Shown: positions 1 to 64,000 of the stretch, one piece after another
How the letters are laid out: every line of letters starts with the position of its first letter
Numbering within the stretch: the stretch's first letter is position 1
Made by a program: the position numbers and the translations under genes
The notes under the pieces: generated by a model
The model's input: only the letters and a program-made list of their open reading frames with translations
Told to the model about the DNA's origin: nothing
Databases searched by the model: none
Source: Ralstonia soli
GTDB taxonomy: Bacteria; Pseudomonadota; Gammaproteobacteria; Burkholderiales; Burkholderiaceae
Reading direction: 5' to 3'
DNA length: 64,000 bases
Assembly (NCBI RefSeq): GCF_023955655.1
Contig: NZ_JAMXHT010000006.1
Location: 186,001-250,000 of the forward strand

Positions 1-134
1 CCGTCGGCCGCCAGGCAAGCGGCAAACCAGCACAGCGCCACCCCGACCACCGCTCCTGACAGCCACAGCGCCAGCCGCACGGCGCGCGCGCCATGGGCCG
101 ACGATGCCGAAGGTGACGGTGCAGGCGCCCTCAT
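1..134 (-). CDS. Unidentified membrane-anchored protein, N-terminal part only
   Basis: Reading leftward from an ATG at 134, the frame is open to the window edge and gives about 44 residues. A polar start rich in Ala, Ser and Pro is followed by a hydrophobic stretch at about residues 20-42, so a membrane anchor or signal segment is likely. The start lies two bases past the stop of the epimerase-like gene to its right, so the two are probably co-transcribed. Too little is present to name a family. Confidence 0.5.
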   Translation of the reverse strand, partial: MRAPAPSPSASSAHGARAVRLALWLSGAVVGVALCWFAACLAAD

Positions 135-135
135 G

Positions 136-1137
136 TCAGGCCTCGCTGCCCAGAAAATCCGCGACTGTCGGGTAGCGCAGCGCCACACGCAGCTCGCGCG
201 TCAGGCGTGCATTGCGTAACCGGCGCGATTCGCTCATGAACGACAGCAGCGTCGGCTCGATCTGCGTAACAGCTTCGGCCCGCGAGATGCGCGGCGGTCG
301 CTGCAGGCCCCGCGCATCGGCCACGGCATCAAAGTAGTCGCCCATGCGCAGCTCCGATGCATCACTGGCATGCACGATGCGCTGCGACCGCCCCCGGAAC
401 AGCGCGGCAATCAGCGCGCGCGCCAGGTCATCGGCGTGGATGTGGTTGGTGTAGACGTCGTCTTCCGAGCGCAAGGCGGGGGTGCCGCGCTGCAGTCGGG
501 CGACGGGCAGGCGATCAGCCGCGTAAATGCCGGGAATGCGCAGGATCGACGTGCGCCAGCCGCCGCCCGCACCGAACCAGCGCACGCGGCGTTCCGCAGC
601 CACGCGGCGCCGCGCGCGCGCCGTCGTTGGCTTCACCGGGCGGGATTCGGCAACCCAGGCACCCCCCGCGTCGCCGTATACGCCGCTGGTGCTCGCATAC
701 ACGAACGCACGCGCTTGGAGGCGGGTTTTCAAGCGCCCTATCACACCACCAAGCCTGCGCGCCCGGTCGGGTAAAATGCGACGTTTTGTGGCTCGCGGTA
801 TCGGGGCAGGACGCGCCAGCGTGTGCAGCAATGCAGCGGTACGCGGGTCGTCGTTGCCGGCAGTCGGCGGCGGTGCCAGGTGCAGCACGCGCGGGCTTAA
901 ACCCCGCAGGCGGCGCAGCGACGCGGCATCGTCCAGATTGGCGACAATCGGCACGGCACCGGCTTCACGCAACGATGCACGGCCCGCCTCGCGCGAGGTG
1001 ACGGCAAAGACGCGAAAACGCGTGCGCAGCGTCGTCAGGCAGCGTTGGCCGACATCGCCGCAGCCGACGATCAGCACGCGCGGAAGGCCCAGGCGTGGCA
1101 TAGGTTTGGATGGCAGAGCACCTGTCTGGCTCACCAT
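136..1137 (-). CDS. NAD(P)-dependent epimerase/SDR-family protein (YeeZ-like)
   Basis: The protein has about 333 residues. It opens with a Rossmann fingerprint, VGCGDVGQR (G25, G27, G30 from the start chosen), and carries the extended-SDR segment YASTSGVYGD in the middle. This fits the YeeZ/Gal10-like NAD(P)-binding proteins, whose substrate is generally unknown. No start has a good ribosome site: ATG at 1137 was chosen, and 1101 (MPRLGLPRV) is also possible. An Arg-rich stretch (RATKRRILPDRARRLGG) just before the YASTSG motif looks like an insertion relative to typical relatives, from memory of the family. The gene is divergent from the reductase at 1207 with only 69 bp between them. Confidence 0.7.
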   Translation of the reverse strand: MVSQTGALPSKPMPRLGLPRVLIVGCGDVGQRCLTTLRTRFRVFAVTSREAGRASLREAGAVPIVANLDDAASLRRLRGLSPRVLHLAPPPTAGNDDPRTAALLHTLARPAPIPRATKRRILPDRARRLGGVIGRLKTRLQARAFVYASTSGVYGDAGGAWVAESRPVKPTTARARRRVAAERRVRWFGAGGGWRTSILRIPGIYAADRLPVARLQRGTPALRSEDDVYTNHIHADDLARALIAALFRGRSQRIVHASDASELRMGDYFDAVADARGLQRPPRISRAEAVTQIEPTLLSFMSESRRLRNARLTRELRVALRYPTVADFLGSEA

Positions 1138-1206
1138 CGAACGTGCCGCCGGATTTGCCACATTGGGGCGACCAGACACTCTTTTCAACATATTCGGAAT
1201 TGTAGT

Positions 1207-2256
1207 ATGGCTTACCAGATCAACGTGCTGCCCAGCGGCCGCCAGTTCCAGGCCGAAGACGGCGAGACCATCCTTGCAGCAGCGCTGCGCCAGGGCATCG
1301 GCCTGCCGTACGGCTGCAAGAACGGGGCATGCGGCTCGTGCAAGGGCCATGTGCGCGAGGGCTCCATCGTGCAGGGCAACCACTCGCCCAACGCGCTGAC
1401 GGCGCAGGAAGCCACCGAAGGCCGCGCGCTGTTCTGCTGCGCCACGCCCGCGACGGACGTCACCATTGAAGTGCGCGAAGTGCAAGGCGCCGGCGATGTG
1501 CCCATCAAGAAGATTCCGTGCCGCGTGGCCTCGCTGGAAAAGGCCGCGCCGGACGTCACCATCGTCAAGCTGCAACTGCCGGCCACCGAGCGCATGCAAT
1601 TCCTGGCCGGGCAGTACGTGGAATTCATCCTGCGCGACGGCAAGCGCCGCAGCTACTCGATCGCCAATCCGCCGCACGAAGAAGGCCCGATCGAGCTGCA
1701 CATCCGCCACATGCCGGGCGGCGCGTTCACCGATTACGTGTTCGGCGCCAAGGAAGGCGCACCGGCCATGAAGGAGCGCGACATCCTGCGCTTCGAAGGG
1801 CCGCTGGGCAGCTTCTTCCTGCGTGAAGAATCCGACAAGCCGATCATCCTGCTGGCCTCGGGCACGGGTTTCGCGCCCATCAAGGCCATCGTTGAGCATG
1901 CCCAGTTCATCAAGAGCACGCGCCCGATGACGCTGTACTGGGGCGGCCGTCGCCCGCAAGACCTGTACATGCACGCCAAGGCTGAAGAATGGGCGCGCAC
2001 GATCCCGGGCTTCACCTACGTGCCGGTCGTCTCTAACGCCCTGCCCGAAGACGCCTGGACCGGCCGCACCGGCTTCGTCCACCAGGCGGTGATGGCCGAT
2101 CACCCCGATCTGTCGAACCACGAGGTCTACGCCTGCGGCGCGCCGGTGGTGATCAACTCGGCGCGCACGGACTTCGCCGCCCAGTGCAAGATGCACCCGG
2201 ATGCGTTCTTCGCTGATTCGTTCACCTCGGAGGCTGACCTGCACCCGGCTGGCTAA
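1207..2256 (+). CDS. Ferredoxin-type flavin reductase (annotated in relatives as CDP-6-deoxy-delta-3,4-glucoseen reductase)
   Basis: The 349-residue protein has an N-terminal plant-type 2Fe-2S domain, with C37, C42 and C45 in GCKNGACGSCK and the fourth ligand at C77 or C78. An FAD-binding barrel (RRSYSIANPPHE) and an NAD(P)H domain (LLASGTGFAPIKA) follow. Electrons should pass from NAD(P)H through FAD to the iron-sulphur cluster and then to a partner oxygenase or dehydratase. The glucoseen-reductase name is inherited by homology. No ascarylose or other deoxysugar genes lie nearby, so the true partner is unknown. The start ATG at 1207 places the ferredoxin domain at the usual distance from the N-terminus. 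Confidence 0.8.
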   Translation: MAYQINVLPSGRQFQAEDGETILAAALRQGIGLPYGCKNGACGSCKGHVREGSIVQGNHSPNALTAQEATEGRALFCCATPATDVTIEVREVQGAGDVPIKKIPCRVASLEKAAPDVTIVKLQLPATERMQFLAGQYVEFILRDGKRRSYSIANPPHEEGPIELHIRHMPGGAFTDYVFGAKEGAPAMKERDILRFEGPLGSFFLREESDKPIILLASGTGFAPIKAIVEHAQFIKSTRPMTLYWGGRRPQDLYMHAKAEEWARTIPGFTYVPVVSNALPEDAWTGRTGFVHQAVMADHPDLSNHEVYACGAPVVINSARTDFAAQCKMHPDAFFADSFTSEADLHPAG

Positions 2257-2303
2257 GGGCAGGCTGACCGTTGCACAAATCCAAACCAAGCCGAAATTTC
2301 GTT

Positions 2304-2332
2304 TTGACTTGACTTGGCATCCGTCTTATTCT
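2304..2332 (+). promoter_or_regulatory. Sigma70-type promoter ahead of the argD leader
   Basis: TTGACT (2304-2309), a 17-base spacer and TATTCT (2327-2332) make a near-consensus promoter. Transcription should start at about 2338-2341, which is at the ATG of the leader ORF at 2341. It lies between the reductase stop and argD, so argD should have its own transcript. Confidence 0.6.
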
Positions 2333-2340
2333 TGCGCCTT

Positions 2341-2412
2341 ATGAACCACGCCCTGCACCTCCGACGCCGCCGTACGTTGCTCCCTCCGGGAAGCCACGCG
2401 GCTGTCTGCTGA
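2341..2412 (+). CDS. Putative arginine-rich leader peptide (23 aa), possibly leaderless
   Basis: An ATG at the predicted transcription start opens a 23-codon frame ending in TGA at 2410-2412. Codons 8-11 are four consecutive arginine codons (CGA CGC CGC CGT). A terminator-like hairpin follows 34 bases after the stop, and an arginine-biosynthesis aminotransferase follows that. This order matches amino-acid attenuators such as those of trp and his. There is no Shine-Dalgarno sequence, so translation would have to be leaderless. The coding claim is inference from position and codon content. Confidence 0.4.
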
Positions 2413-2445
2413 TTGCATATCGGGTTCACAGGATTCGACGATCAC

Positions 2446-2480
2446 AAGGCCACGGGCTCAACCCGTGGCCTTTGTCTTTT
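2446..2480 (+). terminator. Terminator hairpin in the argD leader (candidate attenuator)
   Basis: A perfect 11-bp stem (AAGGCCACGGG 2446-2456 with CCCGTGGCCTT 2462-2472) and a 5-base loop are followed by TGTCTTTTT. It lies 60 bases before the argD ATG and after the leader ORF. Competing pairings are visible but short: GCCACG at 2393-2398 and CGGGTT at 2421-2426 can each pair 6 bp with the 3' arm region. It could also be the plain terminator of the reductase gene 190 bases upstream. Confidence 0.6.
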
Positions 2481-2539
2481 TCCAACTCGCGCTTTTCCGC
2501 TTTTTCATCTTCCTGCCGCCTTTTTCTGGAGTGTTTGCC

Positions 2540-3727
2540 ATGGCGTTTGCTGACTACCCCGTCCAGTCCCTGATGTACATCACCAACCGGCCCGAGATCG
2601 TCTTCACCGAAGGCAAGGGCTCGTGGCTGACGGATCACAACGGCAAGCGATACCTCGACTTCGTGCAAGGCTGGGCCGTCAACTGCCTCGGCCATTCGAA
2701 CGACGGCATGATCGAGGCGCTCAACGCGCAGGCCAAGAAGCTCATCAACCCGAGCCCGGCCTTCTACAACGAGCCGATGGCCAAGCTGGCCAACCTGCTG
2801 ACCGCGCACAGCTGCTTCGACAAGGTGTTCTTCGCCAACAGCGGCGCCGAGGCCAACGAAGGCGCCATCAAGCTCGCCCGCAAGTGGGGCAAGAAGCATA
2901 AGAACGGCGCCTTCCAGATCATCACGTTCGACCACAGCTTCCACGGCCGTACGCTCGCCACCATGAGCGCGTCGGGCAAGGCCGGCTGGGACACGATCTT
3001 CGCCCCGCAGGTGCCGGGCTTCCCGAAGGCAATCCTGAACGACATTGCTTCGGTGGAAGCGCTCATCACCGACGACACCGTCGGCGTGATGCTGGAGCCG
3101 GTGCAGGGTGAAGGCGGCGTGCTGCCGGCCACGCCGGAGTTCATGCAACAGCTGCGCGCGCTGACCAAGAAGCACAAGATCCTGCTGATCGTCGATGAAG
3201 TGCAAGCCGGTTGCGGGCGTTGCGGCACCCTCTTCGCCTACCAGCTCTCGAACATCGAGCCGGACATCATGACGCTGGGCAAGGGTATCGGCGGCGGCGT
3301 GCCGCTGTCTGCCCTGCTGTGCACGGATGAAGTCGCCAGCTTCGAAGCCGGCGACCAGGGCGGCACGTACAACGGCAACCCGCTGATGACGGCGGTCGGC
3401 CTGTCGGTGATCGAGCAACTGCTGGCCCCGGGCTTCCTGGATGGCGTGCAAGAGCGCGGCGCCTACCTGCGCAAGCAGCTGCTGCAACTGTCGGAAGAAT
3501 TCGGCCTGGCGGGCGAACGCGGTGAAGGCCTGCTGCGCGCCCTGCTGCTTGGCAAGGACATCGGCGGCCAACTGGTCGAAGCCGCACGCGAGATGAACCC
3601 GACGGGCCTGCTGCTCAACGCGCCGCGCCCGAACATCCTGCGCTTCATGCCCGCGCTGAACGTGACGACCGAAGAGATCGACACGATGATCGGCATGCTG
3701 CGCACGCTGCTCAAGACGCACGCTTAA
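2540..3727 (+). CDS. argD: Acetylornithine/succinyl-ornithine-type aminotransferase, class III
   Basis: This is a 395-residue PLP-dependent aminotransferase of normal ArgD length. Diagnostic segments are [15 protein letters not shown] (phosphate-binding region), [20 protein letters not shown] (the Asp contacting the PLP ring) and [10 protein letters not shown] with the Schiff-base lysine. The expected reaction is transamination of N-acetylglutamate semialdehyde with glutamate to N-acetylornithine in arginine synthesis. The ATG at 2540 was chosen because GGAG lies 9 bases upstream; the frame stays open to 2465, but that part is the U-rich terminator tail. Other omega-aminotransferase activities cannot be excluded from sequence. 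The leader suggests control by charged arginine tRNA. Confidence 0.85.
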
Positions 3728-3807
3728 AGCTAGACGCATCACCCAGGGCGGCGCGCAATGCGCTGCCCTTCACTGCTCCTCCGCTGTTTCCCACCCTGAG
3801 GTTTGCC

Positions 3808-4284
3808 ATGGCCGCAACGCTTGTTGTTCCGGCCACGGGGATCGTTTTGTCTGACGATCCCGCGTGGCTCCCGCTGGACCAGATCTACGGTTTTCTCTCG
3901 CAGCAAACGCATTGGGCGTGCGGACTGCCCCGCGCGGTGTTCAACCGATCGATCGCCAACTCGCTGGCTTTTGCCGCCTACCAGCGCAACGACGATGGCA
4001 CGCATGGTGATCTGGTGGGCTTCGCGCGCGTCATCTCGGACTACGCGACGTTCGCCTATCTGTGTGATGTGTTCGTGCTGCCGGCGTGGCGCGGCAAAGG
4101 TGTGTCGCACGTGCTGATGCAGTTCATGCGCGAGCACCCCGAGCTTCAAGGCCTGCGCCGCACGGTGCTGGTCACGACGGAGGCCGGCTGGCTTTACCGC
4201 AAGCACGGCTTTACCGATGTGCCGGGCGACAGCGGCTTCATGCAGCTGCATCGGCCGAACGTCTATCAAGCCGCATCGACCTAG
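3808..4284 (+). CDS. GNAT-family N-acetyltransferase
   Basis: The 158-residue protein is a single GNAT domain. The acetyl-CoA pyrophosphate loop is visible in VFVLPAWRGKGVSHVLM, with the Arg/Gly-x-Gly pattern, followed by a C-terminal YRKHGFTDV segment typical of the fold. The acceptor substrate cannot be predicted. It follows argD by 80 bases in the same direction and ends in a strong terminator, so it may be read from the argD transcript. The ATG at 3808 begins the only frame with the full domain. Confidence 0.85.
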   Translation: MAATLVVPATGIVLSDDPAWLPLDQIYGFLSQQTHWACGLPRAVFNRSIANSLAFAAYQRNDDGTHGDLVGFARVISDYATFAYLCDVFVLPAWRGKGVSHVLMQFMREHPELQGLRRTVLVTTEAGWLYRKHGFTDVPGDSGFMQLHRPNVYQAAST

Positions 4285-4296
4285 CGCGCCAAAGAA

Positions 4297-4322
4297 AAAG
4301 CCCCGCAACTGCGGGGCTTTCT
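4297..4322. terminator. Bidirectional intrinsic terminator between the GNAT gene and livF
   Basis: A 10-bp perfect stem (AAAGCCCCGC / GCGGGGCTTT, 4297-4306 with 4311-4320) and a 4-base loop have A-run and T-run flanks. It sits between convergent genes and can serve both. Confidence 0.85.
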
Positions 4323-4352
4323 CATGACGCATGATGGTGCTTACTCGCCCAC

Positions 4353-5069
4353 TCATTCACCCAAGTAGGCAGCACGCACCTTCGGGTCGTCCAGCATCTG
4401 CTTGGCATCGCCGCTCATGGTGATGAGACCGGAGTCCATCACGTAGCCGCGGTGCGCTGCCTGCAGCGCCAGTCGCGCGTTCTGCTCAACGAGCAGCACG
4501 GTCACGCCTTGCGCCGAGATGTCGCGCACGACCTCGAAGATCTTCTCCACCATGATCGGCGAGAGGCCCATCGACGGTTCGTCCAGCAGCAGCAGCTTCG
4601 GTTGGCTCATCAGCGCACGCGCCATGGCCAGCATCTGCTGCTCGCCACCCGACATCGTGCCGGCCAGCTGGTTTGCACGCTCCTTCAGGCGCGGGAAGAT
4701 GCCGAACATGCGGTCGATGTCCGCCTTGATCTGGGCCTCGTCGTTGCGTGTGAAGGCACCCATCTGCAGGTTCTCGACGATGGTCATGCGCGCGAACACG
4801 CCGCGGCCTTCCGGCACCATCGCCAGACCCTGCTTGAGCAGGTTGTAGCTCGGCACGCCCTTGATCGACTTGCCCAGATACTGCACGTCGCCCGCGGCCC
4901 AGCCCTGCAGGCCGGTGATGGCCTTCATCGTGGTCGTCTTGCCGGCGCCGTTGGCGCCGATCAGCGTGACCAGCTCACCCTCGCGGATCTCCAGATCCAC
5001 ACCCTTGACTGCCTGGATGCCGCCGTAGGCAACCTTCAGGCCGTCGATCTTCAACATTACTGGTTTCAT
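4353..5069 (-). CDS. livF: Branched-chain amino acid ABC transporter, ATP-binding protein LivF
   Basis: This 238-residue ABC ATPase has Walker A GANGAGKTT, signature MSGGEQQM, Walker B LLLLDEPSMGL and the switch histidine region. It has the short length and LVEQNARLAL end typical of LivF. It pairs with LivG on the cytoplasmic face of the LivHM permease and powers uptake of leucine, isoleucine and valine. It is the last gene of livJ-HMGF, 37 bases after livG. Confidence 0.93.
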   Translation of the reverse strand: MKPVMLKIDGLKVAYGGIQAVKGVDLEIREGELVTLIGANGAGKTTTMKAITGLQGWAAGDVQYLGKSIKGVPSYNLLKQGLAMVPEGRGVFARMTIVENLQMGAFTRNDEAQIKADIDRMFGIFPRLKERANQLAGTMSGGEQQMLAMARALMSQPKLLLLDEPSMGLSPIMVEKIFEVVRDISAQGVTVLLVEQNARLALQAAHRGYVMDSGLITMSGDAKQMLDDPKVRAAYLGE

Positions 5070-5106
5070 CCGTAATCCTTTTGCCTTGTTTCAGACGCTC
5101 AGCCAA

Positions 5107-5883
5107 TCAATGCGCGGAGGCGCCCAGGTAGGCCTCGATCACGGCCGGGTTGCTCTGCACTTCGTGCGGCAGGCCCTGCGCGATCACCTTGCCGTAGTCC
5201 AGCACGGTCAGGCGGTTGCACAGGCCCATCACCAGCTTCACGTCGTGTTCGATCAGCAGGATGGTCTTGCCGTCCGAGCGGATCTTGTCGAGCAGGCCAC
5301 GGAGTTCGACCTTTTCGGTGGCGTTCATGCCGGCAGCCGGCTCGTCCAGGGCCAGCAGCTTGGGCTGCGTGGCCAGGGCGCGCGCGATCTCCAGACGACG
5401 CTGGTGGCCGTACGACAGGTTGCGTGCCGTGTAGTTGGCGTACTTGCCGATGCCGACGTAGTCCAGCAGGTCGTGCGCCCAATCTTCGATGGACTGCTCT
5501 TCCTCGCGGGCGGACTTGGTGCGGAACACCGCGCCGATCAGGCCAGCCTTGGTACGGACGTGGCGGCCGACCATGACGTTTTCCGCCGCGGTCATGTCGC
5601 CGAACAGGCGGATGTTCTGGAATGTGCGGGCGATACCGGCCTTGGCCACTTCGTGCACGGCGGTCGGCTGGTACGGTTGGCCGCCCAGCACGAACTCGCC
5701 GGCGTCCGGCGTGTACAGGCCCGTGATGACGTTGAAGAACGTGGTCTTGCCGGCGCCGTTCGGGCCGATCAGGCCGTAGATCTCGCCTTCGCGGATTTCC
5801 AGGTTCACATCGGACAGCGCTTGCAGGCCGCCGAATCGCTTTTGTACGCCTCGGATCGAGAGGAGGACGTTGTTGTTGCTCAT
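5107..5883 (-). CDS. livG: Branched-chain amino acid ABC transporter, ATP-binding protein LivG
   Basis: The 258-residue ABC ATPase has Walker A GPNGAGKTT, Q-loop FQNIRLFGDMTAAEN, signature LSYGHQRRLEIARAL and Walker B LLALDEPAAGMN. The AAGMN motif after Walker B and the VMGLCNRLTVLDYG end are LivG-type. It forms the ATPase heterodimer with LivF. The ATG at 5883 gives the standard LivG N-terminus; the frame is open further upstream, but that part overlaps livM. Fourteen bases separate it from the livM stop. Confidence 0.93.
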   Translation of the reverse strand: MSNNNVLLSIRGVQKRFGGLQALSDVNLEIREGEIYGLIGPNGAGKTTFFNVITGLYTPDAGEFVLGGQPYQPTAVHEVAKAGIARTFQNIRLFGDMTAAENVMVGRHVRTKAGLIGAVFRTKSAREEEQSIEDWAHDLLDYVGIGKYANYTARNLSYGHQRRLEIARALATQPKLLALDEPAAGMNATEKVELRGLLDKIRSDGKTILLIEHDVKLVMGLCNRLTVLDYGKVIAQGLPHEVQSNPAVIEAYLGASAH

Positions 5884-5897
5884 GTGCGTGCCTCCAA

Positions 5898-7034
5898 TCA
5901 GATGCGGGACAAACCACCGACCCGCGCCTTCTGCGGACGGTCTTCCTTGCGCGGCGAGGGCCACAGGCCCGCAGGGCGATACAGCATCACCACCACCATC
6001 GCCAGGCCGAACAGCAACTGACGGAGCACTTCCGCTTCCACGATCACATGGCCAAACAGCTTGTTCTGGATCGGCTCGGCCAAGGCACGCAGCAGTTCCT
6101 GGAAGCCCACCAGCAGGACGCCGCCCAGGATCACGCCCGGGATGTGGCCCATGCCGCCCAGCACCACGATCGCCAGGATGTAGATCGACTCCCACAGCAC
6201 GAACGATTCCGGCGACACGAAGCCCTGGAACGACGCGAACATCGCACCCGACACGCCGCCGAACGACGCGCCCATCGCAAATGCCAGCAGCTTGATGTTG
6301 CGGGTGTTGATACCCATCGCCTTGGCGGCGATTTCGTCTTCACGGATGGCAACCCATGCACGACCAATACGCGAGTTCTGCAGTCGCAGGCACACGATGA
6401 TGATGATCGCGGCCAGCAGCACGAACAGGTAGTAGTACATGTAGACCGAGTCGAAGCGGATGCCGAAGAAGTCGTGGCGCTTCGAGAAGTCGAACCCGAA
6501 GATCTTGACCGGCTCGATCAGGTTGATGCCCTTCGGACCGTTGGTGATGTTCACCGGGCGGTCGAGGTTGTTCATGAAGATCCGGATGATTTCACCAAAG
6601 CCCAGCGTCACGATCGCGAGGTAGTCGCCACGCAGCTTCAGCGTCGGTGCACCCAGCAGGATGCCGAACAGCGCGGCCAGCCCCGCGCCCAGCGGAATCA
6701 CCCACCAGACGATGAGATGCAGCCCGTTGGGGAACAGTTGGTGAATCCACTCGAACTGGTTCGACAGGTGTGGCGAGCCCAGCAGGCCCATCATGTACGC
6801 CCCCACCGCGTAGAACGCGATGTAGCCCAGATCGAGCAGGCCGGCAAAGCCCACCACGATGTTCAGGCCCAGGGCCAGCATGATGTAGAGCAGCGCGAAG
6901 TCCAGCACGCGCACCCAGTAGTTACCACCTGCGGCACCGACGATGAACGGTGCGAACAGGGCCAGGATCAGGAAGCCGTAGAGCGCGGCGCGCGTCTTCT
7001 TCGGAGCCTTGAATTCGGTTGCAGTTTCAGTCAT
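5898..7034 (-). CDS. livM: Branched-chain amino acid ABC transporter permease LivM
   Basis: This 378-residue polytopic permease opens with a short polar tail, then has about ten hydrophobic segments. It carries the LivM-type core (NIVVGFAGLLDLGYIAFYAV) and the EAA-like ATPase contact loop near RIGRAWVAIREDEIAAKAMG. With LivH it forms the inner-membrane channel. The ATG at 7034 has a clear AAGGGGAG ribosome site. The stop is 14 bases from livG, and livH ends 13 bases upstream, so the four genes are one transcription unit. Confidence 0.93.
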   Translation of the reverse strand: MTETATEFKAPKKTRAALYGFLILALFAPFIVGAAGGNYWVRVLDFALLYIMLALGLNIVVGFAGLLDLGYIAFYAVGAYMMGLLGSPHLSNQFEWIHQLFPNGLHLIVWWVIPLGAGLAALFGILLGAPTLKLRGDYLAIVTLGFGEIIRIFMNNLDRPVNITNGPKGINLIEPVKIFGFDFSKRHDFFGIRFDSVYMYYYLFVLLAAIIIIVCLRLQNSRIGRAWVAIREDEIAAKAMGINTRNIKLLAFAMGASFGGVSGAMFASFQGFVSPESFVLWESIYILAIVVLGGMGHIPGVILGGVLLVGFQELLRALAEPIQNKLFGHVIVEAEVLRQLLFGLAMVVVMLYRPAGLWPSPRKEDRPQKARVGGLSRI

Positions 7035-7047
7035 GGCGCTCCCCTTC

Positions 7048-7983
7048 TTATGCACGGTCCGCAACGCGTTCGCCCATGATGCCGGACGGGCGGAACAGCA
7101 GCACGCCAATCAGCACGATGAACGCGAAGACATCTTGGTAGTTCGAACCGAACACACCGCCAGTCAGGTCACCGATATAGCCGGCGCCCAATGCTTCGAT
7201 CAGGCCCAGCAGCATGCCGCCAACCATGGCGCCCGCCAGGTTGCCGATGCCGCCCAGCACCGCCGCGGTAAACGCCTTCAGGCCGGGGATGAAGCCCATG
7301 TAGAAGTGCGCATTACCGTAGTTGGTCGCCATCATCACGCCCGCGACCGCTGCCATGGCAGCACCGATCATGAACGTGGCGGAGATCACGAAGTTGGGGT
7401 TGACGCCCATCAGGCCTGCCACACGCTGGTTCTCGGCGGTCGCACGCATGGCGCGGCCGAGCTTGGTGCGGTTGACCAGCAGGATCAGCCCGACCATGAC
7501 CAGGATCGACACGACGATGATGACGATTTCCTTGCCAGTGATGGTCGCGCCCGTAGAGCCGATATCGATCGGGCTCGAAGGCAGCAGCTGCGGGAACGTC
7601 AGCGGGTTGCGCGACCAGATCATCATCGCCAGGGTCTGCAGCACGATCGACACGCCGATGGCGGTGATCAGCGGCGCCAGGCGCGGCGCATTGCGCAGCG
7701 GCCGGTAGGCAACCCGTTCGATGGTGTAGGCCACGATGGCACAGACCGGCATTGCAAACAGCAGTGCCAGGATCAGCGTGATCCAGTCAGGCAAGTTGGG
7801 GAAGAACTTCTGGAGGAAGTTGATGGCGGTCAGGGCAGACATTGCACCGACCATCAGGACATCGCCGTGGGCGAAGTTGATGATGCCGAGAATACCGTAG
7901 ACCATGGTGTAGCCAAGTGCGATCAGCGCGTAAATGCTGCCGAGCACCAGACCGTTCACGATCTGCTGGATAAAGATATCCAT
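7048..7983 (-). CDS. livH: Branched-chain amino acid ABC transporter permease LivH
   Basis: The 311-residue permease starts with the conserved LivH opening (IVNGLVLGSIYALIALGYTM and GIINFAHGD) and has about eight membrane segments. The coupling loop contains RAMRATAENQRVAGLMGVN. It forms a heterodimeric channel with LivM. It is separated from livJ by 210 bases that hold a terminator, which should let the periplasmic binding protein be made in excess over the membrane part. Confidence 0.93.
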   Translation of the reverse strand: MDIFIQQIVNGLVLGSIYALIALGYTMVYGILGIINFAHGDVLMVGAMSALTAINFLQKFFPNLPDWITLILALLFAMPVCAIVAYTIERVAYRPLRNAPRLAPLITAIGVSIVLQTLAMMIWSRNPLTFPQLLPSSPIDIGSTGATITGKEIVIIVVSILVMVGLILLVNRTKLGRAMRATAENQRVAGLMGVNPNFVISATFMIGAAMAAVAGVMMATNYGNAHFYMGFIPGLKAFTAAVLGGIGNLAGAMVGGMLLGLIEALGAGYIGDLTGGVFGSNYQDVFAFIVLIGVLLFRPSGIMGERVADRA

Positions 7984-8132
7984 GAGAACAGCTCCTGCTA
8001 TGCCTTGCTTTGTTGTAGGCGACGGGATGTCGTGCCCGCAAGGTATGCGATCAATCGGATGGGTAGGGTGAGGTTGCTGGTAAGCGGCCTGCCGACGCGC
8101 CCATGGTGAGGGCCTTGTTTCACTGGCGAGGC

Positions 8133-8173
8133 TATAAAAAACGGCACCGCAAGGGTAGGCGCGGTGCCGTTTT
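8133..8173 (-). terminator. Terminator/attenuator between livJ and livH
   Basis: Read on the minus strand, AAAACGGCACCGC, a 10-base loop and GCGGTGCCGTTTT form a 13-bp stem followed by more Ts (8138-8150 with 8161-8173). It lies 20 bases after the livJ stop and 155 bases before livH, so partial read-through would set the livJ to livHMGF ratio. Confidence 0.85.
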
Positions 8174-8193
8174 CAAGGGCGGTAACCCTTCGA

Positions 8194-9396
8194 TTACATC
8201 TTCACAACGTCAAGGACGGTCTTCTTCTTGTCCTTGTAGTTGTACAGGGTGATCGAACCTTCCTTCAGGTCACCCTTGTCGTCGAACGCGATGTTGCCGA
8301 TCACGCCGTGATAGTTGGTTGCCGGCATGGCAGCCAGGATCTTGGCCGGATCGGTCGAGTTGGCACGCTTCATCGCGTCGATGACCACGTTGACGGCGTC
8401 ATACGTGAACGGTGCGTAGATCTGCACCGGCGTGTTGAAGCGCGCTTGATACTTCTTCTCGAAGTCTGCGCCCTTCTCCATCTTCGACAGCGCCAGGCCC
8501 GCTTCCGAGCAGACGATGTTGTCGATGGCGTCGCCAGCCAGTTCAGCAACCTTGTCGGTACACACGCCGTCGCCGCCAACGATCTTGGCCGTGATGCCCA
8601 GTTCCTTGGCCTGCTTGGCGAACGGACCGCCGGTGGCATCCATGCCGCCGTACATGATCACGTCCGGCTTCTTGCCCTTGATCTTGGTCAGAATGGCCTT
8701 GAAGTCGGTCGCCTTGTCGTTGGTGGCTTCACGTGCCACGACGTTCACGCCGTCGGCCTTCGCGGTCTTCTCGAACTCGTCGGCCAGGCCCTTACCGTAG
8801 GCGGTGGCATCGTCAACGATGGCCACGGTCTTGGCGCCCAGGGTCTTGGCGGCGTAGTTCGCCAGTGCCGGACCTTGCTGCGCGTCGGTGGCAACCACGC
8901 GGTAGGTCGTCTTGAAGCCCTGCTTGGTGTAGTCGGGGTTGGTCGACGACGGCGAGATCTGCACGATGCCTGCATCGCTGTAGATCTTGGAAGCCGGAAT
9001 CGAAACGCCCGAATTCAGGTGGCCAACGACAGCAACAACGTGCTCGTCAACCAGCTTCTGCGCCACGGCAGTGCCGGTCTTCGGGTCGCCCGCATCGTCT
9101 TCACCGACCAGTTCCAGCTTGATCTTCTTGCCGTCGATGGTCAGGCCTTCCTTGTTGGCTTCTTCAACGGCCAGACGTGCGCCGTTTTCGTTGTCTTTGC
9201 CAAGGTGAGCAATACCGCCCGTCAGCGGTGCAGCATGACCGATCTTGACGACGGTCTCGCCGCCGGCAGCAGCCGGAGCCGACGTTGCTGCAGGTGCAGC
9301 AGCTTGGTCTGCGGGCTTTTCCTCGTTCTTACCGCAAGCTGCTACGAGTGCCACGGCAGCCGCAAGCGGCAGAACTTTGGCAAACTTAATTTGCAT
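8194..9396 (-). CDS. livJ: Branched-chain amino acid-binding lipoprotein of the Liv ABC transporter
   Basis: The 400-residue protein is a type I periplasmic-binding protein. The N-terminus is a lipoprotein signal with lipobox LVAAC and acylated C21, then an Ala/Pro-rich linker and the Leu/Ile/Val-binding fold (KIGHAAPLTGGIAHLGKDNE; VVGHLNSGVSIPAS). The ligand class is inferred from the downstream permease genes. Lipid anchoring is a difference from the free E. coli LivJ. The ATG at 9396 is supported by AGGAGA 8 bases upstream; the frame extends to 9531, but that part covers the promoter. Confidence 0.92.
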   Translation of the reverse strand: MQIKFAKVLPLAAAVALVAACGKNEEKPADQAAAPAATSAPAAAGGETVVKIGHAAPLTGGIAHLGKDNENGARLAVEEANKEGLTIDGKKIKLELVGEDDAGDPKTGTAVAQKLVDEHVVAVVGHLNSGVSIPASKIYSDAGIVQISPSSTNPDYTKQGFKTTYRVVATDAQQGPALANYAAKTLGAKTVAIVDDATAYGKGLADEFEKTAKADGVNVVAREATNDKATDFKAILTKIKGKKPDVIMYGGMDATGGPFAKQAKELGITAKIVGGDGVCTDKVAELAGDAIDNIVCSEAGLALSKMEKGADFEKKYQARFNTPVQIYAPFTYDAVNVVIDAMKRANSTDPAKILAAMPATNYHGVIGNIAFDDKGDLKEGSITLYNYKDKKKTVLDVVKM

Positions 9397-9467
9397 GAGT
9401 GATCTCCTAGATCTCGCAAGAGCAAGGAGAGCGTCCTGCCTCCCGGCCGCTCCCCCCGCGCCGATTT

Positions 9468-9482
9468 GTTTCAATTTGAAAC
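9468..9482. promoter_or_regulatory. Perfect palindrome at the livJ transcription start (candidate operator)
   Basis: GTTTCAA-T-TTGAAAC is a perfect dyad with 7-bp arms. It covers the predicted livJ start point, 7 bases past the -10 box. This is the usual place for a repressor that blocks initiation. The cognate regulator is not evident in the window. Confidence 0.5.
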
Positions 9483-9488
9483 GCGCGC

Positions 9489-9516
9489 ATTGTATCCCCT
9501 TTTTTTGCGGATGCAA
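9489..9516 (-). promoter_or_regulatory. livJ promoter
   Basis: On the minus strand, TTGCAT (9516-9511), a 16-base A/G-rich spacer and TACAAT (9494-9489) match sigma70. Predicted start is about 9482, giving an 85-base leader. Confidence 0.6.
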
Positions 9517-9743
9517 TACGCGTCGCAACAACGATTTTTACCGTAATTACGCCGCTTTACGGGCTTTCCCCAATGCCCAAACAGGCGTCATTTCGCGCAG
9601 GCATGCGCGATAGGCAGACGGGTCTATCAAGAACCGTGCCAGAGTAAGGGAAACCCCCTATCCATGCGGGTTCCCGGTCGATACGCACGGTAAATCAAGG
9701 CTTCGGCGGTTTCGAAGTTGTTTTTGCGACGCACAAAATGAAA
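9517..9743. other. Intergenic region between livJ and ispH, no gene seen
   Basis: This lies between the livJ promoter and the ispH terminator. No frame here has coding character and no further clear regulatory element was found. On the right, 9803-9821 holds a 6-bp hairpin with a T-rich loop of unknown role. Confidence 0.5.
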
Positions 9744-9767
9744 CGGCCACTCTGGTTAGAGTGGCCG
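9735..9767 (-). terminator. Terminator of the fkpB-ispH operon
   Basis: A 10-bp perfect stem (9744-9753 with 9758-9767) and a GGTT loop are followed on the minus strand by TTTCATTTT. It lies about 80 bases after the ispH stop. Confidence 0.75.
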
Positions 9768-9849
9768 CTGCATGTTGAAAGCGCTTTACGCACCGCACTA
9801 GGGCGCACTGTTTTTGTGCGCTTTTAAGTGGGCATTTACATAAACGCGT

Positions 9850-10824
9850 TCAATTGATTTGAAGTCCCCTCGGAAGGGGGAAGGACATGTTTTCCTGAAT
9901 ACCATCCAGCGGACGGACGGTGCGCGCGCCTAGCGCCTTGAGCCGATCGACGATCGATTGCGCCAATTCTTCCGGCGCTGAAGCACCCGCCGTCAGGCCC
10001 ACGCGGCGCTTGCCGGCCACCCATTCGGGTTTCACCTGCTCGGGCGTATCCACCATATAGGCGGGCACGCCCAGCTTTTCGGCCAGCTCACGCAGGCGGT
10101 TGGAGTTTGAACTGTTCGGGCTGCCGACCACGATCACCACTTCCACTTGGGGCGCCATGAATTTCACGGCGTCCTGGCGGTTCTGGGTGGCGTAGCAGAT
10201 GTCTTGCTTCTTGGGCTCATGCACGGCCGGAAAGCGCGCCTTGATGGCCGCCACGATCTCCTGCGTCTCGTCGACCGACAGCGTGGTCTGCGTGACGTAT
10301 GCCAGGCGCGTCGGATCCTTCACCACGAGATGCGCAACGTCATCGACGGATTCGACCAGCAGCATGCCGTCGTTCGCCTGACCCATCGTGCCTTCCACTT
10401 CAGGATGCCCCTTGTGGCCGATCATGATGATCTCGAAGCCCTGCGCCCGCATTTTCGAGACTTCAACGTGCACCTTGGTCACCAGCGGGCACGTTGCGTC
10501 GAACACGCGCAGGCCGCGCGCCTCCGCCGCCTCGCGCACCGCACGCGACACGCCGTGCGCGCTGAAGATGACGGTGCCGCCCACCGGCACATCGTCGAGT
10601 TCCTGCACGAACACCGCGCCCTTGTTGCGCAGGTCGCCCACCACATAGGCGTTGTGCACGATCTCGTGGCGCACGTAGATCGGCGCGCCAAACAACTCGA
10701 GCGCGCGCTCGACGATCTCAATGGCGCGATCCACGCCGGCGCAAAAGCCACGCGGCTGCGCGAGCAGAACCTCGGCGTCGGCTTGGGTGACAGGATCGAT
10801 CGGGGCGTTCACGGCGTTGCTCAT
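9850..10824 (-). CDS. ispH: 4-hydroxy-3-methylbut-2-enyl diphosphate reductase
   Basis: The 324-residue protein has the three 4Fe-4S cysteines of the LytB/IspH family: C28 in PRGFCAGV, C112 in DATCPLV and C210 in [11 protein letters not shown]. It also has the substrate histidines H58 and H90 and the catalytic [10 protein letters not shown] segment. It makes IPP and DMAPP in the last step of the MEP isoprenoid pathway. Its ATG overlaps the stop of the FKBP gene by one base (TAATG), indicating translational coupling, an arrangement common in proteobacteria. Confidence 0.96.
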
Positions 10825-11312
10825 TACAGAATGCCGATGAGCTGGACTTCAAACACGATGGTCTGGCCAGCCAGCGGGTGGTTGAAATCGAACAGCGCGG
10901 AAGTCTCGCCGACTTCCTTGAGCACGCCGGCGTACTTGCCGCCGGATGGCGCATTGAACTCAACGAGATCGCCCGGCTGGTAGTCCTCTTCAAACGAGGA
11001 GTTCTCGCGCAGCGTGGCCAGAGACACGCGCTGCAGCAGCTCCGGGTTGCGCGGCCCGAATGCATGTTCGGGCGCCAGGCGGAAGGTCGTGCGCTCGCCC
11101 TCGCGCATGCCGAACAGCGCCTGCTCCAGCGTCGGCGCCATCTGGCCCTGGCCCAGCAGCAGCGTGGCCGGCTTGTCGTCAAACGTCGTGACGATGTCCG
11201 TGTCGTTTTCCAGCGCGATGCGGTAGTGCAGCGTCAGGAAAGAATCCGGGCCAACCACCTTGCCCGCGCCGCTTGCTGCCCCGTTGGACGCCTCGTTCAC
11301 CAAATTTTGCAC
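10824..11312 (-). CDS. fkpB: FKBP-type peptidyl-prolyl isomerase, SlpA/FkpB type
   Basis: The 162-residue protein is an SlyD/SlpA-like FKBP. FKBP strands ([23 protein letters not shown] and [11 protein letters not shown]) enclose an insert-in-flap chaperone domain ([16 protein letters not shown]), with [17 protein letters not shown] beyond. The metal-binding His/Cys tail of SlyD is absent, which favours FkpB. It should assist folding in the cytoplasm. It is the first gene of a two-gene operon with ispH. Confidence 0.9.
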
Positions 11313-11431
11313 GCTTAACCCGCTTGACCAAAAAGTAACCCGTTATTGTACGTCAGCCCTCCCTGCGCCCGCAGGCGCGGCGCCCGCCGCACACCTATAT
11401 CAATAGGGGCTTTTTCTCCTCGCGCTACCTT

Positions 11432-12106
11432 ATGGCAATCGTCGACTGGCCCGCCCACGAGCGGCCACGTGAAAAACTGCTCGCCCACGGCCCCGCCGCC
11501 CTTTCCGACGCAGAACTGCTTGCCATCTTCCTGCGCGTGGGTGTGCCCGGGAAAAGTGCCGTCGACCTCGCACGCGAACTGCTCACCCACTTTGGCTCGC
11601 TCGGGCGGCTGTGTCACGCGTCGCAACAGGAGTTCTCGTCAATCAATGGCATGGGGCCCGCCAAATACGCACAACTCCATGCGCTATTAGAAGTGGCACG
11701 GCGGGCGCTCAAGGAAGACATCAGCCACGGAAAGACCTTCGAATCCCCACAGAGCGTGAAGGATTTCCTGCGCCTGACGCTCGGCCACCGGCCACATGAG
11801 GTGTTCGCCTGTTTATTTCTAGATGTGCGGCACCGGCTGATTGCGTGGGAAGAACTGTTTCGCGGCACACTCACCGAGGCCCGCGTCTACCCACGCGAGA
11901 TTGCCAAGCGCGCCCTGCATCACAACGCAGCGGCCGTCGTCCTAGCCCACAACCACCCCACCGGCCACGCCGAGCCCAGCGAATCGGACATCACCCTAAC
12001 CCGGGAACTCTGCCGCGCACTGGCGCTGCTCGACGTGATTGTTCTGGATCACATGATCGTCGGCCGCACCACGGTCTACGGCTTCCTGGAACACGGCAAG
12101 ATGTAG
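11432..12106 (+). CDS. radC: RadC family JAB-domain protein
   Basis: The 224-residue protein has an N-terminal helix-hairpin-helix region ([11 protein letters not shown]) and a C-terminal JAB/MPN metalloprotease-like domain. The zinc motif is H173-x-H175 with D186 in [15 protein letters not shown], and the upstream glutamate sits in [16 protein letters not shown]. The family was named for DNA repair, but its function is unsettled. It is divergent from fkpB with about 120 bases between them and sits just upstream of rpmB. Confidence 0.92.
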
Positions 12107-12153
12107 CGCGGACGCCGCATCACGCGTTGCTCAACGGCAATCCGCTGATCTCG

Positions 12154-12183
12154 TTGATTTGCCAGCAGTTTTGTGTGTATAAT
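12154..12183 (+). promoter_or_regulatory. rpmB-rpmG promoter
   Basis: TTGATT (12154-12159), an 18-base spacer and a consensus TATAAT (12178-12183) are present. Predicted start is about 12190, giving a leader of nearly 100 bases with a structured segment at 12208-12260. Confidence 0.75.
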
Positions 12184-12207
12184 CCGCGTTTCGCTGAAGT
12201 CCCACCT

Positions 12208-12260
12208 CTACAGTGGCGCTGCGCTTGGTTTTGGTCCCAGCGCCCGGTCGCAAACTGTAG
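12208..12260 (+). promoter_or_regulatory. Structured rpmB leader, candidate ribosomal-protein autoregulatory element
   Basis: A continuous 14-base strand (12208-12221) pairs in two parts. CTACAGT pairs with ACTGTAG at 12254-12260, and GGCGCTG pairs with CAGCGCC at 12238-12244. A 9-base bulge lies on one side, with a 16-base loop. The Shine-Dalgarno TTAGGAG lies 14 bases past the fold. Stem-bulge-stem leaders that mimic rRNA sites are common for ribosomal proteins; this assignment is inference. Confidence 0.45.
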
Positions 12261-12286
12261 CCAACGAATTAAGTTAGGAGTGCTCC

Positions 12287-12520
12287 ATGGCACGCGTCTG
12301 TCAAGTGACCGGGAAAGCGCCGATGGTCGGCAATAACGTTTCCCACGCAAACAACAAGACCAAGCGCCGTTTTCTGCCGAACCTGCAGAATCGCCGCTTC
12401 TGGGTCGAATCCGAAAACCGCTGGGTGAGCCTGCGCGTGTCGAACGCCGGTCTGCGCCTGATCGATAAAAAAGGCATCGACGAAGTGCTCGTGGACCTGC
12501 GCGCACGCGGCGAAGTCTAA
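12287..12520 (+). CDS. rpmB: 50S ribosomal protein L28
   Basis: The 77-residue protein starts [20 protein letters not shown] and continues with [12 protein letters not shown], the standard bL28 sequence at full length. It is a component of the large ribosomal subunit. It is first in the rpmB-rpmG pair, 14 bases before rpmG, behind its own promoter and a structured leader. Confidence 0.98.
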
Positions 12521-12534
12521 TTAGGAGTTAAATC

Positions 12535-12705
12535 ATGGCCAGCAAAGGCGGACGCGACAAGATCAAGCTGGAATCGACCGCAGGTACGGGTCATTTCTAC
12601 ACGACCACCAAGAACAAGCGCACCAAGCCGGAAAAGATGGAGATCATGAAGTTCGATCCCGTCGCCCGCAAGCACGTCGCTTACAAGGAAACCAAGATCA
12701 AGTAA
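12535..12705 (+). CDS. rpmG: 50S ribosomal protein L33
   Basis: The 56-codon frame starts [14 protein letters not shown] and ends in [11 protein letters not shown]. This is full-length bL33 of the zinc-free type, as none of the paired cysteines is present. An AGGAG site precedes the ATG. It forms an operon with rpmB and is followed by a strong terminator. Confidence 0.97.
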
Positions 12706-12750
12706 TCCTCGCGATTGCTGTGGCTTGTTTCCGTCGGCACGACCGACAGC

Positions 12751-12778
12751 AAAAACCCGCTCCAAGGCGGGTTTTTTG
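12751..12778 (+). terminator. Terminator of rpmB-rpmG
   Basis: AAAAACCCGC, a 6-base loop and GCGGGTTTTTT form a strong intrinsic terminator 45 bases after rpmG. Confidence 0.9.
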
Positions 12779-12892
12779 TTGCCTGTCGTTTGACGCAAGC
12801 CGCGGTGTACACTGCTCCCCTTTCCGATTGACACGCGACTGCACTGACTTTGCCAGCACGCAGCCGCGTCTGCCCAGCGTCTTGCGTCTTCC

Positions 12893-14494
12893 ATGAATTT
12901 CGATGTTGCCGTTGTTGGCAGTGGCCTGGCGGGCCTGACCGTCGCCCTGCACCTCGCCGATCACCGCCGTGTGGTCGTCATCAGCAAGCGCAGCCTGCCG
13001 GAAGGCGCCAGCGACTGGGCACAGGGTGGCATCGCAGCCGTGCTCGACTCGGGCGACAGCCATGACGAGCACGTTGACGACACGCTCATCGCCGGCGCTG
13101 GCCTGTGCGATGAGGCGGCCACACGCTACATCGTCGAAAATGGGCGCTCCGCCATCGAATGGCTGATCAACCACGGCGTGCCTTTCACCCGCGATGAACA
13201 AGCCGAACTTGGCTTCCATCTCACGCGCGAGGGCGGCCACCGCCACCGCCGCATCATCCACGCGGCAGATGCTACCGGCCATGCCGTGGTAACGACGCTG
13301 GTGGAGAAAGTCCGCAATCACCCGAACATCACGCTGCTGGAAGACCACTTCGCGATCGACCTGATTACCGACGCAAAACTGGGACTACCGGGCATGCGCT
13401 GTCACGGCCTGTATGTGCTCGATTGCGAGAGCGGCCACGTGAAGACGCTCACCGCCAGCCAGACCGTGATGGCCACGGGTGGTGCGGGCAAGGTCTATCT
13501 CTATACGACGAATCCGGACACCGCCAGCGGTGACGGCATCGCGATGGCATGGCGCGCAGGCTGCCGCGTGGCGAACATGGAGTTCATCCAGTTCCATCCG
13601 ACCTGCCTGTACCACCCGTTCGCCAAATCGTTCCTGATTACCGAAGCCGTGCGCGGCGAGGGCGGCAAGCTGATCTTGCCCGACGGCACGCGCTTCATGC
13701 CCGCGCACGACGAGCGCGCCGAACTGGCCCCGCGCGACATCGTCGCCCGCGCCATCGACTTCGAGATGAAGAAGCGCGGCCTGGACTGTGTGTACCTGGA
13801 CATCAGCCACCAGAGCCCTGAATTCCTCCAGGAACACTTCCCGACCATCCTGGCGCGCTGCCTGGAACTCGGCATCGACATCACGCGCGAGCCGATTCCG
13901 GTCGTGCCGGCGGCGCACTACACGTGTGGCGGCGTGGTGACGGATCACCTGGGCCGCACCGATATCGCGGGGCTGTATGCCGTGGGCGAGACGGCCTACA
14001 CCGGCCTGCACGGCGCCAACCGGCTGGCAAGCAACTCGCTGCTCGAATGCATGGTGATCGGTCGTGGCGCGGCGGAAGACATCCTCGCGCAGCCCCAATC
14101 GAAGCCGACGTCGGTACAGATTCCCGCATGGGACGAAAGCCGCGTGACCGATGCCGATGAGGAAGTCGTCGTCTCGCACAACTGGGACGAACTGCGCCGC
14201 ATGATGTGGAACTACGTCGGCATCGTGCGCACGAACAAACGGCTGGAACGCGCGCAGCACCGCATTGCCCTGCTGCGCGAAGAGATTGCGGAGTACTACG
14301 CCAACTTCCGCGTCGGCCACGACCTGCTGGAGCTGCGCAACCTCGTCGAAGTGGCCTCGCTGATCGTCGACAGCGCGCTGTCACGGCATGAGAGCCGCGG
14401 CCTGCATTTCTCGCGCGACTACCCGGAGACGCTGCCCAAGGCACTGCCGACGGTCATGCAGCCGACCCATCGGCAGATCGCGCGCAAGCGCTAA
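12893..14494 (+). CDS. nadB: L-aspartate oxidase
   Basis: The 533-residue flavoprotein has the N-terminal dinucleotide motif [10 protein letters not shown]. The fumarate-reductase-type core includes [10 protein letters not shown] and the active-site segment HTGG-like [14 protein letters not shown]. It also has [12 protein letters not shown], where succinate dehydrogenases bind substrate, and a C-terminal helical domain. It oxidises aspartate to iminoaspartate, the first step of de novo NAD synthesis, feeding NadA. It faces nadC-nadA on the other strand with only 7 bases between stops, so the pathway is split into two convergent units here. Confidence 0.95.
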
Positions 14495-14501
14495 GCGTTA
14501 T

Positions 14502-15389
14502 TCAGTCAACAATCCGCAGGGAGTAGTCGGTCGCGCGCACGTCCTTCGTGAGCGCACCGACGGAGATGCGATCGACGCCCGTTTCGGCAAACGCGCGGAT
14601 CGTGTCGATGTTCACGCCGCCGGACACCTCCAGTAGCGCTCGCCCTGCCGTCACGCGCACAGCCTCTCGCATTGCCGGCGTGTCGAAGTTGTCGAGCAGC
14701 ACGGACGTGGCACCCGCCGCCAGCGCTTCATCAAGCTGTGCCAGCGTTTCGACTTCCACCTGGATCGGCACACCGGCATTCAACGCCTGCGCTGCACGCA
14801 GGGCCGCCGTCACCCCACCTGCAGCGGCGATGTGGTTTTCCTTGATCAGGATACCGTCGTACAGGGCCAGGCGCTGGTTCTCACCGCCACCGATGCGCAC
14901 GGCGTACTTCTGTGCAAGACGCAGGCCGGGCAGCGTCTTGCGCGTATCGAGCACGCGGGCGCGCGTGCCGGCGATGACCCCCGCGTAGCGCGACGTGGCC
15001 GTCGCCACACCGGAGAGCAATTGCAGGAAGTTCAGCGAGGGGCGCTCTGCAGTCAGCAGCGAACGCGCGGGGCCTTCGATCTCGCACACCACCGAATCAG
15101 GCGCCATGCGATCGCCTTCGTGCTGGCGCCACGTCACGCGCAGCGTCGGATCGACGGCGCGCATGCAGGCGTCGAACCAGGGCGTGCCGCACAGCACCGC
15201 GTCTTCGCGCACGATCACACGGGCGCGCGCATGTCGTTCGGCAGGAACCAGCAAGCCGGTGCGATCGCCCGTGCCGACGTCTTCGGCAATGGCGGCCGCC
15301 ACATTCGCGGCCAGCGCTTCATGCAACGCCGGGCCGAAACTGTCGAAAACCGCCTGCGCGGCGTTCACGTTCATCTGAGTCGCCGTCAT
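14502..15389 (-). CDS. nadC: Quinolinate phosphoribosyltransferase (decarboxylating)
   Basis: The 295-residue protein shows the NadC landmarks [44 protein letters not shown] (substrate-binding Arg and Lys) and [15 protein letters not shown]. It makes nicotinate mononucleotide from quinolinate and PRPP. Its ATG overlaps the nadA stop by four bases (ATGA), so it is translated after nadA. Confidence 0.95.
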
Positions 15390-16543
15390 GCCGGGCCAAC
15401 TCCCTGGAAAAGTTGTGCATTGGCAGCCAGCTCGCCTTGGGGCCGAACTGCAGCCTTCTCACGCGCAGCAAAGTCGAGCATGCGGTCGATGCAGACCACG
15501 GCCTGTTTGCCGATGGCCGGATCGACATGAATTTCGTTGCGGCCGTTTTCCAGCACTTCAGCCAGATTCGTGAGCGCGTTCATCGCCATCCACGGGCAGT
15601 GCGCGCAGCTCTTGCAGGTCGCGCTGTTGCCGGCGGTCGGCGCCTCGATGAAGAGCTTGCCCGGCGCGGCCATGCGCATCTTGTGCAGGATGCCGTTGTC
15701 GGTCGCGACGATGAATTCGTTGGCCGACAGGGACTGCGCGGCCGCGATCAGTTGCGAGGTGGAGCCCACCACGTCGGCCTGCGCGACCACCGATTCCGGC
15801 GATTCGGGGTGCACGAGGATCTTCGCGTTCGGATGTTCAGCGCGCAGCAGGTCGAGCTCCACGCCCTTGAACTCGTCGTGCACAAGGCATGAGCCCTGCC
15901 ACAGCAGCATGTCGGCACCGGTCTGCTTTTGGATGTAGCTGCCGAGGTGGCGGTCAGGCGCCCAGAGGATCTTCTTACCCTGCGCGTGCAGGTGTTGCAC
16001 GATCTTCAGCCCGATGGACGACGTCACCATCCAGTCCGCGCGCGCCTTCACCGCAGCGCTGGTATTGGCGTAGACGACCACGGTACGGTCCGGATGCGCG
16101 TCGCAGAAAGCGGCAAACTCATCCGACGGACAGCCCAGGTCCAGGGAGCAGGTCGCGTCCAGATCCGGCATCAGCACGGTCTTTTCGGGGCTGAGGATCT
16201 TGGCGGTCTCGCCCATGAAGCGCACACCGGCCACCACCAGCGTCTTGGCGGAATGATCCCGGCCAAAGCGCGCCATCTCCAGCGAGTCGGACACGCAACC
16301 ACCGGTCTCCTCGGCCAGGTCCTGCAGATCGGCGTCGACGTAGTAGTGCGCGACCAGCACCGCATCGCGTTCCTTGAGCAGGCGTTTGATGCGAGCCTTC
16401 AATTCGTCGCGCTCTTCTCGGGATAGCACGGGCGGCACCTTGGCCCAGGCGTGGGCAACGCAACTGGCACCGGATTGCCCAAGTTGGGCTTGGGCGAGCA
16501 TATCCGGGCGCTCGAATTCAACCGTCTTGATGTGGGTTTCCAT
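15386..16543 (-). CDS. nadA: Quinolinate synthase
   Basis: The 385-residue protein has the three-fold NadA repeat and the iron-sulphur cysteines seen in [21 protein letters not shown] and [11 protein letters not shown]. Substrate-binding segments are [17 protein letters not shown] and HPESPESVV. It condenses iminoaspartate with dihydroxyacetone phosphate to quinolinate using a 4Fe-4S cluster. It is first in a nadA-nadC operon. The cluster makes the step oxygen-sensitive. Confidence 0.95.
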
Positions 16544-16681
16544 GATTGTCTCCCCGTCCCTTCATGCCATTAAGGCGCCGAAAAGCTGGCGCGGCAATGA
16601 AACGGACGGTGTGTGAGGAGGACTCGCGCCGCGATACGTAGTCGCAGCCTGTTAAAAAAATGAGTTGGGGCAGTTTACCCA

Positions 16682-16712
16682 AAAGAAAAGCCCCGCTGCG
16701 GAGCGGGGCTTC
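16682..16712 (-). terminator. Terminator of the desaturase gene
   Basis: A 10-bp stem AAGCCCCGCT / AGCGGGGCTT (16688-16712) and a 4-base loop are followed on the minus strand by TTCTTTT. It lies 20 bases after the desaturase stop. Confidence 0.85.
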
Positions 16713-16730
16713 ACCTATGAAACACGAAAC

Positions 16731-17921
16731 TCAGGCGTAACGGCGCAGGCGCACGGCAAATTCCTGCAGTGCATGGATGCCGCTTTCCTCTGCGCGCTTG
16801 CACCAGTCCTGCAGTTGATGCAGCAGTTGCTCACGCGTGGCGTTCGAGCGGCTCCACAGCGCACCCAGTTCGCGGCGCATTTCCACGAAAGTGTGCAGCG
16901 ACGAGTGGTCGGACACGATCTGCGAGAGCTGCTCGCGCTGCGGCGCGCCCAGCTTGGCCTCATCGCGGTGGAACCACTTACGGGCCGGTTTCAGTGCACG
17001 GTACTCCACATCACGCGAGGCCTTCAGCTTGGCCAGCTCTTGGCGATATGCAGCCTTGACCGTCTTGGCGTAGCGAGCCATCACGTCGTAGCGGTTGGCG
17101 ATGATGGCTTCCAGTGTGTTCTGGTCAACCGGCTTGGCATCGACAAAACGCGCCTTGGGCGCCACTTTCTTGACCTTGGCCAGACCGACAATTTCCAGTG
17201 CGCGGATGTAGCCCCAGCCGATGTCGAACTCGTACCACTTGACCGAGAACTTGGCCGACGTGGCGTACGTGTGGTGGTTGTTGTGCAGCTCTTCGCCACC
17301 GATGATGATGCCCCACGGGGACACGTTGGTCGAAGCGTCTTCGCAGTCGAAATTGCGGTAGCCCCAATAGTGGCCCAGGCCATTGATGATGCCGGCAGCG
17401 TGGATCGGGATCCACAGCATCTGCACCGCCCACACCGTCAGGCCGACCGCGCCGAACATCAGCACGTCGAGAATCAGCATGAGGCCAACGCCTTGCCACG
17501 TGAACTTGGAATACAGGTTGTGCTCGATCCAGTCATCCGGCGTGCCGTGGCTGAACTTCTCGATCGTTTCCTTGTTCTTGGCCTCGGCGCGATACAGCTC
17601 AGCGCCTTCGAACAGCACCTTGCGGATACCGCGCGTCTGCGGGCTGTGCGGATCGTCTTCGGTTTCGCACTTGGCGTGGTGCTTGCGGTGAATGGCGGTC
17701 CATTCACGGGTGACCATGCCGGTGGTCAGCCACAGCCAGAAACGGAAGAAATGGGCAGGAATCGGATGCAGATCCAGCGCACGGTGCGCCTGGCAACGAT
17801 GCAGAAAGATCGTGACGGCAGCGATGGTGATGTGCGTCACCACCAGCGTGAAAATCAGGATTTGCCACCACGCCCAGTTCAGGGTGCCGTTGGCAAGGAA
17901 ATTCAGAATGGAGTCGATCAA
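16731..17921 (-). CDS. Membrane acyl-CoA (fatty acid) desaturase
   Basis: The 396-residue protein has the three histidine boxes of membrane di-iron desaturases: HRCQAHR, HRKHH and HNNHH. Four hydrophobic segments surround them, and a long soluble C-terminal tail of about 150 residues follows. It should insert a cis double bond, probably delta-9, into acyl chains and so adjust membrane fluidity with O2. The start is probably TTG at 17921, with GGAG six bases upstream. The frame also allows TTG at 17939. Confidence 0.85.
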   Translation of the reverse strand: MIDSILNFLANGTLNWAWWQILIFTLVVTHITIAAVTIFLHRCQAHRALDLHPIPAHFFRFWLWLTTGMVTREWTAIHRKHHAKCETEDDPHSPQTRGIRKVLFEGAELYRAEAKNKETIEKFSHGTPDDWIEHNLYSKFTWQGVGLMLILDVLMFGAVGLTVWAVQMLWIPIHAAGIINGLGHYWGYRNFDCEDASTNVSPWGIIIGGEELHNNHHTYATSAKFSVKWYEFDIGWGYIRALEIVGLAKVKKVAPKARFVDAKPVDQNTLEAIIANRYDVMARYAKTVKAAYRQELAKLKASRDVEYRALKPARKWFHRDEAKLGAPQREQLSQIVSDHSSLHTFVEMRRELGALWSRSNATREQLLHQLQDWCKRAEESGIHALQEFAVRLRRYA

Positions 17922-18296
17922 AGTGTTCTCCGTGGTCAACTCGGGGTGATCAAGGCAGCCTTAGGTCCGTCAATCGATCGGGACGTTGCTGCCTCTTGAG
18001 GCCATCCACTGTCGCAGGGTTGCGACAGTGGGGTCGTCTTGGCGGGGATTCGAGTGTTGGCACCCGGCTTGCGCGTCACATCGGCGAGCTTCCAGCCGCC
18101 TGTCATATGACCTCCGCCCCTGCGCAATACAAGGCGTCCGCGGCGCTTTATGCCGCAAAACCTAAGCATTTGCGACGGGCCGTCTGGTTCCTCTGTGGGA
18201 GCATCCGGCATTTTAACCGAATACCCCCTCTATTCCATGGGGGAAAACCGCCAATTTGACCTCGGACAAGCCGGTGCCGTTCCGCAAACGGGCGCG
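17922..18296. other. Upstream region of the desaturase with a 10-bp dyad
   Basis: No gene is seen. CCACTGTCGC (18006-18015) and GCGACAGTGG (18022-18031) form a perfect inverted repeat with a 6-base spacer, about 85 bases upstream of the desaturase start. No T-run follows on either strand, which favours a protein-binding site or RNA fold over a terminator. Confidence 0.4.
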
Positions 18297-19664
18297 CTAG
18301 GTCGATACCGACGCGTTGGAGGAGACTGCTGCATCACCCGAAGCACCCTGCTGCAGCCCGACTGTCCCCAGCAGCCGCACTTCGCGCTGGGGGTACGGGA
18401 TCTCGATGCCGGCTTCCTTGAAGCAGCGATAGATCGCGCGATTCAACTCCGACTGCACACCCAGCTTGCCGTTGTGCGGGTCGTTGATCCATACGCCCAG
18501 TTCGTACTCGATGCCGCTATCGGCAAACAAGACCATGAAGGCTGCCGGCGCCGGCTCGGTCAGCACACGCGGAATGCCCTCGGCACATTGCACCAGCAGT
18601 GCCAGTACGGTTTCCGGATCGGCGGCGTACGATGCCTGCACGCGCACCGCCACCCGCACTGTGCCGCGCTCGTTATGGTTCTGCACGGCCTGCGCGACCA
18701 TCAGCTCGTTCGGCACCAGCGTGTCTCCGTCGCCGTTGCGCACCACGGTGTAGCGCGTGCGGATCTGCGTGACGATGCCGGTGTAGGTGCTGACGGTGAT
18801 CTGATCGCCCAGCTTGAGCGAACGCTCGAGCAGGATGATGAAGCCCGACACATAGTTGCTGGCGATCTTCTGCAGGCCGAAGCCCAGGCCCACGCCCAGC
18901 GCGCCGCCGAATACCGACAGCACCGTCAGGTCGATCCCCACCAGCGACAGGCTCAGCAGCAGCGCCACCACCAGCAGTACCGCCTTGGTCACGCGCGAGA
19001 GCACCACCTTCAGGTTGGCATCCAGCGCCCTGGCGCGCGTGATGCGACTGTCCAGCCAGGAGCCAAACCACATCGCCACCAGCACGGTCAGCAGAATCCA
19101 CACCACGCCCATCAGCATGGCGGCCACGCTCACTTTCTGCTTGCCGCCCACTGAAAACCGGATGCCGTCCAGGTAATCCACCACATCACCCAGCACGCCC
19201 AGCACATACAGCACCATCGCCACCCACATCAGCGTGATGAGCACGCGCTGCACCAGCACCAGCATGCCGCGCAGTTCGCCGTTGGCCGACAGCACACGGC
19301 GCAGCACGTAGAACGCCAGGTAGAGCATCGTCAGCCCAAACAGCGGCACGACGGCCAGACGGAACATGCTGACAGGCATGACGCCCACCAGCGCGTAACG
19401 CGCCCCCAGCACCAGCAGCCAGCCGATCAGCGGGAACACCGCCCGCTCAAGGCTCGACCAGGCAAAGCGCAGCGCAAAGGTGTCGTTCACGTGGGCGGCG
19501 TGCAGGCGCCGCGAGATCGGCCGTGCAATCAGCCATGCTGCGGCCAGCACCAGCACGAGCACGCCGAGCTGCCAGATGAAACGCGGCCCGCCCAGATCAG
19601 AGACGATGTCGCCGAGCATATGGCCCAGCGCGATGTGGTTCAGGTTCAGCGGCAATCCGTTCAT
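18297..19664 (-). CDS. MscS-family mechanosensitive channel
   Basis: The 455-residue protein has about six membrane segments. The MscS pore helix and beta domain follow (VFGGALGVGLGFGLQKIASNY, then RSLKLGDQITV and RTRYTVVRNGDGDTLVPN), with the alpha/beta vestibule at the C-terminus. It should release solutes during hypo-osmotic shock from the inner membrane. It is larger than E. coli MscS because of extra N-terminal helices. The last about 15 residues are Ser/Ala-rich and look disordered. Confidence 0.9.
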   Translation of the reverse strand: MNGLPLNLNHIALGHMLGDIVSDLGGPRFIWQLGVLVLVLAAAWLIARPISRRLHAAHVNDTFALRFAWSSLERAVFPLIGWLLVLGARYALVGVMPVSMFRLAVVPLFGLTMLYLAFYVLRRVLSANGELRGMLVLVQRVLITLMWVAMVLYVLGVLGDVVDYLDGIRFSVGGKQKVSVAAMLMGVVWILLTVLVAMWFGSWLDSRITRARALDANLKVVLSRVTKAVLLVVALLLSLSLVGIDLTVLSVFGGALGVGLGFGLQKIASNYVSGFIILLERSLKLGDQITVSTYTGIVTQIRTRYTVVRNGDGDTLVPNELMVAQAVQNHNERGTVRVAVRVQASYAADPETVLALLVQCAEGIPRVLTEPAPAAFMVLFADSGIEYELGVWINDPHNGKLGVQSELNRAIYRCFKEAGIEIPYPQREVRLLGTVGLQQGASGDAAVSSNASVST

Positions 19665-19689
19665 TGGAGCGACCGGTTATTGCGCACCC

Positions 19690-20256
19690 TCATTGGGCAC
19701 GATACGGCAGCGCGTCAGCCACATGCTTCTGCCAGTTGGCGGCGTAGCGCTGGGCGAGGTCGGCATCGCCACGCACGATCAGCACGTTTTCGGCGTTGCC
19801 GCGCTGCGCGGTCTGCGTGAAGTTGAAGCTGCCGGTCACCAGCACCGGTCGCGCACCGCGCGCGTCGATCACGATGACTTTGTTGTGCGCGTTCTTGTAA
19901 CGCACCTCCAGCCAGACGGGGATGCCCGCATTGGCAACCTCGGGGACACGGCTGCCGCCGGAGCGTGTCATCTGCTCCCGATCCGCCAGCACGCGAACGT
20001 CGACACCACGCTGATGCGCCGCCAGCAGCGCACGCACGATGGCCTTGTTCGACAGCAGATACGCCTGCACCAGCACCTGCTCGCGCGCCTGATCGATGGC
20101 ATCGGCGAGCAGCCCTTCGATATCGTCGTCGGGCGTGAAAGCCGCCTGGACCGTGCCCTTGGCCGGCAACACCGGCGGCGTGCTGCGCGCCAGTGCAATT
20201 CCGCCTGCAGAACACGCCAGCCAGACGGCAAGCGCCACCCCTAAGCGACGCGCCAT
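19690..20256 (-). CDS. Small exported phospholipase D-like protein (Nuc-type)
   Basis: The 188-residue protein has a signal peptide (MARRLGVALAVWLACSAGG) and a single HKD motif (HNKVIVIDARG, then VTGSFNFTQTAQRGNAEN). One HKD copy means it must dimerise, as in the Nuc endonuclease. It is probably a periplasmic nuclease or phosphodiesterase. Its ATG overlaps the methyltransferase stop (TGATG), and a GTG one codon upstream is an alternative start. It ends 25 bases before the mscS start. Confidence 0.8.
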   Translation of the reverse strand: MARRLGVALAVWLACSAGGIALARSTPPVLPAKGTVQAAFTPDDDIEGLLADAIDQAREQVLVQAYLLSNKAIVRALLAAHQRGVDVRVLADREQMTRSGGSRVPEVANAGIPVWLEVRYKNAHNKVIVIDARGARPVLVTGSFNFTQTAQRGNAENVLIVRGDADLAQRYAANWQKHVADALPYRAQ

Positions 20257-21650
20257 CACGCGCGGCGCTCCAGCACGGCAGCGAAGAAGCCGTCGGTCTG
20301 GTGCGTGTGCGGATACAGCTCGAGGTAGGGGCCCATCTCCAGCTCGATCTTCTGCGCGGCGAGCACCTCGCCAGCGGGCACGAGCACGAAGTCTTCATGC
20401 GCGGCCAGGAACTGCTCGACCACCTGCTGGTTCTCGCGCGCCAGCACGCTGCACGTTGCGTAGACGAGGCGGCCACCCGGCTTCAACAGCCGCGCCGCCG
20501 ACGTCAGGATCGACAACTGCTTGGCCGACATTTCCTCCACGGCCTGGGCGGATTGACGCCACTTCAGATCGGGATTGCGGCGCAATGTGCCCAGCCCGCT
20601 GCACGGCGCATCGACCAGCACCCGGTCGATCTTGCCAGCCAGGCGCTTGACCTTGGCGTCGTGTTCGCTGTCGATGCGGCCCGGATGCACATTCGACAGG
20701 CCGCTGCGCGCCAGGCGCGGGCCCAGGTTCGACAGACGCTTCTCCGATACATCAAAGGCGTACAGGCGCCCCGTGGAGCGCATCGCCGCACCGATCGCCA
20801 GCGTCTTGCCGCCCGCGCCGGCGCAGAAATCGACCACCATCTCGCCGCGCTTGGGCGCCAGAAGCTGGCACAGCAACTGGCTGCCCTCGTCCTGCACCTC
20901 GACCGTGCCGTTGGTGAAGATGTCGAGCTTGTTCAGCGCCGGCTTGCCTGCCAGGCGGATGCCGACCGGCGACAGCGGCGCGGCAGCACCCTCGATGCCG
21001 GCTTCGGCCAGCGTGACCAGCACGGCTTCGCGCTCGCCCTTGAGCGTGTTGACACGCAAGTCCAGCGGCGCGGGGGTCAGCCAAGCCTGCGCCAGGGCTT
21101 CGGTAAATTCGGCGCCGTGCTGGGCGACCAGCGCATCAAATAGCCAGTCCGGCAGGTTGGCGCGCACGCGCGCGGCCAGGGCGGCGCGGTCGCGGTTTTC
21201 CCAGCGGTCCAGCCATTCGGCTTCAGCCGGATTCAGGAACGGAGCGATGGCCTCGCGGCCGGCGGTCTGCAGCAGACCAAGCAACACCAGGCGGCGGCGC
21301 GCCGGGCCGGTGCCGCTCTCGGCAAACTGGCCGAATTCGACCTTGCGACGCAGCACCGCAAACGCCGCCTCGGCGATGATGCCGCGCTCGCGGTGGCCGA
21401 GTTCGTGATGTTCACGGAAGTACTGGCTGACCACCATGTCGGCCGGCGCCGCAAAGTGCAGCAGGCGGGCGAGCACCTTGTCCAGGTGTTCCAGGTGGCT
21501 GCCGTGCACGCCCGTGCGCGGACGCGGCGCACTGCGCTGCTGAGGCTTGCCCTGGGGCGCCCGGTACCAGCCGCCGCCACCCGAGCCCGAGCGCTTGTTG
21601 CTCGGCCCACCGTTTCCGTTACCGCGCGAACGCTGGCGATCCTGGCTCAT
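20256..21650 (-). CDS. RsmB/NOP-family RNA (cytosine-5) methyltransferase
   Basis: The 464-residue protein has a NusB-like helical domain in the first half and a SAM-dependent methyltransferase domain in the second. Visible motifs are VDFCAGAGGKTLA (SAM), DAPCSGLGTLRRNPDLKW (motif IV cysteine) and YATCSVLARENQQVV (catalytic motif VI cysteine). It should methylate cytosine in rRNA; the exact site is not certain because the classical rsmB usually lies beside fmt and def. Residues 1-45 are a Gly/Arg/Ser-rich basic tail not needed for the fold. It overlaps purN by ATGA. Confidence 0.85.
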   Translation of the reverse strand: MSQDRQRSRGNGNGGPSNKRSGSGGGGWYRAPQGKPQQRSAPRPRTGVHGSHLEHLDKVLARLLHFAAPADMVVSQYFREHHELGHRERGIIAEAAFAVLRRKVEFGQFAESGTGPARRRLVLLGLLQTAGREAIAPFLNPAEAEWLDRWENRDRAALAARVRANLPDWLFDALVAQHGAEFTEALAQAWLTPAPLDLRVNTLKGEREAVLVTLAEAGIEGAAAPLSPVGIRLAGKPALNKLDIFTNGTVEVQDEGSQLLCQLLAPKRGEMVVDFCAGAGGKTLAIGAAMRSTGRLYAFDVSEKRLSNLGPRLARSGLSNVHPGRIDSEHDAKVKRLAGKIDRVLVDAPCSGLGTLRRNPDLKWRQSAQAVEEMSAKQLSILTSAARLLKPGGRLVYATCSVLARENQQVVEQFLAAHEDFVLVPAGEVLAAQKIELEMGPYLELYPHTHQTDGFFAAVLERRA

Positions 21651-22297
21651 GCTGCCTCCCCGGCGCTCACGCCAATGACAAGCTGTGACACATCCGGCGA
21701 GACGCGCACAACACCGTTTTCAATCGACAACCGCCCTTCCACGAACCAGCGCACGGCACGCGGATAGATCACATGTTCCTGCGTCAGCAGCCGAGCGGCC
21801 AGCGAATCGGGGGTGTCGCCCTGACGCACCTCGATAATGGCCTGCAGCACGATCGGGCCATGATCCAGGTCGGCCGTGACGAAATGCACCGTCGCGCCAT
21901 GCACCTTCACACCCATGGCCAGCGCGGCCTGGTGCGTGTGCAGGCCGGGGAAGCACGGCAGCAGCGACGGGTGGATGTTCAGCATGCGCCCTGCGTAGTG
22001 CGTCACAAAGCCAGGCGTCAGGATGCGCATGAAGCCCGCCAGAACCACGAGGTCGGGCGAAAAGCCGTCGATGACCTGCGCCAGGGCGGCGTCAAAGCTG
22101 TCGCGATCGGGGAAGGCCTTGTGGTCCACCACGGCCGTGGCAATGCCGTGCGACGCGGCAAATTTAAGTCCAGCGGCATCTGGCCGATTAGAAATGACGG
22201 CGGCGATACGACCCGACCAACCTTCGGCCTGACAGGCGCGGACGATGGCTTCCATGTTGGAGCCCCGCCCGGAAATGAGAATGACGATGTTTTTCAT
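21647..22297 (-). CDS. purN: Phosphoribosylglycinamide formyltransferase
   Basis: The 216-residue protein has the PurN fold and active site: ILISGRGSNMEA for GAR phosphate, NIHPSLLPCFPGLHTHQAAL with the catalytic Asn and His, and VTADLDHGPI with the catalytic Asp. It transfers a formyl group from 10-formyl-THF to GAR in purine synthesis. It is first in a tightly overlapped unit with the methyltransferase and the PLD-like gene. Confidence 0.95.
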   Translation of the reverse strand: MKNIVILISGRGSNMEAIVRACQAEGWSGRIAAVISNRPDAAGLKFAASHGIATAVVDHKAFPDRDSFDAALAQVIDGFSPDLVVLAGFMRILTPGFVTHYAGRMLNIHPSLLPCFPGLHTHQAALAMGVKVHGATVHFVTADLDHGPIVLQAIIEVRQGDTPDSLAARLLTQEHVIYPRAVRWFVEGRLSIENGVVRVSPDVSQLVIGVSAGEAA

Positions 22298-22699
22298 CGC
22301 GGCATTTTATCAAGTGCGCCGCAGTCCCCCGAGAAAATCCGGTACGGCAGCTGCGCGGCCAAGCCGGGGGCCCTTTTGCGACCTCCGTGGCATTTTGCCG
22401 ACGCGCGTGAGCAAAAACCCTGCCGCGAGAGAGAAACGAAGGGGCAACCGTTGGCGTGCCTTGGCGCGCTCTGATAATCTCAGCGCCATAATTGTCCGCG
22501 CGCCCGGGGGGTCGGGTGTGCTGCCAGTGGTGACCCGGTGCGCATTTCGCCTTGGTCATCCTGCGCCGCAACATCGTGCGGGCGATAACCGTGACGGTCG
22601 GTCGGCACAGGGTCACGAGCCCAGCCAGACGGCCATCGCCCGCGCCGGGTCGACACGCGTACAACAACAAGAGGGCACTGCCCTCACCGGGGAATAAGA
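22298..22699. other. Divergent control region between purN and the response regulator
   Basis: No gene is seen. A possible plus-strand promoter is TTGGCG (22451-22456), 16 bases, GATAAT (22473-22478). The -10 lies inside an imperfect dyad, GGCGCGCTCTGA-TAATC-TCAGCGCC. The leader to the regulator ATG would be about 215 bases. Confidence 0.3.
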
Positions 22700-23365
22700 A
22701 TGACGAGCTCGCTGCGTAGCCTGCTGGTGGTCGACGACCACCCTCTCGCCTTGTCCGGCACGACCACGTTTCTTGCACATGCATTGCCTGAAGTCCAGGT
22801 GCACGCGGCCATCGGCCGCCGCCAGGCGCTGGCACTGGTGGAAGAAGGCGTGCGCCCGGATGTCGTGCTGCTGGATGTGTGGCTCTCCGACTGCACCGGC
22901 TTCGATGCCATGCGCGAACTGCGCGGCCGGCTGCCGGAAGCCCGCTTTGCCTTCATGTCGGCCGAAAACACTCCGGAAATCGTCGCCAAGGCGCAGGCGC
23001 TCGGCGCCATCGGCTTCATCGGCAAGCACGCCGACGCGCATGCGTTCTCCAAGGCGGTGGCGGGCATCTTCGGCGGGGATTCGTCGTTCCCTTCGGAAGA
23101 CGACATGGGCGGCACCAACGGCAAGGGCGGTGCATCGCACGGCATCCCCATCACGCCGGCCGAGCTGGGCCTGACGCCGCGTCAGGGCTCGGTGCTGGCG
23201 CTGCTGCTCGAGGGCTTGCCGAACAAGTCCATCGCACGCCAACTGGGCCTGACGGAAAACACCGTCAAGGAACATGTCTCGGCGATTCTGCAGCGGCTGG
23301 GCGTGCGCACGCGCATCCAGATCATTTCGCGCATGGAGCGCTTCCGTCTGACGGGCGCAGCCTGA
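22700..23365 (+). CDS. NarL/FixJ-type response regulator
   Basis: The 221-residue protein has a receiver domain with acidic pair D12/D13, phospho-acceptor D59 in VVLLDVWLSD and lysine in FIGKHAD. An unusually Gly/Ser-rich linker follows (about 130-150), then a LuxR-type helix-turn-helix (LTPRQGSVLALLLEGLPNKSIARQ, LTENTVKEHVSAIL). It should bind DNA when phosphorylated. It is tail to tail with the hybrid kinase, which is its likely partner. GGGGAATAAG precedes the ATG. Confidence 0.88.
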   Translation: MTSSLRSLLVVDDHPLALSGTTTFLAHALPEVQVHAAIGRRQALALVEEGVRPDVVLLDVWLSDCTGFDAMRELRGRLPEARFAFMSAENTPEIVAKAQALGAIGFIGKHADAHAFSKAVAGIFGGDSSFPSEDDMGGTNGKGGASHGIPITPAELGLTPRQGSVLALLLEGLPNKSIARQLGLTENTVKEHVSAILQRLGVRTRIQIISRMERFRLTGAA

Positions 23366-23413
23366 TCTGGGCACTTCCGGCGCCGCGATCGACGGCGCCG
23401 CGTCACCCTTTCC

Positions 23414-25246
23414 TCAGTAAGCGACCTGCGGTTCAGCCGTACGGCCGCGCAGCCAGCGCTTGAGCAACACGCGCAGCATGTTCGGATCCATCGGCTTGGC
23501 CAGCAGCAGGTAGCCGGCCTCCTCGGCACGCGCCAGGGCGGCGGAGTTGCGATCGCCGGTCAGCAGCACGGCATGGGCATCGGGGTGACTGACCTGCCAA
23601 CGTTCGAGCAGTTGCAGGCCGTCTTCCTCGCCGGGCAGGCGCAGGTCGCAGAAGATGATCTGCGGGCGGATTCCACGCGACAGCAGGTGCTCGGCCGCGC
23701 GGCCATCGGCGGCGCTGTGGACTTCCACACCCCACGCTTCCAGCAGCGCATGCCAGGCCTTGCGGATCTGCGGATCATCGTCCACCACTAGCACCACGCC
23801 CGAGAAGCGCGGCTGCTCCAGCACGGCACGCTTCTGCTCGGCGCGCGGTTGCGTGGCCAGCGGCGCGCGGACTTCGGCGGGCACCGGCCGCAGCGCCATC
23901 CAGAACATCGAGCCGCGCCCCGGCACCGAGCGCACGCCGAACGTGCCGCGCAGCAGACGCACGCATTCCTTGTAGATCGACAGGCCCAGGCCCAGGCCCT
24001 GGCTCGGGTCGCGCTCGGGGTTTTCGACCTGGTAGTACGTCGAGAAGATGTCTTTCTGGTGTTCCGGCGCGATGCCAATGCCGGTGTCCCACACCTCAAT
24101 GCGCAGGTGCTTCTGCCGTACGCGCAGCGCCACCATCACGCCGCCGCGCTCGGTATAGCGCAGCGCGTTCTGCAGCAGGTTGAACAGCGCGCGCCGCAGC
24201 AGCACCGGCTCGGCCATGCCATACACCGGCAGCGGCGGAATGCGCTGGGCAAGCGTCAGCCCCTTGGCGCGCGCATCGGGCATGAACTGCTGGATCACCT
24301 CGGTGATGACCTCTCCCAGGTCCACTGGCTCCAGCGTCGGGGAGGTCTTACGGCTTTCCAGCTTGGACAGGTCGAGCAGCGAGCGGAACAGCAGATCGAT
24401 GGTGGCCGCGCCCGAAGCCAGTTGCTCCACCAGCGGCGCCAGCGCTTCGGACTGGTTGCGCGCCCGCAGCGCCTCTACCAGCAGCACGATCGCATGCACC
24501 GGCTGGCGCAGGTCGTGGCTGGCCGCCGCCAGGAAACGCGATTTTTCCTCCGACGCCGACAGCGCTCGCTGCTTCTCATCCTGATACCGGCGCGCCAGCT
24601 GGCGGCTCTCGTTCTCCAGTTGGATTTCGCGCACCAGCGTGTTGTGGATGTTCACCGCGTGCCGCGTCAGCAGCGCCGCAAAGAACAGCAACACGCCGCG
24701 CAGGTACAGCCCGTGCCCCGGAAACGCCTGCTCGGCCAGCACGAAATGCGGCGCCAGGATGCCCGTCCCCAGGATCAGCAGGCTGGACGGCACCGGCGCC
24801 TGCGACAGCACCGCCGCCGCCGCCACGCCCATGATGACGATCATCAGGAGGCTGCTGAACTCCAGCGACGGCGACATCAGATACAACCCCGCCGAGCACC
24901 CCCACGCCACCCCGCCCACGGCCGACATGATGTGCATGCCCGTCCACCACTTGCGGGTGTGCGCGGCCAGCGTCATGCGGGTCAGGTCGTAGCGGTAGCC
25001 AAAATAGAACCGCAGGCCCGACGCTGTCAGGCACAGCATGATCAGGCACCAGCCCAGCAGCGCCGGGCGGTTAGGTGCATCCCAGAACGCAGCCACGGTC
25101 AGGGCCGGCAGCACGACCGAGGCAGCGATCCCCATGGGCGCCCCGCGATGCACGGCGGCAAGCAGTTTGGCTTTGGCGTCCAGTTCGAGCGGCGCACGGC
25201 TGGCCAGCCCGAATTTGGCGAAGAAAAGGCGCAACGTGGCGTTCAA
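23414..25246 (-). CDS. Hybrid sensor histidine kinase with C-terminal receiver
   Basis: The protein has about 610 residues. Five to six N-terminal membrane segments (about 36-195) are followed by a coiled coil, a HisKA domain with H244 in AASHDLRQPVHA, an HATPase domain (LLQNALRYTERGG, WDTGIGIAPEHQ, GLGLGLSIYKECV) and a receiver domain (VVDDDPQ, IIFCDLRLPGEED). The membrane input domain resembles quorum- or redox-type sensors only loosely, so the signal is unknown. The start is unclear: the first codon is TTG at 25246 without a ribosome site. Confidence 0.85.
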   Translation of the reverse strand: MNATLRLFFAKFGLASRAPLELDAKAKLLAAVHRGAPMGIAASVVLPALTVAAFWDAPNRPALLGWCLIMLCLTASGLRFYFGYRYDLTRMTLAAHTRKWWTGMHIMSAVGGVAWGCSAGLYLMSPSLEFSSLLMIVIMGVAAAAVLSQAPVPSSLLILGTGILAPHFVLAEQAFPGHGLYLRGVLLFFAALLTRHAVNIHNTLVREIQLENESRQLARRYQDEKQRALSASEEKSRFLAAASHDLRQPVHAIVLLVEALRARNQSEALAPLVEQLASGAATIDLLFRSLLDLSKLESRKTSPTLEPVDLGEVITEVIQQFMPDARAKGLTLAQRIPPLPVYGMAEPVLLRRALFNLLQNALRYTERGGVMVALRVRQKHLRIEVWDTGIGIAPEHQKDIFSTYYQVENPERDPSQGLGLGLSIYKECVRLLRGTFGVRSVPGRGSMFWMALRPVPAEVRAPLATQPRAEQKRAVLEQPRFSGVVLVVDDDPQIRKAWHALLEAWGVEVHSAADGRAAEHLLSRGIRPQIIFCDLRLPGEEDGLQLLERWQVSHPDAHAVLLTGDRNSAALARAEEAGYLLLAKPMDPNMLRVLLKRWLRGRTAEPQVAY

Positions 25247-25386
25247 GGGAAAGCGGGAAAAGACATCGGAGATCGGCGGATATCGGATTGTGCCGCAAGC
25301 CCGTCACAATCGGACACACCCTTCGGACGATTGTGCAACACGGTGGGGGCCGCGCTTGCACATGCGGGCGCTGGGACAATCCCTTA

Positions 25387-25392
25387 TATAAT
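25387..25392 (+). promoter_or_regulatory. Possible -10 box for ribF-ileS-lspA
   Basis: A consensus TATAAT (25387-25392) lies 80 bases before the ribF start, but no convincing -35 was found at 15-19 bases. It is listed as a weak candidate. Confidence 0.3.
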
Positions 25393-25471
25393 GTGCGTTT
25401 TGCTGGATTTTGGCCGGCTGTCACGCCAATCCGGGTCCAAACCCCCCTTTCCTCGACCACCGACGCCTCTC

Positions 25472-26470
25472 GTGAAAGTCTTTCGCGGCCTGCCCAACGC
25501 CGAAAGTCGCGCCCCCTGTGCGCTGACCATCGGCAATTTCGACGGCGTGCACCGCGGCCACCAGTCTCTGCTGGCCCGTGCGCGGGCGGCCGCCGACGCA
25601 CGCGGGCTGCCGCTCACGGTCATGACGTTCGAGCCGCATCCGCGCGAGTTCTTCATGCCGGATCGCGCCCCTACCCGCATCGCGCTGTTGCGCGACAAGC
25701 TGGAAAGCCTGCGCCGCCAGGGCGTGGACCGCGTGGTCGTGGAGCACTTCAACGCGCACTTCGCCGGGCAGACGCCCGACGAGTTCGTGCGCAACGTGCT
25801 GGTCGAAGGCCTGCACACACGCTGGCTGCTGGTGGGCGATGACTTCCGCTTCGGCGCCAAGCGCGCGGGCGACTTTACCTATCTGCAGGCCGCTGGTGCG
25901 CAATTCGGCTTTGAAGTCGAGCAGATGGGCTCGGTGTCGGAATCCGGCATCCGCATCTCCAGCTCGGCCGTGCGCGAGGCGCTTGGTGCCGGTGACCTGG
26001 AACACGCGCGCCGGCTGCTCGGCCACGGTTACGCCATCAGCGGGCATGTGGTGCACGGGCAGAAGCTCGGCCGCTCGCTGGGCTTCCCGACGCTGAACCT
26101 GCGCATCTCGCATCGCAAGCCGGCGGTGTCGGGCATCTTCGTCGTGCAGGTGCATGGGCTGGCCGAAAAGCCGCTGCCCGCCGTGGCCAGCATCGGCGTG
26201 CGCCCGACCGTGGACGACTCCGGCCGCGTGCTGCTGGAAGTGCATATCTTCGATTACCACGCCAGCGTCTACGGCAAGCTGGTCCGCGTCGAATTCATGA
26301 AGAAGCTGCGCGACGAGGCCCGCTTCGATTCGCTCGATGCGCTCAAAGACGCCATCGCGCAGGACTGCGTGGACGCGCGCAACTTCTTCGGTTTGCCGAT
26401 TCCTCCGGCCGGCGAATCGCCCGCGCTGCGGCGAGACTTCGCCACCTCCGCGACCGACCGAATTCAGTAG
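25472..26470 (+). CDS. ribF: Bifunctional riboflavin kinase/FAD synthetase
   Basis: The 332-residue protein has an N-terminal FMN adenylyltransferase domain (TIGNFDGVHRGHQSLL, then SSSAVREAL). The C-terminal riboflavin kinase domain holds GRSLGFPTLNL, the threonine/asparagine metal site and GVRPTVDDSGRVLLEVHIFDY. It converts riboflavin to FMN and FAD. The start is GTG at 25472, which gives the usual MKVFRGLP beginning; the next in-frame ATG would cut the nucleotide site. It precedes ileS and lspA, a common proteobacterial order. Confidence 0.93.
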   Translation: MKVFRGLPNAESRAPCALTIGNFDGVHRGHQSLLARARAAADARGLPLTVMTFEPHPREFFMPDRAPTRIALLRDKLESLRRQGVDRVVVEHFNAHFAGQTPDEFVRNVLVEGLHTRWLLVGDDFRFGAKRAGDFTYLQAAGAQFGFEVEQMGSVSESGIRISSSAVREALGAGDLEHARRLLGHGYAISGHVVHGQKLGRSLGFPTLNLRISHRKPAVSGIFVVQVHGLAEKPLPAVASIGVRPTVDDSGRVLLEVHIFDYHASVYGKLVRVEFMKKLRDEARFDSLDALKDAIAQDCVDARNFFGLPIPPAGESPALRRDFATSATDRIQ

Positions 26471-26584
26471 GCGGCTGACGCACTCGCCGCCCGAAAGCCA
26501 CGCCGCGCACGCGCCCTGCACTCGACTTCGTGAGTCAGTGCGCTGCATCGATCCGAATTGCCCGAATCTGCCTCACATCACATC

Positions 26585-29464
26585 ATGTCCGATTCCAAGA
26601 AGCCCACGCCGGAGAAAAGCAAGTACCCGGTCAACCTGCTGGACACCCCCTTCCCCATGCGCGGCGACCTGCCCAAGCGCGAGCCGCAGTGGGTCAAGCA
26701 GTGGCAGGACAAGCAGCTCTACAAGAAGATCCGCGCCGCGCGCAAGGGCGCCAAGAAGTTCATCCTGCACGACGGCCCGCCGTATGCAAACGGTGATCTG
26801 CACATCGGCCACGCGGTCAACAAGATCCTCAAGGACATGGTGATCAAGGCGCGCGGCCTGACCGGGCTGGACGCCGTCTACGTGCCGGGCTGGGACTGCC
26901 ACGGCATGCCGATCGAAATCCAGATCGAAAAGCAGTTTGGCAAGGGCCTGCCCGTCAAGGAAGTGCAAGAGAAGGCGCGCGCCTACGCCACCGGCCAGAT
27001 CGCCCGCCAGAAGGCGGACTTCGAGCGTCTGGGCGTGCTGGGCGACTGGGCCGATCCGTACCTGACCATGAACTTCCGCAACGAAGCGGATGAGGTGCGC
27101 GCGCTGGGCAAGATCCTGGAAAAGGGCTACGTCTTCCGTGGCCTGAAGCCGGTGAACTGGTGCTTCGATTGCGGCTCGGCGCTGGCGGAAGCGGAAGTCG
27201 AATACGCAGACCGCACCGACCTGTCGATCGACGTCGGTTTCCCGTTTGCCGACATCGACGCACTGTCGAGCGCCTTCCACGTGGGCGCCGACGTGCTCAA
27301 GGCCAAGCCGGGCTGGATCGTGATCTGGACCACCACGCCGTGGACGATCCCCTCCAACCAGGCGCTGAACCTGCACCCGGAAATCGAATACGCGCTGGTC
27401 GACACGCCGCGCGGCCTGGTGATCGTCGCCAAGGAGCGCGTCGAGGCCTGCCTGCAAAGCTGGAAGCTCGAAGGCACCGTGCTTGCCACGTGCGAAGGCG
27501 CGGCGCTGTCTGGCGTGCGCTTCCACCACCCGCTGGCCAAGATGGACGCCGGCTACGACCGCACCTCGCCCGTCTACCTGGGCGACTACGTGACCATCGA
27601 CACCGGTACCGGCATCGTGCACTCCGCGCCCGCGTATGGCGTGGAAGACTTCCAGTCGTGCAAGTCGCACGGCATGGTCGACGCCGACATCATCAACCCG
27701 GTGATGGGCAACGGCGTGTACGCGTCCACCCTGCCGCTGTTCGGCGGCCAACTGATCTGGGATGCCAATCCGAAGATCGTTGAAGTGCTGCGTGACTCCG
27801 GCAACCTGTTTGACGCGCACAAGCACCCGCACAGCTACATGCACTGCTGGCGCCACAAGACGCCGATCATCTACCGCGCCACGTCGCAGTGGTTTGCGGG
27901 GATGGACGTGCAGCCCAACGACGGCAACGCCACGCTGCGTGAAACGGCACTCGCCGGCATCGACGCCACCGCGTTCTACCCGTCGTGGGGCAAACAGCGC
28001 CTGCACAACATGATCGCCAACCGCCCGGACTGGACGCTCTCGCGCCAGCGCCAATGGGGCGTGCCGATGGCCTTCTTCGTGCACAAGGAAACCGGCGCGC
28101 TGCACCCGCGCACGCCTGAGCTGCTGGAGCAAGTCGCCCAGCGCATCGAGAAAGACGGCATCGAAGCGTGGCAGACGCTTGACCCGCGCGAGCTGCTCGG
28201 CGACGAGGCCGACATGTACGAGAAGAACCGCGACACGCTCGACGTGTGGTTCGACTCGGGCACGACGCACTGGCACGTCATCCGCGGCTCGCACGCGGCG
28301 GACCTGTATGACGCTTCGGCCGACCTGCCGGACGGTCGTTTGGCCGACCTGTACCTGGAAGGCTCGGACCAGCACCGCGGCTGGTTCCACTCGTCGCTGC
28401 TGACGGCCTCCATGCTGTATGGCAAGCCGCCGTACAAGGGCCTGCTCACGCACGGCTTCACGGTCGACGGCGAAGGCCGCAAGATGTCCAAGTCGATCGG
28501 CAACACGATCGCGCCGCAGGAAATCGCCAACAAGATGGGCGCCGAGATCATCCGCCTGTGGGTGGCCTCGACCGACTATTCGGGCGAACTCGCCATCTCG
28601 GACGAGATCCTCAAGCGTGTGGTGGAAGGCTATCGCCGCATCCGCAACACGCTGCGCTTCCTGCTCGCCAACCTGACCGACTACGACCACGCCAAGCACG
28701 CGCTGCCGACCGAGCAATGGCTCGAGATCGACCGCTATGCCGTGGCGCTGACGGACGCGCTGCAGAAGGAAGTCCTGTCGCACTACGACGTGTACGAATT
28801 CCACCCGGTGGTCGCCAAGCTGCAGACGTTCTGCTCGGAAGACCTGGGCGGCTTCTACCTCGACGTGCTGAAGGACCGCCTGTACACCACGGCGCCGGAT
28901 TCCGTCGCACGCCGCTCGGCCCAGAACGCGCTGTACCACATCACCCAGTCGATGCTGCACTGGATGGCGCCGTTCCTGTCGTTCACGGCCGAAGAAGCGT
29001 GGCAGGTGTTCGCGCACGGTACGGAGCACACCGACACCATCTTCACCAGCACCTACTACGACGCCCCGGTGCCGCAAGGCGCCAGCGCCCTGCTGGAGAA
29101 GTGGGCCGCCATCCGCAACGTGCGCGGCGAAGTGACCAAGCAACTCGAAACGCTGCGCACGGACGGCAAAATCGGTTCGTCGCTGCAAGCGGAAGTGACC
29201 GTCGCGGCGGGTGACACCGTGTACGACGCACTGAACAGCCTGGGCGACGACCTGCGCTTCGTGCTGATCACGTCGGCTGCCAAGCTGGAGCGCGCGCCGG
29301 AAGGCGGCGACCTGCTGATCAGCGTGGTGCCGTCAACGCATGCCAAGTGCGAGCGCTGCTGGCACTACCGCGCCGACGTCGGCCACGACCACGCCCACCC
29401 GACCCTCTGCAAGCGCTGCACCGACAACCTGTTCGGCGCCGGTGAACAACGGAGCGCTGCCTGA
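26585..29464 (+). CDS. ileS: Isoleucyl-tRNA synthetase
   Basis: The 959-residue class I synthetase has HIGH at 73-76, KMSKS at 633-637 in [10 protein letters not shown], an editing domain in the first half and a C-terminal zinc knuckle (CERCWHYR and CKRC). It charges tRNA-Ile and edits valine. The ATG at 26585 follows ATCACATC without a clear ribosome site; nine further codons (from 26558) are open upstream. Its stop overlaps the lspA ATG (TGATG). Confidence 0.97.
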
Positions 29465-29991
29465 TGGCCACGCGTAGCAACGGCAAGAGCAAGTCGGTCG
29501 GGTTGAAGAAAAGCGGTAGCGGCGGTCATGGCCTGGGCCCGTGGCTGGGCCTGGCCGTCATCTGGATCCTCCTGGACCAGCTGACCAAGGTCGCCATCCT
29601 CAAGACCTTCACGTATGGGCAGTCGCGCCCCATCACCGGGTTCTTCAACCTGGTGCTTGCGTACAACAAGGGCGCGGCGTTCTCGTTCCTGGCGGCGGCG
29701 GGCGGCTGGCAGCGCTGGTTCTTCACGGGACTGGGCATCACGGCGGCGCTGTTCATCGTGTGGCTGCTCAAGCGGCACAGCGGGCAGAAGATGTTCTGCT
29801 TTGCGCTGGCGCTGATTCTGGGCGGGGCGCTGGGCAACGTGATTGACCGCGTGATCTACGGCCACGTGGTGGACTTTCTCGACTTCTACCTGCGCAACTA
29901 CCACTGGCCCGCGTTCAATGTGGCGGACTGCGGTATCACGATCGGTGCGGTGCTGCTGATCGTGGATGAGCTGCGGCGCGTGCGGCGCTGA
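29464..29991 (+). CDS. lspA: Lipoprotein signal peptidase
   Basis: The 175-residue membrane protease has four transmembrane helices. The catalytic aspartates are D128 in GNVIDRV and D155 in NVADCGI, with the conserved [10 protein letters not shown] segment. It cleaves prolipoproteins after lipidation, and several lipoproteins in this window (LivJ, the metallophosphatase) are candidate substrates. The first 25 residues are basic and polar, longer than in E. coli. It is coupled to ileS by TGATG. Confidence 0.96.
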
Positions 29992-30016
29992 CCCCGCCTG
30001 CCGCGTTCTGCTCTCG

Positions 30017-30050
30017 ACAAACCCTCGCCCACCGCGAGGGTTTTGTTTTT
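30017..30050 (+). terminator. Terminator of ribF-ileS-lspA
   Basis: AAACCCTCGC (30019-30028), a 5-base loop and GCGAGGGTTT (30034-30043) are followed by TGTTTTTC. Confidence 0.85.
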
Positions 30051-30085
30051 CTTGCACGGCGATCGGCCGACTCCGGCCCGCACGC

Positions 30086-30401
30086 CACGCTCAAAGCGCC
30101 GACGTTGGACCTCTGACCTCCATTGCTGGACCTCTGAGCGCCATCGTCGGGGCTCTGAACCGCATCAATGGACCTCCAAGCCCCATGCGCGCACCTAAAA
30201 GGGGCATCTCTGGACCTTCGAAGCTCCAGCGTTGATGCTTTTTTCAGCACCGATGAGGCTCAGCGCTCCGTCGCTGCTGCTTTTTTCATCAACGATGAGG
30301 CGCAGGAGGTCCGGCGATGCTGCTTTTTGCATCAACGTCGGCGCTTTGAGCCCCGCCATCGGCCATTTGCACGTCGCCATCGGGGCTATGCGCCGCATCC
30401 G
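30086..30401. repeat. Degenerate tandem array of about fifteen 21-bp units
   Basis: The lspA-coaBC gap is filled with imperfect 21-bp repeats. Six successive units start with GGACCT or a variant at 30107, 30128, 30149, 30170, 30191 and 30212. From 30233, units beginning TGMTGCTTTTT alternate with units beginning TGAGGC. Three final units begin CGG at 30339, 30360 and 30381. There is a single one-base phase slip, near 30317. The period is seven codons, so heptad-like repeats appear in translation on both strands, but no frame has a start with a ribosome site. No function is known to me. Confidence 0.7.
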
Positions 30402-30472
30402 AACGTGCCGGAGGCCAAGCCGGTATCATCGCCACACTCCACGCATCAATCGCATTCCCCCAGCGGACACTT

Positions 30473-31678
30473 ATGGAACTGCAAGGCAAACATTTCGTGC
30501 TCGGCCTGACCGGCGGCATCGCGTGCTACAAGTCGGCCGAACTGGTGCGGCTGCTCACCAAGGCCGGCGCCACCGTGCAGGTGGTGATGACCGACGCCGC
30601 CACGCACTTCATCACGCCGGTGACGATGCAGGCGCTTTCCGGCCGCCCGGTCTTCACGTCGGAATGGGACAACCGCATCGGCAACAACATGGCGCACATC
30701 GACCTCTCGCGCGAGGCGGACGCCATCGTCATCGCCCCCGCGTCGACGGACTTTCTCGCCAAGCTCGCGCACGGCATGGCCGATGACCTGCTCTCCACGC
30801 TGTGCATCGCGCGCGACTGCCCGCTGCTCGTGGCCCCCGCCATGAACCGGCAGATGTGGGCCGCCGCGCCCACGCAGCGCAACGTCGCCCAGCTGCGCGC
30901 CGATGACGTCACCCTGCTCGGCCCCGATGCCGGCGACCAGGCCTGCGGCGAAGTCGGCGACGGCCGCATGCTGGAGCCGGAAGACATCGTCGAGCGGCTC
31001 ATTGGCTTCTTCCACCCCAAGCTGCTGCGCGGGCACCGCGTGCTGCTGACGGCCGGTCCGACGTTCGAGCCGATCGACCCGGTGCGCGGCATCACGAATC
31101 TGTCCAGCGGCAAGATGGGCTTTGCGCTCGCACGCGCCGCGTCGCAGGCCGGTGCCGAGGTCACGCTGGTGGCGGGGCCGTGTCACCAGGACACGCCCGC
31201 GGGCGTGCTACGCATCGACGTGCAGACCGCCCAGCAGATGCACGACGCCGTCATGCGCGAGCTGGATAGCACCAAGAACGACATCTTCATCGCCGTGGCC
31301 GCCGTGGCCGACTGGCGTGTCGCGCAGGCGGCCGATCAGAAGCTCAAGAAGCAGAACGACACCGACGTGCCCACGCTCACGTTCACGCAGAACCCGGACA
31401 TCCTCGCCGCCGTCGCACGCCGGTCGAATGCGCCGTTCTGCGTCGGCTTTGCGGCCGAAACCGAGCGCCTGGAGGAATTCGGCGAGGCCAAGCGCCAGAA
31501 GAAAGGGATTCCGCTGCTGGTCGGCAACCTCGGCCACCAGACCTTCGGCCGTGATGACAACGAAGTCGCGCTGTTCGATGAGCGCGGCATCACCCGCCTG
31601 CCGCGCGCGGACAAGCTGACGCTGGCGCGCCAGATCGTCGCCGCGATCGCGGACCGTGTGCATGGGGCAAAGCCATGA
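30473..31678 (+). CDS. coaBC: Bifunctional phosphopantothenoylcysteine decarboxylase/synthetase
   Basis: The 401-residue protein has an N-terminal CoaC flavin domain (GLTGGIACYKSAELVR, catalytic His in NMAHIDLSREAD, PAMNRQMW, active-site Cys in QACGEVGDGRM). The C-terminal CoaB domain (LLTAGPTFEPIDPVRGITN, KMGFALA) follows. It carries out two steps of coenzyme A synthesis. It starts the coaBC-LLM-dut cluster and ends in an ATGA overlap with the next gene. Confidence 0.96.
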   Translation: MELQGKHFVLGLTGGIACYKSAELVRLLTKAGATVQVVMTDAATHFITPVTMQALSGRPVFTSEWDNRIGNNMAHIDLSREADAIVIAPASTDFLAKLAHGMADDLLSTLCIARDCPLLVAPAMNRQMWAAAPTQRNVAQLRADDVTLLGPDAGDQACGEVGDGRMLEPEDIVERLIGFFHPKLLRGHRVLLTAGPTFEPIDPVRGITNLSSGKMGFALARAASQAGAEVTLVAGPCHQDTPAGVLRIDVQTAQQMHDAVMRELDSTKNDIFIAVAAVADWRVAQAADQKLKKQNDTDVPTLTFTQNPDILAAVARRSNAPFCVGFAAETERLEEFGEAKRQKKGIPLLVGNLGHQTFGRDDNEVALFDERGITRLPRADKLTLARQIVAAIADRVHGAKP

Positions 31679-32718
31679 GCACACCGATCCGCCTGTCCGT
31701 CCTCGACCAGAGCCCGGTCATCTACGGCCACAGCGCGCGCGATGCGATTGCCGCGACGGTCGACCTGGCACAACTCGCCGATTCGCTCGGCTACACGCGC
31801 TACTGGTGCGCCGAGCACCACGGCCTGCGCGGCGTCAGCAACCCCGCACCGGAAGTGATGATCGCCCGCGTTGCGAGCGCAACGAAACACCTGCGCGTGG
31901 GCTCCGGCGGCGTGATGCTGCCCTACTACAGCCCGTTCAAGCTGGCCGAGCAGTTCCGGTTGCTGGAAGCGCTGTTCCCGAACCGCATCGACCTGGGCGT
32001 CGGCCGCGCACCCGGCGGCGACATGCGCACCGCGGCTGCCGTCGCCATGGGCGACTACAACCGCGGCGACATCTTCCCGCAGCAGGTGCAGGAACTGATC
32101 TGGCACCTGACGGGCACGCTGCCGCCAGACCACCCCGCCTACGGCGTGCTGCTGCAACCTGAGATCGACACCAAGCCTGAGCTGTGGATGCTCGGCTCCA
32201 GCGATTTCGGCGGCGCGCTGGCGGCGCGCCTGGGCATCCGCTTTGCCTTCGCCCACTTCATCAACCCGCATGTCGGCCACATCGTCGCGCAGCAGTACCG
32301 CACCGATTTCGAACCCGGCTACGATGCGCGGCCGTACAGCGCCGCGGCCATCTTCGTGATCGCTGCCGATACGGAAGCCGAAGCGCGCCGCTACGAAGCC
32401 GCCGTCGATTTGCGCCGCGTGCAGATGGCGCTGGGCGCCAACGGCCCGATCCCGACCGTCGAGCAAGGCGAAGCGCACGTCTACACGGAGCGCGATCAGG
32501 CCATCGTCATGCGCGAACGGCCGCGCAGCATCATCGGCACGCCCGAATCCATCACCGAGCAAATGCTGGCGCTCAAGGACCGCTTCGTCGCCGATGAGTT
32601 GATCGTGCTCACCGTAGCGCCGAGCTACAAAGCCCGCCTGCGCTCGTACGAGCTGCTGGCCGAGGCGTTTGCGCTACCATCCCCGGCTTCCGCCACCTCT
32701 TCTGCCCTATCCGCATGA
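31675..32718 (+). CDS. LLM-class flavin-dependent oxidoreductase
   Basis: The 347-residue protein is a luciferase-like TIM barrel. It opens LSVLDQSPV and contains [24 protein letters not shown] and [13 protein letters not shown], hallmarks of the YhbW-type group. It probably uses reduced flavin from a partner reductase; the substrate is unknown. It overlaps coaBC and dut by four bases on either side (ATGA twice), so it is locked into a coenzyme A/nucleotide operon where most relatives have coaBC next to dut. Confidence 0.88.
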
Positions 32719-33161
32719 AACTCGACGTCAAGATCCTCGACGCCCGTCTGCACGAACAGCTCCCGCAGTACGCCACCACCGGCAGCGCCGGGCTGGACCT
32801 GCGCGCCTGCATCGACGCCCCGCTCACCATCGAGCCCGGCACCACGCACCTCGTGCCGACTGGCATGGCCATCCACCTCGCTGATCCTGGTTATGCGGCG
32901 CTGATCCTGCCGCGCTCGGGCATGGGCCACAAGCACGGCATCGTGCTCGGCAATCTGGTCGGCCTGATCGATTCGGATTACCAGGGCCAGCTCATGGTCA
33001 GCACGTGGAACCGTGGCAGCACGGCGTTCGTGCTGAACCCGATGGAGCGCCTCGCACAACTGGTGATCGTGCCCGTCGCGCAGGCCGAACTGAACATCGT
33101 CGAGGACTTTGCCGAGAGCGAGCGCGGTGCCGGTGGCTTTGGCAGCACCGGGCGCCACTAA
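32715..33161 (+). CDS. dut: Deoxyuridine triphosphatase
   Basis: The 148-residue trimeric dUTPase shows all five motifs: GSAGLDLRA (1), [11 protein letters not shown] (2), [13 protein letters not shown] (3, catalytic Asp), [11 protein letters not shown] (4) and a C-terminal GAGGFGSTG arm (5). It hydrolyses dUTP to dUMP, keeping uracil out of DNA and feeding thymidylate synthesis. It is last in the coaBC operon, followed by a strong terminator. Confidence 0.97.
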
Positions 33162-33177
33162 GCGCATCGTCCGCGCA

Positions 33178-33212
33178 TAAAAAAACGGCCTGGAGTTTCC
33201 AGGCCGTTTTTC
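33178..33212. terminator. Bidirectional terminator between dut and clpA
   Basis: A 12-bp stem (33183-33194 with 33198-33209) with a 3-base apex and A/T runs on both sides serves both convergent genes. Confidence 0.9.
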
Positions 33213-33230
33213 TTTGGAGCGACGAACTCG

Positions 33231-35515
<2,285 letters not shown>

Positions 35516-35519
<4 letters not shown>

Positions 35520-35842
35520 GCTTCCTCCATCACGCACTGCAGGGGATGCCCCGCCTGCCGTGCATGGGTTGACACTAACTCCACTTTCGTCGCGGCGATA
35601 TCCCGTGTGTAGATACCGCACACGCCCTTACCTTCCCGATGCACAGTCAGCATGATCTGTGTGGCGGTCTCCCGGTCTTTGCTGAAATATTGCTGAAGAA
35701 TCATCACGACGAATTCCATCGGGGTGTAGTCGTCGTTGAGCAGCAGCACCTTGTACATCGCGGGCGGTTTGAGCGCTTGCTCTTTCCGCTCCAGGACGGT
35801 GCCTGCGTCATGTTGTGGAGTGGTCGCTTGCCGGATTGCCAT
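35516..35842 (-). CDS. clpS: ClpS adaptor of the ClpAP protease
   Basis: The 108-residue protein is a full-length ClpS with [17 protein letters not shown] (N-degron pocket) and [19 protein letters not shown]. It brings N-end-rule substrates to ClpA. The ATG at 35842 is fixed because the fourth upstream codon is an in-frame TAG. The best promoter places the transcription start on this ATG, so the mRNA may be leaderless. Confidence 0.95.
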
Positions 35843-35848
35843 GGTCTT

Positions 35849-35876
35849 ATTCTAACCACTCCTTTCGACTTAGCAA
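35849..35876 (-). promoter_or_regulatory. clpS-clpA promoter
   Basis: On the minus strand, TTGCTA (35876-35871), a 16-base spacer and TAGAAT (35854-35849) fit sigma70. Counting 7 bases on, transcription begins at 35842, the A of the clpS ATG. The nearby AAGGAG lies in the spacer, 19 bases from the start, and would not be transcribed. Confidence 0.55.
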
Positions 35877-36108
35877 TTTGGGGAAATAACGCCGACTTCA
35901 AGGTCTGCAAACGGTTTGGTCCGAACGGCGTGCGTCCGTCGGCCCTCGGGAGCGCGCTGCTTTGCCGCCCCCGCCTTGGCAAAGAAGAGCGCAAGCTCCG
36001 CGCCTGCCCCGCCAATCGTTTTCATCAGGTGGGGCCGATTGATTGGATTTCGAGCAAAACCTCTTCAAAAACTGACCGTTTTTTGCCACAAACCCATCTT
36101 CGGCGGTC

Positions 36109-36418
36109 TTGACAGTCTGTTGCATTCCTCGAACAATCGAATTCAACATGTGCGTTCGGCTGCCCCGCAAATCGTTGGCAGCAAGCGCCATGATTGGTGA
36201 GCCCGGGAGGCCTCACACCAGTCGACAACAGATCGACAACCGCTTCAGGCTGTGGCACCTGCCACAAGAAGACCGATCGCTTGCGGCGCGGTTCCACCCG
36301 CGCCTTTCGTCGTGCCCCAAGGCCCGACGATCGGGCGATGACTGCGCGGTACCGCTCTGCATTGCCCCGACAGGCATGCCCTCCCGGCTCAGACTTGTGT
36401 ATTCACGGAGGGGTTTTC
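36109..36418 (+). promoter_or_regulatory. Promoter and long structured leader of the cold-shock gene
   Basis: TTGACA (36109-36114), 17 bases and AACAAT (36132-36137) form a promoter with a perfect -35. The transcript leader would be about 275 bases, typical for cold-shock mRNAs. It contains two clear hairpins: TGTGGCA/TGCCACA at 36251-36266, and GGCGCGG/CCGCGCC at 36285-36304. Nothing else is seen between clpS and this gene. Confidence 0.45.
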
Positions 36419-36622
36419 ATGGCAATCGGTACGGTCAAATGGTTTAACGACGCCAAGGGTTTCGGTTTCATCTCGCCGGATGAAGGTGGCGAAGAGTTGT
36501 TCGCGCATTTCTCGGCGATCCAGATGAGCGGCTTCAAGACGCTCAAGGAAGGCCAGCGTGTGCAGTTCGAGGTGACGCAAGGCCCGAAGGGCAAGCAGGC
36601 CACGAACATCCAGGCTGCCTGA
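36419..36622 (+). CDS. Cold-shock domain protein (CspA family)
   Basis: The 67-residue protein is one cold-shock domain with RNP1 (KGFGFISPD) and RNP2 (ELFAHFSAI). It binds single-stranded RNA or DNA and melts mRNA structure. Several paralogues usually exist, so a letter is not assigned. The ATG at 36419 has a strong GGAGGGG site; open frame upstream is leader. Confidence 0.95.
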
Positions 36623-36668
36623 TTGGCGTCATGTGGCGCCTTGCGGGTTCAGCAAGGCACCCAAATGC

Positions 36669-36698
36669 AAAAAACCCGGTGGAATGCCGGGTTTTTTG
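36669..36698 (+). terminator. Terminator of the cold-shock gene
   Basis: AAAACCCGG (36671-36679), a 7-base loop and CCGGGTTTT (36687-36695) are followed by more Ts. Confidence 0.9.
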
Positions 36699-36807
36699 TT
36701 GCCCGGGCGGCAGACAATGGGATATCTCACTGCGCGCAACACGTCATTTCGGCGGACTGCGCACTACGGTGTGGATGATTCCCGCTGTCTTTCCAAGGAG
36801 CCCCCGC

Positions 36808-37263
36808 ATGAAACACCACCTGACCCGCACCACCGCCACGGCAACGCTGCTGATTGCCGCGTTGCTTCCCGCAGGCGCCCACGCCCAGTTGGGGGATCTG
36901 CTCAAGGGCGCGGCGCAAGGCAACGGCCAAGGCGCCACAGGCGGCCTGGGCAACATCGGGAATCTGGGCGGCATGTCGTCGCTCGGGTCGTTGAGCTCGG
37001 GCAGCACCGGCAATGTGGCCGGGGTGCTGGAGTTCTGCATGAAGAACAACTACCTGGGCGGCGCCACGGATGCGGCGTCGGTCAAAGACAAGCTGCTCGG
37101 CAAACTGGGCGGCGCACCGACGTCGGACCCCAGTTACACCAGCGGCACAAAAGGCATCCTGACTGGCTCCGATGGCAACCAGTTCGACCTGAGCCGCATC
37201 AAGTCGCAGATCACGCAGCAGGCTTGCGACAAGATCCTGTCGCAGGGCAAGTCGCTGCTTTAA
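36808..37263 (+). CDS. DUF2501 (YjjA-like) exported protein
   Basis: The 151-residue protein begins with a signal peptide (MKHHLTRTTATATLLIAALL, cleavage after AHA). A low-complexity Gly/Asn/Ser region (about 38-75) follows, then the DUF2501 core (VLEFCMKNNYLGG, VKDKLLGKLGG, QQACDKILSQGKSLL) with two cysteines that could pair. Function is unknown. AAGGAG lies 8 bases before the ATG. The open frame extends upstream but lacks the signal peptide there. Confidence 0.85.
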   Translation: MKHHLTRTTATATLLIAALLPAGAHAQLGDLLKGAAQGNGQGATGGLGNIGNLGGMSSLGSLSSGSTGNVAGVLEFCMKNNYLGGATDAASVKDKLLGKLGGAPTSDPSYTSGTKGILTGSDGNQFDLSRIKSQITQQACDKILSQGKSLL

Positions 37264-37334
37264 GCCGCCGCCCAGGCGAGCGCGCACTACACTGAAAGTT
37301 CGCCAAGCTGCTCGTCAGACTCCGAAGGAGCCCC

Positions 37335-37955
37335 ATGCTGGAAACCGCCGCGCTGGCCGCCGGGTTGTCCTGGACCAGTGGATTCCGTCTCTACCTGGCC
37401 GTGTTTGCTGCCGGCGTGCTGGGCCGCGCCGGCTGGCTGCATCTGCCCCCAGGTTTGCAGATGCTGGAATCGTGGTGGGTGATCGGCTTGGCCGGTGTGC
37501 TGGCCGTGGCAGAGTTCCTGGCCGACAAGATTCCCGGCTTCGATTCGGTGTGGGATGGCATCCAGACTTTTATCCGTGTCCCCGCGGGCGCGATTCTGGC
37601 GGCGGCTGCATTCGGGCAACTCGATCCGCAATGGGTGGTCGCGGCCGGCCTCGTCGGCGGTACGCTGGCCGGAACCGCACATGCCACGAAGGCCGGTACG
37701 CGGGCGCTGATCAACACGTCGCCGGAGCCGTTCTCGAACTGGGCGGCGTCGTTCAGCGAAGACGTGGCGGCCAGCGGCGGCCTGCTGATGGCGTTTTTCT
37801 TGCCGATCGCGTTTTTGGTGATGCTGGCGCTGCTGCTGTTGGTGTCGGTGTGGCTGCTGCCTAAGCTATGGCGCGGCGTGCGACGCCTGCGCGATGCGTT
37901 GCGCGGGCGCGCACCGGAACCGCCGCCCGCAGGCACGACGCGATTGCCGCGCTAG
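37335..37955 (+). CDS. DUF4126 membrane protein
   Basis: The 206-residue protein has about six hydrophobic segments. It carries the DUF4126 signatures WTSGFRLYLAVFAAG, ADKIPGFDSVWD and GTRALINTSPEPFSN. A polar, Arg/Pro-rich tail ends the protein. Its role is unknown. It follows DUF2501 by 70 bases and converges on the cytochrome bd operon with 4 bases between stops. Confidence 0.85.
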   Translation: MLETAALAAGLSWTSGFRLYLAVFAAGVLGRAGWLHLPPGLQMLESWWVIGLAGVLAVAEFLADKIPGFDSVWDGIQTFIRVPAGAILAAAAFGQLDPQWVVAAGLVGGTLAGTAHATKAGTRALINTSPEPFSNWAASFSEDVAASGGLLMAFFLPIAFLVMLALLLLVSVWLLPKLWRGVRRLRDALRGRAPEPPPAGTTRLPR

Positions 37956-37959
37956 TGCA

Positions 37960-38244
37960 TCATCCGAACGCGCGCAGGAGCCCGAACAGCACCAAGGCCA
38001 GTGCGCACGCTGCTCCGGAAAACAACACGCGCCACAGCTTGTGGCGCGGAATGAACCCCACGCCGCGCACCAGCCCCGCGCTCATCGCCCAGAACAGCAA
38101 CATGGCGAGGCCGTGATCGGCTTGGCCGTCGCGATTGGCGGCGATATACGGATAGACCGTCCCCACCGCCATGACGAGCAACCCGGCAGCCAAGCTGGGC
38201 AGATGCATGCGCGGCTTGGTGGCGTCCGCCTCTGCCGGGCTCAT
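37960..38244 (-). CDS. ybgE: cyd operon protein YbgE
   Basis: The 94-residue protein has three hydrophobic helices and the YbgE pattern PYIAANRDGQADHG followed by LFWAMSAGLVRGVGF. Its role in cytochrome bd function is undefined. It is the last gene of the operon and its ATG overlaps the cydX stop (ATGA). Confidence 0.85.
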   Translation of the reverse strand: MSPAEADATKPRMHLPSLAAGLLVMAVGTVYPYIAANRDGQADHGLAMLLFWAMSAGLVRGVGFIPRHKLWRVLFSGAACALALVLFGLLRAFG

Positions 38245-38372
38245 TCGCGGTCCCGGCCGCCCGCGTTGTCTGCCTCGGTGGCGCGGGCGTCGCTCACCTC
38301 ACCCCACATCGCGTTGAGGACGGCCAGCAGTACGGCAAACCCGACGCCCAGGATCCAGCTGAAATACCACAT
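38241..38372 (-). CDS. cydX: Cytochrome bd oxidase small subunit CydX
   Basis: The 43-residue protein opens MWYFSWILGVGFAVLLAVLN and AMWGE, the conserved CydX helix with its acidic end. It is needed for stability and haem insertion in the bd oxidase. The polar tail after residue 26 is longer than in E. coli. It lies between cydB (18 bases) and ybgE (overlap). Confidence 0.9.
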   Translation of the reverse strand: MWYFSWILGVGFAVLLAVLNAMWGEVSDARATEADNAGGRDRE

Positions 38373-38390
38373 GTCTTCGCCCTCCCGAGG

Positions 38391-39533
38391 CTAGTAGGCC
38401 GAGTGCTCGTTGGCCCGGATGTGTTCGACCGTCACCTTGCCGCGCATCACGCGATAGCACCAGCTCGTATAGAGAACGATGATGGGCGTGAAGATGATCG
38501 CGGCCCAGAACATCAGGCCAAGCGTGAAATGGCTCGAGACGCTGTCCCACACCGTCAGGCTGGCGGCCGGCATGCTGGACGACGGCAGCACAAATGGGAA
38601 CATCGACGCTGCTGCGGTCGTGATGATGCCCGCCAGCCCCAGCGATGACAGCACGAACGCGAGCAGCGTCCGTCCTGCCCGCGACAGCACCACCGCCAAT
38701 AGCGGCCCAAGCACGCCCAGCACCGGCAGCGCCCACAGCAACGGCTGCGTCTGATAGTTGCGCCACCACGCATCCGCAGCGCGCGCGACCGTCTTGGCCA
38801 TCGGGTTGGACAGGCCGGCCGGGTCGATGGCCGAGGTGATGACGTAGCCTTCGATGCTGCCCGCGTGCAGCCAGGCACCGGCCGCGATGAACGCCAGCAC
38901 GGCAACGATCGCTGCGCCGGTCGCGGCGCGCTTGGCGCGCTGCTGGATCACGCCTTCGGTGCGGTGGGCGAGGTAGATGCCGCCGTGCATGGTGATCATC
39001 GCGCTCGACACCACGCCCGTCAGGATCGCAAACGGGTTCAGCAACTGCCAGAACGTGCCGGTGTACGTCACCACCATGAAGTTGTCGAAGTGGAACGGCA
39101 CGCCCTGCAGCAGGTTGCCGAACGCCACGCCAAAGATGAGCGGTGGCACCGCGCCCCCGATGAAGAGACCCACGTCCCACGCTTTACGCCACGTGGTGTT
39201 GTGGATCTTGCTGCGGTAATCAAACCCGACGGGCCGGAAGAACAGCGCCCACAGCACCGCCAGCATCGCCCAGTAGAACCCGCTGAACGCGGTGGCATAC
39301 ACCAGCGGCCACGCCGCAAAGATCGCCCCGCCGCCGGTGATGAACCAGACCTGGTTGCCATCCCAGTGCGGGCCGATGGTGTTGATCACGACACGGCGCT
39401 CATCGTCGGTCTTGCCGACAAAGGGCAGCAGCGTGCCGACGCCCATGTCGTGGCCGTCCATGATGGCAAAGCCGATCAGCAGCACGCCAATCAGCACCCA
39501 CCAGATCACCTTGAGGGTTGGGTAGTCGAACAT
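38391..39533 (-). CDS. cydB: Cytochrome bd ubiquinol oxidase subunit II
   Basis: The 380-residue polytopic protein begins MFDYPTLKVIWWVLIGVLL, has the GFAIMDGHDMGVG segment with its conserved acidic residues, WDGNQVWFITGGGAIFAAWP, and about eight membrane helices. It pairs with CydA to form the high-affinity, non-proton-pumping terminal oxidase used at low oxygen. It starts 10 bases after cydA. Confidence 0.96.
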   Translation of the reverse strand: MFDYPTLKVIWWVLIGVLLIGFAIMDGHDMGVGTLLPFVGKTDDERRVVINTIGPHWDGNQVWFITGGGAIFAAWPLVYATAFSGFYWAMLAVLWALFFRPVGFDYRSKIHNTTWRKAWDVGLFIGGAVPPLIFGVAFGNLLQGVPFHFDNFMVVTYTGTFWQLLNPFAILTGVVSSAMITMHGGIYLAHRTEGVIQQRAKRAATGAAIVAVLAFIAAGAWLHAGSIEGYVITSAIDPAGLSNPMAKTVARAADAWWRNYQTQPLLWALPVLGVLGPLLAVVLSRAGRTLLAFVLSSLGLAGIITTAAASMFPFVLPSSSMPAASLTVWDSVSSHFTLGLMFWAAIIFTPIIVLYTSWCYRVMRGKVTVEHIRANEHSAY

Positions 39534-39543
39534 GGTGTTCTCC

Positions 39544-41100
39544 TCAAGCGTGTTTGGCTTCGAACTGGTAGCGACCGGTGCCCAGGCTGCCCGGGCCCTG
39601 ACGCGCGAACTTGATCATCAGGTACATCTCGACGATCAGCAGCAGCGTGTAGAAACCGACGAAGCCGGCCAGCGAGCCATACAGGCTGGCTTCGCTCAGG
39701 GTCGACACACTCAGGTGCGTGGGCAACACGCCGTAGATCGTCCACGGCTGGCGGCCGTATTCCGCCACCACCCAGCCGAGTTCTGCGGCAATCCACGGTG
39801 CAGGCAGCATCCACAACGCCCAGCGCAGCAGCCATGCCGGCGCCTTGCGCTGCGGGCGCAGCGTGCTCCAGAACGACAGCGCAAACAGCGCCAGCATCAG
39901 GAAGCCCAGGCCCACCATGACGCGGAAGCCCCAGAACATCGGCCACACGCGCGGTACCGTGTCATCCACGGCCTTGTCGATCATCTCGGGCGTGGCCTGG
40001 CGAACGTCGGCCACGTACTTCTTGAGCAGCAGCCCGAAACCCAGGTCGCTCTGATGGACCTGCAGTGTCTGGTGAGCGGCAGCATCGTCGGGATTCTTGC
40101 GCAGCGTCTCCAGCGCGGCCACGGCTTCGATGCCGCTCATGATGCGGCCACGGTTGCGCAGCTTGATCTCGTGGATGCCCGGAATCGGCTTGGACACCGA
40201 GCGCGTGCCGATCAGCCCCATCACCCACGGAATCTCCACCGCCCAATTGTTCTTCTGCTCGCGCTGATTGATGGAGGCAATCACGTTGAAGCTGGCCGGC
40301 GGGGGTTCGGTCTCCCACATGGCTTCGATGGCGGCCATCTTGGTTTGCTGCGCTTCGCCCACGGTGTAGCCGGATTCATCGCCCAGCACGATCACCGAGC
40401 ACACGCTGGCCAGGCCAAACGCCGCCGCCACGCGAAAGCTGCGCCGCGCGAATTCCACATCGCGCCCGCGCAGCAGGTACCAGCTCGAGATCGACAGCAC
40501 GAACATCGCGCCCGTCACGTAGCCCGCCGACACGGTATGCACGAACTTGGCCTGTGCCACCGGGTTGAACACCACCGCCCAGAAATCCGACATCTCCATG
40601 CGCATGGTCTGCCAGTTGAACTCGGCGCCCACGGGGTTCTGCATCCAGCCGTTGGCAATGAGGATCCACAGCGCAGACAGGTTGGTGCCCACCGCCATGA
40701 GTGTGGTCACCAGCAAGTGCTGCGTCCTGGAGAGCCGATCCCACCCGAAGAAGAACAGGCCGATGAAGGTGGATTCCAGGAAGAACGCCATCAACCCTTC
40801 AATGGCCAGCGGCGCCCCGAAGATGTCGCCCACGTAGTGCGAGTAGTACGCCCAGTTGGTACCGAACTGGAATTCGAGCGTGATGCCCGTCGTCACGCCC
40901 AGGGCAAAGTTGATGCCGAACAGCTTGCCCCAGAAGCGCGTCATGTCTTTCCAGATGACCTTGCCGGTCATGACATAGACGCTTTCCATGATGACCAGCA
41001 GCCACACCATGCCTAGCGTGAGCGGCACGAACAGGAAGTGGTACAACGCCGTGGCCGCAAATTGCAGCCGCGAAAGATCGACCAGGTGCTCGGATATCAC
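39544..41100 (-). CDS. cydA: Cytochrome bd ubiquinol oxidase subunit I
   Basis: The 518-residue protein carries the haems: an axial-ligand histidine sits in TALYHFLFVPLTLG and another in the VQAKFVHTVSAGY-like region, and the Q-loop is of the long type (NNWAVEIPWVMGLIGTRS). GRQPWTIYGVLPT is the conserved late motif. It oxidises ubiquinol and reduces O2 to water. The start codon is GTG at 41100, overlapping the cydP stop as GTGA. Confidence 0.96.
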   Translation of the reverse strand: MISEHLVDLSRLQFAATALYHFLFVPLTLGMVWLLVIMESVYVMTGKVIWKDMTRFWGKLFGINFALGVTTGITLEFQFGTNWAYYSHYVGDIFGAPLAIEGLMAFFLESTFIGLFFFGWDRLSRTQHLLVTTLMAVGTNLSALWILIANGWMQNPVGAEFNWQTMRMEMSDFWAVVFNPVAQAKFVHTVSAGYVTGAMFVLSISSWYLLRGRDVEFARRSFRVAAAFGLASVCSVIVLGDESGYTVGEAQQTKMAAIEAMWETEPPPASFNVIASINQREQKNNWAVEIPWVMGLIGTRSVSKPIPGIHEIKLRNRGRIMSGIEAVAALETLRKNPDDAAAHQTLQVHQSDLGFGLLLKKYVADVRQATPEMIDKAVDDTVPRVWPMFWGFRVMVGLGFLMLALFALSFWSTLRPQRKAPAWLLRWALWMLPAPWIAAELGWVVAEYGRQPWTIYGVLPTHLSVSTLSEASLYGSLAGFVGFYTLLLIVEMYLMIKFARQGPGSLGTGRYQFEAKHA

Positions 41101-41279
41101 AGATGCCCTCCCTGCGCTGTTACTGACGGTGGTATGCCCAGACGATCCGCAGCCCGCTCGGCATCGACCGGCACCCGCGCATCACGCACGAACACCCACC
41201 ACAGCGCGCCCAGCACCGCCACCTTGATGGTGACGACGATGAGCAGATGGCGGACGAGTCGGCGGTCGTTGGGGCTCAC
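41097..41279 (-). CDS. cydP: Cytochrome bd small accessory subunit CydP
   Basis: The 60-residue protein has a basic N-terminus (MSPNDRRLVRHLL) and one membrane helix (IVVTIKVAVLGALWWVFV), then a short polar tail. This is the CydP pattern found upstream of cydAB in betaproteobacteria. It starts with GTG. Being first in the operon and coupled to cydA supports the assignment. Confidence 0.85.
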   Translation of the reverse strand: MSPNDRRLVRHLLIVVTIKVAVLGALWWVFVRDARVPVDAERAADRLGIPPSVTAQGGHL

Positions 41280-41322
41280 GGATCGGCGCTTGAGAGTGCG
41301 GACAGAAAGTCACATATGCGCC

Positions 41323-41351
41323 AGTTTAGTTACCGCTGTGACGAGTGACAA
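41323..41351 (-). promoter_or_regulatory. Promoter of cydPABX-ybgE
   Basis: On the minus strand, TTGTCA (41351-41346), 17 bases and TAAACT (41328-41323) fit sigma70. No clear FNR-type TTGAT-N4-ATCAA site was found around it. Confidence 0.5.
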
Positions 41352-41382
41352 ACGTTTTTGCCGCATGTGCGACGATCGATCG

Positions 41383-41419
41383 CAATAAAAAACCCCGGTC
41401 AGCCGAAGCTGCCGGGGTT
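41383..41419 (-). terminator. Terminator of icd
   Basis: Read on the minus strand, AACCCCGG-CAGC, a TTCG tetraloop, GCTG-(A)-CCGGGGTT and TTTTATT form a stable UUCG hairpin with a T-run. Confidence 0.9.
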
Positions 41420-41453
41420 CGATGCGCCGCGGCCGAAGCCGCAAAGCACGTGC

Positions 41454-42704
41454 TTACATATTGTCGATCATGACTTGACCAAAGCCCGAGCACGACACTT
41501 GGGTCGCGCCTTCCAGCAGGCGGGCGAAGTCATACGTGACCTTCTTCGACAGGATCGACTTCTCGATCGACGAGATGATCAGGTCAGCCGCTTCCGTCCA
41601 CCCCATGTGGCGCAGCATCATTTCGGCCGAGAGGATTTCCGAACCCGGGTTCACGTAGTCCTTGCCAGCGTACTTCGGTGCCGTACCGTGGGTGGCTTCG
41701 AACATAGCAACGGAGTCGCTCAGGTTCGCGCCCGGGGCGATACCGATACCGCCGACTTGCGCAGCCAGGGCGTCGGAGATGTAGTCGCCGTTCAGGTTCA
41801 GCGTCGCCACCACCGAGTACTCGGCCGGACGCAGCAGGATCTGCTGCAGGAAGGCGTCGGCAATCGCGTCCTTGACGATGATTTCCTTGCCCGTCTTCGG
41901 GTTCTTGAACTTGCACCACGGGCCGCCGTCGATCAGCTCGGCGCCGAATTCCTTCTGTGCCAGCGCGTAGGCCCAGTCACGGAAACCACCTTCCGTGAAC
42001 TTCATGATGTTACCCTTGTGCACGATCGTGACCGACGGCTTGTCGTTGTCGATCGCGTACTGGATGGCCTTGCGCACCAGGCGCTCGGTGCCTTCCTTCG
42101 AGACCGGCTTGACGCCAATGCCCGACGTTTCCGGGAAGCGGATCTTCTTCACGCCGAACTCGTCTTGCAGAATCTTGATCAGCTTCTTGGCCTTCTCGCT
42201 CTGGGCTTCGAATTCGATGCCGGCGTAGATGTCTTCCGAGTTCTCACGGAAGATGACCATGTCGGTCTTCTCCGGCTCTTTCACCGGCGAAGGCACGCCC
42301 TTGAAGTAGCGCACCGGGCGCAGGCAGACGTACAGGTCCAGCTCCTGGCGCAGCGCCACGTTCAGCGAACGGATGCCGCCGCCCACCGGCGTCGTCAGCG
42401 GGCCCTTGATGGACACCACGTAGTCCTTCAGGACTTGCAGGGTTTCTTCCGGCAGCCACACGTCCGGGCCGTACACCTTGGTCGACTTCTCGCCGGCGTA
42501 GATTTCCATCCAGGAAATCTTGCGCTCGCCCTTGTAGGCCTTCTCAACCGCTGCGTCCACCACCTTGATCATCACCGGGGTGATGTCGAAGCCGGTGCCG
42601 TCACCTTCGATGTAAGGAATGATCGGGTTGTTGGGAACGTTCAGGGAGAAGTCTTGGTTGACGGTGATCTTCTCGCCGGCCGGGACCTTGATGTGTTGAT
42701 ACAT
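41454..42704 (-). CDS. icd: Isocitrate dehydrogenase, NADP-dependent
   Basis: The 416-residue protein matches E. coli Icd in length and motif order. The isocitrate site [11 protein letters not shown] holds the phosphorylatable S113. [14 protein letters not shown] and [17 protein letters not shown] (metal Asp) follow. It makes 2-oxoglutarate and NADPH in the TCA cycle. It stands alone with its own terminator. A 12-bp perfect palindrome, TCTTATATAAGA (42861-42872), lies about 160 bases upstream. Confidence 0.95.
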
Positions 42705-42903
42705 GGACGACTCCAGTGCAGACCGCAGGTGAGCGGGTAGACGGTGGGGGTTGACAGCACAGCGCGTCGCCCCGGGGTGGCCGGTGTGACACGCTGCAAT
42801 GAACTGGTGATTCTAGCGGGGTGCGATGACGCTCTCACGATGCACCGCACAAACTTCAACTCTTATATAAGACACAAGAGTGAATTTCGCATTATGCCGG
42901 AAA

Positions 42904-42941
42904 ATTTCACCATCCGCCATAGTCCTGCGCATGGTGAAAAC
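42904..42941 (-). terminator. Weak terminator-like fold after the dehydrogenase small subunit
   Basis: TTTCACCAT and ATGGTGAAA form a 9-bp stem with a long (about 17-base) loop, followed on the minus strand by TTTT. It lies just past the stop at 42948. Confidence 0.4.
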
Positions 42942-42947
42942 GGCGGA

Positions 42948-43397
42948 TCAGGTGTCCGACAAATCCGCGCCGGCACGGCGTTCGATCTGGGCGCGGGCGT
43001 CGGCCAGCGCAGGCGTGGCGCCGACTTGAGCGGTCCAGGCATCGACCAGGCGGCCGAGGGCGGCGCAAAGTTCCCCTTCGTTGTCCGTCTGGAGCAGCCC
43101 CGCGAGGCCAGCACCGTCCAGCCCTGGGTGGTGGCTCACCAGCCATGCGAGCGTCCGGACGTGGTCCACAAAGCGGATGTCGGATTGGTACAGCGCGCTG
43201 AAGCACAGTAGACCGATCCGGCGGTCCAGTGTCATGCCGGACACCGTCTGCGAGACCAGCATGAAGTCGTCCAGGCTCGACGTGCCCCTGTCGATTGGGC
43301 GACGTAGGCCGGTCGCCACGGCGGCCGCGAGCAACGCGCCGCCGCCCAGAAGAAAGTCGCGACGGCGAAAACGAGCGGGCTTGAGGAGGTGGGACAC
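42948..43397 (-). CDS. Orphan small subunit of a membrane FAD-linked sugar/sorbitol dehydrogenase
   Basis: The 149-residue protein has a twin-arginine signal (FRRRDFLLGGG). The body resembles the FAD-SLDH/gluconate dehydrogenase gamma subunit family (DDFMLVSQTVSGM, LYQSDIRFVDHVRTLAWLV). In known complexes this subunit helps export and attach a flavoprotein that works with a tri-haem cytochrome c. Neither partner is adjacent here. The start is GTG at 43397, as no ATG precedes the signal. Confidence 0.75.
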   Translation of the reverse strand: MSHLLKPARFRRRDFLLGGGALLAAAVATGLRRPIDRGTSSLDDFMLVSQTVSGMTLDRRIGLLCFSALYQSDIRFVDHVRTLAWLVSHHPGLDGAGLAGLLQTDNEGELCAALGRLVDAWTAQVGATPALADARAQIERRAGADLSDT

Positions 43398-43667
43398 GGC
43401 TTGCGGGGCTTGAGGCAGAGGTCAAACAAAATCCGCTCGCATTCTCGAGGGCCGCCGGCACACATCCAATCAGACCGGTCTTAAACACCGGTGGGGCGGG
43501 CACCAAATTTGCGCAGCGCACCATCCACCACATGCTGACGCACCCCGCGATGCCCCTCTCAAAAATTTCGGTGCAACGTGTCAACGCGGCTGTAACTGCC
43601 TGCGTTATTGCAGATGACTCATTTAGCGGGTCGTTGGTTAACTCACTGATCTATAAAAGGATTCACC
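43398..43667. other. Intergenic region before the Asr-like gene
   Basis: No gene is seen. ACCGGT occurs twice around 43475-43491 as a dyad (ACCGGT-cttaaac-ACCGGT). Direct upstream of the small gene are a moderately AT-rich stretch and an AAGGA ribosome site, but no clear promoter. Confidence 0.35.
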
Positions 43668-43880
43668 ATGAAGAAGCTGATCGCTGCCCTGATCGCCGGC
43701 CTGTTCGCCACCGGTGTGTTCGCTCAAGCCTCCGCTCCGGCTGCTGACGCAGCTGCTGCTCCGGCTGCCGCCGAAAAGGCTGCTCCGAAGGCCAAGAAGG
43801 CCAAGAAGCACCACAAGAAGAAGGCTGCCAAGAAGGCTGCTGACGCTTCGGCTCCGGCTGCTGACGCCGCCAAGCAATAA
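43668..43880 (+). CDS. Small exported Ala/Lys-rich basic protein (Asr-like)
   Basis: The 70-residue protein has a clean signal peptide (MKKLIAALIAGLFATGVFAQ). The mature part contains little besides Ala, Lys, Pro, Ser, Asp and His: an acidic-neutral block, then KAKKAKKHHKKKAAKKA, then a second ASAPAADAA block like the first. The layout resembles the acid-shock protein Asr of enterics, which buffers or chaperones in the periplasm. That similarity is compositional only. AAGGA precedes the ATG and a very strong terminator follows, so expression is probably high. Confidence 0.75.
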   Translation: MKKLIAALIAGLFATGVFAQASAPAADAAAAPAAAEKAAPKAKKAKKHHKKKAAKKAADASAPAADAAKQ

Positions 43881-43920
43881 GCTTGTGTTTCTGTCGGGCC
43901 CTCGCGGCTCGGCCGATACA

Positions 43921-43955
43921 AAAAAAGCAGATGCTTATGCATCTGCTTTTTTTTT
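43921..43955 (+). terminator. Terminator of the Asr-like gene
   Basis: A 14-bp stem (43921-43934 with 43939-43952) and a TTAT loop are followed by further Ts; one of the strongest in the window. Confidence 0.93.
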
Positions 43956-44068
43956 CGCCCGCGCGCGGCGGATACCGGAATCCCGAGCCTGCACGCGGGC
44001 TGTCAAAATAGCGCCATCAACCTTGGGTACCTTGCGCGTTCCTCACAACAAGAAACAGGGAAGGCGCA

Positions 44069-45583
44069 ATGGAAGTCCGATCGATCTTCGCTCCGGTGCG
44101 ACGCAAACGCACCGTTCTCACGATGCTCTCTCTTGCCGCGTTGGCCGCTGCCGCCGTGATTGCAGGCTGCGGCGGCTCGTCGTCCGACTCGACAACCACG
44201 TCGACGGCCACGCCGTCGGATGCAGCTACGGCTGACGCCAACATCCAGGCCGCATGGGTGGAGATCGGTGACAGCAACCAGACCGTCGTGCGCGCCGTCA
44301 CCAGCTATACGAACAGCGCCTCCCCCGTCGATAGCTCGGTCTGCCCGCTGCTGACGGTGGACGGCACCGCCACGCGCATGAACCTGCGCGTGGCCGCCGG
44401 CACGCCTGCGCAACGCACCACGGCCAGCGCCGCCAGCGATTCGAAAGCGTCGGCCTTCCCCGTCAACGCCTGCGAGGCCACCGTGGCATCGACGGCCAAG
44501 GCCGCGTCGATCGGTTCGCGCGTGTTGCCGCTGCCCAAGGCCAACCCGCAGCGCGTGGTGATCCTGGCGGACACCGGCTGCCGCATGAAGAAGTCGAGCA
44601 ACACGTTCCAGTCGTGCAACGACCCGCTGTCGTGGCCGTTCGCCAATGCCGCCACCACGGCCGCTGCAATGAACCCCGACCTCGTCCTGCACGTGGGCGA
44701 CTACCACTACCGCGAAAACGCCTGCCCGCCCGACGTGGCCGGCTGCCAGGGCAGCCCGTGGGGCTACGGCTGGGATACGTGGCAGGCTGACCTGTTCCAG
44801 CCGGCCGCCCCGCTGATGGCCGCCGCCCCGTGGGTGCTGGTGCGCGGCAACCACGAGGAATGCGCGCGCGCCGGTCAGGGCTGGTACCGCTTCCTGGATC
44901 CGCGCCCCTACTCCGCCGCCCGCTCGTGCGACGACCCGGCCAACGACACCGGCGCCAACGCGTCGGACCCGTATGCGGTGGCTATCGGCAGCGACACACA
45001 GGTCATCGTGTTCGATTCGGCCAAGGCCGGCACGACGGCATTGGCGACCACCGACCCGTGGTTCCAGACCTACCAGAAGCAGTTCAGCGCGGCGGGCACG
45101 CTAGCCGCCAAGCCGGGTGTGATGTCGATCTTCACCAACCACCACCCGATCCTGGGCTTCGTCCCCATCGCCGGCAGCACGCCGCTGGGCGGCAATGCCG
45201 CGCTGCTGTCGGTCATGAACAGCCTGAACGCCACGGCCTACTACCCGCCGGGCGTGCAAGTCGCGCTGCATGGCCACGTGCATGACTTCCAGGCCATCAA
45301 CTTCACCAGCAACCACCCGGCGACCATCGTGGCGGGCAATGCAGGCGATTCGCTCGACGTGGCCCTGCCCGATCCGTTCCCGGCCATCAGCCCCGCTTCG
45401 GGCGTGACGGTCGGCAGCATCTCGCACAACAATTCATTCGGCTTCATGGTGATGGACCGCCAGCCGGCGCCCGCCAAGGGCTGGCTGTTCAAGGCGTACA
45501 CCGTCAACGGCAAGCTGCTGACGACCTGCACGCAGAACGGCTCGAGCCTGGTGTGCGACAAGACCGGCTTCGTTGCGCCTTGA
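44069..45583 (+). CDS. Lipoprotein calcineurin-like metallophosphatase
   Basis: The 504-residue protein has a lipoprotein signal with lipobox VIAGC followed by GGSSSDSTTTST, a flexible linker. The metallophosphoesterase domain shows ILADTGCRM, LVLHVGDYHYREN, LVRGNHEECARAGQGWYRF, TNHHPILGF and ALHGHVHDF, supplying the di-metal ligands. Several cysteine pairs suit the periplasm. It should cleave phosphomonoesters or diesters outside the cytoplasm; substrate unknown. It begins a four-gene run of exported proteins. Confidence 0.85.
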   Translation: MEVRSIFAPVRRKRTVLTMLSLAALAAAAVIAGCGGSSSDSTTTSTATPSDAATADANIQAAWVEIGDSNQTVVRAVTSYTNSASPVDSSVCPLLTVDGTATRMNLRVAAGTPAQRTTASAASDSKASAFPVNACEATVASTAKAASIGSRVLPLPKANPQRVVILADTGCRMKKSSNTFQSCNDPLSWPFANAATTAAAMNPDLVLHVGDYHYRENACPPDVAGCQGSPWGYGWDTWQADLFQPAAPLMAAAPWVLVRGNHEECARAGQGWYRFLDPRPYSAARSCDDPANDTGANASDPYAVAIGSDTQVIVFDSAKAGTTALATTDPWFQTYQKQFSAAGTLAAKPGVMSIFTNHHPILGFVPIAGSTPLGGNAALLSVMNSLNATAYYPPGVQVALHGHVHDFQAINFTSNHPATIVAGNAGDSLDVALPDPFPAISPASGVTVGSISHNNSFGFMVMDRQPAPAKGWLFKAYTVNGKLLTTCTQNGSSLVCDKTGFVAP

Positions 45584-46911
45584 AGCGCGTGAGCCTCACG
45601 CTGCTGGTTGCTGCGGCACTCTTCTCGGGTGCGGCGGCGGCCGAATCGATCGGCATGACGCCCAAACTGGACGCCGTGCCGCCGCCTGCCGAATCGACGT
45701 CGTTCAAGCCGGAGCCGAACCTCATCGCGCTCGGCAAGCGGGTCTTCTTCGATGCGCGGCTGTCGGAGCCGCAAGGCACGTCGTGCGCGGCGTGCCATGA
45801 CCCGGCCCGCGCCTTCGCACCCACGCTCAAGGGCGAGGCCCTGCGCATCGGCGTACCGGCCGGCAGCCGGCCCGGGCACGTGGCAGCGCGCAATGCGCCG
45901 TCGCTGCTGTATCTGCGCTACGTACCGCATCGCTATTTCTTTCAGGACGACGACGCGAGCTTCCCGTCGCCGTTCGGCGGCTTCTTTGCCGATGGCCGCG
46001 CCAACACCCTCGCCGAGCAAATCCATGGCCCACTGCTCAGCCCCGATGAAATGGGCAACCGCTCGCCGCAAGCGCTGCAACGCAAGATCGCCGGCACGGA
46101 TCTCGGCCAAGCGCTGACGAAGCAGTTCGGCGCCGGTGCGGTACGTGAACCCGAACGCCTCATCGACGCGCTGGGCAAGGCGCTGGAGGCCTATTTCCAG
46201 AGCGACGAGATGGCACCGTTCACTTCGCGCTTCGATGACTTTTTGCGCAAGCGCACGCCGCTCTCCGCCGCCGAGATGCGCGGCCTGGCGTTGTTCCGCA
46301 ACCCCGACAAGGGCAACTGCGCGTCGTGTCATCTGATGGTGGAATCGTCGTCGCGGCCGGAGCGCTCGCTGTTCACCGATTTCGGCTATGACGCCATCGC
46401 CGTGCCGCGCAATCCGCTGCTGCCCGCCAACAAGGACGCCAAGCACTTCGACGTCGGCCTGTGCCAGACCGCCCGCAAACTCAAATGGCCGGAGCCCGAC
46501 CAGTGGTGCGGCTACTTCCGCACCGCGGGTCTGCGCAACGTGGCGGTGCGCCAGACGTTCATGCACAACGGCGTGTTCCGCACGCTGCGCGACACGGTGG
46601 CTTTCTATGCCACGCGCTCGACCGATCTGGCGCAGTGGTATCCGAATGGCAAGCGCTTTGACGACGTGCCCGCCAAGTATCAGGGCAACATCAACGTGAA
46701 CGCCGTGCCGATGAACCGCCGCCCCGGCACCACGCCCGCGCTCACGGAAGGCGAGATCGACGACATCGTCGCTTTCCTGCGCACGCTCACCGATGCGCGC
46801 TATGTGGCGTTGATGCCCGATCCGGCCGCCGACAAGGCACGGTCGGCGCATGCATCCAAGGCCGGCATCAAGACGGTCGCCATCGAACGCCAGAGCACAA
46901 ACACGCGGTAA
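45580..46911 (+). CDS. Di-haem cytochrome c peroxidase/MauG-type protein
   Basis: The protein has about 443 residues, with a signal peptide (MKRVSLTLLVAAALFSGAAA) and two haem-c sites, CAACH (C69, C72, H73) and CASCH. It also has the family segments KRVFFDARLS and TPALTEGEIDDIVAFL. It belongs to the bacterial CCP/MauG superfamily and should act in the periplasm on peroxide or on a protein substrate. The chosen start is TTG at 45580, overlapping the upstream stop (TTGA); GTG at 45589 is possible. Confidence 0.82.
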   Translation: MKRVSLTLLVAAALFSGAAAAESIGMTPKLDAVPPPAESTSFKPEPNLIALGKRVFFDARLSEPQGTSCAACHDPARAFAPTLKGEALRIGVPAGSRPGHVAARNAPSLLYLRYVPHRYFFQDDDASFPSPFGGFFADGRANTLAEQIHGPLLSPDEMGNRSPQALQRKIAGTDLGQALTKQFGAGAVREPERLIDALGKALEAYFQSDEMAPFTSRFDDFLRKRTPLSAAEMRGLALFRNPDKGNCASCHLMVESSSRPERSLFTDFGYDAIAVPRNPLLPANKDAKHFDVGLCQTARKLKWPEPDQWCGYFRTAGLRNVAVRQTFMHNGVFRTLRDTVAFYATRSTDLAQWYPNGKRFDDVPAKYQGNINVNAVPMNRRPGTTPALTEGEIDDIVAFLRTLTDARYVALMPDPAADKARSAHASKAGIKTVAIERQSTNTR

Positions 46912-46999
46912 CAACTTCGTCCCGGCCTTCGGCGCAATCTCATTGACGGTGGTTGGCCGAGTGCCGATCATGGTGCGTTACATTTTTTACCCACACGCC

Positions 47000-47461
47000 A
47001 TGACCACCCTTTCCCGCCTGCTTGCCGGCCTGTGCCTGTCCATCGCCGCCTTCACCACCACTGGCGCCTTCGCGCAAACCCCGACCGGCCCGAACGTCGG
47101 CCTGCCCGTGGCCAACCTGACGATCGGCATGTACAAGATCAAAGCCGAAGTGGCCGCCACCCCGCAAACGCGCGAGACGGGCCTGATGTTCCGCAAATCG
47201 ATGCCCGAAACGGCGGGCATGCTGTTCGTGTTCGATGAATCCGCCGGCCATTGCTTCTGGATGAAGAACACCGACCTGCCGCTGTCCATCGCCTTCATCA
47301 CCGACGACGGCACCATCTCCGACATTGCCGAGATGAAGCCGCAGACGGAAGACAACCACTGCCCGACCCGCGCGGGCAGCTATGCACTGGAGATGAACAA
47401 GGGCTGGTTCGCCCGCAAGGGGATCAAGCCCGGCATGAAGGTCGGCGGGCTGCCCCGCTAA
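47000..47461 (+). CDS. DUF192 exported protein
   Basis: The 153-residue protein has a signal peptide (MTTLSRLLAGLCLSIAAF, ending near GAFA) and the complete DUF192 domain: ETGLMFRKSMPETAGMLFVF, CFWMKNTDLPLSIAF and NKGWFARKGIKPG. Its biochemical role is unknown. ATG at 47000 gives a normal signal peptide; ATG at 46970 would add ten residues. Confidence 0.85.
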   Translation: MTTLSRLLAGLCLSIAAFTTTGAFAQTPTGPNVGLPVANLTIGMYKIKAEVAATPQTRETGLMFRKSMPETAGMLFVFDESAGHCFWMKNTDLPLSIAFITDDGTISDIAEMKPQTEDNHCPTRAGSYALEMNKGWFARKGIKPGMKVGGLPR

Positions 47462-47493
47462 GCCCAACACAACACGAGAGAGGAGACCGCCGC

Positions 47494-48453
47494 ATGCACG
47501 CTTTCGACAACAACCGTCGCCGCTGGATGCGGCAGGCTGGCGCCCTGGCCGTGGGTGCTGGCGTTGCCTCCGCAGGCTGGCCGCTCGCCTCGGCCGCCGA
47601 TACGCCCAAGGGCACGCGGCTGATCCTGCTGGGCACCGCCGGCGGGCCGACGCCCAAGAAGAACCGCGCGGCACCGGCACAGGTGATTGTCATCAACGGC
47701 GTATCGTATGTGGTCGATTGCGGTAACGGCGTGGGGCGCCAGTACGTGAGCGCCGGGCTCAAGCTCAAGGACATCCGCCACGTCTTCATCACGCACCAGC
47801 ACTCCGACCACAACGCCGATTACGGCACGCTGATGCTGCTCGCCTGGGCCACCGATCTGACCGGCCCGGTGGATGCCTGGGGCCCACCCCCGCTGGCCGC
47901 GATGACGACCAAGTTTCTCGAACTCTACGACTACGACATCCGCACCCGCATCGCCGATGAAGGCCGCCCGCCGCTGGCACCGATGATCCACCCGCACGAG
48001 ATCACCGCAGGCGGGCTGGTCATGCAGGACGCCAACGTGAAGGTGACGAGCGCGCTGGTCAAGCATCCGCCGGTCGCGCCTGCGTTTGCCTTCCGCTTTG
48101 ATTCGGCGGACCGCTCCATTGTCATCTCCGGCGATACGGCACCGAGCGAGAACCTCGTGCGCCTGGCTTACGGCGCCGATGTGCTCGTGCACGAAGTGAT
48201 GCACCTGCCCTCGCTGGACAAGCTGCTGTCCACCGAGCCCAACGCCAAGACGCTGCGCGAGCATCTGCTGGCCAGCCACACCTCCACCGAAGACGTCGGC
48301 CGCATCGCCACCGAGGCGAAGGTGAAGACGCTGGTGCTGTCGCACTTCGTGCCGGGCGGCTATCCGTTCCTGGAAGATTCGGTCTGGCTGGATGCGGTAC
48401 GCCCGCACTTCAAGGGCGAGATCATCGTCGGGCGTGACCTGCTGGAAGTCTGA
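47494..48453 (+). CDS. Exported metallo-beta-lactamase-fold hydrolase
   Basis: The 319-residue protein has a twin-arginine-like signal (NNRRRWMRQAGALAVGAGVA). The MBL core follows: THQHSDHNADY (zinc ligands), VISGDTAPSENL and LSHFVPG. It resembles the RNase Z/arylsulfatase-like exported MBL proteins. Substrate is unknown; twin-arginine export implies folding with metal in the cytoplasm. GAGAGGAGA lies before the ATG at 47494, 32 bases past the DUF192 stop. Confidence 0.85.
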   Translation: MHAFDNNRRRWMRQAGALAVGAGVASAGWPLASAADTPKGTRLILLGTAGGPTPKKNRAAPAQVIVINGVSYVVDCGNGVGRQYVSAGLKLKDIRHVFITHQHSDHNADYGTLMLLAWATDLTGPVDAWGPPPLAAMTTKFLELYDYDIRTRIADEGRPPLAPMIHPHEITAGGLVMQDANVKVTSALVKHPPVAPAFAFRFDSADRSIVISGDTAPSENLVRLAYGADVLVHEVMHLPSLDKLLSTEPNAKTLREHLLASHTSTEDVGRIATEAKVKTLVLSHFVPGGYPFLEDSVWLDAVRPHFKGEIIVGRDLLEV

Positions 48454-48462
48454 CCTGGCCGG

Positions 48463-48921
48463 CTACTGCGTCGTCTCGTTGCAATTGCGGTAAAGCGGAT
48501 TGCGGTTGCCGGGCAGGGTCTCATCGGCGAGAAAGCCGGTGGGGCCCTTCGTCCACCACACGTACGGGCCCGACGCATATCGGGCACCCGAGGCAGCCAT
48601 CACATTGGCGAAGACCAGCGTCTTGCCGTTGAGCGTCATGGCGGCCAGCGGCGTTTCACCCACCGTCATGTATTTCACGGAGAGCGTCTTGCCGCTCTCG
48701 CACGTGTAACGCACGTCGCGCATGTCGCGCGGGGACAGCGCGGAATACGCGCGCGCCTGGTCGATGGCCTTGTCCAGGCCCGCCTTGGCAAAGTCGAGCG
48801 CGGTGTTCAGATCGGCGGGCGACATGCCCGGCACCGGCGATTGCTGCGCGGTGGCGATGCCACTGAACACGCCGGCGCCCAGCGCCATGCCAAACATCAC
48901 TGCGGTTGCAATGCGACGCAT
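48463..48921 (-). CDS. MliC-family lysozyme inhibitor-like exported protein
   Basis: The 152-residue protein has a signal peptide (MRRIATAVMFGMALGAGVFS, ending near TAQQ). A helical segment follows, then the MliC-like beta domain with YTCESGKTLSVKYM, ARYASGPYVWWTKG and a late cysteine (LYRNC) that would pair with the first. Members bind c-type lysozyme in the periplasm. The activity is inferred from the domain. AAGGAGA supports ATG at 48921. Confidence 0.78.
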   Translation of the reverse strand: MRRIATAVMFGMALGAGVFSGIATAQQSPVPGMSPADLNTALDFAKAGLDKAIDQARAYSALSPRDMRDVRYTCESGKTLSVKYMTVGETPLAAMTLNGKTLVFANVMAASGARYASGPYVWWTKGPTGFLADETLPGNRNPLYRNCNETTQ

Positions 48922-48980
48922 CAATCGGTCTCCTTGGCTTCGTCATCGGAAGCCGGTTAGACGCACGGGCGGCGGAAAAG

Positions 48981-49949
48981 TTAGTCCGCGGTGTCGTCCG
49001 TTTCTGCGGCGGCGGGGCTGAGCACGAATGGCGTGGGTTCCACGCGCCGCGGCAACTCATCGGACAGCGCACGCGCGGCTTCGGCAAAGCACTGCACGAG
49101 ACTGTCAGCCAGCGACGACGGCGCGTGATGCTCGGCACGCATGGCGCGCACGTCGAACGTCTGCGCGGGCTCCAGCGCGAACAGCGCGATGCGGTCCATG
49201 CTGCCGGTGGCCGCCGTGAACTGATCGAGCATCGTCACGCCAAGCGACTCCTCCACCAATGAGCGCGCCAGCGAATACGTCTGCACCTCCAGTGTCGACT
49301 GCGGCGCCAGCCCACCGCGCGCCAGCGTCTGCCCGACGAGCGAGCCCAGCGAGATCTGATCTTCCAGCCCGATGAACGGCTTTTCGGCAATGAGCTTGTG
49401 CAGCGCGCGCCCATCCGTCTTGCCACCAACCCACGCGCGCGGCGCCGCCAGCAGGATGCGGCCCTGCGCCACCGGCGTGGTGCTGATGGCCGGGTGCACC
49501 GGCGGCGCAAACGCAAAGCCGACGTCGATGTCCTGCGAGAGCAGGCCCTGCACGATCTCGGCGGTGTGGTGCGTGAACACGCGCACCAGCGTATCGGGAT
49601 GGCGTTGCGAGAAGCGCCGCACGGCGGGCGCGAGAATGCTCGGCGCCAGGCTGGGCGTGGCCGCCACGCGCAATCGCCCCGCCCCCTTGTGACGCAGATT
49701 GGCCGACACGCGCCGCACGCGCTCGACCTCCTGGTACAGGCGCTCGACCTCGCTGAACAGCTCGAACGCTTCGGCGGTGGGCTGCAGGCGGCCCTTGGTG
49801 CGATCGAACAGGCGGAAGCCGAGCTGCAGCTCGGTATGCTGCAGCACACGCGTCACCACGGGCTGCGACACGTTCAGCATGCGCGCCGCCTCGCTGACGG
49901 TCCCGACCAGCATCACAGCGCGGAAGACTTCGATCTGGCGCAGACGCAT
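48981..49949 (-). CDS. LysR-family transcriptional regulator
   Basis: The 322-residue protein has an N-terminal winged helix-turn-helix (LRQIEVFRAVMLVGTVSEAARM, NVSQPVVTRVLQH) and a periplasmic-binding-like effector domain. It resembles the regulators of amino-acid catabolism that sense opines or lysine, but the ligand is unknown. It is followed by the MliC-like gene 60 bases on and preceded by a second LysR gene on the same strand. The C-terminal 25 residues are polar and Asp-rich. Confidence 0.85.
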   Translation of the reverse strand: MRLRQIEVFRAVMLVGTVSEAARMLNVSQPVVTRVLQHTELQLGFRLFDRTKGRLQPTAEAFELFSEVERLYQEVERVRRVSANLRHKGAGRLRVAATPSLAPSILAPAVRRFSQRHPDTLVRVFTHHTAEIVQGLLSQDIDVGFAFAPPVHPAISTTPVAQGRILLAAPRAWVGGKTDGRALHKLIAEKPFIGLEDQISLGSLVGQTLARGGLAPQSTLEVQTYSLARSLVEESLGVTMLDQFTAATGSMDRIALFALEPAQTFDVRAMRAEHHAPSSLADSLVQCFAEAARALSDELPRRVEPTPFVLSPAAAETDDTAD

Positions 49950-50012
49950 CGTCGCCCGTCCTCACATCCGAATGGGAAAGCGCCGATTGTGACATCCGGC
50001 GCCGTTCTTCGG

Positions 50013-50939
50013 CTAGGCCGGGTTTGCAGACGCCGGTGTGGCGGAAGCGCCCTCCGCTTCCAGCGCATCCAGAAACACGCGCACCTTACGCGGCACCAGC
50101 TTGCGCGCAGGCATCAGTGCGTACACGCGCAACGCCGTCAGTTCGAAATCGGGCAGCACGCGCACGAGCCGGCCGGTGGCGACTTCGGCATCGCCCACGG
50201 CGCGGGCCATGCGCGCCACGCCCAGGCCGCGCACGGCAGCGCGCGCGCGCATCTCGGCATTCAACGTCTGCAGACGCGGCTGGATGGGGACTTCGATCGG
50301 CTCGGCCGTGGGGTCGCCGACAGGGCGGAAGGCCCAGCTCGCATCATCGGGGCCGGACAAACACGGCCAGCCTGCCAGATCGGCGGGCGTCTTGAGCGGC
50401 GGGCGTTCCGCCAACAATGTCGGCGACGCGTACAAACCACGCGGGATCAGCACCACGCGGCGCGCCACCAATGAGGAATCCGGCAGCACCTGGTCGACCA
50501 TCACGAAGACGATGTCGTAGCCGCTGGCCAGCAGGTCGGGCTGCTCCCATGAGATGTGCACCTGGATCTGCAGGTGCGGATATTTCTCCAGCGTGCGGCA
50601 CACGGGCTCGGTCAGGTGCTGCGCACCCACCTCGTACGGCGCGGCGATGCGCAGCGTGCCAGCCACGGTTTCACTGGCGGCGGTGGTGTCGGCGTGCACT
50701 TCACGCAGACGCTCGAACAGTGGGGCGATGTCGTCGTAGAAGTGCGAACCCGCTTCGGTCAGCCGCAACTGACGCGTGGTGCGGGTCATGAGCCGCACGC
50801 CCAGGGCGGCTTCCAGCCGTGATACGGCGGCGCTGGCGGTCGATTTGGGGATGCCCAGGGCCTCGGCGGCTGCGGTGAAGCTGCCGGCTTCCACCACGCG
50901 GCAGAAGGTTTCCCAGTCGTTCCACTCCATTGTTCGCAT
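50013..50939 (-). CDS. LysR-family transcriptional regulator (divergent to an MFS pump)
   Basis: The 308-residue protein has the winged HTH (WETFCRVVEAGSFTAAAEAL, IPKSTASAAVSRLE) and an effector domain of the CrgA/DsdC-like group that often controls a divergent gene. The only divergent gene is the MFS transporter at 50992, which begins 52 bases away; that gene is its probable target. The shared gap holds a TTGGCCG/CGGCCAA dyad. Confidence 0.85.
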   Translation of the reverse strand: MRTMEWNDWETFCRVVEAGSFTAAAEALGIPKSTASAAVSRLEAALGVRLMTRTTRQLRLTEAGSHFYDDIAPLFERLREVHADTTAASETVAGTLRIAAPYEVGAQHLTEPVCRTLEKYPHLQIQVHISWEQPDLLASGYDIVFVMVDQVLPDSSLVARRVVLIPRGLYASPTLLAERPPLKTPADLAGWPCLSGPDDASWAFRPVGDPTAEPIEVPIQPRLQTLNAEMRARAAVRGLGVARMARAVGDAEVATGRLVRVLPDFELTALRVYALMPARKLVPRKVRVFLDALEAEGASATPASANPA

Positions 50940-50960
50940 GACTGGACAGTGTTCCTAAAG

Positions 50961-50987
50961 TTGGCCGTTTATCCGGCTGGCGGCCAA
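50961..50987. promoter_or_regulatory. Dyad between the LysR gene and the MFS gene
   Basis: TTGGCCG (50961-50967) and CGGCCAA (50981-50987) form an inverted repeat with 13 bases between the arms, in a 52-base divergent gap. It is a candidate operator for the LysR regulator at 50939. Confidence 0.35.
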
Positions 50988-50991
50988 GTTT

Positions 50992-52560
50992 ATGCTCGGG
51001 CACATGTCGCTGCAAATCCTCCGGCCTGCTTCTCTGCGGGCGTTTCCGCATTTCTCTTCGGCGCGCGTCCATGCATTCGGATTGGCGCTGGGCCTGTCTA
51101 CGGGCCTCGATTTCGTCTCTTCGCAGATGTTCGCCGTGGCGGGCCAGCACATCCAGGGCGGCGTGCATGCGAGCCCCGAGGCGTATCTGTACGCTGTCAC
51201 CGCCTATGCCGTGGCGGCAGTGGTGGCCAACCTGGCCATCGGCCGCATTGCCGCGCACGTGGGCTACCGGATGTACTCCCTGGTGGGGATCGTGCTGTTT
51301 GCCATCGGCTGCGTGGTTTGCGCGCAGTCCAACAACATCGGCGAGCTTGTCATCGGGCGGACGATCCAGGGGCTCGGTGCGGGCGGCCTTTTCTCAGCGT
51401 CGCGCATTCTGGTGCAGCTCACGGCCGAGCCCGATGAGCGCATCCCGCCGATGATGATGTTCAGCGTCGGCCTGTTCGGCCTGACCACCATTGCGCCGTG
51501 GATCTGCGCCGAGGTGCTCGAATACAGCGAGTGGCGCGTGATCTTCTGGATCGAACTGGCGCTGGCCGGATTCGCGTGGATGGCGATGTTCTTCCTGCCG
51601 CCCGAGCACCATCAGCCGCGCACGCGCGCCGCCCGCCGTCCTGACGAATCGCCGCCGGAAGACAGCCAGTGGGATTGGGTTGGCGTGGGCGCCATGGCCA
51701 TCGGCGCGCTGTCGTTTCTGATGGGCCTGTCGGAGCTGCGCTACAGCCGGCTGACGGCTTCGCCTCTCATTCCGCTGCTGCTGCTCGGCGGTACGGCTTC
51801 GCTGCTGTTGGCCATTCACCGCCTGCGCACGCACCCCGATCCGTGGCTCGACCTCTCGCGCCTGAACGGCCGCCGCTACCTGTGGGGCATCGGCTTCTAC
51901 GGCGTGTATTACCTGATGAGCGGGTATTGGTCGTACCTGTTTCCGGCGGTGTCGCAAGGCGGCCTGGGCTTCACGTTCCGCACCACCACGCTGTTCCTGA
52001 TGATCAGCGGTGCCGTGTCGACGGTGGTTGCCGTGGTCATGACGATCTGGCTGCCGTTCTTCTTCCGCAAGCGCCGCTTCATCGCCATCGGCTTTGCCGT
52101 GTATGCGGCGGCGGCGCTGCTGCTGGGCACGAGCCTGATGCCGGGCGCGCCGGACTACGCGTTCTTCCCCGTGTCGATGCTCGAGGGCATCACGCCGGGC
52201 GCGGTGATGATCCAGGTGGCGATGATGACCTACCTCGATCTGGACCGCGAAGACTTCGCGCACGGCTACCAGATGAAGAACATCGCACGCCAGTTCGCCA
52301 CGGCGGTGGGCACGGGGCTCGCAGCGGTGTCGCTGCAGACACAGCAGGCAGAGTCACGCTCGCTGATCGTCGCGCACGTCACGCGCTTCACGTCCGATCT
52401 GCAGGCCGCCGGCCCGCTCACGCCGCAACGGCTGGCCAGCCTGTCGGCCGAGATCGACCGGCAGGCCACGCTGCTGGCCGGCACGCAGCTCTTCAGCTGG
52501 TTTGCGGTGGTGTGTGGCGTGCTGGCCGTGGTAGTGCTGGTGCAGCGCTCGCTGCGTTAA
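50992..52560 (+). CDS. MFS transporter, DHA2-like drug/solute exporter
   Basis: The protein has about 522 residues and 14 hydrophobic helices. The DHA2-type motif C and loop 2-3 features are present (GRTIQGLGAGGLFSASRILV). A Pro/Arg-rich cytoplasmic loop (PRTRAARRPDESPPEDSQ) splits the halves. It is probably an efflux pump, with unknown substrate. No ribosome site is strong before ATG 50992 or ATG 51004; both are possible. Confidence 0.82.
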   Translation: MLGHMSLQILRPASLRAFPHFSSARVHAFGLALGLSTGLDFVSSQMFAVAGQHIQGGVHASPEAYLYAVTAYAVAAVVANLAIGRIAAHVGYRMYSLVGIVLFAIGCVVCAQSNNIGELVIGRTIQGLGAGGLFSASRILVQLTAEPDERIPPMMMFSVGLFGLTTIAPWICAEVLEYSEWRVIFWIELALAGFAWMAMFFLPPEHHQPRTRAARRPDESPPEDSQWDWVGVGAMAIGALSFLMGLSELRYSRLTASPLIPLLLLGGTASLLLAIHRLRTHPDPWLDLSRLNGRRYLWGIGFYGVYYLMSGYWSYLFPAVSQGGLGFTFRTTTLFLMISGAVSTVVAVVMTIWLPFFFRKRRFIAIGFAVYAAAALLLGTSLMPGAPDYAFFPVSMLEGITPGAVMIQVAMMTYLDLDREDFAHGYQMKNIARQFATAVGTGLAAVSLQTQQAESRSLIVAHVTRFTSDLQAAGPLTPQRLASLSAEIDRQATLLAGTQLFSWFAVVCGVLAVVVLVQRSLR

Positions 52561-52569
52561 GCGCACCCA

Positions 52570-52980
52570 CTACGACTTCTGCACCGCGTATTTCCCCGGC
52601 CCCACGGCAGCGAGCAGGAACAGCCCGCCCATGATGCTGAGGTTCTTGTAGAACTGGATCTTGTTGGCGGCTTCCATGGCGCCTTCCATATCCCAGTAGC
52701 TGTGGGCAATGAACGACGTGCCGAGCACGAAAAACGCCATCAGAATGGCCAGCGGCCGGGTCCAGAAGCCGATCAGCAAGGCGATGCCCACGCCAAACTC
52801 CATCACGACGGCAACCGCGGCGGCTACGGTCGGCAGAGGCGCCCCGGTGCTGGCCATGTAGCCCACGGTGCCCTGGAAATGCATGAGCTTGCCCCAGCCG
52901 GACATCACGAACAGCACCATCATCAGGATGCGGGCGAGCAGAATCAGCTCGTTGCGCCAACGTTCGATGCTTGCGTTCAT
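52570..52980 (-). CDS. DoxX-family membrane protein
   Basis: The 136-residue protein has four membrane segments and the DoxX pattern ARILMMVLFVMSGWGKLMHF, then EFGVGIALLIGFWTRPLA. Members are linked to redox or thiosulfate metabolism, but many are uncharacterised. It follows the LysR gene at 53014 by 33 bases on the same strand, so it is probably cotranscribed. It converges on the MFS gene. Confidence 0.85.
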   Translation of the reverse strand: MNASIERWRNELILLARILMMVLFVMSGWGKLMHFQGTVGYMASTGAPLPTVAAAVAVVMEFGVGIALLIGFWTRPLAILMAFFVLGTSFIAHSYWDMEGAMEAANKIQFYKNLSIMGGLFLLAAVGPGKYAVQKS

Positions 52981-53013
52981 TGCGTCCTCCGGACAGGGTT
53001 GAGTGTCTGCAGT

Positions 53014-53898
53014 CTAGCCGCTGGAACTGCTAAGTGTAGTTTCGAGCGCATCGAGTACCGCCTGAATCACACCGTGCCGCACGTGCTCGCGGCGCTCGAT
53101 CATGCCGACCGTGCGCACGGGCGTCTGCGGCGGCATGGGGAGCACGCGTAGGGCGGGATCGCTCTCCCAGCTGGCACGGCGCAGGCGCGGCACCAGCGTC
53201 ACGCCCACCTGCTGGCGCACCAGCTCGACAATCGCCTCGATCGAATTGACCTCGATGAACTCGTTGACCGCCATGTGCGTCTTGCGCAGGGCGCGGTCGA
53301 TCAGCGCGCCGGTGCGCACGGTGCGGTCGAAGCGCAAGAACGGATGCGTGCGCAGGACTTCCTCGGCGCGCCCGCGCGTGTGACGCCCCGCCACGACCAC
53401 CAGCGGCTCGGTGTAGAGCGGATGCCACGCCAAGTTGGCCGGCAGCCGCTCCAGGTGCTCAACCACCAGCGCGCCGTCCAGGTCGCCCGCCTCCACCTGC
53501 TCGGCCAGTTCACCGGACTTGCCGGTGATGAGCTTGACGTCGAGCCCCTTGTGCACCTGCTTGAGCCCCGCCACCGCATGCGCAAGCGACCCCATGACCG
53601 ACACCACCGCCCCGATCGCCACCGCGCCGGATAGCGCCGTCTGGGGCTCGTCGCCGATGCGCATGGCGTCGTACAGGCCCAGCAGGTGCTCGGCCTGCGG
53701 CAGCAGCGCGCGGCCGTGCGCATTGAGCGTGACGGTGCGCCCCGACCGGTCGAACAGGTCCCGGCGCAGTTCGGCCTCCAGCGCGCGCATCTGCAGGCTG
53801 ACGGCAGCCTGCGTGAGCGCCACACGCTCGGCGGCGGCGGCAAACGAGCCATGGCGCGCCACGGCAACAAAGGTGCGAAGAAAGCGAACGGTGCTCAC
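53014..53898 (-). CDS. LysR-family transcriptional regulator (divergent to GGT-MFS)
   Basis: The 294-residue protein has the HTH (RFLRTFVAVARHGSFAAAAE, LTQAAVSLQMRALE) and a CysB/CbbR-type effector domain. It starts with GTG at 53898 and lies 106 bases from the divergent gamma-glutamyltransferase gene, its likely target. DoxX follows it. Confidence 0.85.
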   Translation of the reverse strand: MSTVRFLRTFVAVARHGSFAAAAERVALTQAAVSLQMRALEAELRRDLFDRSGRTVTLNAHGRALLPQAEHLLGLYDAMRIGDEPQTALSGAVAIGAVVSVMGSLAHAVAGLKQVHKGLDVKLITGKSGELAEQVEAGDLDGALVVEHLERLPANLAWHPLYTEPLVVVAGRHTRGRAEEVLRTHPFLRFDRTVRTGALIDRALRKTHMAVNEFIEVNSIEAIVELVRQQVGVTLVPRLRRASWESDPALRVLPMPPQTPVRTVGMIERREHVRHGVIQAVLDALETTLSSSSG

Positions 53899-53939
53899 AT
53901 GCGAACCAACAAGATTTTCTTAAGCAAGATCAAATGAAT

Positions 53940-53954
53940 TTTAACTTTATTAAA
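53940..53954. promoter_or_regulatory. Candidate LysR-box in the LysR/GGT divergent gap
   Basis: TTTAA-CTTTA-TTAAA is a dyad that fits the LysR T-N11-A rule (T 53940, A 53952). It sits in an AT-rich stretch, unlike the flanking genes, 50 bases before the GGT start. Confidence 0.4.
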
Positions 53955-54004
53955 TCCTGTGCGAGGCAAATAATCGACGCTCAAATCCATCCCGCTTGAG
54001 CACC

Positions 54005-55633
54005 ATGTCCCACCGCTTCGATTGGCAGAACCCCTATCCCACCGTGCGCATTCCGCTGTTTGCGCGCAACGTGGTGTCCACCTCGCACCCGCTGGCCGCG
54101 CAGGCCGGGCTGCGCATGCTGCTCGCTGGCGGCAGCGCCGTGGATGCGGCCATCGCCGCGGCGGCCATGCTGACTGTGGTCGAGCCCGTCTCGTGCGGCC
54201 TCGGCAGCGATGCGTTCGCCATCCTGTGGGACGGCCAGCAACTGCATGGTCTGAACGCCTCCGGCACCGCGCCACAGGCGTGGAACCTCGACTACTTCCG
54301 CAAGAAGTACGGCGAAGACGCCAACGGCGCCCCGAAGCGTCCGATGCGCGGCTGGGACACGGTGACGGTGCCCGGCGCAGTGTCTGCCTGGGCCGCACTG
54401 CACGAGCGCTTCGGCAAGCTGCCGTTTGCCGACGTGCTGGAACCCGCCGCCGAGATTGCCGAACGCGGCTACACCGTCTCGCCCATCGTGGCGCACAAGT
54501 GGGCCGCGGCAATCCCCGCGCTGCACGACCAGCCCGGCTACGCACAGGCCTTCATGCCGCACGGCCGCGCGCCGGAAGTGGGCGAGAAATTCCAGTTGAC
54601 CGATGCCGCTGCCACGCTGCGCCGCCTCGGCCAGACCCACGGCCGCGACTTCTACGAAGGCGAACTCGCCGAGCGCATCGCCGCCTACTCGCGCGAATGC
54701 GGCGGCGGCATGACGGCGCAAGACCTGCGTGACTATCGCCCGGAGTGGGTCAAGCCCATTACCAAGGGCTACCGCGGCTACGACCTGCACGAGATCCCGC
54801 CGAATGGCCAGGGCATCGCCGCGCTCATTGCGCTGGGCATTCTCGACCGCTTCGACGTGGCGTCCATGCCCGTCGACTCTGCCGATTCGCAGCACCTGCA
54901 GATCGAGGCGATGAAGCTGGCGTTTGCCGATCTCTACAAGTACGTGGCCGATCCGCGCAGCATGGAAGTCACGCCGGAGCAGATGCTCGACGATGCGTAC
55001 CTCGATGCGCGCGCCAGGCTGATCGACATGGGCCGCGCACAGGTGCCCACCTTCGGCATGCCGCGCGCCGGCGGCACGGTGTACCTGACGGCCGCCGACG
55101 AGAACGGCATGATGGTCTCGTTCATCCAGTCCAACTACATGGGCTTCGGTTCGGGCGTGGTGGTGCCGGGCACGGGCATCAGCCTGCAGAACCGCGGGTT
55201 CGGCTTCTCGATGGGTGCACGCTCGGCCAACGTGGTGGAAGGCGGCAAGCGGCCGTTCCACACCATCATTCCGGGGTTCCTCACCAAGGATGGCCAGCCG
55301 CAGATGAGCTTCGGCGTGATGGGCGGCGACATGCAGCCGCAAGGCCATCTGCAGACGCTCGTGCGCATGCTGGACTACAAGCAGCAGCCGCAGGCCGCGT
55401 GCGACGCACCGCGCTGGAAGGTCAACCGCGACTTCACACTCGACGTGGAAGCGACCATGAACGCCGACACGGTAGCGGCGCTGGAAGCGCGTGGGCACAA
55501 ACTTGAATCAATCGCCGATCCGTACATGGACTTCGGCTCCGGCCAGTTCATCTGGCGCCTGTCGGACGACGCTGACCACGGCTACGTGGCCGCCAGCGAC
55601 AGCCGCCGCGACGGCCACGCGGTGGGCTTCTGA
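54005..55633 (+). CDS. Gamma-glutamyltransferase family protein
   Basis: The 542-residue protein is an Ntn-hydrolase of the GGT family, YwrD-like. The precursor should cleave before the nucleophile threonine, probably T358 in AGGTVYLTAADENG. The small subunit then carries GFGSGVVVPGTGISLQNRG and the YwrD-type end. No export signal is seen, so it should act in the cytoplasm. It opens with HPLAAQAGLRMLLAGGSAVD, the conserved N-terminal motif. ATG at 54005 is chosen over TTG at 53996. An MHS-type transporter follows, suggesting uptake and hydrolysis of a gamma-glutamyl or related compound. Confidence 0.85.
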   Translation: MSHRFDWQNPYPTVRIPLFARNVVSTSHPLAAQAGLRMLLAGGSAVDAAIAAAAMLTVVEPVSCGLGSDAFAILWDGQQLHGLNASGTAPQAWNLDYFRKKYGEDANGAPKRPMRGWDTVTVPGAVSAWAALHERFGKLPFADVLEPAAEIAERGYTVSPIVAHKWAAAIPALHDQPGYAQAFMPHGRAPEVGEKFQLTDAAATLRRLGQTHGRDFYEGELAERIAAYSRECGGGMTAQDLRDYRPEWVKPITKGYRGYDLHEIPPNGQGIAALIALGILDRFDVASMPVDSADSQHLQIEAMKLAFADLYKYVADPRSMEVTPEQMLDDAYLDARARLIDMGRAQVPTFGMPRAGGTVYLTAADENGMMVSFIQSNYMGFGSGVVVPGTGISLQNRGFGFSMGARSANVVEGGKRPFHTIIPGFLTKDGQPQMSFGVMGGDMQPQGHLQTLVRMLDYKQQPQAACDAPRWKVNRDFTLDVEATMNADTVAALEARGHKLESIADPYMDFGSGQFIWRLSDDADHGYVAASDSRRDGHAVGF

Positions 55634-55736
55634 CGAAGCTCCCGCCGCACCAGCGCGTTGACCCGTGGGACCGGGCGGGCAACGCACTGCAGCTTCCATA
55701 AAAACGATCCCGGCCGGCACCAAAGGAACCCCCACC

Positions 55737-57050
55737 ATGACCGCCCCGATCGCGGCGAGTGCTGCCGCGCCCTCGCATCCTCCACTCACGTCTGCACACG
55801 CGCGCCGCATCGTCATTTCGTCGTCGATCGGCAATGCGCTGGAGTGGTACGACTTTCTCGTCTACGGCTTCTTTGCATCCGTCATCGGCAAGCTGTTCTT
55901 TCCGGCGGATGACGAGTGGGTGTCGCTGCTGTTTGCGGTGGGCAGCTTTGGCGTGTCGTTCATCACGCGGCCGGTGGGCGCGATCGTGCTCGGCATGTAT
56001 GCCGACCGGAAGGGGCGCAAGGCGGCGCTCACGCTGTCGATCCTGTTGATGATCGTCGGCACGCTGGCGATTGCCGTGATGCCGAGCTACCAGCAGATCG
56101 GTATCGTCGCGCCGGTCACCATCCTGCTCGCGCGGCTCGTGCAGGGCTTTGCGGTGGGTGGCGAGTTCGGCAGCGCGACGGCCTTCATGGTCGAGCACAG
56201 CAAGCGCGGGCGCGGCTACTACGCGAGTTGGCAGTTTGCGAGCCAGGGCATTGCGACCATCCTTGCCGCGGGGCTCGGTGCGCTGCTGACAGCATCGCTC
56301 ACCCCGGCAGACCTGGAGGGTTGGGGCTGGCGGCTGCCGTTCATCTTCGGCCTGCTGGTCGGCCCGGTCGGCTTCTACATCCGCCGGCACCTGGACGAGA
56401 CGCCCGAGTTCGTCGCCGAACAGAAGAAGACGACGGTCGACCCGCAAGCGTCGTTCAAGGCGCAGTGGGGCAACCTGCTGCTGGCGGTGGGCGTGGTGGC
56501 GCAGTCGACCGTGTCGGTGTACGTGCTGCAGCTCTACATGCCGACGTATGCCGTCAAGCAGCTGCATCTGCCCGCCGCGCAGTCATTCGGGGTGGTGGTC
56601 CTCAATGGCGGGCTGCAGTTTCTGCTCTCGCCGGTGATGGGCGCGCTGTCGGATCGCATCGGCCGCATCCGCATCATGCTCACCACGTCGGTGCTGATGA
56701 TCCTGCTGATCTATCCGATGTTTGCGCTGCTGCGCGCGCATCCGACCATCGGCGCGCTGCTGGCGCTGCAAGCCGTGTCGGGCATCTTCAAAGCCGCCTA
56801 TTCGGGCCCGATGCCGGCGCTGATGTCGGAGATCTTCCCCACGCGCGTGCGCTCGACGGGGCTGTCGCTCGGCTACAGCCTGGGCGTGACACTGTTCGGC
56901 GGGTTCGCGCCATTCATCGTCACGTGGCTGATCCACACGACCGGCGACACGCTGGCGCCCAGTTATTACGTGCTGACCGCAGCCGTGGTGAGCGGCATTT
57001 CACTGACGGTGATCGCGCTGCGCCAGCGGCGCATGGCACGCATGGCCTGA
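55737..57050 (+). CDS. MFS transporter of the metabolite:H+ symporter (MHS) group
   Basis: The 437-residue protein has 12 membrane segments. MHS signatures are SSSIGNALEWYDFLVYGFFA at the start, the loop 2-3 motif YADRKGRKAAL, and LARLVQGFAVGGEFGSATAFM. Members import organic acids, betaine or proline. AAAGGAA supports ATG 55737. The gap of about 100 bases after the GGT gene lacks a terminator, so they are probably one operon. Confidence 0.9.
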   Translation: MTAPIAASAAAPSHPPLTSAHARRIVISSSIGNALEWYDFLVYGFFASVIGKLFFPADDEWVSLLFAVGSFGVSFITRPVGAIVLGMYADRKGRKAALTLSILLMIVGTLAIAVMPSYQQIGIVAPVTILLARLVQGFAVGGEFGSATAFMVEHSKRGRGYYASWQFASQGIATILAAGLGALLTASLTPADLEGWGWRLPFIFGLLVGPVGFYIRRHLDETPEFVAEQKKTTVDPQASFKAQWGNLLLAVGVVAQSTVSVYVLQLYMPTYAVKQLHLPAAQSFGVVVLNGGLQFLLSPVMGALSDRIGRIRIMLTTSVLMILLIYPMFALLRAHPTIGALLALQAVSGIFKAAYSGPMPALMSEIFPTRVRSTGLSLGYSLGVTLFGGFAPFIVTWLIHTTGDTLAPSYYVLTAAVVSGISLTVIALRQRRMARMA

Positions 57051-57081
57051 GCCGGAGTGTGATGGCGCCCAGTGATGGCAC

Positions 57082-57681
57082 TCAGGCGCCCTTGTACCAG
57101 GCTGCGTTATACGGCGCGAGGCCATGGTGGGTGTAGCGGTTGCCCCGATGGTGGCGGCGCGCCTTGGCCGGAGCCGGCGCACTGCCCTCTTCGATCGTCT
57201 CGCGTTCTGCCACGGTGCGGGCCCGCGGCGCCTGCACTTGCGAGTAGACGCGCTGCTCCATCCGGTCGCGCGCCGCAGCCACGCGGTCGGGTGAGTCGGG
57301 CGGCAGCGACGTTTCAGCCACAGCAGGAGCCGATGCCGCAGTCGCGCCCGGCGTGGCGGCGTTGGCGGGGCCGGCCGCCACGGCTACGCTCATCGCATCG
57401 CTGGCCTGGGTGGCCGTGGGCCTGTGGCTCGCAAGGCTCTGCACCCACGGCGCGTGGTACATCCCCACGTAGATGGCGCCTGTGACGGCAATCAACGCGG
57501 CCGCCACGCTGCTGAATGCGCCGCCCACCACCGCCCGCGACACGCGCCTCCACCATGGCTCGTGCTCCGCCGCCGGCTGCTCCGCATCCGACACCTGGGT
57601 CGGATCCACATGTGTGGCAGCGAAATGCGACGCATCCTTGGGGTCCGGTGGTTGAGCGGTGATGGAAGCAGGCAGGCGCAT
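57082..57681 (-). CDS. Hypothetical single-pass membrane protein
   Basis: The 199-residue protein is not recognised. It has a cytoplasmic polar N-terminus with PWWRR, one membrane helix (about 50-75, AVVGGAFSSVAAALIAVTGAIYVG without the first residues) and a long Ala/Pro/Ser-rich outer region. It ends in a basic His/Arg segment (KARRHHRGNRYTHHGLAPY). It may tether something to the membrane. It converges on the MHS gene. Confidence 0.65.
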   Translation of the reverse strand: MRLPASITAQPPDPKDASHFAATHVDPTQVSDAEQPAAEHEPWWRRVSRAVVGGAFSSVAAALIAVTGAIYVGMYHAPWVQSLASHRPTATQASDAMSVAVAAGPANAATPGATAASAPAVAETSLPPDSPDRVAAARDRMEQRVYSQVQAPRARTVAERETIEEGSAPAPAKARRHHRGNRYTHHGLAPYNAAWYKGA

Positions 57682-57921
57682 GATAAGAACTCAGGGTCAT
57701 GGATCGGCAGCGTCACCCCCTGCCGATCGTGATTCGGAAACCGCCGCATGTCATCTGTGTGACAGCTGAACGGAGGATGAGCAGCCTTGGCTAACAAGTT
57801 TCGTGCCGGGCTTTGTGCGTCGCCACAAACGTCCGTCAACCTTTGCCAGCACGCATCCGCCATTGGGCCGCAGACGATTTCGGCGACCGCCGCCATGCCC
57901 GTACGCACACACAGCAGGTAG

Positions 57922-57933
57922 ACTTTGCAAAGT
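57922..57933. promoter_or_regulatory. Perfect 12-bp palindrome upstream of the zinc metallopeptidase
   Basis: ACTTTG-CAAAGT lies 43 bases before the GTG start and is followed by TTTATCGG. It could be an operator or part of the promoter. The wider 57682-57975 gap holds no gene. Confidence 0.3.
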
Positions 57934-57975
57934 TTATCGGGTGTGACGCCCGACTTGCCATCAAGGAGAAACACC

Positions 57976-58863
57976 GTGCGTTGGGATGACATGCGCGAGA
58001 GCAACAACGTCGAGGATGAGCGCGAATCCTCGGGCGGCGGCGGCTTCGGGGGCGGCGGCATGCGGCTGGGGATCGGCGGCATTGCGGTCGTGGCCATCGT
58101 GGGCTTGCTGATGGGCAAGAACCCGCTGGAAATCCTGGGCATGGTGATGCAGGTATCGCAGAACACGCCCGTGCAATCCGCCCCGCACAACCCTGCCCGC
58201 CCCACCGGCGAGACCGACAACGACCGCAGCAAGCAATTGGTCTCACACGTGCTGGGCGACACCGAAGACACGTGGTCGCAACTGTTCAAGCAGGCCGGCC
58301 GCGCCTATCAGCCGCCCAAACTGGTGCTGTTCCGCCAAGGCATCCGCTCGGGCTGCGGTGACGCCACCTCGGCAGTCGGCCCGTTCTATTGCCCAGCGGA
58401 CACCAAGGTCTACCTCGACCTCGGCTTCTTCGACGAGCTACGCCGCCGCTTTGGCGCCCCGGGGGACTTTGCCGCCGCGTATGTCGTGGCGCACGAAGTC
58501 GGCCACCACGTGCAGAACCTGCTGGGCGTGTCGGAGAAGGTCAGCCGTGCGCAGGCGGGCAAATCGCAGGCGGCGGCCAACGCGCTGTCGGTCAAGCTGG
58601 AGTTGCAGGCCGATTGCCTGGCCGGCGTATGGGGCCACTACGCGCAGCAGCGCGGTTTGCTGGAGCGCGGAGACCTGGAGCAGGCGCTCACCGCTGCGCA
58701 CGCCATCGGTGACGACACCCTGCAGCGCAACGCGGGCCGCAGCGTCACGCCCGACGCCTTCACGCACGGCTCTTCGGAGCAGCGCATGCACTGGTTCCGC
58801 CAGGGCTTCGACGCCGGCGACCTGCGCCAGTGCGACACCTTCCGCGCCGGCGCCGACGCCTGA
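57976..58863 (+). CDS. ypfJ: Neutral zinc metallopeptidase (YpfJ/KPN_02809 family)
   Basis: The 295-residue protein has an N-terminal Gly-rich cytoplasmic segment, one membrane helix (about 38-55) and a neutral zinc-peptidase domain. The metal motif is HEVGHH at 173-178, with the second-site Glu in KLELQADCLAGVW. The active domain should face the periplasm. The start is GTG 57976 with AAGGAGA 8 bases upstream. Confidence 0.88.
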   Translation: MRWDDMRESNNVEDERESSGGGGFGGGGMRLGIGGIAVVAIVGLLMGKNPLEILGMVMQVSQNTPVQSAPHNPARPTGETDNDRSKQLVSHVLGDTEDTWSQLFKQAGRAYQPPKLVLFRQGIRSGCGDATSAVGPFYCPADTKVYLDLGFFDELRRRFGAPGDFAAAYVVAHEVGHHVQNLLGVSEKVSRAQAGKSQAAANALSVKLELQADCLAGVWGHYAQQRGLLERGDLEQALTAAHAIGDDTLQRNAGRSVTPDAFTHGSSEQRMHWFRQGFDAGDLRQCDTFRAGADA

Positions 58864-59255
58864 GCGCAAACAAAAATGGGCATGCTGTCACGCATGCCCA
58901 ACCGCTTTCTTTCCGATCCGCTCCACGCAGTCTTGACGCTGCGCAGAGCTTGCCGGATCGCGCTTCTCCCCGCTTTTAGATGTCTGTGTAGAGCGTGTGC
59001 CTGGTGCTGCTGTCGAACACGCGGTAGCTCAAACCATGGCCGGTGCGCTTTGTCTGCATGGGACCCCGTTCGCTGATTCTGCGTTTTCCCGTTGACTCGG
59101 TCGGAGGCGCTCTGTCGGCGTGTGCCGGGGGTGCCGTGACTGCTTTTGACCACAACGTCCCGCCGCCATCGTAAGAACGGGCGCCGACCCGCGCATCCCC
59201 CAATTTGGGGATGCTGCGGACCCGCCAACGGAGGGAAAAAGTCGGGAGCGGTAGT
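58864..59255. other. Intergenic region with two hairpins
   Basis: TGGGCATGC/GCATGCCCA (58877-58900, 6-base loop) follows the peptidase and may be its terminator, with only a weak T-run (CTTTCTTT). GCATCCCC/GGGGATGC (59193-59214) lies 40 bases past the SDR stop on the minus strand and lacks a T-run. The 27-codon frame at 58976-59059 lies between them. Confidence 0.4.
58976..59059 (-). CDS. Possible 27-residue small protein
   Basis: An ATG at 59059 with GGGG upstream opens a 27-codon frame with choice of GC-ending codons. The product is basic with an ordered-looking core (TKRTGHGLSYRVFD). No family is recognised. Support is only codon style and the open gap. Confidence 0.25.
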   Translation of the reverse strand: MQTKRTGHGLSYRVFDSSTRHTLYTDI

Positions 59256-60002
59256 TCAACGGCCGCCGCTGCAATCGAGCAGCGCGCCCGTCACGTACGA
59301 CGCCGCATCGGAGAGCAGCCAGACGATGGTCTCGGCCACCTCTTGCGGCGTGCCGGCGCGGCCGATCGGCGTGGTGGCGCCCAGGCGCTGGGCGCGGTCG
59401 GGCTGGCCGCCGGAGGCGTGGATGTCGGTTTCGATCAGGCCGGGGCGCACGGCATTGACGCGCACGCCGTCGCGGGCCAGTTCGCGCGCGAGGCCCAGCG
59501 TCATCGTATCGACGGCACCCTTGGAAGCGGCGTAATCGACGTATTCGTGCGGCGAGCCCAACCGCGACGCCGCCGACGACACATTCACCACCGAGCCGCC
59601 CACGCCGCCGCGCGACGTCGACAACCGCCGCGCCGCTTCGCGCGCCACGAGGAAGGCGCCCAGCACATTGGTCTCGAACATCGTGCGCAGGCGGTGCGTG
59701 GTCATGTCGGCCACGTCCTGCGCCTCGGCCACGATGCCGGCGTTGTTGACCACGCCATGCAGCGGCCCGAAGCGCCCCGCTGCCGCCTCGAATAGTGCGA
59801 TCACATCCTCGTCGCTCGACACGTCGCCCTGTACGGCCAGCGCATGGCCGCCGGCCTGTTCGATGAGACCGACCGTCTCTTCCGCCGCCTGCCGGTTGCC
59901 GCGATATTGCAACGCAACAGACCAGCCGCGTTGCGCGCACAGCACCGCCGTGGCACGGCCGATGCCGCGGCTGCCGCCGGTAATGACGATGGTCTTGGAC
60001 AT
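59256..60002 (-). CDS. SDR-family oxidoreductase (FabG-like)
   Basis: The 248-residue classical SDR has the TGGSRGIG cofactor loop, NNAG, the catalytic Ser in VNVSSAASR, YAASK with the catalytic Tyr/Lys, and a C-terminal SYVTGALLDCSGGR. The cofactor loop and Arg in the beta2 region favour NADP(H). The substrate is unknown. It is divergent from the Ada-AlkA gene with 137 bases between. Confidence 0.88.
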   Translation of the reverse strand: MSKTIVITGGSRGIGRATAVLCAQRGWSVALQYRGNRQAAEETVGLIEQAGGHALAVQGDVSSDEDVIALFEAAAGRFGPLHGVVNNAGIVAEAQDVADMTTHRLRTMFETNVLGAFLVAREAARRLSTSRGGVGGSVVNVSSAASRLGSPHEYVDYAASKGAVDTMTLGLARELARDGVRVNAVRPGLIETDIHASGGQPDRAQRLGATTPIGRAGTPQEVAETIVWLLSDAASYVTGALLDCSGGR

Positions 60003-60139
60003 GCCGATCTCCCGATGTGTTGTTGTGCTTGCATTGTGCCGATATACCGACTTCTCGGCATCGAGGGAGATGTCCGTTTCCGGCGAACGTGCCCACCTCG
60101 ACAGGGCTAGACTAGCTGCCAGCTCCCCCGATCACCACC

Positions 60140-61624
60140 ATGCACCTCGACCACAACGCCTGCTACCACGCCGTACAGTCGCGCGACCGGCGCTTTGACG
60201 GCTGGTTCTTTGTCGGCGTGACCTCCACCGGCGTATATTGCCGCCCCGTTTGCGCGGTCCGCACGCCGCAGCAGAAGAACTGCCGCTTCTTCGCCACGGC
60301 CGCCGCCGCCGAGCACGCGGGCTTCCGCCCGTGCCTGCGCTGCCGACCGGAACTGGCACCAGGACACAGCCTGGCCGAGATGTCATCCAACCTGGCGCGC
60401 GCAGCGGCCCGCATGATCGACGAGGGTTTCCTGCAGGAGCACGACCTGGCGGCACTGGCCAACGCGGTGGGCGTGACCGACCGCCACCTGCGCCGCATCT
60501 TCCGCGCCGAGTTCGACGTCTCGCCTATCGACTATGCGCAGACGCAGCGCCTGCTGCTCGCCAAGCGGCTGCTGACGGACACCGCCATGCCTGTCGGTGA
60601 CATTGCCTTTGCAGCGGGCTTTGGCAGCGTGCGGCGGCTGAACAGCGGGTTCATGGAGCATTACGGTTTTGCGCCGACCCGCCTGCGGTCTCGCACAACC
60701 GCAACGCACCCCGAAGACGGCCCCACGCTCATGCTCGGCTACCGGCCGCCGTTTGCATGGGGGGCGTTGCTTGAATTCCTGCGAGCACGCGCAATCGATG
60801 GCGTGGAGGTGGTCAACAACGACAGCTACGCGCGCACGATCGCGGTGGACTATGCCGGCGCACGGCACACCGGCTCCCTGCACGCGCGCAATGTGCCGCA
60901 GCGCCACGCGGTGGCGCTCACGCTATCACCCAGCCTGCTGCATGCCATGCCGCCCGTGCTGGCGCGCGTGCGGCGGCTGTTCGATCTCGATTGCCGGCCC
61001 GATCTGGTGGACGCGCATCTGGGCGCGCTCGCCGCCGAGACCCCGGGCTTGCGCGTCCCTGGCGCCGTGGATGGTTTTGAGATTGCGGTGCGCGCCATCG
61101 CCGGGCAGGTCATCTCGCTGGTGCAGGCGCGGCACATCCTGGCGCGCATGGTGGCAGCGTTTGGCGCGCCGCTGGAGCAGCCGAGTGACCGGCAGTCCGG
61201 GCTGTCGGTGACGTTCCCCTCCGCAGCCGCGCTGGCCGCAGTCGATCCGCAGGCGCTATCCGCGCAGACCGGCCTGCAGGCCAGCCGCGCCGCTGCCGTG
61301 GTGGAACTCGCCCGCGCCATCGAAGGCGGCAACCTGCGGCTTGAACCCCTGGTGCCGCTTGCGCCCACGCTGGCCGCGTTGCAGGCGCTGCCCGGCGTCG
61401 GCGAATGGACGGCGCAGTACGTCGCCATGCGCGCGCTGGGCTGGCCCAATGCGTTTCCGCTGGGCGACTACGTACTGCGCAAACGCCTCGCCAACGGCGA
61501 TGGTGCCCTGCCCACGCGCCGCGCCATGGTCGAACGCGCCGAACCGTGGGCGCCATGGCGCGCCTATGCCGCCATGCATCTCTGGCACCGGGAAGATGCC
61601 CTTGCGGATACCGTTTCCAGCTGA
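60140..61624 (+). CDS. Ada-AlkA fusion: methyl-phosphotriester sensor, AraC regulator and 3-methyladenine glycosylase
   Basis: The 494-residue protein joins three parts. First is an Ada zinc domain (C34, C38, C65, C68; C34 or C38 in VYCRPVC would take the methyl group). Next is an AraC helix-turn-helix (about 95-180, DLAALANAVGVTDRHLRRIF). Last is an AlkA glycosylase (PPFAWGALLEFLRARAI, HhH-GPD LPGVGEWTAQYVAMRALG with late Asp in GDYVLRK). It should sense methylated DNA, induce the response and excise 3-methyladenine. Ada's usual C-terminal methyltransferase is the next gene instead. Confidence 0.92.
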   Translation: MHLDHNACYHAVQSRDRRFDGWFFVGVTSTGVYCRPVCAVRTPQQKNCRFFATAAAAEHAGFRPCLRCRPELAPGHSLAEMSSNLARAAARMIDEGFLQEHDLAALANAVGVTDRHLRRIFRAEFDVSPIDYAQTQRLLLAKRLLTDTAMPVGDIAFAAGFGSVRRLNSGFMEHYGFAPTRLRSRTTATHPEDGPTLMLGYRPPFAWGALLEFLRARAIDGVEVVNNDSYARTIAVDYAGARHTGSLHARNVPQRHAVALTLSPSLLHAMPPVLARVRRLFDLDCRPDLVDAHLGALAAETPGLRVPGAVDGFEIAVRAIAGQVISLVQARHILARMVAAFGAPLEQPSDRQSGLSVTFPSAAALAAVDPQALSAQTGLQASRAAAVVELARAIEGGNLRLEPLVPLAPTLAALQALPGVGEWTAQYVAMRALGWPNAFPLGDYVLRKRLANGDGALPTRRAMVERAEPWAPWRAYAAMHLWHREDALADTVSS

Positions 61625-61629
61625 ACGCC

Positions 61630-62178
61630 ATGTACCGCCATACCTTTCCCTGTCCGCTCGGCGACATGCTGTTGACCGCCACCGACACCCACCTGACCGG
61701 CGCGTTCTTCACCGGCCAGAAGACGATTCCCGTGAATGCTGCGCGCCTGTCGCTGGGTGCGGATGTGCCCGTCATTCAGGAGGCCCAGGCGCAGTTCACG
61801 GCGTACTTTGCCGGCAGGCTGCACGACTTTGACGTGCCGATGGCGCCCGAAGGTACGCCGTTCCAGCAGGATGTCTGGCGCCTGCTGTGCGAGATCGCGT
61901 TCGGCAGTCGCACCACCTACGGCCAGATCACCGCGCGCCTCGGGCTCACGCGCGAGCATGCACGCGCCGTGGGCACCGCTGTCGGACGCAACCCGATCTC
62001 GATCGCCATCCCGTGCCACCGGGTGGTGGGCGCCGACGGCGCGCTCACGGGCTATGCCGGCGGGCTGCCGCGCAAGGCTGCGCTGCTGCGGCTCGAAGGC
62101 CATCCCGCGCAGGTCGGCGAACGCCTGCCCATGCCCGGCGATGATCGCCAGGGCACGCTGGCGCTCGCGCCTGCATGA
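61630..62178 (+). CDS. ogt: Methylated-DNA-[protein]-cysteine S-methyltransferase
   Basis: The 182-residue protein has the MGMT N-domain and the active-site PCHR with acceptor C129 in SIAIPCHRVVGADG. The helix-turn-helix arginine-finger region is TTYGQITARLG. It repairs O6-methylguanine by suicide transfer. It starts 5 bases after the Ada-AlkA stop, forming a self-contained adaptive-response unit. No Ada domain is attached. Confidence 0.93.
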   Translation: MYRHTFPCPLGDMLLTATDTHLTGAFFTGQKTIPVNAARLSLGADVPVIQEAQAQFTAYFAGRLHDFDVPMAPEGTPFQQDVWRLLCEIAFGSRTTYGQITARLGLTREHARAVGTAVGRNPISIAIPCHRVVGADGALTGYAGGLPRKAALLRLEGHPAQVGERLPMPGDDRQGTLALAPA

Positions 62179-62251
62179 AACGCCAATCGCGCGGACAATG
62201 CGCGCACATCTCCGTCATGCAACGTCACCCAACACTCGCGAGACCACCCTC

Positions 62252-63178
62252 ATGCGCCGCTCCGATGTGCTCGAACTCCTAACGCTGGCTGCCCTGTGGG
62301 GCGGCTCCTTCCTGTTCATGCGGGTGGCTGCGCCGCCGTTCGGGCCGGTGGCGCTGATCGCGCTGCGCGTGGCGATCGCCTCGTGCTTCCTCGTCCCGAT
62401 GCTGGCCTGGCGCGGCGGCATGGGCACCCTGCGCGCGCACTGGCCGCATCTGCTGGCCGTGGGCGTCCTCAACTCGGCCATCCCGTTCTGCCTGTTCGCC
62501 TATGCCGAACTCACGCTGACGGCGGGCTTCACCTCGGTGCTGAACGCTGCGGCGCCGCTGTTTGCGGCCATCGTCGCGTTTACCTGGCTGGGTGAGCGGA
62601 TGTCGTCACTGCGCGTGTTGGGATTGGCGATCGGCTTCATCGGCGTGATCGTGCTGGTGGGCGGGTCGTCTGTCATCGATGCAAAACAAGGCGGCGTGGC
62701 AGTAGCGGCGGCGCTGTCGGCCACCGTGCTGTACGGCGTGGCCAGCAGCTACACCAAGCGCTTCCTGACCGGCGTTCCACCGCTGGCCGTGGCCACCGGC
62801 AGCCAACTGGCCGCCGCCATCGTGCTCGCGCCGCTGGCCTACTGGCTGTGGCCTGCGCAAACGCCCACGGGCAGCGTATGGCTGCACGTGGTCGCCCTGG
62901 GCATCGCGTGCACGGGCATCGCCTACATCCTCTTTTTCCGCCTGGTCGCACACGTGGGGCCGACGCGCGCGGTGTCGGTCACGTTTCTGATCCCGGTGTT
63001 CGGCGTGCTGTGGGGCATCCTGTTCCTTGGCGAGCAATTGACGCTCAACATGGTGATCGGCTGCGCAGTCATCCTGCTCGGTACGTCGCTCTCGACCGGC
63101 GTGCTTGCGCCGGGCAAGAAAGCCAACGCAACCAGCACGACCAACGAGAAGGATTCGCTGCTGCGTTCGGGCCGCTGA
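62252..63178 (+). CDS. EamA/DMT-family transporter
   Basis: The 308-residue protein has ten membrane helices in two EamA repeats (LAALWGGSFLFMRVAAPPFGP and the PTRAVSVTFLIPVFGVLWG motif). It probably exports amino acids or metabolites. It follows ogt by 73 bases in the same direction, with ATG 62252. The C-terminal 25 residues are polar. Confidence 0.88.
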   Translation: MRRSDVLELLTLAALWGGSFLFMRVAAPPFGPVALIALRVAIASCFLVPMLAWRGGMGTLRAHWPHLLAVGVLNSAIPFCLFAYAELTLTAGFTSVLNAAAPLFAAIVAFTWLGERMSSLRVLGLAIGFIGVIVLVGGSSVIDAKQGGVAVAAALSATVLYGVASSYTKRFLTGVPPLAVATGSQLAAAIVLAPLAYWLWPAQTPTGSVWLHVVALGIACTGIAYILFFRLVAHVGPTRAVSVTFLIPVFGVLWGILFLGEQLTLNMVIGCAVILLGTSLSTGVLAPGKKANATSTTNEKDSLLRSGR

Positions 63179-63717
63179 CCGGCCATGGTGGTGCCGGCAA
63201 GCGGGGATGTTCCTTGATGCACGGAAAACCGCTTGAAGCCGACACTTAAATCCGCGCGCGAATCGATTGGCAATGCGCCGCATTCATTGTCGATCTTCAC
63301 TTTGCGGTACGCTTTTGGCACCAATTCGCGCAACATTGCAAAGGATCGACCCGGGGGCGATAAGCCATCGATTTGTAATGAATACCCGGCCGCACCCAAG
63401 CCCATGAAATTTCTTCAATGGCCTCAGCACTGGGCCTTCAGGCCGATTTAGAAAATATTAAAAGCTGAAATAAAAGCAGAAAACATCGGCAGACGCGCAC
63501 TCGATCTTAATGATCCGATAATCCGATTTGAGAAAATTGCATCATCGAAATCGGATTCCCCCGATGGTTAATCCGATTTTCTTTGTTATGCTCGCCCATC
63601 GGTCGATCAGGGGCGTGCAAGGGAATCGCGGCGAGACATCTGCGATACCCGATTGCTGGCGGATCCTCCGCTGCGCGGCCGACTACGCACGCTCCATCAA
63701 ACACGTTGGATACGCGC
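63179..63717. other. AT-rich region before hipA without a hipB gene
   Basis: No helix-turn-helix gene is seen on either strand. The longest forward frame (63233-63451) has no antitoxin features. The base composition falls sharply from about 63380 to 63600. The element ATCCGAT recurs in 63513-63577. Confidence 0.5.
63513..63577. repeat. Operator-like ATCCGAT repeats upstream of hipA
   Basis: ATCCGAT occurs at 63513-63519, 63521-63527 and 63571-63577, and inverted at 63550-63556. The last three are extended to AATCCGATTT. A TTATGCT (63586 region) could be a -10. The pattern recalls the TATCC/GGATA elements bound by HipB. Confidence 0.5.
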
Positions 63718-64000
63718 ATGCTGGACGTCTACCTGAACAAGCATCTGATCGGTCAGCTCTCGTGCGGCCGCAGCGGTTGGGCGTTCGAATACGATGCTCG
63801 CTGGCAGACTTCTTCGCAGGGCTTTGACCTGAGCCCGCAGTTGCCGCGCACCGCCGGCACCATCGCCGACACGGCAAAAGCGCAGCCGGTACGCCACTTC
63901 TTTGAATACCTCTTGCCCGAAGCGGCACGCAACGCGCCCAAGGCTGCCGCGGCCGCACTGGACCATCTTGCGCGAACAGCGCCCCATCTCGACGGCCCGC
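63718..64000 (+). CDS. hipA: HipA-family serine/threonine kinase toxin, N-terminal part (cut by window edge)
   Basis: The 94 residues visible are the HipA N-subdomain 1: MLDVYLNKHLIGQLSCG, WAFEYDARW, FDLSPQLPR and QPVRHFFEYLLPEA. Complete HipA proteins are about 430 residues and phosphorylate glutamyl-tRNA synthetase. The catalytic domain lies beyond the edge, so a stand-alone HipS-like protein cannot be excluded. The start ATG lies at 63718. No antitoxin gene is directly upstream. Confidence 0.8.
   Translation, partial: MLDVYLNKHLIGQLSCGRSGWAFEYDARWQTSSQGFDLSPQLPRTAGTIADTAKAQPVRHFFEYLLPEAARNAPKAAAAALDHLARTAPHLDGP

Follow-up and report, generated by a model that had tools for sequence, protein, structure and literature searches.

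The trp, his, thr and leu attenuators of Escherichia coli are built alike: a short leader open reading frame (ORF) with adjacent codons for the end product is followed by an intrinsic terminator and then by a biosynthetic gene. A leader of the same build precedes argD in Ralstonia soli and its relatives, and a folding test with a stalled ribosome gives the same pattern for both, with a somewhat weaker signal for argD. The argD leader differs from the E. coli attenuators in its amino acid, which is arginine, in the lack of a Shine-Dalgarno sequence, in the position of its AUG at the predicted start site of transcription and in its occurrence in Burkholderiales.

Leaderless relatives of these systems have also been described. 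The trpL gene of Sinorhizobium meliloti (rnTrpL/peTrpL) is a leaderless ORF at the 5' end of its RNA that works by attenuation, and its terminated RNA has been catalogued as an sRNA (PMC7298713). Unlike the argD leader, it reads Trp and belongs to the alphaproteobacteria, and functions in trans have been shown for both its RNA and its peptide. In mycobacteria, leaderless poly-Cys ORFs carry adjacent control codons and mediate amino-acid-responsive attenuation (Canestrari et al., 2020, as cited in PMC9031893); these ORFs read cysteine, occur in Actinobacteria and, according to the same source, act on the translation of downstream genes. The initial annotation of the R. soli sequence called a leaderless leader unusual, which is correct with respect to the enterobacterial models, but the Sinorhizobium and mycobacterial leaders share this property. 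A closer match in the codons read is orf34 of Salmonella speF, an upstream ORF with two adjacent Arg codons at which ribosomes pause when arginine is low (PMC6386406). Its codons are AGG-CGG, it has a Shine-Dalgarno sequence, termination occurs through Rho together with RNase G, the target is an ornithine decarboxylase and no intrinsic terminator forms part of the system as that paper presents it. Identity with the speF leader (orf34/SpeFL) was considered and ruled out, as the argD leader has an intrinsic terminator and on inspection its peptide resembles orf34 in Arg only.

The locus lies near the start of the window, a stretch of 64,000 nucleotides of R. soli DNA (contig NZ_JAMXHT010000006.1, positions 186,001 to 250,000), and its parts are listed in Table 1. 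We read it as a ribosome-mediated transcription attenuator of the trp type for argD that senses charged tRNA-Arg through a leader translated in leaderless fashion, and give this reading a probability of roughly 0.82. Its parts, reading frame, codon choice, pairing of leader with terminator and conservation are all matters of sequence; the stall-dependent switch is predicted by folding. This kind of attenuator is already known, and the distinguishing features here would be arginine as the signal, the leaderless start and a choice of codons confined to one tRNA. No account of an arginine attenuator for argD or any other biosynthetic gene was found in the open-access literature, subscription papers being outside the search, and the literature searched likewise yielded no expression data on arginine.

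Table 1. Features of the argD leader region in window coordinates.
Feature	Position	Strand	Basis
Sigma-70-type promoter, TTGACT (2304-2309), 17-nt spacer, TATTCT (2327-2332)	2304..2332	+	Sequence scan, 9/12 matches
Leaderless leader ORF, 23 codons and TGA (2410-2412)	2341..2412	+	Orthologous frames in 11 families
Control codons CGA CGC CGC CGT (Arg 8-11)	2362..2373	+	Codon choice over 107 leaders
1:2 hairpin, Arg-codon strand 2363-2370 with 2398-2402 and 2404-2406 (8 bp), inner stem 2376-2397	2363..2406	+	Folding
Predicted antiterminator; its 5' strand contains the stop codon, its 3' strand most of the terminator left arm	2397..2454	+	Folding
Antiterminator pairs 2397-2398:2453-2454, 2400-2403:2448-2451, 2407-2408:2445-2446, 2410-2415:2439-2444, 2420-2427:2431-2438		+	Prediction
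Intrinsic terminator, 11-bp stem-loop (2446-2472) and T-rich tail	2446..2481	+	Scan; found in 107 analysed leaders
GGAG, probable Shine-Dalgarno of argD	2528..2531	+	Sequence
argD, acetylornithine transaminase of the PRK03715 type, putative regulated gene	2540..3727	+	NF002985

The promoter, the 23-codon frame with four consecutive Arg at codons 8-11 and the terminator hairpin followed by argD had been noted in the initial annotation, and each is present where it was placed. The leader ATG is the first ATG past the promoter, begins 8 nt after the -10 element and has no visible Shine-Dalgarno sequence. The terminator hairpin reads AAGGCCACGGG-CTCAA-CCCGTGGCCTT and is followed by the tail TGTCTTTTTC. 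ArgD is assigned by NCBIfam profile NF002985, with 786 bits against a cut-off of 568. Upstream, a gene for a 2Fe-2S/FAD/NAD oxidoreductase (window 1207-2253) ends 86 nt before the leader ATG, and a gene for an epimerase-like protein is oriented divergently (window 166-1104, minus strand). Folded with its terminator, the RNA from 2340 to 2482 reaches -55.7 kcal/mol (z -3.3), better than shuffled sequences. An 8-kb stretch that was scanned holds one promoter-like site, compared with 1.1 expected from shuffles, and four terminator-like sites, compared with 5.7; with both counts at shuffle level, the window by itself proves little, and it is conservation across relatives that lifts the layout above chance.

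In the proposed mechanism, transcription would start at the leader AUG or within a base or two of it, so that the nascent RNA could be translated leaderless at once. When arginine is plentiful, the ribosome would pass the Arg codons, reach the UGA at 2410-2412 and cover the 5' strand of the antiterminator; with the antiterminator blocked, the terminator hairpin would form and transcription would end as an RNA of ~140 nt. When arginine is short, the ribosome would stall on CGA-CGC-CGC-CGU and cover the strand that is otherwise paired with region 2. The freed segment 2397-2427 could then fold with 2431-2454 and take up the left arm of the terminator, allowing RNA polymerase to read into argD.

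The initial annotation had also inferred a ribosome-mediated attenuator, a class that the present results support with a leaderless, Arg-rich leader, but it had drawn a different antiterminator in which GCCACG at 2393-2398, near the end of the leader frame, pairs with the right arm of the terminator. This pairing is rejected, as its duplex energies do not rise above those of shuffles in Ralstonia (p 0.19-0.87) or over 26 genera (Fisher p 0.125). Duplex energies for pairing of the left arm with RNA downstream of a stalled ribosome beat shuffles over the 26 genera (Fisher p 0.0015) and do not do so within Ralstonia (p 0.19-0.44).

For a further test of the switch, nascent RNA that ends with the left arm was folded in three states: carrying a ribosome stalled at the second Arg codon, carrying a ribosome at the stop codon, or ribosome-free. 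The fraction of the left arm held by upstream RNA is 0.67 under stalling, 0.36 with the ribosome at the stop codon and 0.37 in naked RNA (means of genus medians), and the window's own values are 0.66 stalled and 0.36 at the stop. Stalling exceeds the stop position in 22 of 26 genera, with the reverse in one (genus g3), and exceeds naked RNA in 19 of 26, with the reverse in none. For 40 leaders, each compared with 60 dinucleotide shuffles, Stouffer z values over the 26 genera are 5.8 for the held fraction, 5.8 for stall minus stop and 8.4 for stall minus naked, and over 11 families 3.2, 3.7 and 4.5; genera and families are related and are not independent samples, so these combined z values, like the combined p values, overstate independence. 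The E. coli thr, leu, trp and his leaders score z 0.7-2.5, 2.0-3.7 and 1.6-4.0 for these three measures in the same test. Ralstonia itself gives weak shuffle z values (0.5-0.6, 1.4-1.5 and -0.1 to 0.6), and families f11, f39 and f21, represented by one genus each, have z near zero or negative and no switch signal.

When the ribosome is shifted codon by codon, capture of the left arm peaks over a stretch that opens with the Arg run and extends about six codons past it. The Arg codons give higher capture than earlier positions in 20 of 24 genera (p 1e-5) and higher capture than later positions in all 24. Along the window's leader it is 0.63 at codons 2-3, then 0.52, 0.66, 0.74 and 0.71 through the Arg run, and 0.36 at the stop.

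In RNA free of ribosomes, the predicted partner of the antiterminator's 5' strand is the run of Arg codons (2363-2370 with 2398-2406), and the resulting 1:2 hairpin competes with the antiterminator. The segment 2361-2408 folds at -19.4 kcal/mol (z -2.04; 6 of 200 shuffles), and the hairpin 2395-2456 alone at -19.8 kcal/mol (z -2.04; 8 of 200 shuffles); the longer 2377-2456 reaches only z -0.73 (44 of 200 shuffles). Among 14 Ralstonia sequences of the same length, 13 keep all 28 pairs of the window's antiterminator, local hairpin included, and one keeps 27, which says little as these sequences hardly vary. Drawn on 47 aligned leaders, the antiterminator is 84% paired compared with 27-36% in slid controls, and covariation in the same 47 leaders does not exceed shuffles. 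The homologous 1:2 hairpin has 91.8% of cells paired in the Burkholderia-side alignment and 16 double-change cells where 7.2 are expected, 14 of the 16 coming from one pair; two of five measures for this hairpin are not above shuffles. Consensus folding of the sequence alignments with RNAalifold gives little in the variable middle. At equilibrium the full-length RNA still favours the terminator under stalling in 62 of 72 distinct leaders (0.95 in the window), and for this reason the switch would have to be kinetic. When the whole leader is folded, UGAACC at the start codon (2341-2347) pairs with GGUUCA (2423-2428), and an untranslated leader RNA may in this way hide its own AUG.

The identity of the control codons points to what would be sensed. 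The Arg runs of 107 leaders contain 386 codons, of which 189 are CGC, 110 CGA, 86 CGT and one CGG, with no AGA or AGG. CGA thus makes up 28% of run codons, against 3.1% of the 1766 Arg codons in the argD genes, and it is the first codon of the run in 103 of the 107 leaders. CGG, AGG and AGA together account for 1 of 386 run codons, compared with 214 of 1766 (12.1%) in the argD genes and 48 of 244 among the other Arg codons of the leaders. The tRNA-Arg anticodons in the window's own genome are ACG (two copies), CCG, CCT and TCT, 9 of the 47 tRNA matches being unread. CGA is read poorly by the tRNA that serves CGU, CGC and CGA, and Arg pairs that contain CGA cause high read-through at the Salmonella his attenuator (PMC4046918). 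The run is drawn from the codons of tRNA-Arg(ICG), and it opens with the one that this tRNA reads worst. The near-invariant first CGA and the avoidance of CGG, AGA and AGG yield a testable claim, namely that the switch responds to how well tRNA-Arg(ICG) is charged, as felt at the weakest codon of this one tRNA.

SpeFL is an Arg-rich leader peptide that serves as an arrest sensor for ornithine, an example of Arg-rich leader peptides sensing metabolites in other systems. The nascent argD leader peptide could likewise be an arrest sensor that binds arginine or a pathway metabolite and does not report tRNA charging. The response of Salmonella orf34 to arginine (PMC6386406) would suit such a sensor, as would the RRRR-S/T-x-L sequence common to many leaders of family f1. 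This explanation is very unlikely, because outside the Arg cluster the peptide varies from family to family and its C-terminus from genus to genus (16 to 39 residues, the stop falling anywhere from codon 16 to codon 39), some leaders have only two adjacent Arg, and a peptide sensor gives no reason to expect a codon bias towards one tRNA.

Just as improbable is a signal other than arginine acting through the same anatomy, with a general slow-down of translation or a low supply of ribosomes felt at the slow CGA codon. CGA is indeed intrinsically slow (PMC4046918) and leaderless translation is reported to be stress-dependent (PMC9031893). Runs of three or four Arg ahead of an Arg-biosynthetic target argue for arginine instead, and in the leaders that were read other slow codons or Pro-Pro pairs never take the place of the run.

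Several features bear on the translation of the leader and on its leaderless start. The -10 element ends 6-9 nt before the leader ATG in 107 of 107 leaders. Counted from the promoter-defined ATG, the CGACGY core lies 18, 21, 24, 27, 39 or 72 nt downstream, a whole number of codons in 98 of 99 testable rows; this test is not fully blind, given that rows were chosen as leader-bearing. The one row out of frame is an f5 leader whose core match lies outside its Arg cluster; nine rows are untestable, six having no promoter by rule and three no core. Measured from the A of the ATG to the last base of the terminator stem, 21 Burkholderia leaders span 142-150 nt, and a review gives 147 nt for the transcript RIT34 of B. 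cenocepacia J2315, which fits a transcription start at the AUG, J2315 being compared by length alone. Both J2315 and Cupriavidus metallidurans are known to make leaderless transcripts (PMC4603805; PMC7563307), and the main texts of these two papers make no mention of argD.

RIT34 is also catalogued under other names: Bc_KC_sr7, RIT34 and nc5U30 are names for one RNA from chromosome 1 of J2315 (2,967,641-2,967,787, 147 nt) that is conserved in B. pseudomallei, is expressed in biofilm dRNA-seq, goes down during Caenorhabditis elegans infection and goes up with organic peroxide (PMC10987360). Judging from the prefix, the nc5U names belong to a 'short 5'UTR' class, and that class is said to arise by processing or attenuation (PMC5688073). 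The corresponding Rfam family RF02884 (BcKCsr7, Burkholderia sRNA 7) aligns end to end with window positions 2326-2475 at 31.4 bits (E 1e-4); this score is below the gathering cut-off of 59 bits, so the window is not filed as a member, and it is the same locus by position and layout. Among 200 genomes of the family, RF02884 matches 127 at E<=0.01 and 81 over the cut-off, in 11 of 25 genera, compared with 1 of 14 control genomes, where the match is below the cut-off. In the g12 loci analysed, RF02884 lies before argD with the same succession of promoter, AUG, RRRR and terminator; Rfam differs in annotating an sRNA gene and not a leader. Four secondary weak matches away from argD (G013:C80, G188:C4, G221:C1 and G035:C8; L184-L187), in which no argD is present, may be chance or paralogous elements.

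An independent trans-acting sRNA with an incidental open frame, as the name BcKCsr7 implies, would account for the Rfam entry and for the listing of RIT34/nc5U30/Bc_KC_sr7 as an expressed short transcript (PMC10987360). It would also account for the YYCGACGYCGCCGYNCG core and the segment after it, which are conserved as nucleotides in f1 even when the stop codon has moved ahead of them. The segment following the Arg run is similar across f1 whether it falls inside or outside the frame, and this conservation behind a moving stop implies a constraint at the RNA level as well. The frame is nevertheless kept through changes in leader length, the RNA always stands ahead of argD in the analysed loci, and outside f1 the layout, the Arg codons and the terminator are kept and the RNA sequence is not. 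A stand-alone sRNA is accordingly a shade less probable than either of the two preceding alternatives.

The attenuator reading draws further weight from its breadth. According to the initial annotation it would fall if close relatives lacked the Arg run or the hairpin, and both are retained: the whole arrangement is found in 16 of 16 Ralstonia genomes, the window's own included, and the layout stands ahead of argD in 107 analysed loci from 26 genera and 11 families of Burkholderiales (f1, f3, f5, f8, f11, f15, f20, f21, f24, f35 and f39). All 107 leaders have at least two adjacent Arg, or RAR; exceptions to the longer run are four or more loci of one genus with two consecutive Arg (RRSFR; L066, L067 and L069 among them), and three loci of g3 carry RRSFR or RRSVR. 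In an order-wide sample, 399 genomes were screened for ArgD of the NF002985 type and 63 were positive, 32 of which have a leaderless Arg-rich ORF and a terminator ahead of argD. The 31 without a leader comprise all of f4, all of f30, the small-genome genus g13 and most of f21, along with one genome each in f8, f11 and f19 and two in f39.

Loci were first filed by eye as having or lacking a leader and afterwards checked by a uniform rule (terminator, leaderless RR-containing ORF and -10). Of 109 loci taken as positive the rule recovers 106, the misses being one decayed, one masked and one f5 locus. It picks out no leader in 33 negatively filed loci with this type of ArgD, and 32 of them lack a terminator as well; nor does it pick out any in 30 loci of the other ArgD type, 12 of which have a terminator-like site. 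Four f1 loci (L068, L074, L075 and L076) were dropped as the argD match is absent, and L060 as a duplicate of L018; L052, which has lost its ATG, and L065, masked at the ATG, stand outside the 107, as does L175 (f5, no tblastn match), which was read by eye as leader-bearing and forms part of the 32 of 63. In a tree built from 44 ArgD proteins, the presence of the leader requires six changes compared with 12.6 for shuffled labels, and leaders occur on early and late branches alike. An early origin with losses fits this tree, and several independent gains are possible too.

A chance ORF between the argD promoter and the terminator of the upstream gene, with nothing regulatory about it, is highly improbable: promoter- and terminator-like sites in the window do occur at chance number and Arg runs are common in short frames of this G+C-rich DNA, but conservation, frame, codon choice and co-occurrence all count against it, and the terminator lies downstream of the sole promoter-like site found.

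The arginine attenuator would operate where a familiar regulator is missing. A profile search did not find ArgR (PF01316) in the window's own genome and found it in 9 of 14 control genomes; a survey describes ArgR as a conserved protein of the gammaproteobacteria that the other proteobacterial classes lack (PMC5343134). In Pseudomonas, carA is under arginine control and has a leader peptide with possible pyrimidine attenuation (PMC4997734). If the attenuator reading is right, it names a regulator of arginine synthesis in bacteria without ArgR, adds arginine, in a leaderless form, to the amino acids under ribosome-mediated attenuation, and provides a function both for a family that Rfam lists as an sRNA and for a B. 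cenocepacia transcript whose role is unknown. Many Burkholderiales would then confine production of an enzyme of arginine synthesis to times of arginine shortage.

A broader and speculative proposal combines these observations. The leaderless arginine attenuator would be old in Burkholderiales, repeatedly lost, and a replacement for the missing ArgR; as argD would always be transcribed, the ~140-nt leader RNA (BcKCsr7) and the Arg-rich peptide would also act in trans in the manner of rnTrpL/peTrpL, which would explain the Arg core held at the nucleotide level in f1. Taken as a whole this is unlikely, if less so than any of the alternatives to attenuation discussed above.

Some loci depart from the common design. 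The f5 leaders (L175-L183) have Arg codons spaced by Ala and Gly (RRxRAAARARxGRG) and a GGCCGUGGCGCG segment that matches the left arm of the terminator; from their sequences they appear to be a variant design of the same attenuator. In L052 (genome G190, family f1, genus g10) the ATG is lost and the frame has drifted, and the -10, an Arg-like core and the terminator remain, features of an apparently decaying leader in a fragmented 4.2-Mb genome. Genus g11 contains two leader types, MNCxQTFIRRRR (L053-L054) and MNLIxIASIRRRR (L055-L057, L087 and L088), and the ArgD proteins of L053 and L055 group apart on the tree; gene exchange or a mixed genus are possible reasons for the split. A scan of the window's own genome for paralogous leaders (ATGAAC-N9-30-CGACGYCG) gives 12 matches compared with 10 for the reversed control, and among these 12 only the window's is a leader by its letters. 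Downstream, a gene for a GNAT acetyltransferase (PF13508, E 2e-12; window 3808-4284) begins 80 bp past argD on the same strand and is probably co-transcribed with it; a terminator-like GCCCCGCAACTGCGGGGC is located after this gene.
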